Assembly: GCA_003695675.1 (NCBI GenBank)
Contig: RFIA01000005.1
Location: 1-54,408, forward strand
From: Chloroflexota bacterium
Lineage (GTDB): Bacteria; Chloroflexota; Anaerolineae; Aggregatilineales; Phototrophicaceae
DNA length: 54,408 nucleotides
Direction: 5' to 3'
A model generated the notes under the pieces. It saw only the letters and a list, made by a program, of their open reading frames with translations, made no database searches and was not told the origin of the DNA. A program made the translations under genes and the position numbers. Shown in pieces: positions 1 to 54,408 of the stretch. Positions within the stretch are counted from its first letter, which is position 1, and every line of letters begins with the position of its first letter.

Positions 1-8
1 TCTCATTA

Positions 9-14
9 TATACT
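9..14 (+). promoter_or_regulatory. Candidate -10 box for the first gene
   Basis: TATACT ends 32 nt before the ATG at 47, a spacing like that of the other rightward promoters in this window. The -35 region lies outside the window, so this is only a candidate. It favours the ATG at 47 as the start over the upstream in-frame TTG at 14. Confidence 0.35.
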
Positions 15-46
15 TGACGCTATCCGGCTTACCAGTGCAATTCGAT

Positions 47-847
47 ATGTTTGATATAAGAGAAACATTTGAAAATGAGCCGAATCCAGATTTGTACCGA
101 ACGGCGCTAGGCAATGCGCACATTACACAGCAACCCGGTCAATTGTGGTTGACGCTGCGTCCCGGCGATAAAGACCGTTACAGCGATGCGCAGATTGCCG
201 ACTACACAGGGCGAGACTTCATATCGCGTCCGCCATTGCGGATGACGCTGCGGGCTTACGCATCGCCGGGCGTTGACGCGCTGCGGGGGACGGCGGGCTT
301 TGGATTTTGGAATCACCCGTTTGTGCCCGGCGAGACGCGCATCCCACATTTGCCACAAGCGCTATGGTTTTTCTTCGCGTCACCGCCGAGTAATATACAG
401 CTTGCGCGGGGCGTTCCCGGTTATGGATGGAAAGCGGCAACATTCAACGCAATCCAATGGCGTTTCTTTGCATTGCTGCCGATTGCGCCTCTTGGTCTAT
501 TGCTGATGCGCATTCCTGTGTTGTATCGTCATTTGTGGCCGGTTGGACAACGCGCCATTGGTGTCAGTGAATATTTACTCGACAACAAGCTGCTCAACGA
601 ACCGCACACCTACGCTATCGAATGGCGCGAACACAGCGCGACTTTTTTCATCGATGATCGGATTGTCTATCAAGCAAGGCACAATCTGCGCGATTCGCTT
701 GGCTTCATCGCGTGGATCGATAATCAATACGCGATTGTCACCCCACAGGGCAATCTCGGTTTCGGTCTGCTGCCGGTAGAACACGAGCAATCCCTCGTGT
801 TGGAGTCTGTATTTTTGCAAGACTTACGCGATCCAGAAATTTGCTAG
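47..847 (+). CDS. Concanavalin A-like lectin/glucanase-fold protein
   Basis: A protein of 266 residues counted from the ATG at 47. Residues near 190-215 (HTYAIEWREHSATFFIDDR) match the strand signature of LamG/GH16-type jelly-roll domains, where a 'Y.IEW....a.FyvDg' strand sits on the concave face. There is no clear signal peptide and I cannot place a catalytic ExDxxE triad, so binding or a non-catalytic role is as likely as glycoside hydrolysis. The frame is open back to base 2, so an upstream start outside the window cannot be excluded. I prefer the ATG at 47 because a TATACT box sits 32 nt before it, although no strong ribosome-binding site is visible. The fold is fairly sure; the function is unknown. 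Confidence 0.6.
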   Translation: MFDIRETFENEPNPDLYRTALGNAHITQQPGQLWLTLRPGDKDRYSDAQIADYTGRDFISRPPLRMTLRAYASPGVDALRGTAGFGFWNHPFVPGETRIPHLPQALWFFFASPPSNIQLARGVPGYGWKAATFNAIQWRFFALLPIAPLGLLLMRIPVLYRHLWPVGQRAIGVSEYLLDNKLLNEPHTYAIEWREHSATFFIDDRIVYQARHNLRDSLGFIAWIDNQYAIVTPQGNLGFGLLPVEHEQSLVLESVFLQDLRDPEIC

Positions 848-852
848 GCTCT

Positions 853-896
853 GTTGACATTTGCACTGATGCTTCATCAATTGACGAAATGTCAAC
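853..896. promoter_or_regulatory. Large inverted repeat upstream of hsp20
   Basis: GTTGACATTT (853-862) and AAATGTCAAC (887-896) are perfect 10-bp inverted arms. A second hairpin, TGATG-CTT-CATCA (867-879), is nested between them. A further half-site, TGACATT, lies at 940-946. The element lies 137 nt before the hsp20 ATG and just after the stop of the preceding gene, with no T-run behind it. That fits an operator for a repressor or activator better than an intrinsic terminator, though it could be both. It is not a CIRCE box. Confidence 0.5.
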
Positions 897-1032
897 ACAA
901 TCTCGTTTATATAAGTCTGACACACCTCTGATGAATTTCTGACATTCCACATAAATTTTTCTTACACATCCCGCGTATCATCAAAGCGTAAATCAAAAGA
1001 ACTCATCAACTTGTTTGAACGAGGAGGGCAAC

Positions 1033-1494
1033 ATGAGTCTGTTAATCCGTCGTAATCAACCTTTCCGTGAATTGACCACATGGCAAGATGCAATCGACCG
1101 ATTCTTCGACGAAGATTGGTTCAATATGCGCAGCTTGTATCAACGTGACGGCGAAGTTATTCGTCCGCTTGCGCTCGACGTGACAGAAGACGACACCGCC
1201 TACACCGTCGTCGCTAATATACCCGGTGTCGATGCCGAGAATATCAATATCAATTATCAAGACGACGTCTTGACGATTGAGGGCGAAGTACCGGAACAAG
1301 TCGTCGAGAAAGAGAGCGCACGCGCCATCATCAAGGAACGTCGTTATGGTAAATTCAGTCGTTCGCTGCGCCTGCCGAATGTCGTCAACGTGGACGCGAT
1401 TGAAGCCAACTTTGAAAATGGTGTGCTAACGATCACATTGCCGAAAGCCGAAGAAGCGCAGCCAAAGCGTATTGCCGTCAAGAGCAACAGCTAA
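1033..1494 (+). CDS. hsp20: Small heat-shock protein, Hsp20/alpha-crystallin family
   Basis: An ATP-independent holdase chaperone of 153 aa that binds unfolding proteins in cytoplasmic oligomers. The N-terminus (RELTTWQDAIDRFFDEDW) is the typical Hsp20 arm. The alpha-crystallin domain covers about residues 45-140, with the conserved 'GVLTITLPK' strand near its end and a short C-terminal tail holding the I-A-V motif (RIAVKS) that docks neighbouring subunits. A strong GAGGAGGG at 1021-1028 sits 4 nt before the ATG at 1033, which rules out the longer reading from a TTG at 1015. It is monocistronic: an inverted repeat lies upstream and an intrinsic terminator directly downstream. Confidence 0.95.
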   Translation: MSLLIRRNQPFRELTTWQDAIDRFFDEDWFNMRSLYQRDGEVIRPLALDVTEDDTAYTVVANIPGVDAENININYQDDVLTIEGEVPEQVVEKESARAIIKERRYGKFSRSLRLPNVVNVDAIEANFENGVLTITLPKAEEAQPKRIAVKSNS

Positions 1495-1534
1495 ATCGCT
1501 AACTGCTCATCATGAGTTCCCCCTTAATAGTACA

Positions 1535-1568
1535 AGCGGGTGTCGAACAAGACGCCCGCTTTTTGTTT
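1535..1568 (+). terminator. Rho-independent terminator of hsp20
   Basis: AGCGGGTGTC and GACGCCCGCT form a 10-bp stem (one G-T pair) with a 6-nt loop, followed by TTTTTGTTT. It lies 40 nt after the hsp20 stop. Confidence 0.85.
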
Positions 1569-1599
1569 ATAGATACAGATAGATCGAGATGATATATCG

Positions 1600-2595
1600 T
1601 CACCCGGCGAGGATGGCTTCAATTTGTTGCAATTCTTCGTCGTTGAAGTCGAGATTGTCCAATGCGCCGACGGCGTCTGCGATTTGTTCGGGGCGGCTAG
1701 CACCAATTAAAGCCGACGTCATCCCCGGATGCCGCAGCACCCACGCAATAGCAAGTTGCGCCATATTTTGACCGCGTGCCTGCGCGATCTGATTGAGTTC
1801 GCGCACTTTGTCGATGCGTTCAACGGTGACCTCATCGCCCCAATGAAATTTACCGGCCAATTTGCTAGCGCGTGAATCTTCGGGCACTTGATCGATATAC
1901 TTATTGGTCAAAATCCCCTGGCACAATGGCGAGAACGCGATACACCCGATCCCCTCTTCGGCCAATGTATCGAGCAGGCCGTCTTCAATCCAACGGTCGA
2001 ACATATTGTAACGCGGTTGGTGAATCAAACAGGGTGTGCCGAGTTCGCGTAAAATCTGTGCCGCTTCGCGCGTTTGAGCTGGGTTGTAGGTCGAAATGCC
2101 GACATACAACGCCCGGCCACTGCGAACGATGTAGTCTAGGGCGCCCATCGTTTCTTCGAGTGGCGTGTCGGGATCGAAACGATGACTGTAGAAAATATCG
2201 AAATATTCCAGCCCAGTGCGTTTGAGGCTTTGGTCACAACTCGCGATTAAATATTTGCGCGACCCCCATTCGCCATACGGACCCGGCCACATATAATACC
2301 CGGCCTTGTTCGAGACCACGAGTTCATCACGATAGCGCGACAAGTCTTGACGCAAGACGCGCCCGAATGTTTCTTCAGCAGAGCCGGGCGGCGGGCCATA
2401 ATTGTTGGCGATGTCGATATGGGTGATGCCGAGATCAAACGCAGTGTGAATCATAGCGCGGGCGTTTTCATATACATCGACGCCGCCAAAGTTGTACCAA
2501 ATGCCCAACGAAATCGCCGGGAGCAACAAACCACTGCGCCCGGTGCGATTATATTTCATCGAATCGTAACGGGTATCAGCCGGATAATAAATCAC
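1600..2595 (-). CDS. Aldo/keto reductase, YghZ (glyceraldehyde-3-phosphate reductase) type
   Basis: NAD(P)H-dependent carbonyl reductase with a TIM-barrel fold, 331 aa. The catalytic tetrad is visible: Asp and Tyr in HIDIANNYGP, Lys in VVSNKAGY, and His in IFYSHRFD. The NADP-binding tail 'ALIGASRPEQI' is near the C-terminus. The form most resembles the YghZ subgroup, judged by the GPPPGSAEETFGR loop and the MWPGPYG segment. The start is set by AAGGAG at 2607-2602 with 6-nt spacing to a GTG at 2595. The ATG at 2559 has no ribosome-binding site and the TTG at 2622 lies upstream of the site. It stands alone between convergent hsp20 and a leftward hydrolase; the physiological substrate is not deducible. 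Confidence 0.9.
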   Translation of the reverse strand: MIYYPADTRYDSMKYNRTGRSGLLLPAISLGIWYNFGGVDVYENARAMIHTAFDLGITHIDIANNYGPPPGSAEETFGRVLRQDLSRYRDELVVSNKAGYYMWPGPYGEWGSRKYLIASCDQSLKRTGLEYFDIFYSHRFDPDTPLEETMGALDYIVRSGRALYVGISTYNPAQTREAAQILRELGTPCLIHQPRYNMFDRWIEDGLLDTLAEEGIGCIAFSPLCQGILTNKYIDQVPEDSRASKLAGKFHWGDEVTVERIDKVRELNQIAQARGQNMAQLAIAWVLRHPGMTSALIGASRPEQIADAVGALDNLDFNDEELQQIEAILAG

Positions 2596-2714
2596 GATGT
2601 ACTCCTTAAATGCGCTCTTCAAAAAATAATGCCGCCACTATAACACAAGTTGCCAACACATTGCAGAATATATTCAGCGAAATGGAGCAGGCCGACTTTT
2701 GCTTCTTCGTTCAT

Positions 2715-3821
2715 TCAACCGATGAGTACGCCGTGCTTTTGTATATCGAGCGCGCGTTCGTGCAATGCGAGAATATCTTGGACGACAAGTTCTCGATTTT
2801 GCGCGTGTTGAAAGACGACATCCTTGCCGATACTGAACAAATAATGTGAACCCGGCACAACACGAATATTCGCTGTTGGGAATTCCATATCGCTCAACAA
2901 ATCCATCATCGGACTGAGGCCGACCATACGGTCTTTGTGTCCTAGAATGACGCGAAATGTGTCCCACCGGCGTGGGATTTCGTGGTCATGGAGCAACCCC
3001 ATCGCGACGAGAGTCGCGCCGGTGATGCCGCGTGGTGTCACTTCATATTCGGTCGAATGTAATTTCTTAACATAGTCGCTGGCCCCGGCACACAAAATAT
3101 CGATCAATTCTGGTTTGATGACACGCTCTATAAATTTAAAGAATCCGATATACTGCAAAATGTTGATACTTGTGCCGAGCGCGGTGAAAAATACACTGTG
3201 TAATTCATCTTGGAGCAACAGCGCGGGTGCAATCGCGTAACGTGTCTCTTCGCCGAGACGCCAATTCAACGGATTGAGATAAAATAACGCTGCACCGCCC
3301 ATGCTGTGTCCGACAAAGTTGATAACCTTTGGTCGGTCGCCTTGTCTGCTTCGCAAATGCAGCAGACTCAACCAACGCTCTAACGACCGCATCGCCGCCG
3401 GGGGATTGCAATTGTCAAGATTTGGTGTTTCGTCAACAAAACGGGTATTGCCGAATCCGTTATGATCGACTGAAATACTCACAAGGCGCGGATTTTCAAG
3501 CGCGAGCAATGCGGGCAGTTCTTCCCAAACGCGATGATTGCCCGTCCACCCGTGCATGAAGATGACGTAACCATCAACATCGCCGAGTCGTTCAATCAAA
3601 TGTTCGTCCGGCGTTTCATGATCTTCACGCCACGTCAATTTCCATGATATATCTGCTAGGCCGTTGTCGAGCAATACGCCGCGTCCTTCACCGGGATTGA
3701 TATGACCGGTTGTCATCAAGGCGCTCAGTCGATACAACGCGGAATATGTATTCGGCACTTCACCCGCGCTACGCTCACTATAACCTTGTATCCAATTTAG
3801 ATGTGAGAAAAATTCAGTCAT
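2715..3821 (-). CDS. Alpha/beta-hydrolase fold protein (putative esterase/lipase)
   Basis: A protein of 368 aa with an intact serine-hydrolase triad: oxyanion motif FMHGWTGN, nucleophile elbow GHSMGG, acid in ILGHKDRMVG and His in VPGSHYLFS. A cap insertion of about 120 residues lies between the elbow and the acid, with hydrophobic helices (NILQYIGFFKFIERV) that may bind lipid or membrane. There is no signal peptide. The start chosen is the ATG at 3821, preceded by GGAG with 10-nt spacing; ATGs at 3848 and 3863 lack this. It precedes the aldo/keto reductase on the same strand, 119 nt away, so co-transcription is possible. The substrate is unknown. Confidence 0.85.
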   Translation of the reverse strand: MTEFFSHLNWIQGYSERSAGEVPNTYSALYRLSALMTTGHINPGEGRGVLLDNGLADISWKLTWREDHETPDEHLIERLGDVDGYVIFMHGWTGNHRVWEELPALLALENPRLVSISVDHNGFGNTRFVDETPNLDNCNPPAAMRSLERWLSLLHLRSRQGDRPKVINFVGHSMGGAALFYLNPLNWRLGEETRYAIAPALLLQDELHSVFFTALGTSINILQYIGFFKFIERVIKPELIDILCAGASDYVKKLHSTEYEVTPRGITGATLVAMGLLHDHEIPRRWDTFRVILGHKDRMVGLSPMMDLLSDMEFPTANIRVVPGSHYLFSIGKDVVFQHAQNRELVVQDILALHERALDIQKHGVLIG

Positions 3822-3897
3822 TGATAGCCAACTCCAAGTGAGGGACATAAAATTCAAACACAATGGTAGTGCAGAACGCGATTCCTTATAGTTAGTA

Positions 3898-3903
3898 TAT
3901 ACT
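3898..3903 (+). promoter_or_regulatory. Candidate -10 box before the Lgt-like gene
   Basis: TATACT lies 74 nt before the ATG at 3978 in an AT-rich stretch between divergent genes. There is no good -35 match at 17 nt. Confidence 0.3.
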
Positions 3904-3977
3904 CGTTTTGGGTGCTAGCGATTAACACAAACTCGGCATAAAAAGATTCAACGCAAAGGAAAATTGTCACAACGCCT

Positions 3978-4772
3978 ATGATGCTCGAACCTTTCACCTA
4001 TATCGGCCCCTATCGTGTATTGACGTACACGCTGCATCTCTCACTCGCTATTATCATCAGTGGATTGTTGGTGGTCATTCGCAATCATAAACGCTATCAC
4101 ATCGCACATATTGTCGATGTGTTGCTAGGTGTGTTGATTGGTGCGGTGTTCGTAGCGCGTCTGTTGCATGTCGGCATGAACCGCGTTTATTTTCTCGAAA
4201 ATCCAGACGAGGCGGCGCGTCTCACACTTGGCGGACTCGACTGGCACGGCGCACTGGTCGGCGGGCTAATCGGCCTCTATGTGATGGCGCGTTGGCGACG
4301 CATCATGATTGCCGATATGCTGGCGGCATTTGCGCCGGGCGTCGCGCTAGTCGGGTTGGCAGCGTGGAGCGGTTGCTTCGCATCGCGATGTGCCTATGGT
4401 ATCGAGGTGGCGACATTGGCCGACCATCCTGCATTTGTCGTCAGCGAGGTGGGCGATATATTTGGCATCGTCGCGCCGCGTTATAACACGCAATTACTGG
4501 GAATCATTTTATCGAGTATGACGCTCATTGTGGCCGTCGTATTGCTATTCGTATCGCGATGGCGTGGGGCGCATTTTTGGTTGATGATGTTGTTGGCTGG
4601 GTTGAGCGCTTTCGTCGTTGGTTTTTGGCGCGGCGATGCGACTTTCATGATTGGTGCGCTGCGGGCCGACCAATGGCTTGACCTCGCGGTTGCCTTGATG
4701 AGCACGATGATGGTCGTGCGTGCCGTGCAGTGGGAAATGGTTCATCGTACACCCACGAAGCGAACAAAATGA
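3978..4772 (+). CDS. Lgt-like integral membrane protein (prolipoprotein diacylglyceryl transferase family)
   Basis: A polytopic membrane protein of 264 aa with about seven hydrophobic segments. It carries the family hallmark GGLDWHGALVGG (His90, like E. coli His103) and a second signature region, AAWSGCFASRCAYG, matching the Lgt 'GRIGNFxNGExxG' or Chloroflexota 'RIGCFLxGCCYG' region. A late FWRGD motif matches the periplasmic arm. Canonical Lgt transfers diacylglycerol to lipobox cysteines. Here the catalytic arginine position of the second motif is Trp130, so activity is uncertain. The window encodes proteins with clear lipoboxes, so some Lgt must exist; this could be it, or a diverged paralogue. 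Confidence 0.75.
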   Translation: MMLEPFTYIGPYRVLTYTLHLSLAIIISGLLVVIRNHKRYHIAHIVDVLLGVLIGAVFVARLLHVGMNRVYFLENPDEAARLTLGGLDWHGALVGGLIGLYVMARWRRIMIADMLAAFAPGVALVGLAAWSGCFASRCAYGIEVATLADHPAFVVSEVGDIFGIVAPRYNTQLLGIILSSMTLIVAVVLLFVSRWRGAHFWLMMLLAGLSAFVVGFWRGDATFMIGALRADQWLDLAVALMSTMMVVRAVQWEMVHRTPTKRTK

Positions 4773-4777
4773 TAATG

Positions 4778-4798
4778 ATAAAGATGCTGAATCTTTAT
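4778..4798. terminator. AT-rich hairpin between convergent genes
   Basis: ATAAAGAT-GCTGA-ATCTTTAT gives a perfect 8-bp stem located between the stops of the Lgt-like gene and the convergent LysM gene. It is low in G+C and lacks a long T-run, so it is a weak terminator candidate. Confidence 0.35.
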
Positions 4799-4818
4799 TG
4801 CTGCTCTGCCAAATGGAA

Positions 4819-5823
4819 TTATGTGTCCGCAAGCTCAAGAACAGCCTGCACATTGCCATCAGCATCCGCCAAAATAATGGCGTCATCAGGCCTATCCCAC
4901 ACCGCCTGTGTCCGTCCCCAGAAAAGCGCCGCCGGGGTGTCTTGCCCAACGCGCGAGAAAACCGTCACCAATGCATTCGAGAATAACAATTGCTCATCAA
5001 ATGTGTAGACATTGCCGTCACGGTCGGTGAGTGTCCAGTCTTCGATATTGACTGTGCTGCCTAAATTGCGAATCTCGACGCCCTCAGCCGTGATGTCGCC
5101 CGCGCCGACGATGCGCACGATTTCGACCTGTGCATCGGTGGCTGTCGGTGGCAATGTTGCTGTCGGTGTTGATGATGGCGTTGGTGTGACGTCAGGTGTT
5201 TCTTCTTCGTTTTGTGCCGCCGCGTCCCCGTCTGCGGCTTGACTTTCTGCGTCGCCACTATCATCCGCCGGAATCGGCGTGAAGACTTCCGAAGCCGTCA
5301 ATTCGCACCCTTCAAGCGGCACAATCAACAAGTCTCCAACCGCGAGGAAACGCGCTGCTTCTTCGTCAAGCGCATTGACTTCAAGCAAATCAAAGCCGTC
5401 AACACCATAAATTTCTGCAATGCCGAACGGGGTGTCGCCGCTTTCGACGGTGTGCAGGATACAATTGGGTGGCAAAGCCGTCGCTGTACGTTGCAAATCC
5501 GAATCGCCCGCGAGGACATCTGGGTCAATTGTTGCCACTGGATTTTGCGTCAAATCCGGTGTTTCGAGCAAATCAGTCGGTACTTGTACTTGTGCGGCAA
5601 CTTGCGTACCCGGGCCTGGCGTCGCCGTGACGATGATCACATTCGGGGTTTCATTGGGATTGACGGTCGCTGTCACGAGAACAGGCACAAACGTCACGCC
5701 ACCGCGTTCGGCGCTACCAGCATCGCCATCATCATTGCCGAAAATCGAGATGACTGCAAACGCCACACCCAGCGAGATAAAAATATTCAAAATAATAAAT
5801 GTAACCAGCGAACGTCGCCGCAT
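4819..5823 (-). CDS. Membrane-anchored LysM and lamin-tail domain protein
   Basis: A protein of 334 aa. Residues about 8-28 form an uncleaved N-terminal TM anchor. They are followed by a low-complexity stretch, a LysM domain around residues 120-175 (HTVESGDTPFGIAEIYGVDG, NALDE, VGDLLIVPL) expected to bind peptidoglycan, and a Thr/Pro-rich spacer (TPTPSSTPTATLPPT). The C-terminal lamin-tail domain (LTD, an Ig-like fold) runs over about residues 230-330, with EIRNLGSTVNIEDWTLTDRDG typical of bacterial LTDs. The arrangement suggests a protein held at the outer face, bound to the wall, with the LTD presenting an adhesive or nuclease-docking surface. Single gene; function inferred from domains only. 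Confidence 0.8.
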   Translation of the reverse strand: MRRRSLVTFIILNIFISLGVAFAVISIFGNDDGDAGSAERGGVTFVPVLVTATVNPNETPNVIIVTATPGPGTQVAAQVQVPTDLLETPDLTQNPVATIDPDVLAGDSDLQRTATALPPNCILHTVESGDTPFGIAEIYGVDGFDLLEVNALDEEAARFLAVGDLLIVPLEGCELTASEVFTPIPADDSGDAESQAADGDAAAQNEEETPDVTPTPSSTPTATLPPTATDAQVEIVRIVGAGDITAEGVEIRNLGSTVNIEDWTLTDRDGNVYTFDEQLLFSNALVTVFSRVGQDTPAALFWGRTQAVWDRPDDAIILADADGNVQAVLELADT

Positions 5824-6049
5824 ATCCCTATTCCTGTGTGATTGTTATCTGAACTATTCACAAGGGCACATCACGCGCCCTATATGTACAAAAATGATCT
5901 TAGCACAGGCCTGAAATCGGGGCAATGCACACGGTAGGAGACCCGTTAGAATCGAACGCCCAATCCACTAAACCACAGAGACACGAGAAAGCACAGCAAT
6001 CTCTTGGTTAGAGTCATATTCGCATTGCATTTTGGCGTATGGATACGGC
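5824..6049. other. Gap with one copy of the CCRCAGAGACAC repeat
   Basis: No gene is seen. ACCACAGAGACACGAG at 5972-5987 belongs to the dispersed intergenic repeat discussed in the findings. A stretch at 5942-5960 resembles a tRNA T-arm but has no tRNA around it. Confidence 0.5.
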
Positions 6050-6847
6050 TCAACATCCAAACGGTACATTGATGTTGGCTTGCTGACCAATGTCGAATAA
6101 ATCGTATCGCAGCAGGACGAGACCCGTCACGGGGGATTGGCGGTCGAAGATGATGGCATTTTCGACATCGAGATTGATATAGAAGCGAACCGGGACGTTG
6201 TGCTCTGGCGCGACCCACAACTCACCGCTTTCGATTGTCATGACACCGCCATCAGCGAGTCGTATCGCGGGCATATTGACATTGACTTGCTCAAAACGAT
6301 ATTCCCACGCTTCTTCGCCGTTGAGGGTCGCCCGTTGACCGGTCGGCACGGCATGGTTGACGCCGCCGACGAGGTCGCCCGCCCGCAAATCTGCCGCCAA
6401 TCGCGCATCATCTGTCGCATTGCTGAGGCAGACATCATCGCGCACCAGAAACGCATCCGCCCCAAGACGCACGGCTTCGTATTGTTCGTTCTCTTCACGT
6501 CCGATGAGTTCGCCCGATGTTTCGAGGACGACACGCCGCGCCGCACTCGTGCGATTGAACCACACCTCAGCGCGGGCAGAGGCCGTCGTTTCCTGCGCGG
6601 TATTCGAGAATGTGCCATTAAATTCCAACGTGACGAGATAACGCCATCCTTGTAAATCGTTGAGCGTCTCGTCGATGCGCGGATAAGCAACGGTCTCGAA
6701 GCCTTCCGGCGGCGCATTCTCGCGCAGAAATTCGGATGTTGCCAGCGCCTCGACCGACTCGATTTGTGTCGGCAGCGCTTCCGGCGTGCTTTGAAAATTA
6801 CACCCGGCTAGAATCACTACTGTGCCAATCCAAAATATACGCTTCAA
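6050..6847 (-). CDS. Lipoprotein, probable LolA/LppX-like fold
   Basis: A 265-aa lipoprotein. MKRIFWIGTVVILAGC is a type-II signal with lipobox LAGC, so the mature protein starts at Cys16 and is lipid-anchored. The remainder is beta-rich with alternating pattern (WRYLVTLEFNGTFS, AEVWFNRTSAARR, GELWVAPEHNVPVRFYINLD), as in LppX/LprG/LolA half-barrels that bind lipids or act as chaperones for lipoproteins. It is the last gene of a leftward set, 12 nt after the glycosidase-like gene, so it is probably co-expressed with it. No specific ligand can be named. Confidence 0.75.
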   Translation of the reverse strand: MKRIFWIGTVVILAGCNFQSTPEALPTQIESVEALATSEFLRENAPPEGFETVAYPRIDETLNDLQGWRYLVTLEFNGTFSNTAQETTASARAEVWFNRTSAARRVVLETSGELIGREENEQYEAVRLGADAFLVRDDVCLSNATDDARLAADLRAGDLVGGVNHAVPTGQRATLNGEEAWEYRFEQVNVNMPAIRLADGGVMTIESGELWVAPEHNVPVRFYINLDVENAIIFDRQSPVTGLVLLRYDLFDIGQQANINVPFGC

Positions 6848-6859
6848 ATAATCTGTTTC

Positions 6860-7942
6860 CTATCTCATCGCGAACCATTGATCCCACACCGCGAGTCCGG
6901 GATGCGGTATCAATGTGGTGGCGGCGTCATCGAACAAGCCGATATTCTCGAAATTTTGCGGAAATGGTTGCGCGTCGGCATCTTCCATGAAAAACCATAC
7001 AATCCCTTCGACTTGATATTGTTTCGTAAGACCAAACAAGGTGTTGATGAGCGTCGTCTGAAATTCGGGCTGAATGCCGGTCTCGCTAATCATCAGTCGA
7101 GTATTGGCGTCGAAAGTGAAGCCATAATCGGCGAAATGATAATGTGAGGCATCAAGCGTTGTTAGGTCGAGAAAAAGATTCGGATAGGTCGAAAACATGA
7201 ACATGTCGCCGAGCGTATGCCATTCGGTCAGCAAGGCATCAAGGGCGGCACGCTGCGTCGCGTCGTTGTCATAACTGAAGCGATAAAATTCCCATTGAAT
7301 CGTCGGCGCAACGACTAGGCTGGAATCGATAGCTTGCGCATCTGCCCGTACCTCTTGTAATAACGAAATCAAATTCGCGAAGTCTGCCGGATTGTTGCGC
7401 AAATACATATTGAATTCGATAGCGGGCGAAAAATAATCGGGCGTGAAGATTCGCACCATGTAATCGGCATAGCGTCGGTAGAGCATCCGAAGCTGTGGGT
7501 CGGCAAATGTGTCGCTTGGCGGCGGAATCGTCGCGCTTTGGAAATAATTCGTCGCTACACCGCTGCGGTCATTATTCAACGGGTTGATGGCGAGATAAAC
7601 TCGTTTGTCCGGGTCGTTCTTGAACGCATTGGTAAATTGCGCGAGGCCGGCCGTCGTTTGTAAAAAATTGTCGCGTGTTGCGCTCAAGACCGGGTCGCTA
7701 AGCATACAATCCGTGATGTCGGCGCATTGTGCGAATACTTCCCACGGCACCGAGCCGCCCCAATGAATCGAAATCAAATCGGCACGGACATCAAAATTTT
7801 CGACATAACGCGGGCTATCGCTGCTCATGAACACCGTCGGGAAGAACGCAAACCCCATGAATGGTCGTGCCGTCTGTGACGAAGCCGTACCGCCGACAAG
7901 CAACGCGAACAGGGTGGCAAGTAACCAGAAGCGCTTCAACAT
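6860..7942 (-). CDS. Secreted TIM-barrel glycoside hydrolase-like protein
   Basis: A protein of 360 aa with a Sec signal (MLKRFWLLATLFALLVGGTASSQ without its last residues; cleavage near residue 22). The body looks like a clan GH-A barrel: an acid/base Glu candidate in SPAIEFNMYL after a strand and a nucleophile Glu candidate in LMISETGIQPE near the C-terminal end, in the order and spacing seen in GH5/GH53-type enzymes. Its ATG directly abuts the stop of map (TAA then ATG with no gap), indicating translational coupling. Substrate not deducible. An alternative is a non-catalytic barrel of unknown family. Confidence 0.65.
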   Translation of the reverse strand: MLKRFWLLATLFALLVGGTASSQTARPFMGFAFFPTVFMSSDSPRYVENFDVRADLISIHWGGSVPWEVFAQCADITDCMLSDPVLSATRDNFLQTTAGLAQFTNAFKNDPDKRVYLAINPLNNDRSGVATNYFQSATIPPPSDTFADPQLRMLYRRYADYMVRIFTPDYFSPAIEFNMYLRNNPADFANLISLLQEVRADAQAIDSSLVVAPTIQWEFYRFSYDNDATQRAALDALLTEWHTLGDMFMFSTYPNLFLDLTTLDASHYHFADYGFTFDANTRLMISETGIQPEFQTTLINTLFGLTKQYQVEGIVWFFMEDADAQPFPQNFENIGLFDDAATTLIPHPGLAVWDQWFAMR

Positions 7943-8689
7943 TTAATCCACTTTCGTGAGTAGAATTGGTTTGTCTTTCGTGATAACGACGGTGTGCTCA
8001 TATTGCACGGCGAGGCTGCCGTCAGTCGTGACGAGTGTCCAACCGTCTTCGTCCTGCACGATGTGTTGTGCGCTGACCGAAACGAACGGCTCAATCGTGA
8101 TGACGAGACCATCGGTCAAACGTTCTTTGGCGCTGCGTTTGTAAAATCCGGGCACACTCGGCGGCTCGTGCAATTTGCGCCCGACACCATGACCGGGTAA
8201 ATCTTTGATCGATTTGAACCCGCATCGTTTAACCTCAGACTCCATCGCTTGCCCGATGCGATACATGCGACGACCGGAACGGGCAGCGTCGATGCCCTTC
8301 GTCAATGCGTGTTGGGCACAATCACATAACTTTTGCACAAGTGGTGAAACTGGCGGCACGGGTATTGATGCGCCGGTGTCGGCATAATAGCCATTGAGTT
8401 CGGCGGAAACATCAATGTTCACGAGGTCGCCGGGTTGGATGACGCGCCCGCCGGGAATACCATGTGCAGCTTCGTCGTTGATGCTGATGCACGTCGCGCC
8501 GGGAAAATTGTACGTCACAATCGGGGCGGAGCGTGCGCCGTATTGTTTGAGCATCGCCGCACCCATCGCGTCGAGTTCGCCGGTTGTGATTCCCGGCTCC
8601 ACCGCCGCGAGCATTTCCTGCAAAATTTTACCGACAATCTGCCCGATTTTCATCAATCCGATTAAGTCTTTCTGCGATTGAACGGTCAT
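7943..8689 (-). CDS. map: Methionine aminopeptidase type I
   Basis: Removes the initiator methionine from nascent proteins using two metal ions; cytoplasmic, 248 aa. All five metal ligands are visible: Asp in VNIDVSAELNG, Asp in YYADTGAS, His in GHGVGRKLHE, Glu in ITIEPFVS and Glu in QYEHTVVIT. The substrate-side His is in EAAHGIPGGR. The length matches bacterial type Ia enzymes without an N-terminal zinc finger. It sits in a leftward set, 20 nt after the Cys-rich gene and with zero spacing before the glycosidase-like gene, so it is not in the usual secY-adk-map ribosomal context. Confidence 0.95.
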   Translation of the reverse strand: MTVQSQKDLIGLMKIGQIVGKILQEMLAAVEPGITTGELDAMGAAMLKQYGARSAPIVTYNFPGATCISINDEAAHGIPGGRVIQPGDLVNIDVSAELNGYYADTGASIPVPPVSPLVQKLCDCAQHALTKGIDAARSGRRMYRIGQAMESEVKRCGFKSIKDLPGHGVGRKLHEPPSVPGFYKRSAKERLTDGLVITIEPFVSVSAQHIVQDEDGWTLVTTDGSLAVQYEHTVVITKDKPILLTKVD

Positions 8690-8709
8690 TATGATTACCC
8701 GCTTTCAAC

Positions 8710-9096
8710 TCATTTACTTGCTTCTCGCAGCATATCGACGAAGCGCACTCCCCACGTTTGCATCACTTCTTCGAGGCGCTCGGTGCAATCGCAATCGGAG
8801 CACGCCCAATATTCTGTGCCGTTGCGGTCTTTGCAGTTGGCCGGGTTATGCGCATTCGTAATCTTGACGAGATCAAAATAGGCTTCCCAATACGGGATTT
8901 CTTCTTCGAGCGGTGTCGGGCAATAGCACACCTCGACCCAACAAACTGTGCCGTCTTCGCGCAAACGCGCATGATCCATATCGCGCAAATATTCGCCCCC
9001 GGCGACAGAACCTTTACCGAGCGTTTTGTCGTCGATAGCTTGCAACAAGGCTTTCTCGTGTCCATCTTTGACCCGCGCTTTGACAAAATATCGCAT
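8710..9096 (-). CDS. Conserved small cysteine-rich protein, function unknown
   Basis: A cytoplasmic protein of 128 aa with no signal or TM segment. It begins MRYFVKARVKDGHEKALLQA, a strand-helix opening like dimeric alpha/beta-barrel or monooxygenase-type small domains. It ends with a cysteine cluster (CKDRNG, WACSDCDCTERLE) that looks metal-binding. Two further cysteines are in VEVCYCPTPLEEE. I recall close relatives in cyanobacteria and Chloroflexota, all without assigned role. GGGAG at 7-nt spacing fixes the ATG at 9096 instead of the upstream ATG at 9129. It is followed by map after 20 nt and preceded by the MOSC gene at 45 nt. Confidence 0.7.
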   Translation of the reverse strand: MRYFVKARVKDGHEKALLQAIDDKTLGKGSVAGGEYLRDMDHARLREDGTVCWVEVCYCPTPLEEEIPYWEAYFDLVKITNAHNPANCKDRNGTEYWACSDCDCTERLEEVMQTWGVRFVDMLREASK

Positions 9097-9141
9097 CACC
9101 CAACTCCCGTTCTTGTGTGACACCGGCATAAAAGAGCCGCG

Positions 9142-9696
9142 TCAACGCACTTTTGATATGGTGTCGCCTGTGTGAATTGTCCCAGCTTGAATCACACGCG
9201 CATAAAGTCCCCGCAGGCGCAAGCGCTTGCCTTCATCCGTTGCGGTTATCAAAAGCGCGTCCTTACCAAAACGCTGAACGAATTTTTTGCAGCCGGTGTG
9301 CGGTTGCGGTGTTATTTCAAGCACGGTTGTACCAATCGCAAGTTGTTGACCGACAGGTAAATTGTCGATGCTTAGGTCGAAGTCAACGAACAATTGGTCG
9401 CCCGCAAGTGGCCAACGAGAGCGTTCCTGCGCGATAAGCTGAGCGAAGCGGCTGTTCATGATGGCGATTTGCGTATCAGGATGCGCAAGGTCATCGTCGG
9501 TATGCCGGCTGCCGCGAGTATACCAATTGTCGCCAATCAAACCCTTCACAATGTCTAGCTGCGCCTGTTCTACCACATGGCGTTCTTCATCCGCCGGACG
9601 GCAGACAATCATCTCTAATACACCATGATCTTTCGGCGATTGGTCGAGGATCGCTAGTCCGGCTTGTAATTCGTCAGTTGACAGAGCGTTGAGCAT
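9142..9696 (-). CDS. MOSC domain protein
   Basis: MOSC domains bind sulfur or the molybdenum cofactor; standalone members include YiiM and YuaD. This one has 184 aa with the conserved cysteine in PHTGCKKFVQRFG near residue 150 and the GLYARVIQAGTI segment at the C-terminal end. AAAGG at 7-nt spacing places the start at the ATG at 9696, not at a longer in-frame codon at 9777. It is the first gene of a leftward run leading to map. The physiological role (molybdenum cofactor sulfuration or detoxification of N-hydroxylated compounds) cannot be decided from sequence. Confidence 0.85.
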   Translation of the reverse strand: MLNALSTDELQAGLAILDQSPKDHGVLEMIVCRPADEERHVVEQAQLDIVKGLIGDNWYTRGSRHTDDDLAHPDTQIAIMNSRFAQLIAQERSRWPLAGDQLFVDFDLSIDNLPVGQQLAIGTTVLEITPQPHTGCKKFVQRFGKDALLITATDEGKRLRLRGLYARVIQAGTIHTGDTISKVR

Positions 9697-9864
9697 TGGG
9701 ATACCTTTCCGTATATTATTTATCATAAGTGCGAGTCGCTTTGCAAGCAACATATACGCGATGCAATCAAATTGCAAGATACGAATGTGACCATATAATT
9801 ATTGCATTCTTGCGGATGTAACAATGAATCTAACAGGCTCTTTATATTCAAGCCCCATGAATTA

Positions 9865-9873
9865 TGCTACACT
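9865..9873 (+). promoter_or_regulatory. Candidate extended -10 promoter (TGCTACACT)
   Basis: TGC-TACACT lies 34 nt before the TTG start at 9908. It has the TGn element and little -35, like other promoters in this window. Confidence 0.4.
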
Positions 9874-9907
9874 TGCTCTGTTCAATAAACTGGATGCGGG
9901 GTAGATT

Positions 9908-12655
9908 TTGGACATTACGCTCTCTCGTGCGATTTTTGGTAAGCCACTTATCGATGGGTATCCAGCAGAAGATGTGCAGATTTTGGCGCTCAGCGAAGGG
10001 GTATCGCCGGAAGAAGCACACGGTTGGCGACAAATTGCCGTCCTCGAACCATTGCCACGAGCGTCTGTCGAGCAATCGCAGGCGGTTGGTATCTTCAGTG
10101 GTGCAGAGCAAAATTATATTTTAGCTCATGCTCACAATCAAACCGGTGACCTTGGCAGCCCAGTATACGAATATATCAACTTGCCTGCGGAAGTTTTGCG
10201 GGCTTTGGCGGGAAATTTGACGCCTCTGTTGAAGATGGTCGAACATCCCATTACACTGACAGCCCCACTTGAAGAAGCACTGCCACCACTCACAATGCCC
10301 AAAATCAAATCTTGGGCAAGCCAAGCGCGTCGTCAATGTTTCGAGCGGTTGTTTCACGGTTATGGTCAGCGCGATATTCGCCGTGTGTTGGCATTACTCA
10401 GCGCGGCGCTGCATCCGCGATATATCACACTGCAATATGTACCCGGCGGCGTTGAACAACGTGTCGCTATTGTGCAAGGTTTGATGGCGTTGCTGCCCGC
10501 TACACTGCGAGGTGAATTGACATTCGCCACCCACACCGTCAATGGCAATGCAGGCAAAGCGCGCATCGTCTTCAGCGATACGGCCTCGACGACAACGCGC
10601 TGGTTGGTCGATTGGACAAACGAGGGATTTACCCTTGTCGAAGATTTGCAGACCCCCTATATTATGCACCTTTTGCAATATTGGGACGAAGATTGCACGT
10701 CGTTTCTCGACCATATCGATGCGATGAATGAGATTGCTGTGCATCTTGATGCAGATACCGATTTAGGGGATAAGCTGATACAGATGACCAATCGACATAC
10801 ACTTGATGTCAGTGTACTTGCTGGAGACGATGTTGACATCGATGCAGTCAAAGACGTTTTGATGAGTGATTATCCACTGACTGAAGAATTGGCATTTCAT
10901 TATGCCGAACGTTTGTTGCAGCACGCTTTAGAAACCCGCGACACCGAAGCCGCCCAGATCGTCACACAACGCATGGATGCTGACCCGGCGCTTGACGACA
11001 AGTTGCAAGCTGTTCTGGACACCGCCCTGCAAACACAACCGGACGCGGTTTATGCGTTTGTGCGTGTTCGTATGCAAGAGGGGGTTTCGGAAAAATGGAA
11101 ACAACGGCTGCAAGATGCAGCAAGAGCCGCGCTTGAAGTTGTCATCAATGATCGTGATCTTGAGATTGTCAACAACTGGCTCATCCTCTTGGCACGAGAA
11201 CCATTGGATTATGGCTTGGATCCGATTTTGCACGAAGGGATTCTCTCTGCGCAGCCGTATGCGCATGATGATGGAGCGTTGGGGCAATTGTTGATTACAC
11301 ACGCTGTCCGGCGCGATAGAGAGGCGCTCAATACATTACTCGCTGATGAGGCGCTGCTGAATGCTTTGCCGGGTGATTTTGGGGAAGCCATTTGCGAATA
11401 CACGGGTAACCCGACTGAGTTGTTGGATGAATATGGTCGCGAGATTTTTTTGCTGATTTTGATGCGAGCGTCGCTGGCACAAAATGGCACATTATGTACG
11501 CCTGCCGCGGTGCGACAGGTTTGGACGATGTTCCAAAATGACGGCGTCATCAAACATTTGATCGAAGATTATCAACCCAAGTTGTTGATCGATGAATGGA
11601 TTGAAAACGGTGCGCTTTATCTCTCTGACGAAGCATTAACCACATTGATGACGCTCATGCTTTCTGACGAGCGCGATGACTTGTTCGCTCAATTGGCGCC
11701 GCAGCTTGCGACTCGTGAAAATTTGACGACTATGCTGGTGACCGCGCTCGAAAACAGCCGTCGCACCGGCGATGCTGTGCTTGACCTCGTGTCTGCATTA
11801 TTGGCCGAAGACATCCTCACGCAGCAACAAGTGATTGATATTTATGTCGCCTTGTTGACAGCCTCCAATTGGCAGGAAAGCGACCTGCCCTTGACCGAGC
11901 AACTCGCTCGTACATTGCGGCAGTCGCCCGACCTTGAAGTTTCAACGGATATTTTGTGGCGTTTGTTGGACATCGCCGCCGTTGCAAAAGATGAATTGAT
12001 GGCGCGAGTGGCAGCAAAGCGGTTGTTCAACAGCATCCAACAAATTGATGATGAAAGTTTGTTGACCGACAGGTTGCAACGAATCTATGCCAAATTACAA
12101 TGGAGCGCCTCGACCCGTAAAGCCATCATGGACTTTTGGCGGCATTTCGTCCGGCAACAACCATTGTCTCGTTTGCAACGTCTTGAAAAAGCGTTGACCG
12201 AAAATGGCGACCGTGTGCTGGATGAGGCGCATGATATTGTGCAGTCGAGCATCGCTTTCCGCCGAATGCTGGGGAATCGTTCGCTGCCGGAATTCGCCGA
12301 AGAGATCAACGCAGCGTTTGAAGTCTTGCAATCGCTGGCCGTTGCCTTCGACCCATCATCGCGGGGCGAAGTTGGTTTTGATGCTGGGACGATTCGCAGT
12401 GAGTTGAATGCGCACCAAGACGAATTGTCGCCCAACGAACGGCGTGTTCTCGCCAACAACCTCAAGGAATTGTCACAAATCATCACCACAATGGCGGCGA
12501 ATCGCAGCAAGGCGCAACTGTTACGCAGTGAAGATGATGTTGAACGTCAATTGTTGAGCGGCGAGCAAAATCCGCATGGCGCGGTTGACTTGATGAAATG
12601 GTTGTCGGGGTATCTCGGTGGTGCGCAGGCAAATGCCGACGAGGACGAAGATTAG
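9908..12655 (+). CDS. Large cytoplasmic protein of unknown function (possible GAP1-like N-terminus)
   Basis: A protein of 915 aa, no signal peptide, no TM segment. The N-terminal about 330 residues look alpha/beta (SRAIFGKPLIDGYPAEDVQI; later RQCFERLFHG, LPATLRGELTFATHT). They recall the GTPase-associated protein 1 (GAP1) N and M domains described for bacterial conflict-type GTPase systems, but this is from memory and no GTPase gene is adjacent. The rest is a long alpha-helical array (about residues 330-800) with HEAT/TPR-like periodicity, ending in a helical coiled segment and an acidic tail. The TTG start has GGGG with 6-nt spacing. A charged single-TM protein follows after 146 nt. Function unknown; most likely a scaffold or regulatory protein. 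Confidence 0.65.
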   Translation: MDITLSRAIFGKPLIDGYPAEDVQILALSEGVSPEEAHGWRQIAVLEPLPRASVEQSQAVGIFSGAEQNYILAHAHNQTGDLGSPVYEYINLPAEVLRALAGNLTPLLKMVEHPITLTAPLEEALPPLTMPKIKSWASQARRQCFERLFHGYGQRDIRRVLALLSAALHPRYITLQYVPGGVEQRVAIVQGLMALLPATLRGELTFATHTVNGNAGKARIVFSDTASTTTRWLVDWTNEGFTLVEDLQTPYIMHLLQYWDEDCTSFLDHIDAMNEIAVHLDADTDLGDKLIQMTNRHTLDVSVLAGDDVDIDAVKDVLMSDYPLTEELAFHYAERLLQHALETRDTEAAQIVTQRMDADPALDDKLQAVLDTALQTQPDAVYAFVRVRMQEGVSEKWKQRLQDAARAALEVVINDRDLEIVNNWLILLAREPLDYGLDPILHEGILSAQPYAHDDGALGQLLITHAVRRDREALNTLLADEALLNALPGDFGEAICEYTGNPTELLDEYGREIFLLILMRASLAQNGTLCTPAAVRQVWTMFQNDGVIKHLIEDYQPKLLIDEWIENGALYLSDEALTTLMTLMLSDERDDLFAQLAPQLATRENLTTMLVTALENSRRTGDAVLDLVSALLAEDILTQQQVIDIYVALLTASNWQESDLPLTEQLARTLRQSPDLEVSTDILWRLLDIAAVAKDELMARVAAKRLFNSIQQIDDESLLTDRLQRIYAKLQWSASTRKAIMDFWRHFVRQQPLSRLQRLEKALTENGDRVLDEAHDIVQSSIAFRRMLGNRSLPEFAEEINAAFEVLQSLAVAFDPSSRGEVGFDAGTIRSELNAHQDELSPNERRVLANNLKELSQIITTMAANRSKAQLLRSEDDVERQLLSGEQNPHGAVDLMKWLSGYLGGAQANADEDED

Positions 12656-12801
12656 CGATCCCATCTTGTACATTACTTTCTTGCGATTTGCGCTGTCGAA
12701 TACATGCCATACTCGACATATATTTGCCCATTCAGAAATAAGACAAACGCGCTACAATATCTTCAGTTTAGAGCAAGCCGCGACAGGAGCAAGCACGAAT
12801 C

Positions 12802-13299
12802 ATGTCAAAACGCAGACGTAAAAAGAAACGTAATCTGAATTTGCCCGAAGCGACGCTAGCACGCGCTCGTGAAATGGCAAAAGAAGATCACAAACCGGAT
12901 GATGAGGCCGATGATGCCCGCGCAGAAACTACAGCAACTGAAGACGATGACGTTGCAGTTGCTGAAGCGACCGCCGAAGCCGAAGAAGATGATGTCGCTA
13001 GCGATGATACTGTTGCCGCACCGGTAAAAGCGAAACCCACGCCGCGTCGCAAACGAGTCAGCGCACATGAACGTACCCGTCGCCACGCTGCCCGCGCCCG
13101 CGTTGATGAAGGCGACATCGAAAAGATGGCGCGCGATGAAGTCAAATACTTGCTCGCCCACCCGACGAAAATCGTCACCGAAGACGAATTGCGCCGTGAG
13201 TATGTCCATGTCGTAGCAGATTTGCGTAGTATGGGCATATTGGCAGCAATTCTGGTCGTGGTGTTAATCGTTGTCAACCTGATTATTCTCTCGTCATGA
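12802..13299 (+). CDS. Charged tail-anchored membrane protein, unknown function
   Basis: A protein of 165 aa. It begins with a lysine/arginine block (MSKRRRKKKRN), followed by an acidic low-complexity region (residues about 30-75, rich in Asp, Glu and Ala), a second basic block (PRRKRVSAHERTRRHAARAR), and a helix. A single hydrophobic segment at about residues 143-163 ends two residues from the C-terminus. The topology is therefore a cytoplasmic N-terminus with a C-terminal tail anchor. The alternating basic/acidic/basic composition suggests nucleic-acid or ribosome contact at the membrane, but that is a guess. A crp/fnr-type gene starts 22 nt downstream, so the two are probably co-transcribed. 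Confidence 0.75.
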   Translation: MSKRRRKKKRNLNLPEATLARAREMAKEDHKPDDEADDARAETTATEDDDVAVAEATAEAEEDDVASDDTVAAPVKAKPTPRRKRVSAHERTRRHAARARVDEGDIEKMARDEVKYLLAHPTKIVTEDELRREYVHVVADLRSMGILAAILVVVLIVVNLIILSS

Positions 13300-13321
13300 T
13301 ATTATGAGTAAATGTTGACGG

Positions 13322-14026
13322 ATGTCTGTTGATTTTAGTCAAGTGCCGTATTTTGAAGGAATCGACCGGCACGGTCTACAACGGATTGAACAGGCCGCAC
13401 GGTCGCATATTTATCAAGCCGGTGCGATGATTTTTGCCGAGCGGAGTGAATGCGCTGGATTGCACATCATCATCGACGGTCTTGTGCGTATCTTCCGCGT
13501 CAGTAACGAAGGGCGTTTGCATACATTGAGTTTGCTGCGTCCGGTTTCCACATTCAATGAAGTCGCGGCGGTTGATGGCCGGTACAATCCATTCAATGCG
13601 ACGGCTGTCACCAATGTCGAGACGCTTGTCGTCAGTCATGAGAGTTTGCTTAAACTCATGGCGAGTGAACCGAAATTGCTCAGCAATTATGTGCAAGCGC
13701 TCGCACATCTCAATCGGGATTATATCGAACGTCTTGAAGATATGACTTTCCGCACGATTCCGTCTCGGCTTGCCAAATTATTTTTGCACGAAACCGCGTA
13801 TGCCGACCAAATTTCAGAAACGCCGACGAGCCTGACACAAGAAGAGATTGCCTCGATTCTCGGCACAACTCGCGAAGTGGTCGGTCGGGCGCTGCGCGGT
13901 TTGTTGAATGCAGGTTTGTTGCGCAAAGAAGGGCGTTACGTTTACATCGCGGATCGCGCCGGTCTTGAACAACTTGCCGAAACCAACGCCATGCCGGAAC
14001 ACACCTCGCCGCAAATTTTGCCATGA
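13322..14026 (+). CDS. Crp/Fnr family transcriptional regulator
   Basis: A protein of 234 aa with an N-terminal cyclic-nucleotide-binding-type beta-roll (about residues 10-120: DGLVRIFRVSNEGR, FNEVAAVDG) and a long dimerisation helix. A C-terminal winged helix-turn-helix carries LTQEEIASILGTTREVVGRA as helix-turn-helix. The beta-roll lacks the RxxS phosphate-binding cassette of CRP and has no N-terminal Fe-S cysteine cluster of FNR, so the effector is unknown. It follows the tail-anchored protein by 22 nt. The gene ends before a gap containing a small hairpin (14174-14190). Confidence 0.9.
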   Translation: MSVDFSQVPYFEGIDRHGLQRIEQAARSHIYQAGAMIFAERSECAGLHIIIDGLVRIFRVSNEGRLHTLSLLRPVSTFNEVAAVDGRYNPFNATAVTNVETLVVSHESLLKLMASEPKLLSNYVQALAHLNRDYIERLEDMTFRTIPSRLAKLFLHETAYADQISETPTSLTQEEIASILGTTREVVGRALRGLLNAGLLRKEGRYVYIADRAGLEQLAETNAMPEHTSPQILP

Positions 14027-14329
14027 TACGTGGTGGCTACGCAGCATACAGGCATGAATCGAGCAGATCGTATACCCCTCAACAATCCCTTTAGTGGGTT
14101 TGGTATTTCGATAGTCGGACATTTTAATGTCTGGCGGCACTTATGCCATCGACTGCTATCAATGCGGCAAATGGCGATCTTTGTGATCGCTTTGTGGTTT
14201 TGTAATTTATAATCATCTTGATCTGGTGGCTCGCACAATTAAAATCCTACCCTTGCGGTCATTCGGCAATTACATAATTCGAGGAATGACATCGACGTGC
14301 AACGAGATTGAGGCGTAAGTTTTGACGCG
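14027..14329. other. Gap before the M28 peptidase gene
   Basis: No convincing gene. It contains a 38-nt element shared with the region before the acyl-CoA dehydrogenase gene (14100-14137), a GCGATC-TTTGT-GATCGC hairpin (14174-14190) with a T-rich tail that may end the crp transcript, and TATAAT at 14208-14213. Confidence 0.5.
14100..14137 (+). repeat. Two-copy hairpin element, copy 1
   Basis: It starts TTGGTATTTCG and ends TCTGGCGG, with stem GACATT-TT-AATGTC inside. 29 of 38 bases match copy 2 at 37002-37039. Both copies precede a rightward gene. Confidence 0.55.
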
Positions 14330-15691
14330 ATGATGATGGCATGGATAAAACGACATAAGATAGCGCTTCTGATTTTCTGGTTCGCGTTCATTGCGATAGC
14401 CTGTAATCTCAGCAGTTCGACCCGACCGCCGACAATTGTGCCGCGTTCTTCACCGACGCCGCCGCCGACGATTGGCTTCGCGACACTCAGCCCGGCGGAA
14501 TTGCCATCGTCGATTGCAACACCGCATCCCGACTCGAATGTCGAATTGCTCAACTTGATCAATCAAATTGAAACGGATCGTTTGATGCTGCATGTGGATG
14601 CTCTGGCGAGCTTGCGCACCCGACACGTCAACAGTCAGGGGATTAATCAGGCTTACGATTACATTCGCGGCGAATTCGACAAGATCACACAGCAAACGGG
14701 CAATCTGTTCGTTTTCACACATGAGTTCCCGCTAGAGTGGGCGGGGACGCGCACGATACAACGCAATATCGCTGCCGTCATCTCCGGCGATGAAATCGGT
14801 GCAGGGACGATTCTCATCTCTGCCCATTATGACAGTATCTCGCAATTCCCCGAAGATTCGGTAGTCGATGCGCCGGGCGCGAATGACAATGCAAGCGGCG
14901 TCGCCACGCTGATAGAGTTGGCACGGATCATGAGCCAACGCCCCCATCGTTCAACGATTATGTTCGTCGCCTTCTCTGCCGAAGAAGTTGGACGACGTGG
15001 CAGCCTCGCTTTCATGACCGATTATATCAGTTCACAGGGGATCGAAATTGATGCCATGATTAATCTCGACATCATCGGCAGCAGCACCGGCCCCAACGGT
15101 ATCAATAATGACCGGCAGATGCGCGTCTTCTCGGCCAATCCGAACGAGTCGCTCTCGCGACAACTCGCCCGCTCGATGAACCTGATTGCATTCAATCATG
15201 CGCCCGACATGGAATTGATCGTTGAAAACGCAGAAGACCGCCAAAATCGCTACAGCGATCATCTGTCGTTCAGCGAGCGGGGTTTCCCGGCTGTGCGTTT
15301 GATTGAAGCCGCAGAAGAGCCAAATCGCACCAACACATCGAACGACACGATTGATGATGTTCAGGCATCGTACCTCACCCGTTCAGCGCAAACAGTGCTG
15401 GTGACCGTCACATCGTTGGCCGACGGCTTGCGACCGCCGCGCAATGTCTCGCTGCGAGACAATGGCGGCGGCGTGCGACAACTCGTTTGGGAGCAGGTGC
15501 CGGGCGCAACAAGTTATGTTGTCGCCTTGCGCAGACCGAACTCGTTGATTTATGACCAGCAATTCGAGACGACCGAAAATTCGGTGACGTGGGATGGTTT
15601 CGTGCCGACACGCTTCGCCGGTGTTGCCATCGCCGCCCGCGATGAAAACGGTCTCATCGGGCCGCTAACCGAAGAGATTTTGATTCAATGA
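14330..15691 (+). CDS. M28 family zinc aminopeptidase, lipoprotein
   Basis: Extracellular metallo-aminopeptidase, 453 aa. It has an N-terminal type-II signal with Cys in IAIACNLSS (about residue 25), then a Pro/Thr-rich spacer. The M28 domain carries all co-catalytic ligands: His and Asp in SAHYDS, the bridging Asp in PGANDNASG, the catalytic Glu pair in AFSAEEVGRRGS, Asp in INLDIIGS, and His in YSDHLSFSERG. The C-terminal about 90 residues form a beta-rich module (RQLVWEQVPGATSYVVALR), like a fibronectin type III domain. The gene converges on the DUF3179 gene with only 16 nt between stops. Likely role: release of N-terminal amino acids from external peptides. Confidence 0.9.
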   Translation: MMMAWIKRHKIALLIFWFAFIAIACNLSSSTRPPTIVPRSSPTPPPTIGFATLSPAELPSSIATPHPDSNVELLNLINQIETDRLMLHVDALASLRTRHVNSQGINQAYDYIRGEFDKITQQTGNLFVFTHEFPLEWAGTRTIQRNIAAVISGDEIGAGTILISAHYDSISQFPEDSVVDAPGANDNASGVATLIELARIMSQRPHRSTIMFVAFSAEEVGRRGSLAFMTDYISSQGIEIDAMINLDIIGSSTGPNGINNDRQMRVFSANPNESLSRQLARSMNLIAFNHAPDMELIVENAEDRQNRYSDHLSFSERGFPAVRLIEAAEEPNRTNTSNDTIDDVQASYLTRSAQTVLVTVTSLADGLRPPRNVSLRDNGGGVRQLVWEQVPGATSYVVALRRPNSLIYDQQFETTENSVTWDGFVPTRFAGVAIAARDENGLIGPLTEEILIQ

Positions 15692-15707
15692 TGCCTTACT
15701 CATTAGG

Positions 15708-16955
15708 TCACGAACCGTCATAAACCACAACTTCCGGATTGGTCGCGACTGCTGCGAACCACATCGTGAAACGAGACGGAACAGGAGTCAGGGATGTGCC
15801 TTCGAGTTCACCTTCGACTGCATTGCCGTTCAGGTCGAACAACGAATTGGTGTTTTGGTCGCGCCAGCCGTTTGCCTCTGCGTCGAAAACCAAATCGACT
15901 GTGCTGCCATCAGCTAACGTTGTCCTATATGCCGCGCCAGACGGCCCCGCCGCACGACTCAGGATGACAATTTCTTCGCCGCCGACTTCATCTGTGACGG
16001 CAGCATCGCCAATCAATTCAAGCGGGTAAGCGATGACATCTTCTTCGATGGCAACCATCAAGACGTTGCTGCCTGCGGGCAAGCGATTATCATTGCGCAC
16101 TTCGTCCGACACGCCAAAAGCAAAGCGCCCACTGTTGACAATCTCTTGATAACCAACGAACGGGTTGCGACGATAGTCGAGGCCGCGCAGAGGCCGCGCG
16201 AGCACGAGCGTATCTGGGTTGGCGCTGCGCCATTGTTCCCATGTCGTCACGGTCGAAGGCAGCGGAGTTAATCGGCTGCCGGTGCGCGGGCCGAGAATTG
16301 CTTCGCCACCGACTTGATACCAATATGAGTCGGTGCTTTGGTCGTACATGACGAGATCATTTTCATAGAGCGCACTTGTGTTGCCGAACAACAAGGCCTC
16401 GCCGTCGAGTTCTCGCGAATAAACGACGGCGCTGTTGCACAAGGGACAATATGAAACCAAAATCGGTTGACCCGCCAATGTGTCATTCACAATTTCGTGG
16501 AAATTGAGAATATTAAACGGATAGGCGTAGGCTTGCCCATTGGCATCCACGTAACCCATGACAATAAACGAATCGTCCATCCACTCGTTCGCTGCTGCGA
16601 CATCTTCATATTCACGCGCAATACAACGTGGGATGAGGTCGGTTGCTTCTTCGCACAACGGCGTGATTTGGTCGCGCAGGTTTTCAATCACACGTTCTGA
16701 TGCTTGTGAGTAGGGCAAAGCGCGATTGACGCCGGAAAAAGTGTCGAAGATGATTGAGTCGAGCGGCACACTATGAATCAAACCATTGGTAACGAAAAAA
16801 CCAGTTTCGGGGTCAACCACTGTTTCGCTGTCGCCATCGGACGCATCTTGTGCGGTGGTTGATGTTGTGTTCGAGGAAAAGATGATGGCGGTCAATAACA
16901 CAATGGCGACAATGATAAACGGGCTATATTGTTTAAGATTATTCCGCATATTCAA
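15708..16955 (-). CDS. DUF3179 family secreted protein
   Basis: A protein of 415 aa with an N-terminal hydrophobic segment (residues about 10-30) acting as signal or anchor, then an acidic linker. The DUF3179 body includes the diagnostic VSYCPLCNSAVVYSREL with a CxxC pair, DQSTDSYWYQVGGEAI, and LTPLPSTVTTWEQW. The family is widespread in aquatic bacteria and its function is unknown; the CxxC pair suggests redox or metal binding. It is followed by no close gene on its strand. Its start faces the fructokinase gene divergently over a 429-nt gap. Confidence 0.85.
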   Translation of the reverse strand: MNMRNNLKQYSPFIIVAIVLLTAIIFSSNTTSTTAQDASDGDSETVVDPETGFFVTNGLIHSVPLDSIIFDTFSGVNRALPYSQASERVIENLRDQITPLCEEATDLIPRCIAREYEDVAAANEWMDDSFIVMGYVDANGQAYAYPFNILNFHEIVNDTLAGQPILVSYCPLCNSAVVYSRELDGEALLFGNTSALYENDLVMYDQSTDSYWYQVGGEAILGPRTGSRLTPLPSTVTTWEQWRSANPDTLVLARPLRGLDYRRNPFVGYQEIVNSGRFAFGVSDEVRNDNRLPAGSNVLMVAIEEDVIAYPLELIGDAAVTDEVGGEEIVILSRAAGPSGAAYRTTLADGSTVDLVFDAEANGWRDQNTNSLFDLNGNAVEGELEGTSLTPVPSRFTMWFAAVATNPEVVVYDGS

Positions 16956-17384
16956 ATAAACTCCTTCAATAACACCGACAGTATATCAACAATAATGTGC
17001 TGTATTCTGGTACAAGATTGAACCGCGGCGGCACAAGAAAAACGAAGATTGCTAGCGTGCCGCCTGCGATTATAGCGTGGACGCGGCATCCGACACATCA
17101 ATTACGGACGAAATTACAAACTTTAAGCAAATTATCATCTCGTTTGTGCACGAGACGGGCATGGTCAGATCGCTTATTTGCTGCTGTATTGTCGCTGTAA
17201 CTGTCTTCGCGATATTTCGCATCTGTATTCATTCGGTCATTCATTCGGTATGGAAAACATTTTTGGATGGGGGAATAATGGCGATTTCATCATCAAGATG
17301 ATCGTTTTTGGACGGTCGATAGAAGAGGTAAGACATTCTAGGTGAAGAACTACTGTATCTCTCGTCACACAATGGAGCATCATC
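16956..17384. other. 429-nt divergent gap between DUF3179 and fructokinase genes
   Basis: It contains a perfect 8-bp inverted repeat, GGCGGCAC (17027-17034) and GTGCCGCC (17057-17064), separated by 22 nt, plausibly a regulator site. An open frame at 17077-17301 with one hydrophobic stretch begins with GTG and has no ribosome-binding site, so I do not call it. Nothing else is recognisable. Confidence 0.45.
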
Positions 17385-18326
17385 ATGAGTGTTGTCAGCT
17401 TTGGTGAATTGTTGATCGATTTCGTCGCGCTCGAGTCCGGCGTGACCGTTGGTGAAGCCTCTGGATTTCAAAAAGCGCCGGGTGGCGCACCGGCCAATGT
17501 CGCTGTTGCTGTCAAGCGTCTTGGTCATGATTGTGCCTTCATCACCCAAGTCGGCGATGACCCGTTCGGTCATTTTCTCGTCGGTGTCTTGCAAGCTGAT
17601 GACATCGACACCCGTGGCGTCAGCTTTTCGACCGAAGCGCGGACAGCGCTAGCCTTCGTCTCGTTGGCCGAAGCCGGTGAACGCAGCTTCGTCTTCTATC
17701 GCCATCCGAGCGCGGATATGCTCATGCGACCCGAAGATGTCGTCATCGATGTAATTGACTCGCGGCAAATTTTTCACTTTGGCTCGATCACGATGATTGA
17801 CGAACCGGTGCGGTCGGCGACATTGTACGCCGTTCAATATGCCCGCGACAACGGCAAATTGATTTCGTATGATCCCAATTTGCGCCTCGCTTTGTGGCCG
17901 AGCGCCGATGCCGCCCGCGAGGGGATGCTGCGCGGTTTTGAGTATGCGCATTTCGTCAAGGTCAGCGATGACGAGGTTGAATTCTTGACCGGCGCTGACG
18001 ACCCGACCCCGTTGTGGCGCGACAATATCAAGTTGTTGGTTGTCACGCATGGTGCGGGTGGCGCGACGGTCTACACACCTGATGGACAATCGATGACAGT
18101 ACACGGCTTCAAAGTCGAACCGGTCGATACGACCGGCGCAGGAGACGGTTTTGTCGCCGGATTTTTGAGCGGTATCCTCACGCATCTTGAGGATTACACC
18201 GACCATCTTGAGTCGATCACACGTTTTGCAAACGCCGTCGGCGCGATGACGACGACGCAGCGTGGCGCGATTCCGGCACTGCCGACCCGCGCTCAAGTCG
18301 ATGCGTTTTTAAGTCAAAATCCGTAA
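17385..18326 (+). CDS. PfkB family carbohydrate kinase, fructokinase-like
   Basis: A ribokinase-fold sugar kinase of 313 aa that phosphorylates a hexose (fructose most likely) with ATP in the cytoplasm. The N-terminal PfkB signature is GGAPANVAVAVKRLG, with the sugar-binding GELLIDF start. The C-terminal signature DTTGAGDGFVAGFLSG holds the catalytic Asp and anion hole. The FYRHPSADMLM and SYDPNLRLALWP stretches are typical of bacterial fructokinases (ScrK-like) rather than ribokinase. GGAG at 7-nt spacing supports the ATG. It is monocistronic, ending 22 nt before a perfect hairpin that separates it from convergent genes. Confidence 0.9.
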   Translation: MSVVSFGELLIDFVALESGVTVGEASGFQKAPGGAPANVAVAVKRLGHDCAFITQVGDDPFGHFLVGVLQADDIDTRGVSFSTEARTALAFVSLAEAGERSFVFYRHPSADMLMRPEDVVIDVIDSRQIFHFGSITMIDEPVRSATLYAVQYARDNGKLISYDPNLRLALWPSADAAREGMLRGFEYAHFVKVSDDEVEFLTGADDPTPLWRDNIKLLVVTHGAGGATVYTPDGQSMTVHGFKVEPVDTTGAGDGFVAGFLSGILTHLEDYTDHLESITRFANAVGAMTTTQRGAIPALPTRAQVDAFLSQNP

Positions 18327-18348
18327 TGACAAAGGATTTGGTGTACAA

Positions 18349-18377
18349 TGTAGGGGCACTCATGCCGTGCCCCTACA
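18349..18377. repeat. GTAGGGGCAC palindrome between convergent genes
   Basis: TGTAGGGGCAC-TCATGCC-GTGCCCCTACA is a perfect 11-bp stem with a 7-nt loop. It lies between the convergent fructokinase and cytochrome-fusion genes and may terminate both. The GTAGGGGC/GCCCCTAC arms recur in degenerate form at 40728-40735 and 44753-44760, so it belongs to a REP-like family. Confidence 0.7.
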
Positions 18378-18396
18378 ATCTAGGTTACATTGGCGA

Positions 18397-19644
18397 TTAA
18401 TTGTTCGGTGCGCCCGCCCGAATCCATTCGGCAATCAGATTGATTTCATCTTCTGATAGTGGGTCGCCGAGCGCGGGCATTGTCCCCGTTCGCAGCATAA
18501 TCATTAATGTGCTGTTGTCCGGGTCGCCGGGGATGACATCAGGTAAGAACGATGACCCCAAGATGACATTCTCGTAAGTGTCCAATTGCAGACCATTGGG
18601 CGGCGAACCGACGATACTCTCTGGCCCATGACAGAAAACACAACGTGTTTGAAAGATGGGTTGAATGTCTTCGGCAAAACTGACGGTTGTACCTGCCGCC
18701 GAGTCGTTCGACGCAACCGCATCTGGTTCATCAGGCGACTCGATTTCAGCAACAAGTGCCGCCGTGTCATCAACAAGTGACAACCATTGTGTGACCGCGC
18801 TTTCGACATCGACCGTCTCAAGCATATCATACGTCAAATACTCAACATCAGGCAGCGGCTCAATGGGCACCACGTCGAGAAAGTCAAAGTGCAACAGCAG
18901 TGAAAATGCAGGGAAAGCGTTGTCGTCAATTTCTTCGCTGCGTACCAACATATTGATGACACTGGCCTCTTGCACAACCGGTTGATAGTCGGCAGGCCGC
19001 GCCGGTGAAAAAGGCGCATCGCCACTCGCATTGGGCACAAAACCTGTTTGCGCATCGCGAGGGTTGCTACTGTACATCACATGGCCGAACAGCGCGTCAA
19101 ATCGATTGGGCACGCCCAAAATTTGCTCTACGCCCGTGATTTGTTGGCCATCGATAAAGACAAGTGCCGGCCCCCATGTCGCCACCTCGCTCCAAACTTT
19201 AGGGATAATCGGCGCTTCTTGGCCGGTATCGCCATGCAGGAAAATGTCTTCAGCGATTCCACCTTGCCAATAGTCGGCCAATGCCTCGGGCACCGGCGAC
19301 CCAAAAAGTGGAAAGATGATCGTAATTTCGGCGTCATTGAGGACAGTATCGGCATCAAGACGATATTGGTCAACTGAAAAACGCGAGAACATCAACCCAG
19401 TATCATTCTCTGGGTCGAGATGGAGTTCAAAGAATCCATCGTCGAGATTTTTCACCCCAACGCCATCAAGCGCCATTGTATCGGGATACTCCCCAATTTG
19501 CTGCGCCATCGTGCCACGTAGGTGAATGCCATTTTCTGTATCTTGACCTTTGGCCGTATCGGTCAACCGAGTTGAGACAATAAACACGATTCCCGATAAT
19601 AAAACAAAGCTGATAAACAGGCCGCGTAGATATTTCTTTTCCAT
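18397..19644 (-). CDS. Secreted protein with C-terminal cytochrome c domain, paralogue of the next gene
   Basis: A protein of 415 aa. The N-terminal signal/anchor is at residues about 8-25. Residues about 40-310 are closely similar to the neighbouring gene at 19781-20701 (shared HLRGT, FFELHLD, SVDQYRLDADT versus YVDQYQLNADT, FIDGQQ versus FIDGEQ, GHVMYS versus GHMMYT, ASGDAP versus STGDAP). After an Ala/Ser-rich linker, about residues 330-415 form a monoheme cytochrome c domain: CVFCHG for heme attachment and a distal Met ligand candidate in RTGTMPALGDPLSEDEI. The last part is like PSCyt-type caps. Probably extracytoplasmic electron transfer fused to a beta-rich domain of unknown role. Confidence 0.75.
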   Translation of the reverse strand: MEKKYLRGLFISFVLLSGIVFIVSTRLTDTAKGQDTENGIHLRGTMAQQIGEYPDTMALDGVGVKNLDDGFFELHLDPENDTGLMFSRFSVDQYRLDADTVLNDAEITIIFPLFGSPVPEALADYWQGGIAEDIFLHGDTGQEAPIIPKVWSEVATWGPALVFIDGQQITGVEQILGVPNRFDALFGHVMYSSNPRDAQTGFVPNASGDAPFSPARPADYQPVVQEASVINMLVRSEEIDDNAFPAFSLLLHFDFLDVVPIEPLPDVEYLTYDMLETVDVESAVTQWLSLVDDTAALVAEIESPDEPDAVASNDSAAGTTVSFAEDIQPIFQTRCVFCHGPESIVGSPPNGLQLDTYENVILGSSFLPDVIPGDPDNSTLMIMLRTGTMPALGDPLSEDEINLIAEWIRAGAPNN

Positions 19645-19780
19645 GATTTACACTCCTCAATGGAAACATTATGTCCCATGTCGTCAATAAAATTGGTAAC
19701 GTCATCACAACAAACCGGGTGCGCACATTGGTCACACCCGGTGTATTTCATAATATCAATCAGCTACTCACGGTGCGAGA

Positions 19781-20701
19781 TTACGCATCGGCTTCGGTGA
19801 TGGTAGCTTCAATTTCGTCGGCCAATGCCAACCATTGGTCAAACAATCCTTGGATATCTTCGGGTGTGAGGCCGTTTAACGCCTCGTCCCATGTCAGATA
19901 TTCAACATCTTGCAACGGTTCGATTTCTTCGACATCCAAGAAGTTGAAGTGCATGAATGTGGTGAAGGGTGGGAATGCGTTTTGATCGCGTTCGTCGGTG
20001 CGGACAACGAGATGTAACATTTTGGCGTCCATATCAAATGGGACGACATCTGAGGGTGCCATTGGCGAGTAGGGAGCGTCGCCTGTGCTGTTCGACACAA
20101 AACCCGTCTCTGGATCGCGAACTAGATTGGTATACATCATGTGACCGTACAATGCGCCGAGCGGATTGGTTTCGCTCACCATGTTGGTGCCACCTTGCCA
20201 TTGCTCACCATCAATAAAGACCACGGCTGGCCCCCAACTTGCTACATCATTCCAAACTGCCGGAAGAACCGGCGCTTCATTGCCGCTGTCGCCGTGTAAT
20301 GGAATAAAATCGGTGATGCCACCTTCCCAATATTCCGGTTCAAGATCATTGTTAAACCCGAACAACGGATAGACAACTGTAATCTGCGAGTCTTCGAGAA
20401 GCGTGTCGGCATTGAGCTGATATTGATCGACATAGAAGCGGCCAATCATCAACCCAACGTCATTAGTTGCATCGAGGTGCAGTTCAAAAAAGCCGGGACG
20501 TTCTAATGGCTCGACATCGCTGCCATCATAAGAAAACGAGTCGGGATACTGCCCGATGCGCACGACAGAAGTGCCGCGTAAATGAAATTCACTCGGTTCA
20601 CCTTCGTCCCCTTCTTGCGCATGAGTCGCGCCGATCAAAACACCTGTGACAAGTACAAGCAACAGGCCAAGAACAACAGACATACGTTTACTTTTACTCA
20701 T
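19781..20701 (-). CDS. Secreted protein of unknown function, tandem paralogue without cytochrome
   Basis: A protein of 306 aa with a Sec signal (about residues 8-28, ending in THAQ). The mature part lines up over its length with the N-terminal 300 residues of the downstream gene, then stops where that one continues into a cytochrome c domain. The fold is probably beta-sandwich (FFELHLDATNDVGLMIGRFY; MLHLVVRTDERDQNAFPPF). No cysteine is present, so it has no covalent heme. The two genes lie head-to-tail, 136 nt apart on the same strand, a clear tandem duplication followed by domain gain or loss. I do not recognise the family. Confidence 0.75.
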   Translation of the reverse strand: MSKSKRMSVVLGLLLVLVTGVLIGATHAQEGDEGEPSEFHLRGTSVVRIGQYPDSFSYDGSDVEPLERPGFFELHLDATNDVGLMIGRFYVDQYQLNADTLLEDSQITVVYPLFGFNNDLEPEYWEGGITDFIPLHGDSGNEAPVLPAVWNDVASWGPAVVFIDGEQWQGGTNMVSETNPLGALYGHMMYTNLVRDPETGFVSNSTGDAPYSPMAPSDVVPFDMDAKMLHLVVRTDERDQNAFPPFTTFMHFNFLDVEEIEPLQDVEYLTWDEALNGLTPEDIQGLFDQWLALADEIEATITEADA

Positions 20702-20915
20702 TGTGGTTACTCCATTTTACATATCTACATAGACAGTATTGCAAATAGCTGCAACTTTTATACCGAAATAGGCTGGGCAAAATAAATTGTTTTTGTCACC
20801 TAAAAAACAGTCATTTGTCATGTCTCTTGCCGACAACGCTGAAAATGAGGCATCTTGGCAGTGTGAAGCCGGTATATACTGAGGGTATGTGAGATGATGT
20901 GAAGGGGGACGCCTC
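20702..20915. other. Divergent gap with a -10 candidate
   Basis: TATACT at 20875-20880, 35 nt before the zinc-ribbon gene start, is a candidate -10; TTGGCA at 20855-20860 is nearby but too close for a normal -35. No gene is seen. Confidence 0.35.
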
Positions 20916-22409
20916 ATGCCAATCGAACGTACCTGCCCGGATTGTGGCGAGGAACTAACACTCAACTTTTCCAATTACACGGCGACGTGCGCCCATTGTG
21001 GCTATCGCCGCAACAGCTTAACAGGTCTTGACGAAAAGGCCAATCAGGTCAAAGAGCACGGGCCGCAACATGCTGTCTTGTTGACGCACAAAGGCGAAAT
21101 TTATCCGCGAGCGCGTTCGGCATTTTATACCGGCCACGACCATCTACATCGTGGCAATCCCGAAGCGGCGTTGGAGGCTTTTCAACGGGCGTTGTCGCTT
21201 CAGCCAGACTTCACCGATGCGCATTTGTGGATTGCAAAACTTATTGATGACGAAGCGGCCAAACGCGAACATCTGAGCTTCATCCTCGCCAACGACCCAG
21301 CGCATCTCGAAGCGACTCGCGAAATCATGATTCTCAACGGCGATATGACTCGCGAGGAAGCCGAACGCACACATCATTATAATGACCCAGAGCTACGCCA
21401 AGCCGATGAAGCGGTGCAAGCCGCATTCGATACACTTGAATGCCCCGTCTGCATGGGCGACTTGACCGTGCATGACGACAATAATCATGTCGAATGTAAA
21501 TTTTGCGGCTACACAGCGACACGCCCCCAACCGACGATGGGTATCGGCGCGACATCGTTGACGGCGGCGTTACTCAAACGTAAGGCGCAGCAAACCAAAT
21601 GGGTCATCGGTGAGCGCTTGCTGCATTGCAACAATTGTGGCGCACAGCGCACGATACCCGGCACAAAATTGTCGTCGCATTGTCCATTTTGCGACTCAAA
21701 TCAAGTCATCGTGCAAGACGCGCTCGACTCTTTTGAGCAACCGGTCGGCCTGATTCCGTTTGCAATCACGCGCAATGAAGCCGGTGAACACATCAAGAAG
21801 CAGCTTAGCACATTCGGCAATCGATTGCGCGGCATCTTCGACAACAATAAAGTCGCCCGTGCCACACTCAATGGTTATTATCTGCCCTTCTGGATATTTG
21901 ATGTCTATGTACAGGTGACGCAAACGACGATGTATTATGGCGGAATGGGTGGCGGCTACATACCCGCGCAACGCTCAGAATACAGCGACGCCGTTTATGA
22001 TATTGCTGTCTGTGGCGTGACATCGCCACCGCAACATTTAACGGCGAAACTCGGCGCTTATAATTTGAAGAAAATGGTGGCTTACGATCCGCAATTGTTG
22101 GCGAGATACCCGGCGGAACTCTACAGCATCGACTTCGACAAGGCGGCGTTGGAAGCGCGGAGCATCGTCGCGAAGCAAATGCGCGAAAAATACAATCATG
22201 GTGTGCGGCGTCGCTCAGGCTTTGAAGACGAACGCGAAGAAGAAATTCAAGTCTCGACAATGCCGCAATATATGGACTTTCAACTCGTCTTGATGCCGGT
22301 GTGGGTAGCAACACTCATCGAAGAAGATGATGATATGCGCACGGCGCTCGTCAATGGGCAGACGGGCACAGTTGTGCTCGGCAAAGCGCGTAAACCGCAA
22401 GCGCGATAG
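20916..22409 (+). CDS. Multi-zinc-ribbon and TPR protein, unknown function
   Basis: A protein of 497 aa, cytoplasmic by sequence. Three zinc ribbons are seen: CPDCGE...CAHCGY (residues 9-31), CPVCMG...CKFCGY (about 176-195), and CNNCGA...CPFCDS (about 239-260). Between the first two lies a TPR-type pair (ARSAFYTGHDHLHRGNPEAALEAFQRALSLQPDFTDAHLW). The third ribbon leads into a C-terminal region (VGLIPFAITRNEA, GYYLPFWIFDVYVQ) seen in proteins annotated as PriA-like or TFIIB-type ribbon proteins, though no helicase motifs are present. GGGGG at 7-nt spacing supports the ATG. Probably an adaptor that binds nucleic acid or protein. Confidence 0.75.
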   Translation: MPIERTCPDCGEELTLNFSNYTATCAHCGYRRNSLTGLDEKANQVKEHGPQHAVLLTHKGEIYPRARSAFYTGHDHLHRGNPEAALEAFQRALSLQPDFTDAHLWIAKLIDDEAAKREHLSFILANDPAHLEATREIMILNGDMTREEAERTHHYNDPELRQADEAVQAAFDTLECPVCMGDLTVHDDNNHVECKFCGYTATRPQPTMGIGATSLTAALLKRKAQQTKWVIGERLLHCNNCGAQRTIPGTKLSSHCPFCDSNQVIVQDALDSFEQPVGLIPFAITRNEAGEHIKKQLSTFGNRLRGIFDNNKVARATLNGYYLPFWIFDVYVQVTQTTMYYGGMGGGYIPAQRSEYSDAVYDIAVCGVTSPPQHLTAKLGAYNLKKMVAYDPQLLARYPAELYSIDFDKAALEARSIVAKQMREKYNHGVRRRSGFEDEREEEIQVSTMPQYMDFQLVLMPVWVATLIEEDDDMRTALVNGQTGTVVLGKARKPQAR

Positions 22410-22481
22410 TCTGTGCGGCGTCGGCTTGCTGGGCAGACATCATCATACGAACATGTCTCTTATCCGCGTCTCGGCGGATGC

Positions 22482-22509
22482 GGGGCGGCCAAATTGGTCG
22501 CCCTGTTTT
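22482..22509 (+). terminator. Intrinsic terminator after the zinc-ribbon gene
   Basis: GGGGCGGCCAA and TTGGTCGCCCT pair (9 of 11 plus wobble) around a short loop and are followed by GTTTTG. A smaller ATCCGC/GCGGAT hairpin precedes it at 22462-22479. Confidence 0.6.
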
Positions 22510-22579
22510 GATTCCGGCAGCGCAATAAGATAAGTTGTGGTAGTCTTGTGAAGATATGCAATTTTAATCGGAGCACACA

Positions 22580-24139
22580 ATGGTCAAATTTGTTGATGTA
22601 TTGAAAGTCGATGCCCTCGAAGAGTCAAAAGGCACGACGGTTTATATCAAAGGACGCGGCATCGCCTTGTATAAATACGAGGGTGAATTCTGGGCGCTTG
22701 ACAACAAGTGTATTCATCGCGGCGGGCAACTCGGCGATGGCTGGATGGAAGATTGCAATGTCATTTGCCCGTTACACGGTTGGGATTATGACGTCAAGAC
22801 CGGCGTCAGCCGTTATAACCCGAAAGATCGCGTGGCGACTTATCCGACGCGAGTTGAAGGCGACAACGTACAAATTGATGCCGATGCTGTCCCAGCCCAA
22901 CCGCATAACCAAAACGAATATCTGTGGCAATACGTCCGCCGTGATGATGACGTCGAGCACCATCTCCATGACTTGCACGGTATGGCGCGCGGGCATAAAG
23001 AAGAAATCGAACCGATGCGGACGACACGCGCCGTCCCCAATTTCGACGATATTTATTTCTTGCCGGGTCAACTCGCCGTGCTGCCTTTGCTCGACGACGA
23101 AGTCGTGGACACAAGCGTTATCATCGGTGGTCGAGCGGAAAAGCCGCTCAGGTTACGCGCCCCGATATACATCAGTCACATGAGTTTCGGCGCGTTGAGT
23201 GTTGAAGCGAAGATGGCGCTCGCCAAAGGTGCGTCGGACTTCGGGACGGTGATGTGTAGTGGCGAAGGCGGCATGAACCCGAAAAGCCGCGCCCTCGCTT
23301 CACAATATATCTTCGAGATGGCATCGGGCTATTTCGGTTGGACGGAAGACAATATCCGCAAGGCCGACGCGATTGAAATCAAAATCGGGCAGAGCGCGAA
23401 AACCGGACTCGGTGGCTTGCTCCCGGCGGCGAAAGTCACCGAAGAGATAGCGGCTGTTCGCGGTCTTGAACGCGGGCAAGACGCGAAAAGTCCGTCGCGC
23501 TTCCCGGACATCAATTCACTCGCCGACATGCGCCAGCGCATTGCGGACATCCGCGCCATCAATCCCGGCATCCCAATTGGCATCAAATTCGCGGCGAGTC
23601 GTCTTGAAAAAGACCTCGCTGCCGCTTGTGAACTCGATGTCGATTTCATCACGATTGATGGGCGTCCCGGCGGGACAGGTGCCGCGCCGGTGCATGTCAA
23701 AGACCACATCGGGTTGCCGACGGTGTATGCTTTACCCCGCGCCCGCAAATGGCTCGATGACCACGGTGTGACTGATGTCACGTTGTGTGTGACCGGTGGC
23801 TTCCGCACGAGCGCGGACGTGGCCAAAGCGCTCGCGATGGGCGCGGATGCCGTCGCCATCGCCACTGCTGCGATGATGGCGATAGGCTGCCAACAATATC
23901 GGGCATGCAACAGCAACAATTGCCCGGTCGGAATCGCCACACAACGCATGGAATTGCGGCAGCGTTTCGATTACAACATCTCGGCGAAACGGCTCGTCAA
24001 TTTCCTTGAGGCGATGACGGAACAGATGACCGATTTCGCCCGTATGTGTGGCAAAAATCGCTTGGCGGACTTAAGCGTCGAAGACCTCGCCACGACGAGT
24101 CATGACATCGCGTTGTATACATCGATTCCTCATGTGTAA
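22580..24139 (+). CDS. Rieske-type [2Fe-2S] domain fused to glutamate-synthase FMN domain
   Basis: A protein of 519 aa. Residues 1-110 are a Rieske ferredoxin-like domain (Cys44-x-His46, CIHRGG; Cys63-xx-His66, CPLHGW). Residues about 170-500 are a GltS/GltB central FMN domain: YISHMSFGALS, GEGGMNPKSRA, IKIGQSAKTGLGG, DGRPGGTGAAP, CVTGGFRTSADV. The three cluster cysteines Cys437, Cys443 and Cys448 (CQQYRAC...CPVG) bind a 3Fe-4S centre in this family. No glutaminase domain and no gltD gene is nearby, so it cannot be a standard NADPH glutamate synthase. A ferredoxin-linked oxidoreductase or archaeal-type GOGAT core is more likely. GGAG at 6-nt spacing supports the start. Confidence 0.85.
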   Translation: MVKFVDVLKVDALEESKGTTVYIKGRGIALYKYEGEFWALDNKCIHRGGQLGDGWMEDCNVICPLHGWDYDVKTGVSRYNPKDRVATYPTRVEGDNVQIDADAVPAQPHNQNEYLWQYVRRDDDVEHHLHDLHGMARGHKEEIEPMRTTRAVPNFDDIYFLPGQLAVLPLLDDEVVDTSVIIGGRAEKPLRLRAPIYISHMSFGALSVEAKMALAKGASDFGTVMCSGEGGMNPKSRALASQYIFEMASGYFGWTEDNIRKADAIEIKIGQSAKTGLGGLLPAAKVTEEIAAVRGLERGQDAKSPSRFPDINSLADMRQRIADIRAINPGIPIGIKFAASRLEKDLAAACELDVDFITIDGRPGGTGAAPVHVKDHIGLPTVYALPRARKWLDDHGVTDVTLCVTGGFRTSADVAKALAMGADAVAIATAAMMAIGCQQYRACNSNNCPVGIATQRMELRQRFDYNISAKRLVNFLEAMTEQMTDFARMCGKNRLADLSVEDLATTSHDIALYTSIPHV

Positions 24140-24179
24140 ATAAACTCAGGACTTCATCGCAATTCGAGGGGCAATTGGA

Positions 24180-24599
24180 ATGCCAACACTGTCGCGCTGG
24201 TTCATCAAAATCGGTATGGTGTATCTGATTGCCGGTTTAATCATGGGCGCGGCGATACTGATACAACCTGTCTTCGATTTGTCCCCAAAGATACATGCCT
24301 TACGCCCAGTTTATTTACACTTCCTTTTCATCGGTTGGGTGACACAAGTTATCATGGGGGTCGGTTACTGGATGTTCCCAAAATATTCAAAAGAGACGCC
24401 GCGTGGTAGTGAACGACTCGGTTGGGCGGTGTTCATCCTCTTAAATCTTGGTTTGGTTTTGCGTGCGATTGGTGAACCCGCGCCGATTTTCTGGCCGCAA
24501 ATTGATTTGGGTTGGATGTTGGCAGTTGCGTCAATCTGTTTGTTACTGGCTGGCTGGGGATTCATCTTCAATACGTGGGGGCGCATTAAGGAACGATAA
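24180..24599 (+). CDS. Small heme-copper-oxidase-like membrane protein 1
   Basis: A protein of 139 aa with four hydrophobic segments. The second segment, YLHFLFIGWVTQVIMGVGYWMFPK, resembles the 'H...GW....fG..y...P' helix of cbb3/NorB-type subunit I and contains one His. It is far shorter than a full subunit I (about 450-550 aa) and lacks the CuB histidines. GAGGGG at 8-nt spacing precedes the ATG. The gene is followed after 2 nt by a paralogue, so the two are co-translated. Possible role: a heme-binding membrane pair working with the Rieske/FMN protein 40 nt upstream. Confidence 0.65.
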   Translation: MPTLSRWFIKIGMVYLIAGLIMGAAILIQPVFDLSPKIHALRPVYLHFLFIGWVTQVIMGVGYWMFPKYSKETPRGSERLGWAVFILLNLGLVLRAIGEPAPIFWPQIDLGWMLAVASICLLLAGWGFIFNTWGRIKER

Positions 24600-24601
24600 T
24601 C

Positions 24602-25024
24602 ATGCCCAAACTAAGTGTTTGGTTGGTTCGTGCAGCGCTGTTACACATGGGGGTTGGATTTCTCTTCGGCGCGTTGATTTTATTCCACAAAGGGCTGCCA
24701 CTGTACAATTGGATTTGGCGCTTACTCAATCTCCACACTGAATTGATGATTTTCGGTTGGACTATGCAGCTTGTGATGGGTGTTGCATTTTTTGCATTGC
24801 CGCGTCTCTCTGGGCGCGACAATCGTTATGGTGCTGAGCAACTCGGCTGGTGGAGCTTCTATCTGCTCAATGGCGGCGTGATATTGACTGCATTCGGACG
24901 CTGGTTCACGATCAATATATTGATGCTTTCCGGCAGGTTTTTTGTGTTGATAGCTGTGATGTTGTATGTGCGGATGATTTGGCCGCGTGTTAAGCCCTTC
25001 GGTGGGGCTTCGGCTTCTCAGTAG
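24602..25024 (+). CDS. Small heme-copper-oxidase-like membrane protein 2
   Basis: A protein of 140 aa with four hydrophobic segments, similar in plan to the preceding gene: NLHTELMIFGWTMQLVMGVAFFALPR corresponds to that protein's second helix, with His and GW retained, followed by a matching 'GAEQLGWWSFYLLNGG' stretch (compare 'GSERLGWAVFILLNLG'). It starts 2 nt after the stop of its partner. The two look like a tandem duplication and may form a heterodimer. It converges on the ABC permease gene with 17 nt between stops. Confidence 0.65.
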   Translation: MPKLSVWLVRAALLHMGVGFLFGALILFHKGLPLYNWIWRLLNLHTELMIFGWTMQLVMGVAFFALPRLSGRDNRYGAEQLGWWSFYLLNGGVILTAFGRWFTINILMLSGRFFVLIAVMLYVRMIWPRVKPFGGASASQ

Positions 25025-25041
25025 CAACACCCAGCGCAAGA

Positions 25042-25971
25042 TTATTTCGTTTTTGTTTGAGGGTCAAACGCATCGCGCAGGCCATCGCCGACGATGTACA
25101 AGCACAGCACCGTCACCATGATGAAAAGACCGGGCATGAAGACAAGATGCGGCCCGGTGCGGAAGAATGTCCGCGAATTGCTGAGCATGTTGCCCCACGT
25201 CGCCGTCGGTGGTTGCACACCAAGACCGAGAAAACTGAGCGCAGACTCGATCAAAATCACATTGCCGATGCTGATGGCGAGCGACACAATCGTGACCGAG
25301 AAGACATTCGGCAGAATATGCGTCAACATAATGCGCAGATTCGAGGCGCCAATCGCGCGTGCGCTGAGGATGTATTCGCGTTCACGAATCGAGAGCGTTT
25401 CGCCACGCACGAGGCGCGTCGTGACTGTCCACGTCAAAAATGCGAGCACAAGCGTGATGACGAGTGGCGTGCTGCCGAATAACGCCGCGACAATCAACAG
25501 CAGCACAAGGCCGGGAATCGCGTTCAGCGTCGTGATGAGCCAGTTGACCACATCATCAATGACGCTGCCGTAAAAGCCGGTGATGACACCAAGCGTGACG
25601 CCGATAACGAGCGACAGCGCTGCCGACGCGACACCAATCCCAATCGAGACACGCCCGGCGATGAGTAGCCGCGACAATTGGTCACGACCGACATTGTCCG
25701 TGCCGAGGATGTGCCCGTCGGTTAAAATCGGCAACAAACGCGACGCCGAGGCATCCGTGTCGTTGGGGTCAACGCCGAGAATGAATTCGCTAATCAACGG
25801 CGCAAAAAGTGAGAGCAGCGTAATTATCACCAATACCGTAATGGCGATGAGCGTTAGCTTATCTTGTCGGATGTGATAGAGCGCAGCCTCGGTCAATGAG
25901 CGACTCTTGACGAATTGCTCACCAGACGACAGTTGAACGATATTGGGGTTTTTCGCCGTGGTTGCCATCAT
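25042..25971 (-). CDS. ABC transporter permease, peptide/nickel type (OppC/DppC family)
   Basis: An inner-membrane permease of 309 aa with six TM helices and a long N-terminal cytoplasmic segment. The EAA loop that contacts the ATPase is seen as ILSARAIGASNLRIMLTHILPN. GTDNVGRDQLSRLLIAGRVS is the typical OppC sequence before TM2. Its start overlaps the stop of the upstream permease by 4 nt (ATGA), so translation is coupled. With the neighbouring permease and solute-binding protein it forms an importer core; no ATP-binding subunit genes are in the window. Confidence 0.9.
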   Translation of the reverse strand: MMATTAKNPNIVQLSSGEQFVKSRSLTEAALYHIRQDKLTLIAITVLVIITLLSLFAPLISEFILGVDPNDTDASASRLLPILTDGHILGTDNVGRDQLSRLLIAGRVSIGIGVASAALSLVIGVTLGVITGFYGSVIDDVVNWLITTLNAIPGLVLLLIVAALFGSTPLVITLVLAFLTWTVTTRLVRGETLSIREREYILSARAIGASNLRIMLTHILPNVFSVTIVSLAISIGNVILIESALSFLGLGVQPPTATWGNMLSNSRTFFRTGPHLVFMPGLFIMVTVLCLYIVGDGLRDAFDPQTKTK

Positions 25972-27059
25972 CCTCCTCCCGAACCATCGAGACGAACACG
26001 CGGATCAATGACGGCGTACAACAGGTCAGAAAGCAAGAAGCCGAGTATTGTGGCAATCGATGTCAAAATGACGACCGTCATCGTCACCGGGAAGTCTTGT
26101 TGAATCACCGCATCGACGCCGACTCGCCCGACACCCGGCCACGAGAATATCGTCTCGGTGACGACCGCACCGCCGATTAAAATTGGAATCGTTTGGCCGA
26201 GCAAGGTTGCCACGGGGATAAGCGCGTTGCGCAGTGCGTGTTTGAAATACACATACTGCGAAGTCAAGCCCTTGGCGCGCGCCGTGCGCACATAATCTTG
26301 CTCCAAAATTTCGAGCATCGCCGCCCGCGTATAGCGCGAGAAGATGGCGATATTTGCTGCGGCAAGGGTGATTGTCGGCAGCAATAAAAATTTGATGCGT
26401 TGATAAATCGGCGGGCAAGTCCCCGTGAGTGTGACTTCGCATTGGCTGCCCATCGGTAGGACACCGAGCTGCGAGCCAAAAATTAGAATGAGCATCAAGC
26501 CGAGCCAAAAACCGGGCACCGCATTCAGGATGACGGCCATCACGCGCGATGAATTGTCGAAGACGCCGCCGCGCCCGACAGCAGACAACACCCCGACCGG
26601 CACGCCGACGAGCAAACTCACGAGCAAAGCGGACAAGCCAAGTTCTAATGTCGCCGGAATATGTTGCGCAACGAAACCCCACGCAGGGCGTCGCTTCAAA
26701 AATGAATTGCCAAAATCGCCGCGCAAAATCCCTTTATTTTGGCCGGGTGGTTCGGGTTCACCATCACCATCGGCATCAAGTGGGAGGATGATACTTGTGT
26801 CCGCGATGCCGTCGCCATCAGTATCGCGCCGCATCCAATCGTCGCCGAGTAACCAGCGCAAATATTGAATGTGTACCGGGTCGTTCAAACCGAGTTGTGC
26901 CGACAAGCGTTCTTTGGCTTCCGGGCGGATGTTGGGGCCGAAGAAGAGCCGCGCAACCGGGTCGCCCGGGGCAGCCCAAACAAGAAAATATGAAATCAGC
27001 GTAATGCCGAAAAATGTTGGTATGGCCTGAAGTAAACGCCGTAAAGTGTATTTAAGCAT
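25968..27059 (-). CDS. ABC transporter permease, peptide/nickel type (OppB/DppB family) with an acidic insert
   Basis: A protein of 363 aa with six TM helices. The N-terminal TM (MLKYTLRRLLQAIPTFFGIT) and the EAA loop (RTARAKGLTSQYVYFKHALRN) are standard OppB. The first periplasmic loop carries an insert at about residues 75-107 with two DxDGDG segments (DTDGDGIADT, DADGDGEPEP) that resemble calcium-binding thrombospondin type-3 or dockerin loops and is not part of typical OppB. Normal length would be about 310-335 aa. It is coupled to the OppC-type gene by a 4-nt overlap and follows the binding-protein gene after an 89-nt gap with a strong hairpin. Confidence 0.9.
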   Translation of the reverse strand: MLKYTLRRLLQAIPTFFGITLISYFLVWAAPGDPVARLFFGPNIRPEAKERLSAQLGLNDPVHIQYLRWLLGDDWMRRDTDGDGIADTSIILPLDADGDGEPEPPGQNKGILRGDFGNSFLKRRPAWGFVAQHIPATLELGLSALLVSLLVGVPVGVLSAVGRGGVFDNSSRVMAVILNAVPGFWLGLMLILIFGSQLGVLPMGSQCEVTLTGTCPPIYQRIKFLLLPTITLAAANIAIFSRYTRAAMLEILEQDYVRTARAKGLTSQYVYFKHALRNALIPVATLLGQTIPILIGGAVVTETIFSWPGVGRVGVDAVIQQDFPVTMTVVILTSIATILGFLLSDLLYAVIDPRVRLDGSGGG

Positions 27060-27086
27060 TGTTCAGGTCTCTCGTGTTTTAACAAT

Positions 27087-27113
27087 ATTGGGGCGAGGTA
27101 AGCTCGCCCCAAT
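27087..27113 (-). promoter_or_regulatory. Intercistronic hairpin in the ABC importer operon
   Basis: ATTGGGGCGAG and CTCGCCCCAAT form a perfect 11-bp stem with a 5-nt loop between the binding-protein and permease genes, with no T-run on the coding strand. Such hairpins often protect the upstream mRNA or reduce downstream expression, giving more binding protein than permease; that is an inference here. Confidence 0.65.
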
Positions 27114-27148
27114 GTATCTTTAGACGACAATCGCGTCTTGTGATGTGT

Positions 27149-28888
27149 TTACCCGCCGAGAACCGTCCACCGGCTGATATTCCACTTTTGCCATTCGGGG
27201 AAGGGGTCGAACCCCTCGACATTGCCCCGAACGACGAACATCGTCTTCGGCGCATAGATGAACAAATAAGGCAAATCGTCTTGGAGGATGGCTTGCGCTT
27301 CATGATACAACGGAATGCGGTCTTCGGGGGCGCAGCCTTCGACGAGACGCGCTTCTTCGTACAGGCGCGTGATATCATCATTTTGATACGAGACGAAGTT
27401 GAAGCCCGACCCCACGATGTCGAATTCAGGATTGAATTGCGAACGAGCATCAGTGTCGGTCGGCAAATTCGTCCAATTCAAGAAGATCGCATCAAATTCT
27501 TGACCGAGCAACTCGCCGACCAAAGCGCCAAACTCAAGCAATTCGATATTCATCTCGATACCCACTTCGGCGAATTGACGTTGCATGATAGTCGTCGCGG
27601 CGTCAACGGCGACATCGCCGGTTTGCGCTTGCACGGTGAAGCTAAACGGCGTGCCGGCTTCGGCAAATTCGTTGTCTTCGGTGGCGACAAGCGGGGTGGA
27701 GGGGTCACCGTCATCGTCTACCCAACCGGCTTCTTCCAACATCGTGCGTGCGGTGTCTGGATCGAATGGATAGGGTGTCAGGTTATCGTTGTATGCCCAT
27801 GCGATTTGCGAAGCATGAGTCAACGCAGGTACCCCTTCACCATTGAGGGCGCCGTCAATGATTTCGTCGATGTTGAGCGACATCATCATCGCTTGGCGGA
27901 CAGTCTTGTTTCCAAAAAGCGGGTGCGGGTCTTGCACGATGATGTTGCCGTCTTCATCAACCCCATCTTGTGGATTGGTCGGGTCAGCCTGATTCAGCGC
28001 CAACCACCAGTAACCGTCATCAATCGATTCGAAGGCTTGGACTTCACCGGCGGCATCAAGTTCGCGCAGTTGGGCAAAGTTTTCTTGCGCGACATCGAAT
28101 GTGCCAATCATATTGACTTCACCGGCCAGCAATTGTTCCAACGCGATGGTCTTGTCGGGAACATTCTTCAAGATATAACCTTCGGGCAGCACAGGACGGA
28201 TGTAGTTCGGATTGGCCGCTAGGCTGACTTGTGTGCCTTCAACCAATGCCGCAAAGTTGAATGGGCCGCTTGTGGCGGTCGGCGCTTTGTTGAAGTCCAT
28301 TTCGTTGATGGCCGAGAAGTCGTCTCCGATAATGGCTTGGACAGCGTGTGCCGGGAGGACACCGAACTCGTCCATTTCGTCGAGACCACGGCACGACGCA
28401 ACCGACAGCGTGATGATGAGTGTTTGTGGGTCGGGTGCTTCAACACTGGCAATCGTATCGAGTACATCGGTGCGTGGCGAGGCCACTTCGCCACTGGCAA
28501 GCGCGTCAAATGTGAATTTGTAATCTGCCGATGTGACCGGTGTGCCATCGCTCCAGAACAGATCGTCGCGTAGTGTAAATGTGTATACGAGGCCGTCGTC
28601 CGACACTTCCCAGCCGAGTGCCATGCCGGTGGTCATATCGTTTTCCACTGCGGGTGCAGGGAGTTGTGTCGCCGGGTCGATGTCATAAAGATTAGGGAAC
28701 ATCAACGCATTCACTTCCAGCTCAGTGGTTGTGTTGGCGAGTAGGGGGTTGAGGAAGTTCGGGTCGCCAAGTGTATTGGCCTGAATCAGAATACCACCTT
28801 CGCCGGGGGCGACATCTTGTGCCAAGCCCGGCCCGACTGCAATGACAAGTATCAGACTGATGAATAATATTTTGCCTAAACGAATCAT
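27149..28888 (-). CDS. ABC transporter solute-binding protein, family 5 (peptide type)
   Basis: A protein of 579 aa with a Sec signal (residues about 5-23, ending GLAQ) and no lipobox cysteine. The SBP family-5 fold is shown by GGILIQANTLGDPNFLNPLL, WEVSDDGLVYTFTLRDDLFWSDGTPVTSADYKFTFDA divided over residues about 90-128, and FGNKTVRQAMMMSLN. The absence of a lipobox in a presumably monoderm or Chloroflexota-type envelope is odd; it may stay bound through the signal anchor. It is first in an operon with two permeases. The bound substrate (peptide, opine or nickel complex) cannot be told. Confidence 0.9.
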   Translation of the reverse strand: MIRLGKILFISLILVIAVGPGLAQDVAPGEGGILIQANTLGDPNFLNPLLANTTTELEVNALMFPNLYDIDPATQLPAPAVENDMTTGMALGWEVSDDGLVYTFTLRDDLFWSDGTPVTSADYKFTFDALASGEVASPRTDVLDTIASVEAPDPQTLIITLSVASCRGLDEMDEFGVLPAHAVQAIIGDDFSAINEMDFNKAPTATSGPFNFAALVEGTQVSLAANPNYIRPVLPEGYILKNVPDKTIALEQLLAGEVNMIGTFDVAQENFAQLRELDAAGEVQAFESIDDGYWWLALNQADPTNPQDGVDEDGNIIVQDPHPLFGNKTVRQAMMMSLNIDEIIDGALNGEGVPALTHASQIAWAYNDNLTPYPFDPDTARTMLEEAGWVDDDGDPSTPLVATEDNEFAEAGTPFSFTVQAQTGDVAVDAATTIMQRQFAEVGIEMNIELLEFGALVGELLGQEFDAIFLNWTNLPTDTDARSQFNPEFDIVGSGFNFVSYQNDDITRLYEEARLVEGCAPEDRIPLYHEAQAILQDDLPYLFIYAPKTMFVVRGNVEGFDPFPEWQKWNISRWTVLGG

Positions 28889-29190
28889 TTGAGAATACCC
28901 TTTGAAACTAAATTTTTATCGATGTACGAACGATTGTGTGATTGCACAACCAGAAACTATATCGTGGGAATGAAAATTTGCAATAAGCCCACGCTAGACC
29001 ATTTCCCGCGCTACAATCAATACGCCTAAAGCGACGAAATGGTTTGAAAATAGACGTTCGGTTATGTCGTCTGCGGTTCAACATTTTCATTCGTAGGGCA
29101 ATCGGTGGGTAAATGAGCTTTGACAGAACCCGCAACGCATACAATAATAAGTGGTCATTCTTAGGAAGGCAGGTTTGGAGTCGAAATTCT
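28889..29190. other. 302-nt divergent gap
   Basis: It holds the sigma-70-type promoter for the DUF4340 gene (29120-29148) and, on the other side, the unseen promoter for the importer operon. No further gene is apparent. Confidence 0.5.
29120..29148 (+). promoter_or_regulatory. Sigma-70-type promoter of the DUF4340 gene
   Basis: TTGACA (29120-29125) and AATAAT (29143-29148) are separated by exactly 17 nt, and the ATG at 29191 follows 42 nt later. Because this promoter lies inside the longer reading from 29113, it argues for the start at 29191. Confidence 0.6.
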
Positions 29191-30441
29191 ATGAATCGCC
29201 AACAAAGTTTCGTTATTGTGTTTATTCTAGGCATATTGCTCATTACAGGACTGCTGGTTATGGCTGTTCCCTCTTCTGTTGAAAATCTGCTACAACCGGA
29301 AGCGACACAACAACAACAAACTGTCGAAGCTGCCGTCAATCAATTTTTCACACAGACGGCTGAAGCACGTGGGCCAGTCGACATCACCCAAACGGCAGAA
29401 GCCCAACTAACTGCAACGGCAAATATTCAAGCGACTATTGAAGCCGAATTCAATCAACAATTAACGGCCACCGCCGAATTCGAAGCCTTAGTTGAAGAAC
29501 AATTCAACCAATCTTTAACGGCCACAGCCCTCGCCGAATCAAGCGTGTTTGGCGGCGTAGATGTTGCGCAAATCGTCGCTTTCGAGATTCGAGATATACG
29601 CGATGAGGAAGACGTCGCCTTCATCGAATTCGCACGCGATGCTGATAATGCGTGGCAAATCGTCGACGGCAGCAATCTGCGCAATTTGCCGGTTGATGAA
29701 GCCTTGCTGGAAGAATTTGTGCAATCCTTCGCCACATTAGAAATAACCAATCGACCGAGAAATCAAAACCTTGAAGACAACGGGCTGGATGAACCCAACT
29801 TTGTCCTGACAATGACGAACGCAGACGGCACGGTCTTCTCTTTGAGCATTGGCGACACTCGCCGTGACGGACGGCGCTACCGTGCGTTGGCACAAATTGT
29901 TCCCGGTGATGAAACCGGTGTGGTGTATGAGGTGCGCTCGAATCGTGTCAATGAAATAATCGACTTGATTGATCATCCACCGTACCTGATTCCTGAAGAG
30001 TTAGCGCCGACTGTCGCCGAGATTCAAATCGCTGAGCAAGTATTCGAAGGCGGTCGCATGATATGGATTGAACCGACCGGGCAAATTTGGGTGATGTTGG
30101 TGGACGAAGAAGGTGGCGGGCGTTGGCTGGTCTTTGAAGATACATTTGTCGAGGGTGAGCCGGAAATCGATCCGAGCATTCAACCGCCGGAAGGGTTGCT
30201 GCAACCGATGCGCGGCTTCGGCAAATTGTGGCGCGAGAATCCTGAACTGCGCGAAGCGTTGGGTTGGGCTGTCACGCCGGAGTTTGGCTTCGTCTCGGAT
30301 TATCGATATGATCCCGGCGGTGAATTCGATGAAAATGGCGAACTCGTCTTTTTACCCGGCGAACACACATTGTTCACATTGAATGGCGAGTTATTGCAAT
30401 TCAATGAAGCCGATAGCACGTGGCAACTTGGTGAAGATTGA
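29191..30441 (+). CDS. DUF4340 domain membrane-anchored protein
   Basis: A protein of 416 aa with an N-terminal TM anchor (residues about 6-26). A helical low-complexity stalk of alternating Gln/Thr/Ala/Glu follows (about 35-120), with repeats such as FNQQLTATAEFEA and FNQSLTATALAES that form a likely coiled coil. The DUF4340 body (about 125-290) covers VAFEIRDIRDEEDVAFIEF and the LEITNRPRNQ, LSIGDTRRDGRRYRA signatures; these are common to proteins linked with surface assembly or gliding. A C-terminal beta-rich region ends at YRYDPGGEFDENGEL. GGAG at 10-nt spacing and an upstream TTGACA promoter fix the ATG at 29191. Confidence 0.8.
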   Translation: MNRQQSFVIVFILGILLITGLLVMAVPSSVENLLQPEATQQQQTVEAAVNQFFTQTAEARGPVDITQTAEAQLTATANIQATIEAEFNQQLTATAEFEALVEEQFNQSLTATALAESSVFGGVDVAQIVAFEIRDIRDEEDVAFIEFARDADNAWQIVDGSNLRNLPVDEALLEEFVQSFATLEITNRPRNQNLEDNGLDEPNFVLTMTNADGTVFSLSIGDTRRDGRRYRALAQIVPGDETGVVYEVRSNRVNEIIDLIDHPPYLIPEELAPTVAEIQIAEQVFEGGRMIWIEPTGQIWVMLVDEEGGGRWLVFEDTFVEGEPEIDPSIQPPEGLLQPMRGFGKLWRENPELREALGWAVTPEFGFVSDYRYDPGGEFDENGELVFLPGEHTLFTLNGELLQFNEADSTWQLGED

Positions 30442-30498
30442 TCGTGACAATTCACCCACCGATTGCGACGTGTTTGAGTAACGCCAATACGCCTACAT

Positions 30499-30541
30499 AA
30501 CGAGGTGGGGCATTTACGCCCTGCCTCGTTTTTATTTTTTT
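30499..30541 (+). terminator. Rho-independent terminator of the DUF4340 gene
   Basis: AACGAGGTGGGGC and GCCCTGCCTCGTT pair (11 of 13) around ATTTAC, followed by a T-rich tail of about 12 bases with one A. It lies 57 nt after the stop. Confidence 0.9.
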
Positions 30542-30555
30542 CTCAACTTACCCTG

Positions 30556-30564
30556 TGTTATACT
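30556..30564 (+). promoter_or_regulatory. Candidate extended -10 promoter (TGTTATACT)
   Basis: TGTTATACT lies 52 nt before the ATG at 30617 and directly after the DUF4340 terminator, so it starts a separate transcript. There is no good -35. Confidence 0.5.
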
Positions 30565-30583
30565 GTTGGTGCATATTTTCGTG

Positions 30584-30615
30584 TTTGACAAGGGACAGAT
30601 TTGACAAGGAACACA
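30584..30615 (+). repeat. Tandem duplicate of the ribosome-binding region
   Basis: TTTGACAAGGGACAGA (30584-30599) and TTTGACAAGGAACACA (30600-30615) are 16-nt tandem copies with 14 of 16 bases alike, each holding an AAGG(G/A) site. Only the second is correctly spaced for the ATG at 30617. Confidence 0.6.
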
Positions 30616-30616
30616 A

Positions 30617-31066
30617 ATGACCACCGAAGTAGTATGGTACATCAAAGACCGTGTGGTCTACTTATTGCCGGATGCAACACCATCACTTGATGATTATCGC
30701 AAAACAATTCAACGTATTGTCGATTATTTCGATCAAAGCAGTGCATCCTCTATTCATCTGCTGAGCGACCAACGCCGTCGTAAGATGCCGCTTAACCTCA
30801 ATTTTAGTTTATTACGCGCCAATCAATATATGCAGCCCATCATCACACATCCACGACGGGGGCTGTTGGTGTCATTTCATGAGCAGCATTTTTTGTTTTA
30901 CCAGATGGGGCGGCTCTTCACGGCGATGTATCACGCAAATTATCATCACTTCAGAAGTTCGACGCAAGCGTTGGCCTTTCTCGCCGAACATGACCCAACC
31001 TTGCCGCCGCTACCGGACATCGAAACATTTTTCGCGGCTCAATTTGGTTCGCCGGGCAAACAATAA
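30617..31066 (+). CDS. Small protein of unknown function, possibly SpoIIAA/STAS-like
   Basis: A protein of 149 aa, no signal or TM. The pattern of short strands and helices (VVWYIKDRVVYLLPDATP; DDYRKTIQRIVDYF; SIHLLSDQRRRKMPLN; GLLVSFHEQHFLFYQMG; STQALAFLAEHD) suits an alpha/beta sandwich like the SpoIIAA-like or STAS domains found in many signalling-related small proteins, but I see no diagnostic motif. AAGGA at 6-nt spacing to the ATG is good, and the preceding promoter is its own. It converges on the FG-GAP gene with 16 nt between stops. Confidence 0.65.
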   Translation: MTTEVVWYIKDRVVYLLPDATPSLDDYRKTIQRIVDYFDQSSASSIHLLSDQRRRKMPLNLNFSLLRANQYMQPIITHPRRGLLVSFHEQHFLFYQMGRLFTAMYHANYHHFRSSTQALAFLAEHDPTLPPLPDIETFFAAQFGSPGKQ

Positions 31067-31082
31067 ATCGTGTCTCTATACA

Positions 31083-32837
31083 TCAACGGAATTGATGCTC
31101 CGGGTTCATGAACTCTGCGCCACTGATGATATACACTTCGCCGGATTCCATGCGGTCGTTGCTCGGCCCATCGCCGCCCATGCCATTGGTGACAATATCG
31201 AGCACGTTGTCGCCATCAAAATCATAGACGGCAAGACCATAGGCGGTCATATCATCAGCATCCGCCCCAATGATGTAACGCACGCGGAGGCCGTCCGGTG
31301 GGAAGGCGAGCTGAATACTGCCGAATTGATTCGGGAGCATATCACCAGCTTGCCCGAAGATGACCGCGAGCATCCCAGCTTTTTCTCGCGGCACGAGATC
31401 ATAACTCGTCGGGTTGTAGTCGGGCGCACCATACAACAGGTCGTCAAAACCATCGCCGTCGATGTCGGCGAGCTTCATCGTGTCGGCTGATTTGCTTTCG
31501 GCTTGATCGGTGTATATGACGATGGCGCGGTCGGGCGTCGCGCTGTTGAGGTCAATCGCCGTGCCTGCGAATGGTTCGTGTGTTGAAATTACCCACGCTT
31601 CGCCAGCTTCAAATGCGTTGTCGGTTTCGCCCATGCTGATGAGCGACCCGACAACGAGTTCGTTGCGACCGTCGCCATTCAGGTCGCCGACGAGCACTTC
31701 TTCGCCCATCAAGTCATTGGCATCTGGGCCATAGATGACGCTCACAGTGGTGTCGGTCGGCGTTCCATCGGGGCCGATTTTTGTCGCGAGATCAATAGTC
31801 TGCCTGCGCATCGACGGCCCGCCATAAATCACGAATGTATCCCCAGCGTTGAAGCGATTGTTGCCGGGACCGTCGCCGCCGCCAAATGCTAGGCCATATA
31901 ACCCGGCGGAGCCGCGCCACAAGGCGGCGCTCGCAATTACATCGTCGAAGCCGTCTGCATTCACATCGCCGCCGACAACCGTCGAACCGAACAGGTCATC
32001 GCCATTCGGCCCGATGATGCGTGTCGCATCTGGCGGGGGTGCGGCGAGATCGGTAATCGGTTGATATGTCGCGGCAAAATCGGCCGTGCCATAGATGACC
32101 CACACTTCACCGGCGTTGATGCGTGCGCCGCCGACGCCATCCGCTTGATTCGCGCCGATTAATAAGTCTTGGAAGCCGTCGCCATCGACATCGCCGCCAT
32201 CAACCCACAGCCCGACGCGACTGTCCGCCGCCGCGCCGTAAAAGGCGAACACATCATCCGGCTTCATCAGCAAGTCGATGTCTTCGCGGTTGACGAAATC
32301 GGGATTGCCAAGCATGAGATAAGCAGCACCGGCATTTTCGCGATTGTTGAATTGGCCGTCATGATTTTGTGCGCCGAACAGCAAATCATCGAAGCCGTCA
32401 TTGTTGAAGTCGGCGACATGAATTTCTGTGCCGAGCACATCATCGCGCCGTGCGCCGAAAATTGTCAGCACTGGCGTGGGGAACGGCCGCCCGACACCGA
32501 GATCAAGCTGCCCGCGAATATCACAGATGTTCATCACGACGCGGACATGACCGGCGTTGACGCGGAAGCTGTCCGGCATCGGGAAGCTGTGATTTTCCCC
32601 GGCGACGACAAGGTCTCCACAACCGTTGCCATCAAAGTCACCCGCATCAATCGGCTGGCCGGTGATCGTCGCCCCCGCGGGGATGTCGTAGAATGTATAT
32701 TGTCCAACTTGTGTGAGATTGCGCAAATCCCACGGCTGACCGCCGGTTGGTTGTGGCGCGTCATCCTGTGCGTGGGCAAGACTGAATATGCCCGCGAACA
32801 ATGTCATCATGAGAAGGGGAAGCCAAAACTTTTTCAT
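31083..32837 (-). CDS. Secreted FG-GAP (integrin-alpha-type) beta-propeller protein
   Basis: A protein of 584 aa with a Sec signal (residues 1-23, ending AHAQ). Seven calcium-binding FG-GAP repeats follow, each with a DxDxDG loop: DFDGNGCGDLVV, DFNNDGFDDLLF, DVDGDGFQDLLI, DVNADGFDDVIA, DLNGDGRNELVV, DIDGDGFDDLLY, DFDGDNVLDIVT. Seven repeats match a closed integrin-alpha propeller. There is no C-terminal anchor. Likely role: surface or matrix protein binding another protein or polysaccharide in a calcium-dependent way. It is monocistronic and followed upstream by a nested palindromic repeat. Confidence 0.9.
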   Translation of the reverse strand: MKKFWLPLLMMTLFAGIFSLAHAQDDAPQPTGGQPWDLRNLTQVGQYTFYDIPAGATITGQPIDAGDFDGNGCGDLVVAGENHSFPMPDSFRVNAGHVRVVMNICDIRGQLDLGVGRPFPTPVLTIFGARRDDVLGTEIHVADFNNDGFDDLLFGAQNHDGQFNNRENAGAAYLMLGNPDFVNREDIDLLMKPDDVFAFYGAAADSRVGLWVDGGDVDGDGFQDLLIGANQADGVGGARINAGEVWVIYGTADFAATYQPITDLAAPPPDATRIIGPNGDDLFGSTVVGGDVNADGFDDVIASAALWRGSAGLYGLAFGGGDGPGNNRFNAGDTFVIYGGPSMRRQTIDLATKIGPDGTPTDTTVSVIYGPDANDLMGEEVLVGDLNGDGRNELVVGSLISMGETDNAFEAGEAWVISTHEPFAGTAIDLNSATPDRAIVIYTDQAESKSADTMKLADIDGDGFDDLLYGAPDYNPTSYDLVPREKAGMLAVIFGQAGDMLPNQFGSIQLAFPPDGLRVRYIIGADADDMTAYGLAVYDFDGDNVLDIVTNGMGGDGPSNDRMESGEVYIISGAEFMNPEHQFR

Positions 32838-33228
32838 GCGTATGCTTTCCGTTTTTATCGTTGGGGCATAGCGTGCTGGTAGCTACGCAAGATAGCGTGG
32901 AGACTGTTTTCAACAAAAACCTCACCCCCGGCCCTCTCTCCGCAGGCGGAGAGAGGGAGCACAACGGCTCATCAGAGGGCATTGAGTCCCCTCCCCGTAT
33001 ACGGGGGTGCGTAGACACAAGCCTGCGGAGGGGATACAGGGGTGAGGTTTGGACGTAATTGCTGACTCCACGCTATCATGTACCCGTACCAGCGTGCTCT
33101 GCCCTGATGTTTAGATCAATCACGGGGAAACTATACCGGCAGATGGCCGATTCGACCAGACAAAACAACACGCCGACAGCAGAACCATCGGCGTGTGTGA
33201 GAAAGGAGACATTCTATTGGAACAGGCG
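32838..33228. other. 391-nt gap dominated by a nested palindrome
   Basis: No gene. Most of it (32863-33105) is a composite inverted repeat, described separately; the remainder (33106-33228) shows nothing recognisable. Confidence 0.6.
32863..33105. repeat. Nested palindromic (REP/MITE-like) element
   Basis: Three nested pairs of arms are visible. The outer pair is GGGGCATAGCGTGCTGGTA (32863-32881) and its inverse at 33087-33105 (15 of 19). The middle pair is GATAGCGTGGAG (32891-32902) and CTCCACGCTATC (33066-33077), perfect. The inner pair starts AAACCTCACCCC at 32917-32946 and inverts at 33022-33050, near-perfect over about 29 nt. Inside are a 12-bp hairpin (32932-32957) and the palindrome CCCCGTATACGGGG (32993-33006). 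It has no coding capacity and no clear target-site duplication. Confidence 0.8.
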
Positions 33229-33756
33229 TTATCCGGGAAAATTGCTAACGGGGGGGCGTTCGTGCTGCATGTTCTGCGCTGTGTGTTGGGTCGCATTGCT
33301 GTTGGCCACATGGCTATGTTGCTCGTAGCGAGTGCTACGCCATGCGCTGACAATCTGATGAAGGATACGCGAACCGAAATAAAAGCCAATTGTGACTGCT
33401 GTGACCGCCGTCAAGCTGTCGAGAACAGAATCACGCACGACGGGGTCAACTTGACTGTCGATTAGCAACAACGGCAAGGTGACGAGATACGTCACAACCA
33501 CCGAAACACCAATCGATTTGCGGATTTCACCGGCTTCATAACCCGGTGACGTGGTGACAATATTGAAGGCGATGATGACGCTGAAGAATGTCGTTAGGCC
33601 GATTAAACCAATGGCGAGAGCGGCGCTGATGTCATCCGACAAGCCGAGGATGAGGAAGATGCCATCAATCATGGCCGCCATGACGATTAGGAAGCCCGCC
33701 ACCCAACGGCGGGTGTTGACAGAAGAACGCGATGTCAAACTAGAATTTTGTTGCAT
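33229..33756 (-). CDS. Four-TM membrane protein, unknown function
   Basis: A protein of 175 aa with four hydrophobic segments (about residues 18-40, 46-68, 85-106, 118-138; examples FLIVMAAMIDGIFLILGL, VVVTYLVTLPLLLI). The tail is hydrophilic and rich in Gln/His/Asn, ending GPPVSN-like. Start at the ATG at 33756, with AAAGG at 10 nt; the ATG-like start at 33777 is weaker. No family recognised. It lies between the palindromic element and the divergent GlcG gene. Confidence 0.65.
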   Translation of the reverse strand: MQQNSSLTSRSSVNTRRWVAGFLIVMAAMIDGIFLILGLSDDISAALAIGLIGLTTFFSVIIAFNIVTTSPGYEAGEIRKSIGVSVVVTYLVTLPLLLIDSQVDPVVRDSVLDSLTAVTAVTIGFYFGSRILHQIVSAWRSTRYEQHSHVANSNATQHTAQNMQHERPPVSNFPG

Positions 33757-33953
33757 TAGATATTGCCTTTCAAACACTAAAACTTATTTCATATTAGAGT
33801 GATTACTACGCTATCGTTACGACTGCTACGCTTAATCTATTCGATGTATTGGCACAGCAAATCCTTACAACGGGTAAGTGGCTTATAACGCACTGTTGGA
33901 GATGGCAACACCACGTATCGTATGGATAACTCCTGTAAAACCGTATGTCTCGC

Positions 33954-33962
33954 TGTTATACT
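33954..33962 (+). promoter_or_regulatory. Candidate extended -10 promoter (TGTTATACT)
   Basis: TGTTATACT ends 40 nt before the GlcG-like ATG at 34003, with no -35 resemblance. Confidence 0.5.
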
Positions 33963-34002
33963 ATGATTCCCATTTGCCACACCCAATATGAGAGGGTTCA
34001 TT

Positions 34003-34407
34003 ATGCGTCAAATTACAGTTTTGTCTCATGCAGATGCTATGAAGATTATCGATTTTGTGCGGCGGGAACTTGAGAAAGACAATCTCGGCGCGGCATGTGC
34101 TGTTGTCGATGAGCAGGGCACGTTGATGGCTTTTTTGCGAACGGATGGTTGTCGGCTCGGGTCGATTATGATTGCGCAGAACAAAGCCTACACCGCCGCT
34201 CGTGAACACGTCGAGTCAAAAGAAGTTGGCAGGCGCTCGAAAGAAGAAGGTTTCCCGATGACGAATTTTGGCGAATTGCGATATGTGACGTGGGGTGGCG
34301 GTGTGCCAATCGTCCATGAAGGACAAGTCGTTGGTGCAGTCGGCATCAGTGGCCTACCCGAAGAAGTCGATATGGCGCTCGCCCGCAAAGCGGTGCAGGT
34401 GATTTAG
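34003..34407 (+). CDS. GlcG/HbpS-like (DUF336) small protein
   Basis: A protein of 134 aa of the GlcG_HbpS fold (profilin-like), as in GlcG of glycolate metabolism and HbpS heme-sensing proteins. The family signature is seen as AACAVVDEQGTLMAFLRTDGCRLGSIMIAQNKAYTA divided over residues about 30-65, and the glycine-rich GGGVPIVHEGQVVGAVGISG near residues 100-120. The start at 34003 is set by GAGAGGG with 6-nt spacing; the upstream ATG at 33988 falls inside the ribosome-binding region. Cytoplasmic or secreted status cannot be told. Ligand unknown. Confidence 0.85.
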   Translation: MRQITVLSHADAMKIIDFVRRELEKDNLGAACAVVDEQGTLMAFLRTDGCRLGSIMIAQNKAYTAAREHVESKEVGRRSKEEGFPMTNFGELRYVTWGGGVPIVHEGQVVGAVGISGLPEEVDMALARKAVQVI

Positions 34408-34485
34408 AAAACTTGACCCGTAGAGACATAGAGAATCATCAGTTAGATGTATTGACTGCGTAAATTTTGGGTTGGGGTTGTTTTA

Positions 34486-34863
34486 TTGTTGTCGCCATTT
34501 GTTGTTTGTGGCGGCATCCTATTTGGGCCGATTGCCTATCAACAATATCGCATGTGGCGATTTTCTCGCCCGTTCTTTAATTATCCACTACCCCCTCAAA
34601 CTGATGAAATTGCACGCAATACATCGTGGGGGGTGCTCACCGGAAATGGCCACTATTGTGACTTCATGGCCTCTCGTGCATTGGTGACTAATTTGAGCGA
34701 AGATGAGATCATTGCCTATTATGAAGAGGTCGGTCTTCCTCCTTTGAGAGAGGATTCGCAATTTGCTACGCTTTGGGGAACTAATGGCGGTGTCTCTGTG
34801 TTTGTTAAGTTTCACGAGCCAATTGCAAGATGGGCGCTCACAGGTAGAGATCAGCATCTTTAA
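34486..34863 (+). CDS. Small membrane-anchored protein of unknown function, start uncertain
   Basis: A protein of about 125 aa from the TTG at 34486. The in-frame reading could start at the CTG at 34456, giving an LRKFWVGVVLLLSP-like anchor. An ATG at 34447 is cut off from it by TGA at 34453. The N-terminal hydrophobic segment is followed by RMWRFSRPFF, then an acidic soluble part (NLSEDEIIAYYEEVGLPPL) and an FVKFHEP strand. If the TGA were TGG the gene would have a conventional start, so the reading may be a recently disabled gene. No family recognised. Confidence 0.5.
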   Translation: MLSPFVVCGGILFGPIAYQQYRMWRFSRPFFNYPLPPQTDEIARNTSWGVLTGNGHYCDFMASRALVTNLSEDEIIAYYEEVGLPPLREDSQFATLWGTNGGVSVFVKFHEPIARWALTGRDQHL

Positions 34864-34908
34864 TGGCCTATATGATCCTATCTTCATAGAATGTTAGAAT
34901 GTGGATCA

Positions 34909-34917
34909 TGTTATACG
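34909..34917 (+). promoter_or_regulatory. Candidate extended -10 promoter (TGTTATACG) of recF
   Basis: TGTTATACG lies 33 nt before the recF ATG at 34951. A CCGCAGAGACGC-type repeat sits between it and the gene. Confidence 0.4.
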
Positions 34918-34950
34918 CTGTGTCCTTCGCGTCTCTGCGGTTTTAGATTC

Positions 34951-36156
34951 ATGCACATCGAACATTTATCACTGACGAATTTTCGCAATTATGCCCGGCT
35001 TGAGTTGAGCCTGCCGCATGAGAAGCCGATTGTCTTGCACGGAGCCAATGCACAGGGCAAGACGAGTTTGCTCGAGGCGCTCTATTATCTCGCTACATCG
35101 AAGTCGCCATATACGACGAGTGACCGGCAATTGATTCATTGGCGGACTGAAAGCGACCCGTTGCCCTTCGCTAGGCTCAGCGCCGATGTGACAACTCGCG
35201 ACCGTCCGCTGACCCGTCTCGAAATTGTGTTGACACTCGAAAACACGGCGCAAGCTGTGCAACGCTTCAAGAAAGTCATCAAGGTCAATGGCGTCGCCAA
35301 GCGCGTAATGGATGTCGTCGGCCTCATCAATGTCGTCATGTTTTTGCCGCAAGATTTGACACTTATCGAAGGCGGGCCGAATGACCGCCGCCGCTTCATC
35401 GATGACACGCTTTCGCAGGTCGATGTCGTCTATCTGACGGCGCTCGACCAATACGAAAAGATTTTGCCACAACGCAACGCGCTGCTGCGCCGCATTGCCG
35501 ACGATAAAGCCACAACCGATGAACTCAATTTTTGGGATGAACAACTCGCTGACGCGGGCAGCATCATCATCGCCAACCGGCAGCAATTCTTGCGTGAACT
35601 CGAAGTTGGCGCACAACAGATTCATCTCGAATTGACCGGCAAACGCGAGACGCTCACGCTGCAATATCGACCGAGCTTTTTACCGACTGCCGCAGGCGAC
35701 GGCCAACTTTCGTTTGACACGTTCGGCCTCGACTTGCATCGCGAGATTGATGCCGCGAGCATCAAACCACAATTCGTCGAGCAGCTCGAACAAGAACGCA
35801 GTACATCAATTGAACGCGGTGTCACGCTCTCCGGCCCACATCGCGATGAATTGCGGTTGCTCATCAATAGTCGCGATGTCGGTTTATATGGCAGTCGTGG
35901 GCAGGCACGGACGGCAGTCATGGCGCTCAAACTCGCCGAACTCGCGTGGATGCGGGAGCGCATCGGCGAATGGCCGATCCTGTTGCTCGATGAAGTTGTG
36001 GCCGAACTCGACAAAGACCGCCGTGCTTATCTGCTTGAGCATATCGACAGCGCGACACAAACATTGATGACGACGACCGAACTCGACATCTTCACGCCGT
36101 CATTCCTCAACCGCGCCACCGTGTGGCACGTCCGCGACGGTGCAATTGATACATGA
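34951..36156 (+). CDS. recF: DNA replication/repair protein RecF
   Basis: SMC-like ATPase that loads RecA at gaps with RecO and RecR; cytoplasmic, 401 aa, close to the typical 360-400. Walker A is GANAQGKTSLLEAL (residues about 33-46). The RecF signature region is VVMFLPQDLTLIEGGPNDRRRFIDD in two parts. The ABC-type signature is SRGQARTAVMALKLAE and Walker B is PILLLDEVVAELD. The start at 34951 gives MHIEHLSLTNFRNY, the normal RecF N-terminus. No dnaA, dnaN or gyrB is adjacent, as is common outside gamma-proteobacteria. It is convergent with ferritin. Confidence 0.95.
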   Translation: MHIEHLSLTNFRNYARLELSLPHEKPIVLHGANAQGKTSLLEALYYLATSKSPYTTSDRQLIHWRTESDPLPFARLSADVTTRDRPLTRLEIVLTLENTAQAVQRFKKVIKVNGVAKRVMDVVGLINVVMFLPQDLTLIEGGPNDRRRFIDDTLSQVDVVYLTALDQYEKILPQRNALLRRIADDKATTDELNFWDEQLADAGSIIIANRQQFLRELEVGAQQIHLELTGKRETLTLQYRPSFLPTAAGDGQLSFDTFGLDLHREIDAASIKPQFVEQLEQERSTSIERGVTLSGPHRDELRLLINSRDVGLYGSRGQARTAVMALKLAELAWMRERIGEWPILLLDEVVAELDKDRRAYLLEHIDSATQTLMTTTELDIFTPSFLNRATVWHVRDGAIDT

Positions 36157-36179
36157 AGCGCTTTATAAAAAATATTGAA

Positions 36180-36221
36180 CCGCAGAGGACACAGTGATTG
36201 CTCTCAAAGTGTCCTTTGCGG
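36180..36221. repeat. Hairpin of the CCGCAGAGACAC repeat family, convergent terminator
   Basis: CCGCAGAGGACAC (36180-36192) and GTGTCCTTTGCGG (36209-36221) pair at 12 of 13 positions. It lies between the convergent recF and ferritin genes, followed on the plus strand by TTTGTGTTGAATCTTTTT. Confidence 0.65.
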
Positions 36222-36287
36222 CTTTGTGTTGAATCTTTTTGCTAAATGCCCGCCCCCACACTTGCCGGGCTGACAGCGACCAAGCGG

Positions 36288-36791
36288 TTACACTTCTTCT
36301 GCACCGCCACGTTGACCGAGTTCCCGGTCGAGCAAGAACAAGCCCTGCGGGGACTCACCGATACGTTTCAAGTCTTGAATGACGGCATCGACACTCGCTT
36401 CTTCTTCGACCTGTTCGTCCACGAACCATTGCAAAAAGCTGTTGGTGGCGTGGTCACGTTCATCAAGTGCGAGGTCAACGAGGTCGTTAATCATGCCAGT
36501 GACTTTTCGCTCATGCGCTAATGATGCCTCAAAAGCTGCAAGCGCGGAGTCCCACTCAGTCGGTGGGGCATCAATCGCGCTGAGGATGACACGCCCATCG
36601 CGTTCGTTGACGAAATCGTAAATCTTCATGGCGTGCATGTTCTCTTCTTCCGACTGCATCCGCATCCAATTGGCAAATCCGAGCAAATTTTCGGCCTCGA
36701 AGTAAGCTGCCATCGATAGATACAAATAGGATGCGTAAAATTCGGCATTAATCTGCTGGTTGAGTGCATCTTGCATCTTTTCACTGAGCAT
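36288..36791 (-). CDS. Ferritin (non-heme iron-storage protein)
   Basis: A protein of 167 aa in the ferritin FtnA-like family that oxidises Fe(II) and stores Fe(III) in a 24-mer. The ferroxidase ligands are visible: Glu in INAEFYASY, Glu and His in SEEENMHAM, and further acidic residues in DERDHATNSFLQWF. The four-helix pattern is continuous. The start at 36791 has AGGAGG with 7-8 nt spacing, excluding the longer reading from 36824. It is separated from recF by a hairpin. TATGCT on the minus strand at 36828-36823 is a possible -10. Confidence 0.95.
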   Translation of the reverse strand: MLSEKMQDALNQQINAEFYASYLYLSMAAYFEAENLLGFANWMRMQSEEENMHAMKIYDFVNERDGRVILSAIDAPPTEWDSALAAFEASLAHERKVTGMINDLVDLALDERDHATNSFLQWFVDEQVEEEASVDAVIQDLKRIGESPQGLFLLDRELGQRGGAEEV

Positions 36792-37001
36792 TGTGTTTCC
36801 TCCTGTTATGAATAGATTCAGCATAGGTTCTTATTTTACGCTCGACGTATTGAAATTGCATCGTCGGCGCGTTAGAGCTTCGTAAAATCGGCCTCACGGC
36901 GGGCATACTTTCGTCTATATATGGATCTATTACGACTCACGCAGTTCAACCAAGAACAGCCAAGTTGTCCAAAATCACACCCAATAGCCTGCTTGAGCCG
37001 G

Positions 37002-37039
37002 TTGGTATTTCGGTCGCCGGATGTTTTATCATCTAGCGG
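37002..37039 (+). repeat. Two-copy hairpin element, copy 2
   Basis: TTGGTATTTCG start and TCTAGCGG end; the stem is GATG/CATC where copy 1 has GACA/TGTC at the same positions, so two base pairs changed together. Confidence 0.55.
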
Positions 37040-37058
37040 TCTACTTACCCGAATCTCG

Positions 37059-37067
37059 TGTTATAAT
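37059..37067 (+). promoter_or_regulatory. Extended -10 promoter (TGTTATAAT) of the acyl-CoA dehydrogenase gene
   Basis: A perfect TGn-TATAAT ends 41 nt before the ATG at 37109; it is the best of the extended -10 sites in the window and needs no -35. Confidence 0.65.
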
Positions 37068-37108
37068 TAATCGAATGCGGATTCGATTAATTTGTGGAGA
37101 AAATAAGA

Positions 37109-38275
37109 ATGGTTGATTCAGTGATGACACATGGCGTTTCTTTTCGCTTGACAGAAGAGCAGGAAATGCTGCAAAAGATGGCGCGGGACTTCGCGGCGGA
37201 GGAAATCATCCCCGTCGCCGAGCATTATGACCGCACGGCAGAATTCCCGGAAGAGATTGTCCGCAAGGGGCAGCAAATCGGCCTCGTCGGTTTGAATATC
37301 CCTGAAGCGTATGGTGGCGCGGGGGCATCGGTGTTCGAGGATTGTCTCGTCGGTGAGGAACTCGCTTACGGCTGTTCCGGCATCAGCACGGCGATGAACA
37401 TCAACAACCTCGCAGCGTTGCCGATTATCATCGGTGGTTCTGAAGAACAGAAAGCATATTGGCTCGGTGAGCGCATGGTGGACGGCGGCGACCTTGCGGC
37501 CTATTGCGTGACCGAACCGGGTGCGGGGTCGAATGTTGTCGGAATACAAACTCGTGCCGAGCGCAAGAACGGTCATTACGTCCTCAACGGCTCGAAGACT
37601 TTCATCAGCAATGCCAATCACGCCAATTTTTATACCGTCTTCGCCGTGACCGACCCGAACGCTGGACATCGCGGCATTTCGTGTTTCATCGTCGAGCGCG
37701 AGTCCGAAGGCTTGAGCGTCAGCAAGCATTTCGACAAAATGGGGCAGCGTGCAGCAGACACTGCCGAAATTACCTTTGAGAATGTCGAAGTCCCGGCGGA
37801 AAATATGGTCGGTCAAGAAGGATACGGCTTTGTACTCGCGATGAAGGTCTTCGACCACAGCCGACCCGGTGTCGCGGCGGGGGCGGTCGGTGTAGCACGG
37901 CGTGCGATGGATGAATCGATTAAGTATGCCAAAGAACGCGAAACCTTCGGTGCTCCGATATGGCAGCATCAAGCCATTGGTCACAAAATTGCGGACATGG
38001 CGATGAATATCGACGCGGCGCGTTTGTTGGCGTGGCAAGCCGCATGGATGGTCGATAATGGCGCGACAAATCCACGTACAGCGGCTTATGCCAAAGCATT
38101 CGCGGCAGACATGGCGATGAAGACGACTATCGACGCCGTGCAAGTCTTCGGCGGCTATGGTTACATGCGCGAATATCCGGTCGAAAAACTCGTGCGCGAT
38201 GTCAAAGTCTTTCAGATTTACGAGGGCACGAGCGAAATTCAACGCAATATCATCGTTCGCGAATTATTCCGCTAA
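37109..38275 (+). CDS. Acyl-CoA dehydrogenase
   Basis: FAD-dependent alpha-beta oxidation of acyl-CoA thioesters, 388 aa, near the family's usual 380-390. The N-terminal helical domain is followed by the FAD-binding region CVTEPGAGSNVVGI. The NGSKTFISNANHA strand block and QVFGGYGYMREYPVEKL follow. The catalytic base is the Glu in YEGTSEIQRNI near residue 377. Together these are characteristic of short/medium-chain acyl-CoA dehydrogenases. GGAGA at 8-nt spacing supports the ATG at 37109 rather than a GTG at 37094. No partner thiolase or electron-transfer flavoprotein genes lie nearby. A perfect 13-bp hairpin follows the stop. Confidence 0.95.
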   Translation: MVDSVMTHGVSFRLTEEQEMLQKMARDFAAEEIIPVAEHYDRTAEFPEEIVRKGQQIGLVGLNIPEAYGGAGASVFEDCLVGEELAYGCSGISTAMNINNLAALPIIIGGSEEQKAYWLGERMVDGGDLAAYCVTEPGAGSNVVGIQTRAERKNGHYVLNGSKTFISNANHANFYTVFAVTDPNAGHRGISCFIVERESEGLSVSKHFDKMGQRAADTAEITFENVEVPAENMVGQEGYGFVLAMKVFDHSRPGVAAGAVGVARRAMDESIKYAKERETFGAPIWQHQAIGHKIADMAMNIDAARLLAWQAAWMVDNGATNPRTAAYAKAFAADMAMKTTIDAVQVFGGYGYMREYPVEKLVRDVKVFQIYEGTSEIQRNIIVRELFR

Positions 38276-38285
38276 ACTTTCAACA

Positions 38286-38337
38286 CAAAGACGCAAACAA
38301 TGCGGAGAAAATTTTCTTGGCAGCGTTTGCGTCTTTG
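38286..38337. repeat. Perfect 13-bp hairpin of the CAAAGACGC repeat family, convergent terminator
   Basis: CAAAGACGCAAAC (38286-38298) and GTTTGCGTCTTTG (38325-38337) pair perfectly, with an inner AGAAAATTTTCT palindrome in the loop. It is the only spacer between the convergent acyl-CoA dehydrogenase and uracil-DNA glycosylase genes and probably stops transcripts from both sides. Confidence 0.75.
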
Positions 38338-38355
38338 CGATTTAACATTTTTGCC

Positions 38356-38985
38356 TCAACGCACAAGCGCTGTCATCCCGGCGACGAAATCTCGTTTGCC
38401 GCCTTGTGCGGGATGACGCACCTTGGCACATGGCACATTGAGTTTTTGGAGCGTGGCTTCGGCTTTGTTGCCGACGGCGATGATAGTTTCAATCTCGAAT
38501 AGACTCACAAACTCGCTCAACAATTCGCCACCGAGACGCAATTCACTCGCACGCGGCGTGCGATTCGACCATGTGTTACCCGCTTTGTGTGGATGAAAAG
38601 GGAACGCATTCCACGCAAGCGGAACGATATTCAGCTTGAGCGCAGTCTCCCAAATAATCGTCGCCGTTTGTTCACGACCGGCTTTGGCCGTCTCGTCGGT
38701 TTTGCGATAACCGCGCTCTTGGCCGAACAGACCGACGCTATCAATGCCATTGACGAGTAAATATTCATTCGAGAAGGGCACACCGGTCAAGCGGCAGCCT
38801 TTGTAACCCGGCGCTTCACCGACCATCAAGATACGTGGCGCAATTTCGGTCATTTGGTGCAGATAGAGGCGCAAATTCTCGCGGCGGATGGTATTCGCGT
38901 CATTGCCATAGGCATATTGATTGAAGGCGTCGTCAGCGACTTCGGTGCGTGCGAGTTTGTCGATGTAGGTTTCAAATAAAGGCAT
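38356..38985 (-). CDS. Uracil-DNA glycosylase family protein
   Basis: A protein of 209 aa that removes uracil from DNA. Motif 1 (active site) is GEAPGYKGCRLTGVPFSNE; the WNAFPFHPH stretch gives the base-binding and DNA-contacting loops; the last HP-motif is VRHPAQGGK. The 'GEAPG' form with G-x-P fits the family 4/5-like or divergent UDG group rather than E. coli Ung. The start at 38985 is chosen because the longer reading runs into the preceding gene. The two genes lie 49 nt apart on the same strand, so they may be co-transcribed. Confidence 0.85.
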   Translation of the reverse strand: MPLFETYIDKLARTEVADDAFNQYAYGNDANTIRRENLRLYLHQMTEIAPRILMVGEAPGYKGCRLTGVPFSNEYLLVNGIDSVGLFGQERGYRKTDETAKAGREQTATIIWETALKLNIVPLAWNAFPFHPHKAGNTWSNRTPRASELRLGGELLSEFVSLFEIETIIAVGNKAEATLQKLNVPCAKVRHPAQGGKRDFVAGMTALVR

Positions 38986-39034
38986 AAATTGTCCACACTG
39001 TGCGGTCTTTGTGTCTCTGTGATTCAATATCTTT

Positions 39035-39784
39035 TTACGCGTTGAATACCAATATTTCACCATCTGCCGGGATGCGCAATTGCTCCGACGAGATGCCGTT
39101 GGCATCGGCATAAATGCGCAAATCTTCGCGTGAAACCGTGCCGTGATTGAGCGAATCGAGATGAATAGCGATGACGATGGCCTCCGGCGCGGCTTTGCAC
39201 ACAGCGACTGTTTGCGCGCTGTCCATGACGATCAATATATTTTCAGCAGTTCGCGCTCCACTCGAATGCGTGATGATGATGTCCGGTTGCACATCGGTAA
39301 CGATTTGCTCAACCTCGTCATACCAAATCGTATCGCCCATCCAATAAACAGTTGGTTCACCCACAGCCCGCAAGATAAAACCGGAAACCGGCCAATCGCT
39401 CCTGCCATGATTCCCAGTTGTCTTGGTGATTGAGATGCCGCCCCATTCAACAGCGTCAGCGATTTCCGTCACCTGTGTGAAGCCGTATTCTCGGATTCGC
39501 GCTCCATCGCCGGGTTGACAATAAAGCAAAATATCTTTTGGCAACACCCCGTTGTTCTTGTCATTGTCATCGAAGTGGTCGGGATGTAGATGTGAGACGA
39601 GTACCATCTCGGCACCGGCGATAACCTCTTCGGGCGGCATCGGCAAATCGACAAGTGGATTGGTGCCTTTACGCCCTCCAAATGGAGGAAGCGTGTCTTT
39701 TCCCGCAAAAAATGGATCGGTCAAGATGAGCCGTCCGTTGTATGTGAGGCGCATCGTCGCGTTACGAATCAATTGGAGTTGCAT
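39035..39784 (-). CDS. MBL-fold metal-dependent hydrolase (UlaG/UPF0173-like)
   Basis: A protein of 249 aa with the metallo-beta-lactamase fold. The metal site HLHPDHFDD is the HxHxDH motif; GNHGR, WMGDTIW and IHLDSLNHG give further ligand positions. The pattern follows UPF0173/UlaG, hydrolases of lactones or nucleotides, not the beta-lactamases. The start at 39784 has AAGGG at 5-nt spacing. It is followed by the UDG gene at 49 nt and preceded by the phosphoesterase gene at 80 nt; all three are on the minus strand. Confidence 0.85.
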   Translation of the reverse strand: MQLQLIRNATMRLTYNGRLILTDPFFAGKDTLPPFGGRKGTNPLVDLPMPPEEVIAGAEMVLVSHLHPDHFDDNDKNNGVLPKDILLYCQPGDGARIREYGFTQVTEIADAVEWGGISITKTTGNHGRSDWPVSGFILRAVGEPTVYWMGDTIWYDEVEQIVTDVQPDIIITHSSGARTAENILIVMDSAQTVAVCKAAPEAIVIAIHLDSLNHGTVSREDLRIYADANGISSEQLRIPADGEILVFNA

Positions 39785-39803
39785 CGTCACCCTTTTTAAT
39801 CAA

Positions 39804-39848
39804 GTTGAATCTCTTTGCTTTCTTATCTGCAAACATACCACCTGAGCA
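39804..39848. repeat. 45-bp dispersed repeat, copy 1
   Basis: It starts GTTGAATCT and ends CAAACATACCACCTGAGCA. 34 of 45 positions match copy 2 at 50879-50923. Both copies lie in gaps between two leftward genes. Confidence 0.55.
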
Positions 39849-39864
39849 TAAATTAAAACCACAA

Positions 39865-40626
39865 TTATTGATACCGTGCCGCCGCCGCGTCGGGGTCGGG
39901 AAAGCCAACGGCGTGCAAATCTGCGATGACAGCGTCAACATCGTAAGGGACGGCACGCAGGTCAACCATCAGGCTGTCTTCTAAAAAGGTGAACAAGCCC
40001 CATTGCGCTTTACCCGGCATATCGAACGACATACCGACGCTGCCGACATTGACGACGCGCCATGCGCCAAGATCGCGATTCATCTGCCGGTGGATGTGAC
40101 CACCAATCGCGAGGACGCCTTCGCGGTCGAGCAAATAATCAAGCGCCTGTTCTTCTGGTGTGTCCGGCAGCAGCATCGCTTCGTCATCGCCCGGCACAGC
40201 ATGATACCCGATCACCGGGCCATATCTGGCAACTTTGACGGACAATTCATGACGCAATTTTTTGAGATATTCGTAATCTTCAAAGCCGAGTTGTGCCATC
40301 CCCCAATTGAACTGCCGGTCACGTATCGACCATGCTGTCGCCAGTTTAGCGAATGCTTCCTCATCTTTTGCGGGTGGAGTTGGCATCCGTTCGCCAGTGA
40401 CGAGGTAGCGGTCGGTGTTGCCACTGATGACGCCGAATGTGCCTTTTTCGGCGGCTTCCTGCATCGCTTTAACCTTGCGGATACATTCGACGGGACGCGG
40501 GCCGAGCGCGGCGAGGTCGCCCAAGACCCAGATTTTATCGACGCTGCCAACTGATTCTAAATCTGCGAGCACCGCTTCAAACGCGGTCAAATTACCATGA
40601 ATATCCGACAAGACTGCAAGGCGCAT
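39865..40626 (-). CDS. Metallophosphoesterase (calcineurin-like, YfcE type)
   Basis: Dinuclear-metal phosphodiesterase of 253 aa. All five signature blocks are seen: SDIHGN, LGDLAALGPRP, SGNTDR, IGYHAVPGDD and GGHIHRQM. It resembles the phosphoesterase/YfcE class acting on small phosphodiesters. AAGGAG at 5-nt spacing supports the ATG at 40626. The upstream leader repeats this ribosome-binding block 180 nt further out (see the finding). Followed by the MBL-fold gene. Confidence 0.85.
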   Translation of the reverse strand: MRLAVLSDIHGNLTAFEAVLADLESVGSVDKIWVLGDLAALGPRPVECIRKVKAMQEAAEKGTFGVISGNTDRYLVTGERMPTPPAKDEEAFAKLATAWSIRDRQFNWGMAQLGFEDYEYLKKLRHELSVKVARYGPVIGYHAVPGDDEAMLLPDTPEEQALDYLLDREGVLAIGGHIHRQMNRDLGAWRVVNVGSVGMSFDMPGKAQWGLFTFLEDSLMVDLRAVPYDVDAVIADLHAVGFPDPDAAAARYQ

Positions 40627-40775
40627 ACCATCTCCTTGAAAATAAAGCGATATTCAACCGCAAAGACACCAAGATCACCAAGAAAAACAAAAGGATTCAA
40701 CGCAGTTGCGGGGGCAACGCGGCACATCGCCCCTACGAAAAGCGACCTGTTGGGGCAGAGCGTGCTCTGCTATTT

Positions 40776-40805
40776 TCATGCCTTTGTGATGGCGCAAAGC
40801 GGCAT
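40776..40805 (-). CDS. Possible nine-codon leader peptide before the phosphoesterase gene
   Basis: ATG at 40805 is preceded by AAGGAG with good spacing and encodes nine residues before TGA. It has the same ribosome-binding block as the downstream metallophosphoesterase gene 180 nt away. It may be a relic of duplication or a short leader that affects translation. No homology can be claimed. Confidence 0.25.
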   Translation of the reverse strand: MPLCAITKA

Positions 40806-40910
40806 AAACATCTCCTTGAAAGTGTAACGAGAAGATGCTGCATTGTAGCGTATTATAACCGCGTGCGCTCAATATAGGCTACAGCATTGTGCGGCGAGAT
40901 GCAATGTATG

Positions 40911-40924
40911 CTCTTTGCAAAGAG
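40911..40924. promoter_or_regulatory. Perfect 14-bp palindrome, operator candidate
   Basis: CTCTTTGCAAAGAG is self-complementary, typical of dimeric regulator sites. A looser pair CATTG/CAATG flanks it upstream. It lies in the gap between two leftward genes, downstream of the small unknown gene. Confidence 0.35.
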
Positions 40925-41055
40925 GCGACTTCGGGGTTGTTACGACTCTTCAAGCGATTGTTTGGGAGGAAATAGGCGAGCTAAACGATGCTAGACGCTG
41001 TGCCTGCGTCTGCGCATTTGTTATGCTTGTTTTGCATCATGATGTTGCCACCGTC

Positions 41056-41427
41056 CTAGAAGTTTAACTTGAGTGCTTCGTCTTGCAAACGGGCAATGGC
41101 CTTCCAGAAATCTTCGTGTTCAATGGCATGGGGGCGTGTTTCTTGAATGTGTTTCTGAAAGCGTGTGACCAATCCGAACAACATACTCGGACGCGGTTCT
41201 CGGTCGATGATGACCTCTCCCATTGATGACGGTATCCATCCCTGTCCTGAGCGAATCCACACATAACCACACGACTGCGTCGGATTACCCGGAGCACGAT
41301 AAATCGTCAGCATAATTGTCGGGTTATGGGGGTCATCCTGAATCGCATAAACAGGCTTGTCGTTGTTCGTCTCAGGGTTAAGGTCGTCATATAACCAGTT
41401 GGCTTGGGTTGTGTTCAAGGCCACCAT
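41056..41427 (-). CDS. Small protein of unknown function
   Basis: A soluble protein of 123 aa from the ATG at 41427, with GGGAGG at 6-7 nt spacing. The sequence has a beta-rich middle (IMLTIYRAPGNPTQSC, YVWIRSGQGW, EVIIDREPRPS) and a charged helix at the end (RLQDEALKLNF). No signal, TM or recognised motif. It starts from a gap shared divergently with the sigma factor gene, whose start is 270 nt away. Confidence 0.6.
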   Translation of the reverse strand: MVALNTTQANWLYDDLNPETNNDKPVYAIQDDPHNPTIMLTIYRAPGNPTQSCGYVWIRSGQGWIPSSMGEVIIDREPRPSMLFGLVTRFQKHIQETRPHAIEHEDFWKAIARLQDEALKLNF

Positions 41428-41653
41428 GATTTTCCTCCCTTCGCTTGAACTTGCGTTTGTCCATCTACTACCCATAGTTTACGATCATCTGGACAAGCGT
41501 TTGAAGTGACAAAATTCCTGATTATGGCGGATTTTGTCATACATTCATTACTCGTCCAGCAGTTCAACGTTGTTCGCTTAGCCAAAGCATCTTGGTAGTT
41601 TGCTTTTTGTTTATGTTGTTCGATCACTACAACGGGTGAGTCGTTATTTTTTG

Positions 41654-41662
41654 TGTTATACT
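41654..41662 (+). promoter_or_regulatory. Extended -10 promoter (TGTTATACT) of the ECF sigma gene
   Basis: Identical to the sites before the GlcG-like gene and the 30617 gene; it ends 36 nt before the ATG at 41699. No -35 match. Being a housekeeping-type promoter, it argues against exclusive autoregulation by the sigma factor. Confidence 0.5.
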
Positions 41663-41698
41663 TGCGGCGGGTTTCACACACACGTAAAAATTTACGCT

Positions 41699-42274
41699 AT
41701 GAGCCAACCTTCGGACTTAGAATTGATTCGGCAGTTGCAAGCGGGTGACGAAGAGGCATTGCTGGCGCTTCATGAGCGTTATGTCAACCTCGTCTATTCG
41801 GTTGCCTATCGTGTGTTGGAAGAGCAAATGGCTGCCGAAGAAGTGACACAGGATACATTCATGCGTCTGTGGCACAAAGCTCATACGTATAATCCAGAGA
41901 AGGGGCGCTTCACAGTTTGGTTATTGACAGTCGCACGACGTTTGGCGATTGATGTTTTGCGCCAACGACAACGGCGTCAACCGAAGCAAGGCTTATTCTT
42001 TATGGATGAAAACCCGCAATTGTGGGACGAGGTCTTGGCGGCGGACAAGAGCGATGACTTGAAACAAACATTATTATCAATCATGGAGCAATTGCCACCC
42101 GAACAACGCGATGCAATTGAACTGGCGTATTTTTACGGGATGACTCATAGCGATATTGCTGCTTACTTAAATATCCCTCTCGGAACGGTGAAAGGACGTA
42201 TTCGACAAGGGATGCAAAAATTGCGTTTGGCATGGATGACGGAGTTGTCAATCAATCCACAACTCGACAAATAA
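41699..42274 (+). CDS. ECF-type RNA polymerase sigma factor (SigK-like)
   Basis: A sigma factor of 191 aa. Region 2 (DTFMRLWHKAHTYNP, VWLLTVARRLAIDVLRQR) recognises the -10 element, and region 4 (LPPEQRDAIELAYFYGMTHSDIAAYLNIP, then GTVKGRIRQGMQKLR) the -35. It pairs with the downstream RskA-type anti-sigma gene. The ATG at 41699 gives the usual N-terminus; an in-frame start at 41600 would begin inside untranslated sequence that contains the promoter. Together they make a standard membrane-signal switch. Confidence 0.92.
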   Translation: MSQPSDLELIRQLQAGDEEALLALHERYVNLVYSVAYRVLEEQMAAEEVTQDTFMRLWHKAHTYNPEKGRFTVWLLTVARRLAIDVLRQRQRRQPKQGLFFMDENPQLWDEVLAADKSDDLKQTLLSIMEQLPPEQRDAIELAYFYGMTHSDIAAYLNIPLGTVKGRIRQGMQKLRLAWMTELSINPQLDK

Positions 42275-42370
42275 GCGTAAGTATTGGTAGTGCATGTAAC
42301 ATTCTAGTGGTCGGCGTTTTTTATCTTGAGAGACAAATGAGCCAAAATCGAGCCGAAATCTAGTTAAACG

Positions 42371-43189
42371 ATGAACAAAGACGAATTGCAAGCCTTAATC
42401 CCCGCATACACACTCGGCGCATTAGATGCGAACGAGTATGCGGAATTTGAAGCTTGGTTGATGAGCGACCCTGAAGCACAATCTCTCGTCGCCGAATACC
42501 AAGCTCTTGCTGATTCGCTCGTTTTGTTGACACCTGCACGCCACGCCCCCCCACATCTCGGCGACGACTTGCGTCGGCGCTTGGCGGCCGACCGGCAGCG
42601 TCGTACCACGATGCAGGCAAGACCGGTCATGCGTCCTCGTCTGCGCAAACGCAATCGCAAACTTGAATTTGTTGGCGCGGTCATGGCAGCAGTTGCCGCG
42701 ATTGTTCTCGCTATTGGGGTCTTCATTTTAAGCGATGACGACACACCATCGCAGGAAAATACGCCGGTATCTGTGGCCGAATTATCGCCACTCGTACCCG
42801 TCGAAATGTTTGAAGCGTTCGATGAAGACCCGGACACGAATGACAATAGCGCAACCGGCGAAATGGAAGGCTTGTGGGGTAAAGTCGTCGTCACCTCTGA
42901 CGGGATGACGGCAATGGTCGCGATGTGGTCATTGCCGGAAATTGCGACCGATGAAGCCTTTGAAGTGTGGCTCGTTCCTGAAGAAGGGAGCGATAGCCAG
43001 ATGCGCAGTGTTTCACTTTTTGTCGACACCAACGACGATGAGCCGGCAATCATCGAAATTCCGTTGGATGAACCGCTTCATCATTATGCAGCTGTGGGCG
43101 TTTCAATCGAGAAGCGAGACGGACAACATCACACCGCGCCGTCAGATGACCCTATTCTCGGTGTGCCCGTGCCGTCGATTCCAACATAG
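42371..43189 (+). CDS. Anti-sigma factor, RskA family
   Basis: A protein of 272 aa. The N-terminal about 60 residues form an anti-sigma domain with the helix LIPAYTLGALDANEYAEFEAWL, lacking the HxxxCxxC zinc site. One TM lies at residues about 100-120, followed by an acidic linker and an extracytoplasmic RskA domain (about 130-265: WGKVVVTSDGMTAMVAMWSLPEI, FEVWLVPEEG). It should hold the upstream sigma factor at the membrane until an outside signal triggers proteolysis. It starts 96 nt after the sigma gene; the ribosome-binding site is not clear, and the gap may contain a second promoter. Confidence 0.9.
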   Translation: MNKDELQALIPAYTLGALDANEYAEFEAWLMSDPEAQSLVAEYQALADSLVLLTPARHAPPHLGDDLRRRLAADRQRRTTMQARPVMRPRLRKRNRKLEFVGAVMAAVAAIVLAIGVFILSDDDTPSQENTPVSVAELSPLVPVEMFEAFDEDPDTNDNSATGEMEGLWGKVVVTSDGMTAMVAMWSLPEIATDEAFEVWLVPEEGSDSQMRSVSLFVDTNDDEPAIIEIPLDEPLHHYAAVGVSIEKRDGQHHTAPSDDPILGVPVPSIPT

Positions 43190-43202
43190 ACCAGCTCCAA
43201 AC

Positions 43203-43230
43203 AAAAAAGCGATAGAGATTTCTCCATCGC
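43203..43230 (-). terminator. Rho-independent terminator of tRNA-Ser
   Basis: On the minus strand GCGATGGAGA-AA-TCTCTATCGC (9 of 10 pairs) is followed by TTTTTTGT. It lies 11 nt after the 3' end of the tRNA. Confidence 0.9.
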
Positions 43231-43241
43231 CTATCTTGTGC

Positions 43242-43325
43242 GGAGAGGGTGGGATTCGAACCCACGAAGGTGTTACCCTTACTCGCTTTCCAGACGAGCG
43301 CGTTAGGCCACTACGCTACCCCTCC
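43242..43325 (-). tRNA. trnS: tRNA-Ser (anticodon GGA)
   Basis: Class II tRNA of 84 nt. The acceptor stem GGAGGGG/CCTCTCC has one G-U pair, the anticodon arm is CTCGT-CTGGAAA-GCGAG, there is a long variable arm, and the T arm is GTGGGTTCGAATCCCAC. The loop places GGA at positions 34-36, reading UCC and UCU. CCA is not encoded; the next bases are GCA. A TATACT box lies 14 nt upstream on its strand and a strong terminator directly downstream, so it is a single transcription unit. Confidence 0.95.
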
Positions 43326-43339
43326 ATGAGCCTAGGAAT

Positions 43340-43345
43340 AGTATA
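43340..43345 (-). promoter_or_regulatory. Candidate -10 box of tRNA-Ser
   Basis: TATACT on the minus strand ends 14 nt before the tRNA 5' end, fitting a start a few bases ahead of the mature tRNA. No clear -35. Confidence 0.45.
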
Positions 43346-43365
43346 CACAACGCGATAGCTTTTGG

Positions 43366-44229
43366 CTACGGCGATTGTCCTAACGGGCCGGCGCCGGGTA
43401 AATTTTGTCGCGGCTTGTGGTTCAATTGATTCAAAAATTGCGTTACTTGCCACACAAAGACTTCTGTTGCTTCAAGTTGGGGCAAACCACCACAGTCGGA
43501 GATAGGAATCAATTCCGAATTCGGAATAACATATTTGATTTGTTCGCCATAACCCAATGGTTGTGTGGTGTCTTCGACGCCCCATAAGATGAGTGTTGGC
43601 ACAGATGGGATGGCATCTTGCTCAGTAATCATTTGAAGCGTAAACCCCCGCAATATACGCCCAAAACCTGGCGCAGCGGCCTTCGCCCGGCGCACAAAAT
43701 CGTCGGTCAAAATTTCTTTGTGATGAACAACTTCATCCAAAGAACGGTCTACAATGGCAGACCGACCGATGAGTGAAAAGAACCGGCCACCAAGCAATGG
43801 CATCCGAGCGATGAATGTAAATAATGTATTGAATACGACGGTCGGTCTTGGCACGACACCGCCATTCACGATGATGATTGCCGAAGTGTATTCTGGTTTT
43901 TGCGCCGCGAAGACACGCAGCAACAACGCGCTAATCCCATTGCCGACAACTGCCGCTTGCTCGATTTCCAATTCATCAAGTAAGGCCTGAAGCCAGTCAA
44001 CAAATGCGGGCATACGCGAGTCCGGCAGCGCAGCGCTGGCGCCAAATCCGGGCAAGTCTGGTGCGATGACGTGGAATTCTTCGGCGAGCAACGGCATTGC
44101 TTGATGCCAGTGCGAATAGGCGTCGCCGATGCCACCGTGTAGCAGCAGAATCTTGCGATGATGCTCGTCACCGGCTTCCCAATATGACGCAGATAATCCG
44201 TTGATGGTGATGGTCTGTTGGTTCATCAT
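43366..44229 (-). CDS. Alpha/beta-hydrolase fold protein with degenerate active site
   Basis: A protein of 287 aa with the usual oxyanion-type LLHGGIGDAYSHW and PDLPGFGAS strands and an acid residue in LILWGVEDTTQP. The nucleophile elbow reads VVGNGISALL, so the expected Ser of GxSxG is Gly98. The His position near the C-terminus reads DCGGLPQLE instead of DCGHxPxxE (Gly248). Two of three catalytic residues are thus lost while the fold is intact, which suggests a binding or regulatory pseudo-enzyme. The ATG at 44229 overlaps the stop of the glutaredoxin gene by 1 nt (TAATG), so the two are translationally coupled. Confidence 0.85.
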   Translation of the reverse strand: MMNQQTITINGLSASYWEAGDEHHRKILLLHGGIGDAYSHWHQAMPLLAEEFHVIAPDLPGFGASAALPDSRMPAFVDWLQALLDELEIEQAAVVGNGISALLLRVFAAQKPEYTSAIIIVNGGVVPRPTVVFNTLFTFIARMPLLGGRFFSLIGRSAIVDRSLDEVVHHKEILTDDFVRRAKAAAPGFGRILRGFTLQMITEQDAIPSVPTLILWGVEDTTQPLGYGEQIKYVIPNSELIPISDCGGLPQLEATEVFVWQVTQFLNQLNHKPRQNLPGAGPLGQSP

Positions 44230-44579
44230 TAATCTTTGCTGACAGAGTTTGCCATAATAAATTTGTGTTGAGCGAGCCAATCAATCAATTCATCGGCATT
44301 CGGTTCGGTTATCATTGTGTCGCGATTGCGCCCACGCGGACTCACACCTTCGCTCAATGGGAGTGGTTCTCGATAGGGTAGCATCTCGCCGGGTTGCGCA
44401 ACAACAAATGTTGGCACCGAGAGAAATCCCGTCCATTCGAGTACACGGTCACGCGCAGCATCATCGACATCGATGAAAATTTCGCGATACGTCACGTCGT
44501 ATTGGTCGAGCACTCTTTTGGCTATATTGACAAACGGACAAAAGCCTCGCCTTGAATACATCACCAGCTCTTTTGACAT
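44229..44579 (-). CDS. Glutaredoxin/thioredoxin-fold protein (monothiol-type active site)
   Basis: A protein of 116 aa with an active site GFCPF (Cys14) at the end of the first strand, so only one cysteine of the CPYC pair is present. The cis-Pro strand FLSVPTFVV is at about residues 52-60. The fold is typical of glutaredoxins or NrdH-like proteins. The chosen start ATG at 44579 leaves the natural N-terminus MSKELVMYSRRG. It is coupled by a 1-nt overlap to the hydrolase-like gene downstream. Possible roles: glutathione- or bacillithiol-dependent reduction or Fe-S transfer. Confidence 0.8.
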   Translation of the reverse strand: MSKELVMYSRRGFCPFVNIAKRVLDQYDVTYREIFIDVDDAARDRVLEWTGFLSVPTFVVAQPGEMLPYREPLPLSEGVSPRGRNRDTMITEPNADELIDWLAQHKFIMANSVSKD

Positions 44580-44740
44580 AACCACACACTCGCCTTGCTC
44601 ATTATCAAAACACGACATACATTGTAACAGATACTTAGGTGCTGACCAAAATTTCGTCGTGGTTTGGTGGATAAATGTTGTCCGTGAATGAGGCATCACA
44701 TCTAATGAGCACGACCTACGCAAAATAGGCTCATGCGCGA

Positions 44741-44760
44741 GGTTCGCGAACCGCCCCTAC
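44741..44760. repeat. REP-like remnant GGTTCGCGAACC plus GCCCCTAC
   Basis: A perfect 12-bp palindrome (44741-44752) adjoins GCCCCTAC (44753-44760), the right arm of the GTAGGGGC family whose intact form is at 18349-18377; the left arm is lost. It lies between the TIR gene's stop and the glutaredoxin gene. Confidence 0.5.
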
Positions 44761-44784
44761 CATCACAACGTGCGTGTAGACTCA

Positions 44785-47700
44785 TCACGACGTCGGCGTG
44801 ACAGCATCTGTCGGGATCGCAGAGGGCGTCGGACTATCAATCGGCGTCCACACCGGCAGCGGAGTCAGCGGCGTGGTCGTCGGCGTCGGTGTGCGCGTTA
44901 TGAAGAGTGTCGGCGCAAGCGGTGTCGTCGTCCCCGCTATACATAATGGGGCAACATTGAACTGTTGCCGTTGTTCGCAATTGAGCACAATCACCTGACG
45001 ATTTTGATAAGTCCACGCAATCAATTCATCGAGCGAATCGATACGATGCAAAATCATGCGTCCCGCAATACAAGAAGCATTTTCATCGCGCCGACCACAT
45101 GAGGTGGAGAGGGCAGTGACGCCGTCGGGGGAGAAAGCCACACTCATAACTTCATCTGTGTGTCCTATAAAACGGCGGATTGCCTCATCGCGTTCTACAT
45201 CCCACAAGATCAGGGTATTATCTTTTGAGGCAGAGAGAGCGGTTACCCCATCGGGAGAGAAGTCCACGCTATCAACAACATCCGTGTGCCCTGTGAAGCG
45301 TCGCAATTCCACACCACGCGCCACATCCCACAAGATCACCGTATTATCAACCGAGCCAGAAAGAGCGGTCACCCCATCGGGGGAGAAGGCCACACTCAAA
45401 ACTTCAGCCACATGCCCCTCAAAGCGACGTAGTTCCGTGCCACGTTCCACATCCCACAAGATCAGGGTATTATCCCATGAGCCGGAGAGAGCAGTGGCAC
45501 CATCGGGGGAGAAAGCTACACTCGTCACAGGAGCCGTGTGCCCCGCAAAGCGGCGGATTTCGTCGCCACGTTCCACATCCCACAAGATCAGCGTGCTGTC
45601 CCATGAGCCAGAAAGAGCGGTGGCGCCATCGGGGGAGAAAGCTACACTCGTCACAGGAGCCGTGTGCCCCGCAAAGCGGCGTAGTTGCGTACCGCGTGCC
45701 ACATCCCATAAGATCAGCGTATTATCAAATGAGCCGGAGAGCACGGTCATCCCATCGGGGGAGAAAGCCACGCTCGTCACAGGAGCTGTGTGCCCGGTAA
45801 AATTGCGGATTGCCGCGCCACGTTCCACATCCCACAAAATCAGCGTATTATCCAAGGAGCCGGAGAGCGCCATGGCGCCATCGGGGGCGAAGGCCACGCT
45901 CGTCGCAGCCGCCGTGTGCCCTTCAAAGTGGCGAATTTCGTCGCCGCGTGCCACATCCCACAAAATCACCGTATTATCCAAGGAGCCAGAGAGGACAGTG
46001 GCACCATCGGGGGAGAAAGCCACGCTCAAAATATCCGCCGCGTGTCCCTCAAAGCGGCGTAGTTGCATACCGCGTTCCACATCCCATAAGATCAGCGTAT
46101 TATCCAAGGAGCCAGAGAGCGCCGTGGCACCATCGGGGGCGAAGGCCACGCTCCTCACAGCCGCCGTGTGCCCTTCAAAACGTCGGATTGTCTCGCCGGT
46201 GTTCATATCCCACAAGATCAGCGTATTGTCCAATGAGGCGGAGAGGGCGGTGGCGTCGTCAGGGGAGAAAGCCACGCTCAAAATATCATCCGTGTGTCCT
46301 TCAAAGCGGCGGATTGCTTCACCGGTGCTCACATCCCACAAGATCAGCGTATTGTCCAATGAGGCGGAGAGAGCGGTAGCGCCGTCAGGGGCAAAGGCCA
46401 CACTCATCACAACATCCGTGTGCCCTTCAAAGCGGCGGATTATCTTGCCGCGCTTCACATCCCACAAGATCAACGTATTATCCGATGAGCCAGAGAGCGC
46501 CGTGGCACCATCGGGGGCGAAGGCCACGCTCCTCACAGCCGCTGTGTGCCCTTCAAAGTGACGGATTGCCTTGCCGCTCGCGACATCCCACAAAATTAGC
46601 GTATTGTCCAATGAACCAGAGAGGGCGGTGGTGCCGTCAGGGGCGAAGGCCACACTCAAAACCTCGTCTACGTGCCCCACAAAGCGACGTAGTTCCACAC
46701 CGTGCTCCACATCCCATAAGATCAGTGTATTGTCCAATGAGCCAGAGAGCGCGGTGGCGCCGTCGGGGGAGAAGGCCACACTCGTTACAAGAAACGCATG
46801 TCCTTCAAGACGGCGGCGTAGGCCACTGTTGTAACCGATGTCGGCCAAGATGCTTTGTGATAAGGGGGGCGGATTATCATGTGCGTTGGCGGCGAGGGCA
46901 ACCGGCAACGCCTCTAACACATTGCCATTTTTGTACAAGACGTCGGCCTGTTGCGCGAGTTCGAGCGATTTGATGTCGTTTTCAGCTTGTGCGATGACAC
47001 TTCGTGACTGCGCCACATCCGTGCTGATGGCATCGCGTGTCGCTTCTCCGGCGACGACGGTGCTTTGAGCATCGCGTCCCTCACGCTGCGCCTCGCGCAA
47101 CGAGACAATCGCGCCGACAATCACGACGACGGCGGCGACGACAAGCACGAGCAGCGTCGGCAAGATGAAAGTGCCATAGATGTAGGCGCGACGAGCAATC
47201 TCGCGACGTTCATCTTCGACCTCGCGGCTGCGGGCGATGTACTCACGGTGCAGGTTGAGCGGTTCGGGGTTTTTATCCACACTGTGTTCGAGCCAATATT
47301 CGGCGCCGTCAACCTCGATACCGGTCAGCAAAAAGCCGTCATCTTTGTCGCCGCGCTCCCAGCGCAACGCACGTTGCAAAATCTCGGTATGTTCACGGAC
47401 GTGTTCGTGATCGGCTTTGATGGCCGTGATTAATTTGTCGAGCGCTTCGTCGAAATCATCGTCATCACGAAAGAAGAGCCAATTGTGCATCGAAATGGCT
47501 TCCATGTTGTTATTAGCAATCGCGGTCAATTCGCGGTCGCCAAGCCATTGCTCTTCATATTGTTCCAGCTTGCCTACTTCGTTCTTTAAAGCCTCGAGCG
47601 CGTCATTGTTGTTCGGTTCGACATAGACGACGGGGATGATGCGCTTGCCGGTTTGGGTGGCATAATCGAATTCGAGATGACAAATCGGCGATTCGAGCGA

Positions 47701-47901
47701 GTCTTGCGTGATGATGAAGACAAAATTGTCCGCCCCTTCGATGCCCTTCTTGATCTCCATCCACCAATGCGCTGCCGGTGGAATGTTTTTCCGATCAATC
47801 CAGATGTCTTCGTCACTGAATCCGTTGTCTTTGAGCGCGTCGAATAAGCGCTCCACGAAGTCGCGATTGTTCGACGAATACGAGATGAATAGATCAGTCA
47901 T
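44785..47901 (-). CDS. TIR-TM-WD40 receptor-like protein
   Basis: A protein of 1038 aa. TIR domain at residues 1-130: start MTDLFISYSSNNRDFVERLF, loop IDRKNIPPAAHWW, and catalytic Glu77 candidate in SPICHLEFDYA as in NADase TIRs. Residues about 243-267 form one TM. A coiled stretch (270-330) follows. Residues about 350-950 hold 13 near-identical WD40 blades plus a degenerate 14th, enough for two seven-bladed propellers. The C-terminus is Thr/Pro-rich. Positive residues before the TM place TIR inside and WD40 outside. Likely an extracellular or envelope sensor with a cytoplasmic NAD-cleaving or signalling head. AAGGGTGG lies before the ATG. Confidence 0.9.
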   Translation of the reverse strand: MTDLFISYSSNNRDFVERLFDALKDNGFSDEDIWIDRKNIPPAAHWWMEIKKGIEGADNFVFIITQDSLESPICHLEFDYATQTGKRIIPVVYVEPNNNDALEALKNEVGKLEQYEEQWLGDRELTAIANNNMEAISMHNWLFFRDDDDFDEALDKLITAIKADHEHVREHTEILQRALRWERGDKDDGFLLTGIEVDGAEYWLEHSVDKNPEPLNLHREYIARSREVEDERREIARRAYIYGTFILPTLLVLVVAAVVVIVGAIVSLREAQREGRDAQSTVVAGEATRDAISTDVAQSRSVIAQAENDIKSLELAQQADVLYKNGNVLEALPVALAANAHDNPPPLSQSILADIGYNSGLRRRLEGHAFLVTSVAFSPDGATALSGSLDNTLILWDVEHGVELRRFVGHVDEVLSVAFAPDGTTALSGSLDNTLILWDVASGKAIRHFEGHTAAVRSVAFAPDGATALSGSSDNTLILWDVKRGKIIRRFEGHTDVVMSVAFAPDGATALSASLDNTLILWDVSTGEAIRRFEGHTDDILSVAFSPDDATALSASLDNTLILWDMNTGETIRRFEGHTAAVRSVAFAPDGATALSGSLDNTLILWDVERGMQLRRFEGHAADILSVAFSPDGATVLSGSLDNTVILWDVARGDEIRHFEGHTAAATSVAFAPDGAMALSGSLDNTLILWDVERGAAIRNFTGHTAPVTSVAFSPDGMTVLSGSFDNTLILWDVARGTQLRRFAGHTAPVTSVAFSPDGATALSGSWDSTLILWDVERGDEIRRFAGHTAPVTSVAFSPDGATALSGSWDNTLILWDVERGTELRRFEGHVAEVLSVAFSPDGVTALSGSVDNTVILWDVARGVELRRFTGHTDVVDSVDFSPDGVTALSASKDNTLILWDVERDEAIRRFIGHTDEVMSVAFSPDGVTALSTSCGRRDENASCIAGRMILHRIDSLDELIAWTYQNRQVIVLNCEQRQQFNVAPLCIAGTTTPLAPTLFITRTPTPTTTPLTPLPVWTPIDSPTPSAIPTDAVTPTS
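45106..46838 (-). repeat. 13-14 tandem 126-bp WD40 coding repeats
   Basis: Copies of one 126-bp unit follow at exact 126-bp spacing; the phrase encoding TLILWD (reverse strand) recurs at 45207, 45333, 45459, 45585, 45711, 45837, 45963, 46089, 46215, 46341, 46467, 46593 and 46719, approximately. DNA-level similarity is very high, so the array is recent or homogenised. Confidence 0.85.
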
Positions 47902-48137
47902 GTGCCACCCTTACCGCATTACCAATACGACGCACGCGGCGCTCATTATGACAGGCGATGGACGAATGCGCAAACGGTCTGCATGGCGAACAATCGCTTC
48001 GTGGCACGCGGGATGTTCTCCCGGTTGAGTTGTCTCGATTTATCGCGTATCATGCGCCTTAATAGGTGGAAAGTACAAAGTCATGTTATAGTTTGACCAT
48101 CAACAATTGATCTCTTCTTTACCCGAAAGGGCGGCTT
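47902..48137. other. Divergent gap of the TIR gene
   Basis: Only a TGTTATAGT site (48084-48092) for the rightward gene is recognised; no promoter for the TIR gene is obvious. Confidence 0.4.
48084..48092 (+). promoter_or_regulatory. Candidate extended -10 promoter (TGTTATAGT)
   Basis: TGTTATAGT lies 45 nt before the ATG at 48138; it matches the pattern of the other rightward genes except for G at the fifth box position. Confidence 0.45.
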
Positions 48138-48893
48138 ATGTTCAATAACATTTTGCTCAATCCAGAACTAAAAGGACATCGCATCGTCAAAGACTTCACT
48201 AACAAAGGTGGCGTGCGCGGTTATGTCGAACATCCTGACCATTGGGAGTATACCTACTTCCAATTGCATCCTGATGACCCCAATCGATTTCCACAATGCC
48301 TGCATCGTGATCGCGGTTATGTCATCGCGGCGGGATGGATGAAGTGGGAGAGCGGTCTCGTGCAACGCAATGTCGCGTTGCGCGGCGGTCAGCGCTATTT
48401 GTGCAAGGCGATCTTCCAACCGAATGTGTCATTCACCGGCGGCACACCACCCGATTGGCAAGCGACGATTCGTTGGCGTTTTTGGTTGGATGTCAAAGGT
48501 GGTGACCCGGTATACACCGATTGGACATCAACGACGAAACCCTCGTATGGCATCGAGGACGAGCATTTGTTTGTCGTCGAGGCGACACAAGATGTAGTCG
48601 TCGATTATTATTTCAAGGTGTCGTGCAATTGGGAAAATAATGCCTGCGATTTCAACATCTACAGCCTGACGATGGAAGAGGCGCCGGGTGATTATGGCGT
48701 GCCGACGTATATCGGCGCGGGGACAGCGCCAGCGCCAGTGACACAACCGCCATCGCAACCAGAACCCCCATCGCAGCCGACGATTCCGCAAGAGCCAATC
48801 GGTGGCAGCAGCAACGAAGCAGAAATCGAGCAAATTGCGCAAGAATTGCGTCGGCTCGCCAACCGCCTCGACAATCTGACCGGGCACGGTTGA
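48138..48893 (+). CDS. Pro-rich protein with beta-sandwich domain, unknown function
   Basis: A protein of 251 aa. Residues 1-190 look like a beta-sandwich of the carbohydrate-binding type (FNNILLNPELKGHR opening; HLFVVEATQDVVVDYYFKVSC; CNWENNACDFNIYSL ending), with a pair of cysteines likely bridged. A Pro-rich linker follows (PSQPEPPSQPTIPQEP), then a short C-terminal helix (EAEIEQIAQELRRLANRLDN) that may oligomerise. There is no signal peptide, so export, if any, is non-classical. AAAGGGCGG precedes the ATG. A terminator follows. Confidence 0.65.
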   Translation: MFNNILLNPELKGHRIVKDFTNKGGVRGYVEHPDHWEYTYFQLHPDDPNRFPQCLHRDRGYVIAAGWMKWESGLVQRNVALRGGQRYLCKAIFQPNVSFTGGTPPDWQATIRWRFWLDVKGGDPVYTDWTSTTKPSYGIEDEHLFVVEATQDVVVDYYFKVSCNWENNACDFNIYSLTMEEAPGDYGVPTYIGAGTAPAPVTQPPSQPEPPSQPTIPQEPIGGSSNEAEIEQIAQELRRLANRLDNLTGHG

Positions 48894-48922
48894 TCCGATT
48901 TTGTGCGATAATAGGTGAACAC

Positions 48923-48955
48923 AACAGGGGCGTATTGCGAATACGTCCTTGTTTA
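48923..48955 (+). terminator. Intrinsic terminator after the Pro-rich protein gene
   Basis: AACAGGGGCGTATT and AATACGTCCTTGTT form a 14-bp stem with two G-T pairs and a 3-nt loop, followed by TAT. It lies 29 nt after the stop and faces the convergent di-heme gene. Confidence 0.75.
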
Positions 48956-48993
48956 TGCGAGGTGTTTTCTGGCCACGCGACCGAGTCGCGCCA

Positions 48994-50802
48994 TCATTGT
49001 GCTTGCGGCAAGCTCAGCAGATAAGCGATGAGGGCGTCGAGTTCTTCCGGCGAATGATCGACAATCAATTGGTGCATACCGGGCAAGATGAAAAGTTCGC
49101 GCAAAGTCGCGGCGCGACCATCGTGCAAATAGGGCGCGCTCAACCACAACCAACGCAAACCGGGTGTGTCAAATTCGCCACCTGTGCCGACGTCGTGGCG
49201 TTGCAAATCCGTCCCAGCGACGCCGACATGACACGTCGCGCATTCGAGCTGCGTGAACAATGCCGCGCCGCGTGCGACCAAATCAGCATCATCGGGTGGA
49301 CTCGCCGTCGGCCCCTGCAATGTCGCCAGATAAGCCGTCAATGTGTCGAGGTCGGGCGAGAGGCCGGCGTGTGGTTCGGCGAGCGCATCAAATGGTGTTT
49401 GCCCTTCGATGAGGCCGGTGCCAGCTTGCAAGGTGCGTATCTTGAGTTCGACATCGGCCAATTCGTCCCACGTCCCCGACCAATTATAAGGCGCGGTTTC
49501 CAACAAATTAAACAACACCGGCGTATTGCGCACGCCATCACTGACGCCCGGCCACACACGCCCGTCTGAAAGACCATCGAAGTGGCAACTTGCACAACTG
49601 ATGAGATTGTCGTTGCTGACACGGGCGTCGGTCGCGCTGTGAAACAATTGCGACCCGATGAGAATATCTGCCGGAATCGTCAAATTACTGATGACAATCA
49701 GATCGATGACGCGACGCTCTGCCGTGTTGATAATCGAAATCGTGCCGTCGAGCATGTTATGCACAAAGCCGACCGAGTTGTCACGGTTGAGCAATATCGC
49801 CCGCGGATTCGCGCCGACGGGAATATTGTCTATCGCCCGGCCAGACGACAAATCGATCATCGAGACGTCGTTACTGCCCGCGTTAGCAACATAGATGATG
49901 CGTTGATTGCGGTCGACAGCAGCCGCAAACGGCATATTCACCGGGCGGTCAACAGCCGAAAGCGCGATGCGGTCTCGTGGGATGAGTTGCAAAGTGCTCA
50001 AATCAACCGTATTCACAATCGGGAAAATCGTCGTGTCATACGTCGGATTTTGCTCATGGTTATTGCTACGACTCTGTGGCAGATAGGCGAGGCCGCGAGT
50101 CGTATCGATTTCTATCGCTTGCGACAGGCTGACATCGCCGCCGGTGCTGATGCTTTCGACCACGCGCCCGGTCGGCAAATAAATCAGTGTCAATTGCCCA
50201 TTCCACAAATGCGTGACGTACAATAAATTGCCCCATATAGCGATGCCAGCTGGGTTCGGCGGCACGGCGATGCGCTCAAGAATGTCACCGGTGATGATGT
50301 TGAGGCGTACAACTTCATTACTGCCCTGCACGGTGATGTAGGCGTCGATATTGCTGTTGCTGACGATACCATAAGGCAGCACACCGCCAACCGGGAAGGT
50401 GTTCTCGACTACGGCGGCGCGGATGTCGATGACACTCACCGTCGCGTCACCGCGATTGACGACGAGGGCGCGTTCGCCATCATCCGTCAGCGCGATAGTG
50501 CGCGGGTCAAGCCCAACAGGGATTTCGGCGACAACAACACCTTGTACCGGCGCGACAATCGAGACCGTATTATTGAGCATGTTGGCCGCGATGAGCAAAC
50601 CTTCGGGCGTGATGACCATCGAACTGCTGCTGATAGCGCGGTTGGTTCGGGCGTCCGGCAAAACATATAACGGCGGGTTATCATCCTGCGCTTGTACGGC
50701 AAACATGCCGACGGCCATCATGGGCAGCATCATGAACAGCCACACGACGACCAAACCCGAACGCGCCGCTAAGCCTCTCTTGATTGACATGACCGTGTGC
50801 AT
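48994..50802 (-). CDS. YncE-like beta-propeller fused to di-heme cytochrome c (MauG/CcpA-like)
   Basis: A secreted protein of 602 aa with an N-terminal signal (about residues 15-38, ending VQAQ). A YVTN/YncE-type seven-bladed propeller spans about residues 45-370 (repeats such as VSIVAPVQGVVVAEIPVGLDPRTIALTDD). The C-terminal di-heme module contains CASCHFDG and CATCHVG heme attachments and SAPYLHDGRAATLRELF, as in MauG and cytochrome c peroxidase relatives. AGGGG at 7-nt spacing fixes the ATG at 50802. Possible role: binding of a peptide or metal with peroxidase or electron-transfer chemistry outside the membrane. Confidence 0.85.
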   Translation of the reverse strand: MHTVMSIKRGLAARSGLVVVWLFMMLPMMAVGMFAVQAQDDNPPLYVLPDARTNRAISSSSMVITPEGLLIAANMLNNTVSIVAPVQGVVVAEIPVGLDPRTIALTDDGERALVVNRGDATVSVIDIRAAVVENTFPVGGVLPYGIVSNSNIDAYITVQGSNEVVRLNIITGDILERIAVPPNPAGIAIWGNLLYVTHLWNGQLTLIYLPTGRVVESISTGGDVSLSQAIEIDTTRGLAYLPQSRSNNHEQNPTYDTTIFPIVNTVDLSTLQLIPRDRIALSAVDRPVNMPFAAAVDRNQRIIYVANAGSNDVSMIDLSSGRAIDNIPVGANPRAILLNRDNSVGFVHNMLDGTISIINTAERRVIDLIVISNLTIPADILIGSQLFHSATDARVSNDNLISCASCHFDGLSDGRVWPGVSDGVRNTPVLFNLLETAPYNWSGTWDELADVELKIRTLQAGTGLIEGQTPFDALAEPHAGLSPDLDTLTAYLATLQGPTASPPDDADLVARGAALFTQLECATCHVGVAGTDLQRHDVGTGGEFDTPGLRWLWLSAPYLHDGRAATLRELFILPGMHQLIVDHSPEELDALIAYLLSLPQAQ

Positions 50803-50878
50803 CAACAATCCCCTAATTGTGCCTACTCAGCATACACGAGCGAAGCGAGCAGGACAAAAGCAATTGAACTGCAAAGAC

Positions 50879-50923
50879 GTTGAATCTTTGTGTCTTTCTG
50901 TTCACAAACATACGACCTGAGCA
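50879..50923. repeat. 45-bp dispersed repeat, copy 2
   Basis: It starts GTTGAATCT and ends CAAACATACGACCTGAGCA. It lies just downstream of the large protein's stop and matches copy 1 at 39804-39848 over 34 of 45 bases. Confidence 0.55.
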
Positions 50924-50928
50924 GCCCC

Positions 50929-53900
50929 CTAATTCATCGTTAGCAAGCGGTCGTGCATGATGGTGAATGTCCGAGTTTGAATACGCGGACGTCCGTCTGC
51001 ATCGTTACCAGTCACAGCAATTGTAATCGAGATGACATCGGACGCAGCGGGGCCGCTGCGTGGTGCGCGTTGTGTCATATTTTCAATATTCGAGAACGCC
51101 GTGTTGAGCGGGTCGGTATTAAATTGATACTCAAAGGTATTGCGTGCGCCGTCTTGGACGCGCCCTTCGAGAATGACACCCGGTGTCGTCACATAACGAT
51201 AGACACGACGGCCGCTCAAATCGCTTGGCATCGCCAAGCTGAAGTTGAAGGGCAAACCCGGCGGAATGCTGAAGTCGTTGCGTGACGGCCATTCAAGCGA
51301 TGGGCTGTTGGCCGGGACGACAAAAATCGGGAAGCTGTTGTCTTGCGCGCCGAGAACACTACCCGTTGGAAAAGGCGGCTCAACTGGCCCGAACGATGTA
51401 TCCCCTTCGTGACGGACGGCAATCTCAATTGTCCACACCCCCACTTCATCAACAACGAGATCATTGGCTGGTTGATAAAAATAGCCAATACGATTGGCAA
51501 CATCTTCAAAACGATGAACAATACCCGACGGCGATGTAATCGTGACATGCACAACCGACGGCAAGGTCGGCGCGACTTGCCCAGCGATGGTGAGTGTGTC
51601 GCCCGGCGTCAAACGTTGTGCGGGTTGAACACCGGTCGGATGGAAAAATAACTCGACTTCTTCATTGCGAACGGTGAGCAACGGCCCGCCGTCCGGCCCA
51701 CCGGCTTGCCCACGATAGGGCGGCAAGATACCGGCGCTATCGACATCATTGGCCGCAGTCACGAGGCCCATCGACGCATATATGGCTGTCTCGGCAAGGC
51801 CAGCATCTTGGTTGCGCACAACCGCGCCGCCGAACAGAAAATAATAATCGCCCGACATATCGCCCGCGCTACCCGCGCCGAGTTGACTGTTATAGGGGTC
51901 GTCCGTCCCCCACGCGAGCGGCAAGCCGCCGTCTTCGGCGCCGAAGACGAATTGCCGCACCGAGATACCCGGCCGCACAGCGCTGATGTAATTATAAGCA
52001 TTGTTGACGGTCGTTTCGGGCAATAAAGCGGGGTTATAGGCGACATCGTCCGCCCCACTTATGACGACAGGTAATTCGTCCACCGCCGCCAACCGCGCTA
52101 TCGACACGCCATCGGGCAAGTTAAGCGTGGCATTATTTTGTAACCACGCAGCATAAGCACCATCTGTGTCTTGGACGCGCAATGCCGGTTGTAAATCCAA
52201 ATCCGCCCCATCCGCAATTCGCGCCACATCACCGTTGTGATAAGGGAAGAACAACACCGGCGACTCGTCAAGATTGATGATGTTGCTATAATTCAAGGCG
52301 TTGAACCATGCCGGTCGTATCGTCGCAAATTGATTAGCAACGCCACGCCGTCCATGAGCAATCAACGTGCCGTTTCGGCTGCCGACAACGCCCGCGCCAC
52401 GCAAACTCCCCGCCCACAAAACGCCGTCAGAGTCGGTATATCGCGCTTCATAATCGACGACATATTCCCCCGCCGTCTCGAATGTGAAGAATTGCCCGGC
52501 GTTGAAATAGCCATATCGATTGGCGATGCCTTCATATATTTGTTCCGTCATCGGGCTGCCATCAACTGGGAAATGTCGAACCGTTATCGTCACATTCGCA
52601 GGGACGCCGGGCGTCAGATGCAAGGTTGTGTTGAGTGCATCGCCGACTTCAAACGGCGTTCCCGGCAGAACACCCGGCGTCATGTCGAGCAGTTCGGCGA
52701 TCACCACACGATATACTCCGCCGCCTTCGTAGCGATTCCCCCACACATCTTCGATATTGCCGGTTAGATTGATCTCGTACTCGCCATAGACATCGAATGC
52801 GTAAGCCGAGAAATTATCGTTGAGTGTCGTCAAGCGATAGACATCGAGCGGCGATGTTTCGCCAAAACGTGTTCGTTCTTCAAGTGTCGTCGTTGAAAGT
52901 TGATTTTGCACAATCGCTGTGCTGCCGAGATCGTCAACCACGCCATCGGGACGGGTAATTTGTGCGCTGATGCGCCCACCGGGCAACAAAAAGGGCACAA
53001 GGGGGGCGGCAGATGTGTCGTACCCATTCGGCAGTTGATTGAGGATGTAAGGTTCAATCGGATAATGGGTCGTCTCGTCGTCTGTACTGCGCGGCAGAAT
53101 ATAAGACGGGCTGTTGAAGCGCACACGATTAGAGAGCGCGACTCGTGCTTGGTCTTCTTCCGCCAACACACCGCGACTGCCATCGCTTGGTGTATCCATC
53201 AACAACGCCCATGTCAAATGCCCGCTTTGCACATCGCCGATATTGAGTGTAACTGGCAAGCGAGTCAAAGGAATTCGCGAAAGCCCGTCCCCTTCCCCAA
53301 ATAAGCCGTTCGCATCCCAGCGAAAAATATCGCCCTCAGCCGTTTGCGCGAGACCGGTGAAAGTCGGTACGTAAATACCCGGCGGCAAATCATTCGGCAA
53401 AGCGAGACGATATGTCAAAGGAAACAACAATTGATTGCCACGCCGGACGATGTGTTCGGGCTGAGCGATGCTGCGCACGAGCGACACATCCGCATGTAAA
53501 TTATCCACCGCGAGGCCGGTCGGCGTCAAAAAAGGCGACCACCCATTATTGCTATTGATACCGCCTGCACCCGGTTGACCGTCTGCGCCACTGACGGGTT
53601 GCAAACTCAGGTCGCCCATCATACGCAACCCGGCCACCTCTGCGGGCAACTCATCCGCCGTGAGGGTGATGTCGAGTTCGAGTATCAACTCATCGCCCGG
53701 TTGAAATGCCAATCGATTGATGCGACCGCGTGCATCCCATTGTGCCGCGCCCTGCGCCACCGGGCCAGAGACACTGAAGCGTGCGAACCCGGCTGGCATT
53801 TGACTCGCAGCACGGGACACCCCATCAACTTCATCGACGACAGGTATCGCCTGCGCAATCGGAAAGATGTCCTCTGCCGCGCCGTCTTCATTGAGAAAAC

Positions 53901-54408
53901 GCACGGCGACAAGCGAGGCCGTATTCACCTCAGCACCGAGCAATGATTGTAACAACGCAAGCGGTATACGCATTTCGATCACAGCATCTTGCGCCGCCGC
54001 CGGCAGCAAATTGCCGACCTCGCCTGCAACCGGCGCCACTCGCTGCAACAACGCCGTCTGAGATACATTTGGAGTCGTGGCGAGGCGATAGGTCGTCCCC
54101 TCAAGCGAAAATTCAACTTCGATTTGGCTGAACGCTTCGGGTTGTTCGACATCGTTGAAAGCGAGATACAACGAGTCGTGATTCACCAACGCGCTTGCTT
54201 GGCTACCTGCTTGGTCGACGAGTATCGCTTGTGGATAATTCATCGCCCATTCGCTGGCATCACCATCGATAACGATTTGTGTAATAATTGCTTCGTCTTG
54301 GCGGCCTTCGGGAAAAGGCGCGTATATAATCGTCGCCGGGCCACCCGGCAATGAACCGGGTCTGTCGCGCAGCGCATTGGGGATATTCGTCGCCGGGCTT
54401 ATGGCGAA
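50929..54408 (-). CDS. Very large secreted protein, N-terminus cut by the window edge
   Basis: At least 1160 aa; the reading frame stays open to base 54408, so the TTG at 54351 is not a true start and the real start lies outside. The visible N-terminal part (VIDGDASEWAMNYP, SLYLAFND, IEVEFSLEGTTYRLA) resembles a CBM9/DOMON-type beta-sandwich. The rest is a series of beta-rich modules with Ig-like composition (LNIGDVQSGHLTWALLMD; TITVRHFPVDGSPMTEQIYEG; VVHVTITSPSGIVHRFEDV). No C-terminal anchor or LPxTG is seen. Probably a surface or matrix glycoprotein; individual domains are not recognised with confidence. Confidence 0.75.
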   Translation of the reverse strand, partial: FAISPATNIPNALRDRPGSLPGGPATIIYAPFPEGRQDEAIITQIVIDGDASEWAMNYPQAILVDQAGSQASALVNHDSLYLAFNDVEQPEAFSQIEVEFSLEGTTYRLATTPNVSQTALLQRVAPVAGEVGNLLPAAAQDAVIEMRIPLALLQSLLGAEVNTASLVAVRFLNEDGAAEDIFPIAQAIPVVDEVDGVSRAASQMPAGFARFSVSGPVAQGAAQWDARGRINRLAFQPGDELILELDITLTADELPAEVAGLRMMGDLSLQPVSGADGQPGAGGINSNNGWSPFLTPTGLAVDNLHADVSLVRSIAQPEHIVRRGNQLLFPLTYRLALPNDLPPGIYVPTFTGLAQTAEGDIFRWDANGLFGEGDGLSRIPLTRLPVTLNIGDVQSGHLTWALLMDTPSDGSRGVLAEEDQARVALSNRVRFNSPSYILPRSTDDETTHYPIEPYILNQLPNGYDTSAAPLVPFLLPGGRISAQITRPDGVVDDLGSTAIVQNQLSTTTLEERTRFGETSPLDVYRLTTLNDNFSAYAFDVYGEYEINLTGNIEDVWGNRYEGGGVYRVVIAELLDMTPGVLPGTPFEVGDALNTTLHLTPGVPANVTITVRHFPVDGSPMTEQIYEGIANRYGYFNAGQFFTFETAGEYVVDYEARYTDSDGVLWAGSLRGAGVVGSRNGTLIAHGRRGVANQFATIRPAWFNALNYSNIINLDESPVLFFPYHNGDVARIADGADLDLQPALRVQDTDGAYAAWLQNNATLNLPDGVSIARLAAVDELPVVISGADDVAYNPALLPETTVNNAYNYISAVRPGISVRQFVFGAEDGGLPLAWGTDDPYNSQLGAGSAGDMSGDYYFLFGGAVVRNQDAGLAETAIYASMGLVTAANDVDSAGILPPYRGQAGGPDGGPLLTVRNEEVELFFHPTGVQPAQRLTPGDTLTIAGQVAPTLPSVVHVTITSPSGIVHRFEDVANRIGYFYQPANDLVVDEVGVWTIEIAVRHEGDTSFGPVEPPFPTGSVLGAQDNSFPIFVVPANSPSLEWPSRNDFSIPPGLPFNFSLAMPSDLSGRRVYRYVTTPGVILEGRVQDGARNTFEYQFNTDPLNTAFSNIENMTQRAPRSGPAASDVISITIAVTGNDADGRPRIQTRTFTIMHDRLLTMN

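What the first reader, a model, noticed from the sequence alone, without database searches (positions are those of the whole stretch)
44785..47901. TIR-TM-WD40 protein with a fast-evolving propeller
The gene joins a TIR domain with a catalytic Glu candidate (Glu77), a single TM and 13 nearly identical 126-bp WD40 units plus one degenerate unit. The units differ mainly at a few positions per blade (the residues before SVAF, the SGS-x-DN position, the WDV-xx-G segment). Extreme internal identity with hotspots is known for ligand-recognising WD40 arrays such as fungal HET-E/NLR proteins, so concerted evolution of a recognition surface is plausible. If the TM orientation is right, the propellers are outside and the TIR head is inside, a receptor layout unlike typical cytosolic TIR defence proteins.
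Basis: partly seen in the sequence, partly recalled or inferred. Interest (0 to 1): 0.75.

Follow-up and report, generated by a model that had tools for sequence, protein, structure and literature searches.

The report
Membrane TIR receptor with double propeller
This bacterial gene encodes a membrane protein that most likely holds a NAD-cleaving TIR enzyme inside the cell and a two-propeller sensor outside it; it belongs to a large receptor family in Chloroflexota and filamentous cyanobacteria whose outer part is repeatedly rebuilt while the inner part stays the same, somewhat like a bacterial counterpart of Toll-like receptors.

Summary
The gene is real: 44785-47901 (-), 1038 aa, with a TIR head, Glu77, one TM helix, 13 WD40 units of 42 aa plus one degenerate unit. 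"Nearly identical" is wrong: units average 73% aa and 76% nt identity. Silent sites are not saturated (dS 0.75 against about 3 expected), so the array does descend from an amplification, and every blade is closest to another blade of its own protein. Loop positions on both faces change at the neutral rate, so diversifying selection is not shown.

The protein belongs to a large family. Glu77 is invariant in 114/114 heads. Outside topology is strongly supported: K/R 4.4 versus 1.8 beside the TM; even/odd cysteines beyond it 74/5, against 28/51 in the head. Fourteen blades form two 7-bladed propellers. One genome carries near-identical heads on unrelated propellers. The same linker-TM-14-blade layout occurs behind a kinase-nSTAND1 head in this genome.

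Best reading: a type-II membrane receptor with a cytosolic NADase-type TIR and a renewable extracellular double propeller. Ligand, activity and defence role are untested. New variant of a known kind; interest 0.5.

The parts
44785..47901 (-). Whole gene: TIR - juxtamembrane module - TM - helical linker - 14-blade WD40 double propeller - Thr/Pro-rich tail (1038 aa)
47491..47901 (-). Cytosolic TIR head, aa 1-137
   Evidence: TIR_2 match E 1.4e-21; AF2 head model pLDDT 94.9, VIA-align Z 14.6-17.8 to SARM1, plant NLR and TLR TIRs
47671..47673 (-). Candidate catalytic Glu77 in the SxxCxxE motif
   Evidence: Invariant in 114/114 unique TIR+JM heads; in register with the Glu of the Cat1 TIR SDWCWDE motif
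47206..47490 (-). Juxtamembrane (JM) helical module, aa 138-232 (NW..HT..W..W..P..S), unnamed in Pfam
   Evidence: Invariant residues in A1/A3; HMM of it hits 122 TIR ORFs and, outside TIR proteins, only the two kinase-nSTAND1-TM-WD40 proteins of this genome among 2613 ORFs
47098..47154 (-). Single transmembrane helix, aa about 250-268
   Evidence: Hydropathy; part of one helix aa 216-279 in the head model
46804..47097 (-). Helical linker to the propellers, aa 269-366 (ALPVALAAN..PP..)
   Evidence: Matches the linkers of kinase-nSTAND1-TM-WD40 proteins in the same genome, E 1.8e-7 and 2.4e-5
45166..46803 (-). Thirteen 42-aa WD40 units (aa 367-912), 73% aa identical on average
45040..45165 (-). 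Fourteenth, degenerate unit with Cys-pair loop CGRRDENASC, aa 913-954
45949..46830 (-). Propeller 1 (seven blades), aa 358-651
   Evidence: AF2 pLDDT above 90 in nearly all blocks; Z 51.0, rmsd 0.7 over 286 residues to the 7-bladed v13WRAP-T 7big
45043..45948 (-). Propeller 2 (seven blades), aa 652-953
   Evidence: Z 49.7, rmsd 1.2 over 290 residues to PkwA WD40 5yzv
44788..45039 (-). C-terminal tail, aa 955-1038: LDELIAWTYQNRQVIVLNCEQRQQFNVAPLC motif then Thr/Pro-rich stretch
   Evidence: Same kind of motif in L106, L107, L119, L141, L149 and in the kinase-nSTAND1 protein L078

Best explanation
P0001 is a type-II, single-pass membrane receptor. The N-terminal TIR head with its catalytic-type Glu lies in the cytosol. 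A conserved juxtamembrane helical module and the TM helix join it to an ectodomain made of two seven-bladed WD40 propellers, closed by disulfides and a Thr/Pro-rich tail. The most likely mechanism is that a ligand binding the propellers, or clustering of receptors at the surface, changes TM packing, brings TIR heads together and switches on NAD+ cleavage (signal or cell suicide). The head evolves conservatively while the propeller array is periodically rebuilt or homogenised by amplification of its own blades at a nearly constant total of 14, giving paralogous receptors with one output and different outer surfaces. Supported here by sequence statistics and models: domain order, topology, Glu conservation, blade count, turnover. 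Inferred: ligand, clustering, NADase activity, and a role in defence or non-self recognition.
For: Glu77 in 114/114 unique heads, Ser71 in 113/114, Cys74 in 110/114. A TM follows in 107/114, and is the only one in 104/107. K/R in the 15 residues before the TM 4.44 versus 1.79 after; N>C in 94, N<C in 5 of 107. Cys count in the C-terminal part is even in 74 of 79 complete proteins (p 8e-17), while the head control is 28 even, 51 odd. Other members carry CHASE2, FGE-sulfatase or SH3_3 in the same place. Among complete members the commonest blade count is 14 (26), then 13 (12). AF2 shows two propellers, 358-651 and 652-953; TIR fold Z up to 17.8. dS 0.75 and third-position identity 0.61 versus about 3 and 0.36 for random synonymous codons. 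Best match of each blade is in its own protein in 13/13, 11/11, 11/12 and 14/14; no positional orthology with the closest relative L106 (0.648 versus 0.644). Of the 25 printed pairs with the most similar heads, about half keep blade register and about half have lost it. Three paralogs of one MAG are 73-90% identical over head residues 1-180 but far less alike beyond the TM.
Against: No biochemical evidence for NADase activity or for a ligand. Topology is statistical, not measured, and homologs are related, so the p-value overstates independence. No recurrent neighbour and few defence genes beside 104 neighbours, although no background rate was measured. Loop substitution rates do not exceed the silent rate overall (0.76 and 0.69 versus 0.75), so adaptive diversification is not shown. 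Some relatives keep blades in register (L137/L154).
Confidence: 0.6

Rival explanations
1. Same membrane receptor layout, but the TIR head is a signalling or assembly module for ordinary sensing (cell contact, envelope stress, multicellular behaviour), not an immune effector.
For: No defence neighbourhood for P0001 and no recurrent partner in 104 neighbours. The same chassis carries a Ser/Thr kinase-nSTAND1 head in L078 and L079, an output usually linked to signalling. CHASE2 and FGE ectodomains are general sensors. 38 TIR_2 matches in one genome.
Against: The catalytic-type Glu is invariant in 114 of 114 heads, including those with very different ectodomains; a pure scaffold would tolerate its loss.
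Confidence: 0.28
2. The propellers are cytosolic (reverse topology, or a membrane-bound sensor of intracellular phage products).
For: Most characterised bacterial TIR defence proteins, and NACHT-WD40 proteins, sense inside the cell (prior knowledge; PMC12222747 for fungal NLRs). The same genome has a TIR-NB-ARC-WD40 protein without a detected TM (L064).
Against: Positive-inside bias in 94 of 107 versus 5; even-cysteine bias 74 to 5; Thr/Pro tail; CHASE2 member L150.
Confidence: 0.07
3. The blade similarity is only the trace of an old duplication plus drift in surface loops; there is no recognition arms race. WD40 arrays simply duplicate easily.
For: Loop dN about equals dS on both faces, core dN 0.06; median dS 0.75 means the amplification is not recent. 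The tract-exchange test is significant over all 76 polymorphic sites (p 0.001) but not at the 16 silent sites. Continuous amplification is general in propellers (PMC9218822).
Against: Loss of blade register in about half of the most similar head pairs and very different propellers on near-identical heads in one genome imply that the outer part is renewed repeatedly. Five of the seven HNWD diversifying positions, placed by my own register (GH = positions 8-9), are among the ten most variable columns (mean-rank p 0.003), but these are loop positions in most WD40 proteins.
Confidence: 0.35

Closest known systems
WRAP propeller of Nostoc punctiforme Npun_R6612 (PDB 2YMU; Dunin-Horkawicz 2014, Afanasieva 2019, PMC6805158)
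   Same: 14 WD40 blades amplified from one another and folding as two 7-bladed propellers; best PDB relative by Foldseek and phmmer (42-44% identity); linked to TIR/STAND proteins
   Different: WRAP sits on a STAND ATPase without a membrane anchor in the descriptions read, and its blades are practically identical; P0001 has TIR directly before a TM, no STAND domain seen, and 73% identity
Fungal HNWD NLRs (HET-E, HET-D, HET-R; PMC12222747)
   Same: WD40 arrays homogenised within a gene, two 7-bladed propellers, variable loop positions partly the same columns
   Different: HNWD are cytosolic HET-NACHT-WD40 with 80-100% identical repeats, diversifying selection and allelic length variation, none shown here
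Metazoan Toll-like receptors / IL-1R family (PMC7075850)
   Same: Single-span receptor with a cytosolic TIR and an extracellular recognition domain
   Different: Opposite order (TIR at the N-terminus, type II), WD40 propellers instead of LRR or Ig, catalytic-type Glu invariant; analogy of layout only
Ser/Thr kinase-nSTAND1-TM-WD40 proteins (L078, L079 in the same genome) and PkwA
   Same: Same linker, TM position, 14 blades and (L078) C-terminal LTC..PLC motif; JM-like segment before the TM
   Different: Head is a kinase plus nSTAND1 ATPase
Cytosolic bacterial NADase TIR effectors (SPARTA, AbTir, Cat1, Thoeris ThsB)
   Same: TIR fold; Cat1 is the best PDB sequence match (E 7e-13); SxxCxxE motif
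   Different: Those act with Argonaute/APAZ, CRISPR or Thoeris partners; no such partner beside P0001

Membership tests
TIR domain proteins (PF13676) | TIR fold and profile match | tested here: met
   E 1.4e-21, 79 bits, cut-off 28; AF2 model Z up to 17.8 to solved TIRs
NADase-type TIR enzymes | Catalytic Glu in SxxCxxE | tested here: met
   Glu77 invariant in 114/114, aligned with Cat1
NADase-type TIR enzymes | NAD+ cleavage | not testable with these tools
   Needs an assay
TIR-JM-TM receptor family described here | JM module between TIR and a single TM | tested here: met
TIR-JM-TM receptor family described here | C-terminal part outside the cell | tested here: met
   Indirect, by statistics over the family: charge bias, Cys parity, CHASE2/FGE/SH3_3 ectodomains; not measured
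WRAP-type recently amplified propeller | 14 blades as two 7-bladed propellers | tested here: met
WRAP-type recently amplified propeller | Near-identical blades, almost no silent changes | tested here: not met
   aa identity 73%, median dS 0.75, min 0.28
NLR / HNWD-like STAND receptors | NACHT or NB-ARC NTPase between effector and repeats | tested here: not met
   Only TIR, a three-helix JM segment and the TM helix lie before the linker in the model
NLR / HNWD-like STAND receptors | Diversifying selection at top-face loops | tested here: inconclusive
   Loop dN 0.76 (top) and 0.69 (bottom) versus dS 0.75; columns 5, 7, 36 above the silent rate but no significance test made
Metazoan Toll-like receptor | N-terminal LRR ectodomain, TM, C-terminal TIR | tested here: not met
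   Order reversed and WD40 ectodomain
Thoeris / SPARTA / CBASS | Cognate partner genes adjacent | tested here: not met
   No PADLOC match in nine neighbours; only weak TIR-level matches of P0001 itself

The most novel reading that the evidence does not exclude
Anaerolineae and filamentous cyanobacteria run a repertoire of true membrane immune or allorecognition receptors: one conserved cytosolic NADase TIR head (or an alternative kinase-nSTAND1 head) on a shared transmembrane chassis whose extracellular double propeller is renewed by blade amplification to track changing surface ligands such as phage or non-kin molecules.
Probability: 0.27. Interest if true: 0.8.

Novelty: new variant of a known kind. 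Interest (0 to 1): 0.5.

Why it matters
Characterised bacterial TIR defence proteins mostly sense inside the cell. A widespread TIR family with its sensor outside, a conserved catalytic-type Glu and an ectodomain that is repeatedly rebuilt would be a bacterial analogue of surface immune receptors, and would link bacterial TIR enzymology to outside-in recognition. It also gives a direct test of how double propellers turn over while keeping 14 blades, and of whether a TIR NADase can be gated across a membrane by one helix.

Tried and rejected
No viral contig encodes a relative of the full protein. Strain-level comparison of repeat number was impossible: no same-genus genome among the 60 relatives. 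The closest full-length relative L106 (54% identity) has 11 blades by my count and comes from a metagenome assembly, so blade loss and assembly collapse cannot be separated. Block duplication by lag: identity at lags 1 and 3 only slightly raised (p about 0.02-0.04). Tract exchange between blades: significant over all polymorphic sites (blades 3 and 6 share 56 nt, p 0.001), not at silent sites. A diversity-generating retroelement was considered: the only RVT_1 gene found is on contig C166, none near this gene on C140. A third kinase-nSTAND1-TM-WD40 protein (C94) gave no JM HMM match, so JM homology across heads rests on two proteins with modest E-values, 7e-6 and 3e-4. PDB fold comparison of the head tested mainly the TIR part (aa 1-166); the JM module was not folded alone. 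A PPC-like extra domain suspected by eye in the L106 tail gave no Pfam match. The ten literature searches found no paper describing TIR-TM-WD40 receptors, but the library holds only open-licence papers, so absence proves little.

Full report
WHAT IS THERE. The ORF 44785-47901 (-) is intact, 1038 aa, ATG start. From the N-terminus: TIR (aa 1-137), a helical juxtamembrane (JM) segment (138-232), one TM helix (about 250-268), a helical linker (269-366), thirteen 42-aa WD40 units (367-912), a fourteenth degenerate unit with a Cys-pair loop (913-954), and a tail with two more Cys and a Thr/Pro-rich end. Tandem Repeats Finder gives 13.3 copies of 126 bp at 77% matches. Residue 77 is Glu.

HOW ALIKE THE BLADES ARE. 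Mean pairwise identity is 73% aa (60-90%) and 76% nt; median dS 0.75, dN 0.19. But the array is not ancient either: with random synonymous codons the same proteins would give dS near 3 (saturated) and third-position identity 0.36, against 0.75 and 0.61 observed. Among 38 family members with at least seven alignable blades P0001 ranks second in uniformity; a Nostoc member (L136) has 82% and median dS 0.11.

CONCERTED EVOLUTION. Each of the 13 blades of P0001 has its best match inside P0001; the same holds for 11/11, 11/12 and 14/14 blades in L106, L130 and L176. Against its closest full-length relative L106 (54% overall) there is no positional orthology: 0.648 for same-order blades versus 0.644 for the others, with 0.73 inside each protein. 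In the 25 printed pairs with the most similar heads (66-90%), about half keep blade register (for example L137/L154, 0.81 versus 0.46) and about half have lost it (for example L102/L130, heads 80%, blades 0.34 versus 0.33). L102, L122 and L130 lie in one MAG (contigs WGMX01); L102 is 78-90% identical to the other two over the first 180 residues, and L122 and L130 are 73-80% identical to each other there, while beyond the TM identity falls to roughly 10-40% (L102 pairs) or 33-65% (L122/L130). So the outer part is renewed under a stable head.

SELECTION. Strand and core columns have dN 0.06; loop columns on the top face 0.76 and on the bottom face 0.69, against dS 0.75. The face assignment follows the general WD40 blade layout (my knowledge), not a measurement on the model. 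This is what relaxed loops give; it neither shows nor excludes diversifying selection. Five of seven HNWD diversifying positions fall among the ten most variable columns, using a register I inferred (GH at HNWD positions 8-9).

TOPOLOGY. In 107 TM-bearing relatives the 15 residues before the TM hold 4.44 K/R on average and those after 1.79; N exceeds C in 94 and the reverse holds in 5. In 79 complete proteins the Cys number beyond the TM is even in 74 (0, 2, 4, 6, 10, 12, 14) and odd in 5, while in the head it is even in 28 and odd in 51. That is the signature of disulfide pairing outside the cytosol; relatedness of the proteins makes the nominal p-value too small, but would hardly create parity at so many differing counts. 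Members with CHASE2, FGE-sulfatase or SH3_3 in place of the propellers agree. TIR in, propellers out is therefore well supported, though not measured.

STRUCTURE. The head model (A3, 40 sequences) has pLDDT 94.9 and its TIR part matches SARM1, plant NLR and TLR TIR structures (Z 14.6-17.8). The full model (pLDDT 85.9; TM region and tail low) shows 14 blades; aa 360-651 match a 7-bladed WRAP design (Z 51.0, rmsd 0.7, 286 residues) and 652-953 match PkwA (Z 49.7, rmsd 1.2, 290 residues). 2YMU is the top Foldseek and phmmer hit. Hence two 7-bladed propellers, as a prediction.

FAMILY. Thirty-eight TIR_2 matches occur in this genome, and 61 of 61 genomes searched (own and 60 relatives) hold a match to the head query. 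A search of one genome per species returned, among its best 80 of at least 408 relatives, only Chloroflexota (mostly Anaerolineae) and filamentous cyanobacteria. Glu77 is present in 114/114 unique heads. Blade counts of complete TM-bearing members peak at 14 (26 proteins) and 13 (12), with a smaller cluster at 7-8 (10) and 21 proteins without WD40. The Glu lies in register with the Cat1 TIR motif.

SHARED CHASSIS. The linker and TM region of P0001 finds two kinase-nSTAND1-TM-14xWD40 proteins in the same genome (E 1.8e-7 and 2.4e-5; domains), L078 with the same LTC..PLC tail motif. An HMM of the JM segment, among 2613 ORFs, hits TIR proteins and only these two others, right before their TM; a third such protein (C94) is not hit. 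So head exchange on a shared chassis is likely, on modest statistics.

SURROUNDINGS. Neighbours of P0001 are a glutaredoxin-like gene, an alpha/beta hydrolase, a cytochrome-type protein and unknowns; none matches PADLOC. Among 104 immediate neighbours of relatives no family recurs in more than four, and PADLOC hits are scattered singletons apart from mad2 in two. The receptor seems self-contained. No background rate was measured.

MECHANISM AND VERDICT. Most likely a type-II membrane receptor: an outside ligand or receptor clustering brings cytosolic TIR heads together and switches on NAD+ cleavage. The anatomy and topology I hold at about 0.85, NADase-type output at about 0.65, a defence or non-self role at about 0.4. 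It is a new variant of known kinds (TIR effectors, amplified double WD40 propellers), not a member of NLRs (no STAND domain seen), of metazoan TLRs (reverse order) or of strict WRAP (blades not near-identical).

Noticed in passing
L066 (G000:C334:3-1319), L064 (G000:C53:3-2312), G000:C247:3-197: Two other TIR genes of this genome end at contig ends inside WD40 arrays similar to P0001's blades, and a third contig begins inside such blades: the repeats seem to break the assembly, so this genome may hold more such receptors than it shows.
   Followed up: partly
L064:3-2312: TIR-NB-ARC-WD40 protein without a detected TM in the same genome, with blades 73% like those of the P0001-derived query: a STAND version beside the membrane version.
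   Followed up: partly
L066:3-473 and window 45040-45165: The same Cys-pair loop (CGRRDEN..C) sits in blade 14 of P0001 and in blade 1 of its closest paralog.
   Followed up: no
L049:1-1773: Protein with two TIR domains (aa 28-119 and 456-545) and two TM helices between them.
   Followed up: no
L054:4624-6171: TIR-TM protein whose C-terminal part is a PD40-type propeller, a different propeller class on the same kind of layout.
   Followed up: no
L150:5848-7956: Cyanobacterial (Stenomitos frigidus) TIR-JM-TM protein with a CHASE2 sensor domain.
   Followed up: no
L083, L084, L082, L144: TIR-TM genes of this family sometimes lie in tandem next to each other.
   Followed up: no
L136:5992-9672: Nostoc sp. 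ATCC 43529 relative with the most uniform blades found (82%, median dS 0.11): a better case of recent amplification than P0001.
   Followed up: partly
window 48994-50808: Protein joining a YncE-like propeller with di-haem cytochrome c peroxidase and cytochrome c domains.
   Followed up: no
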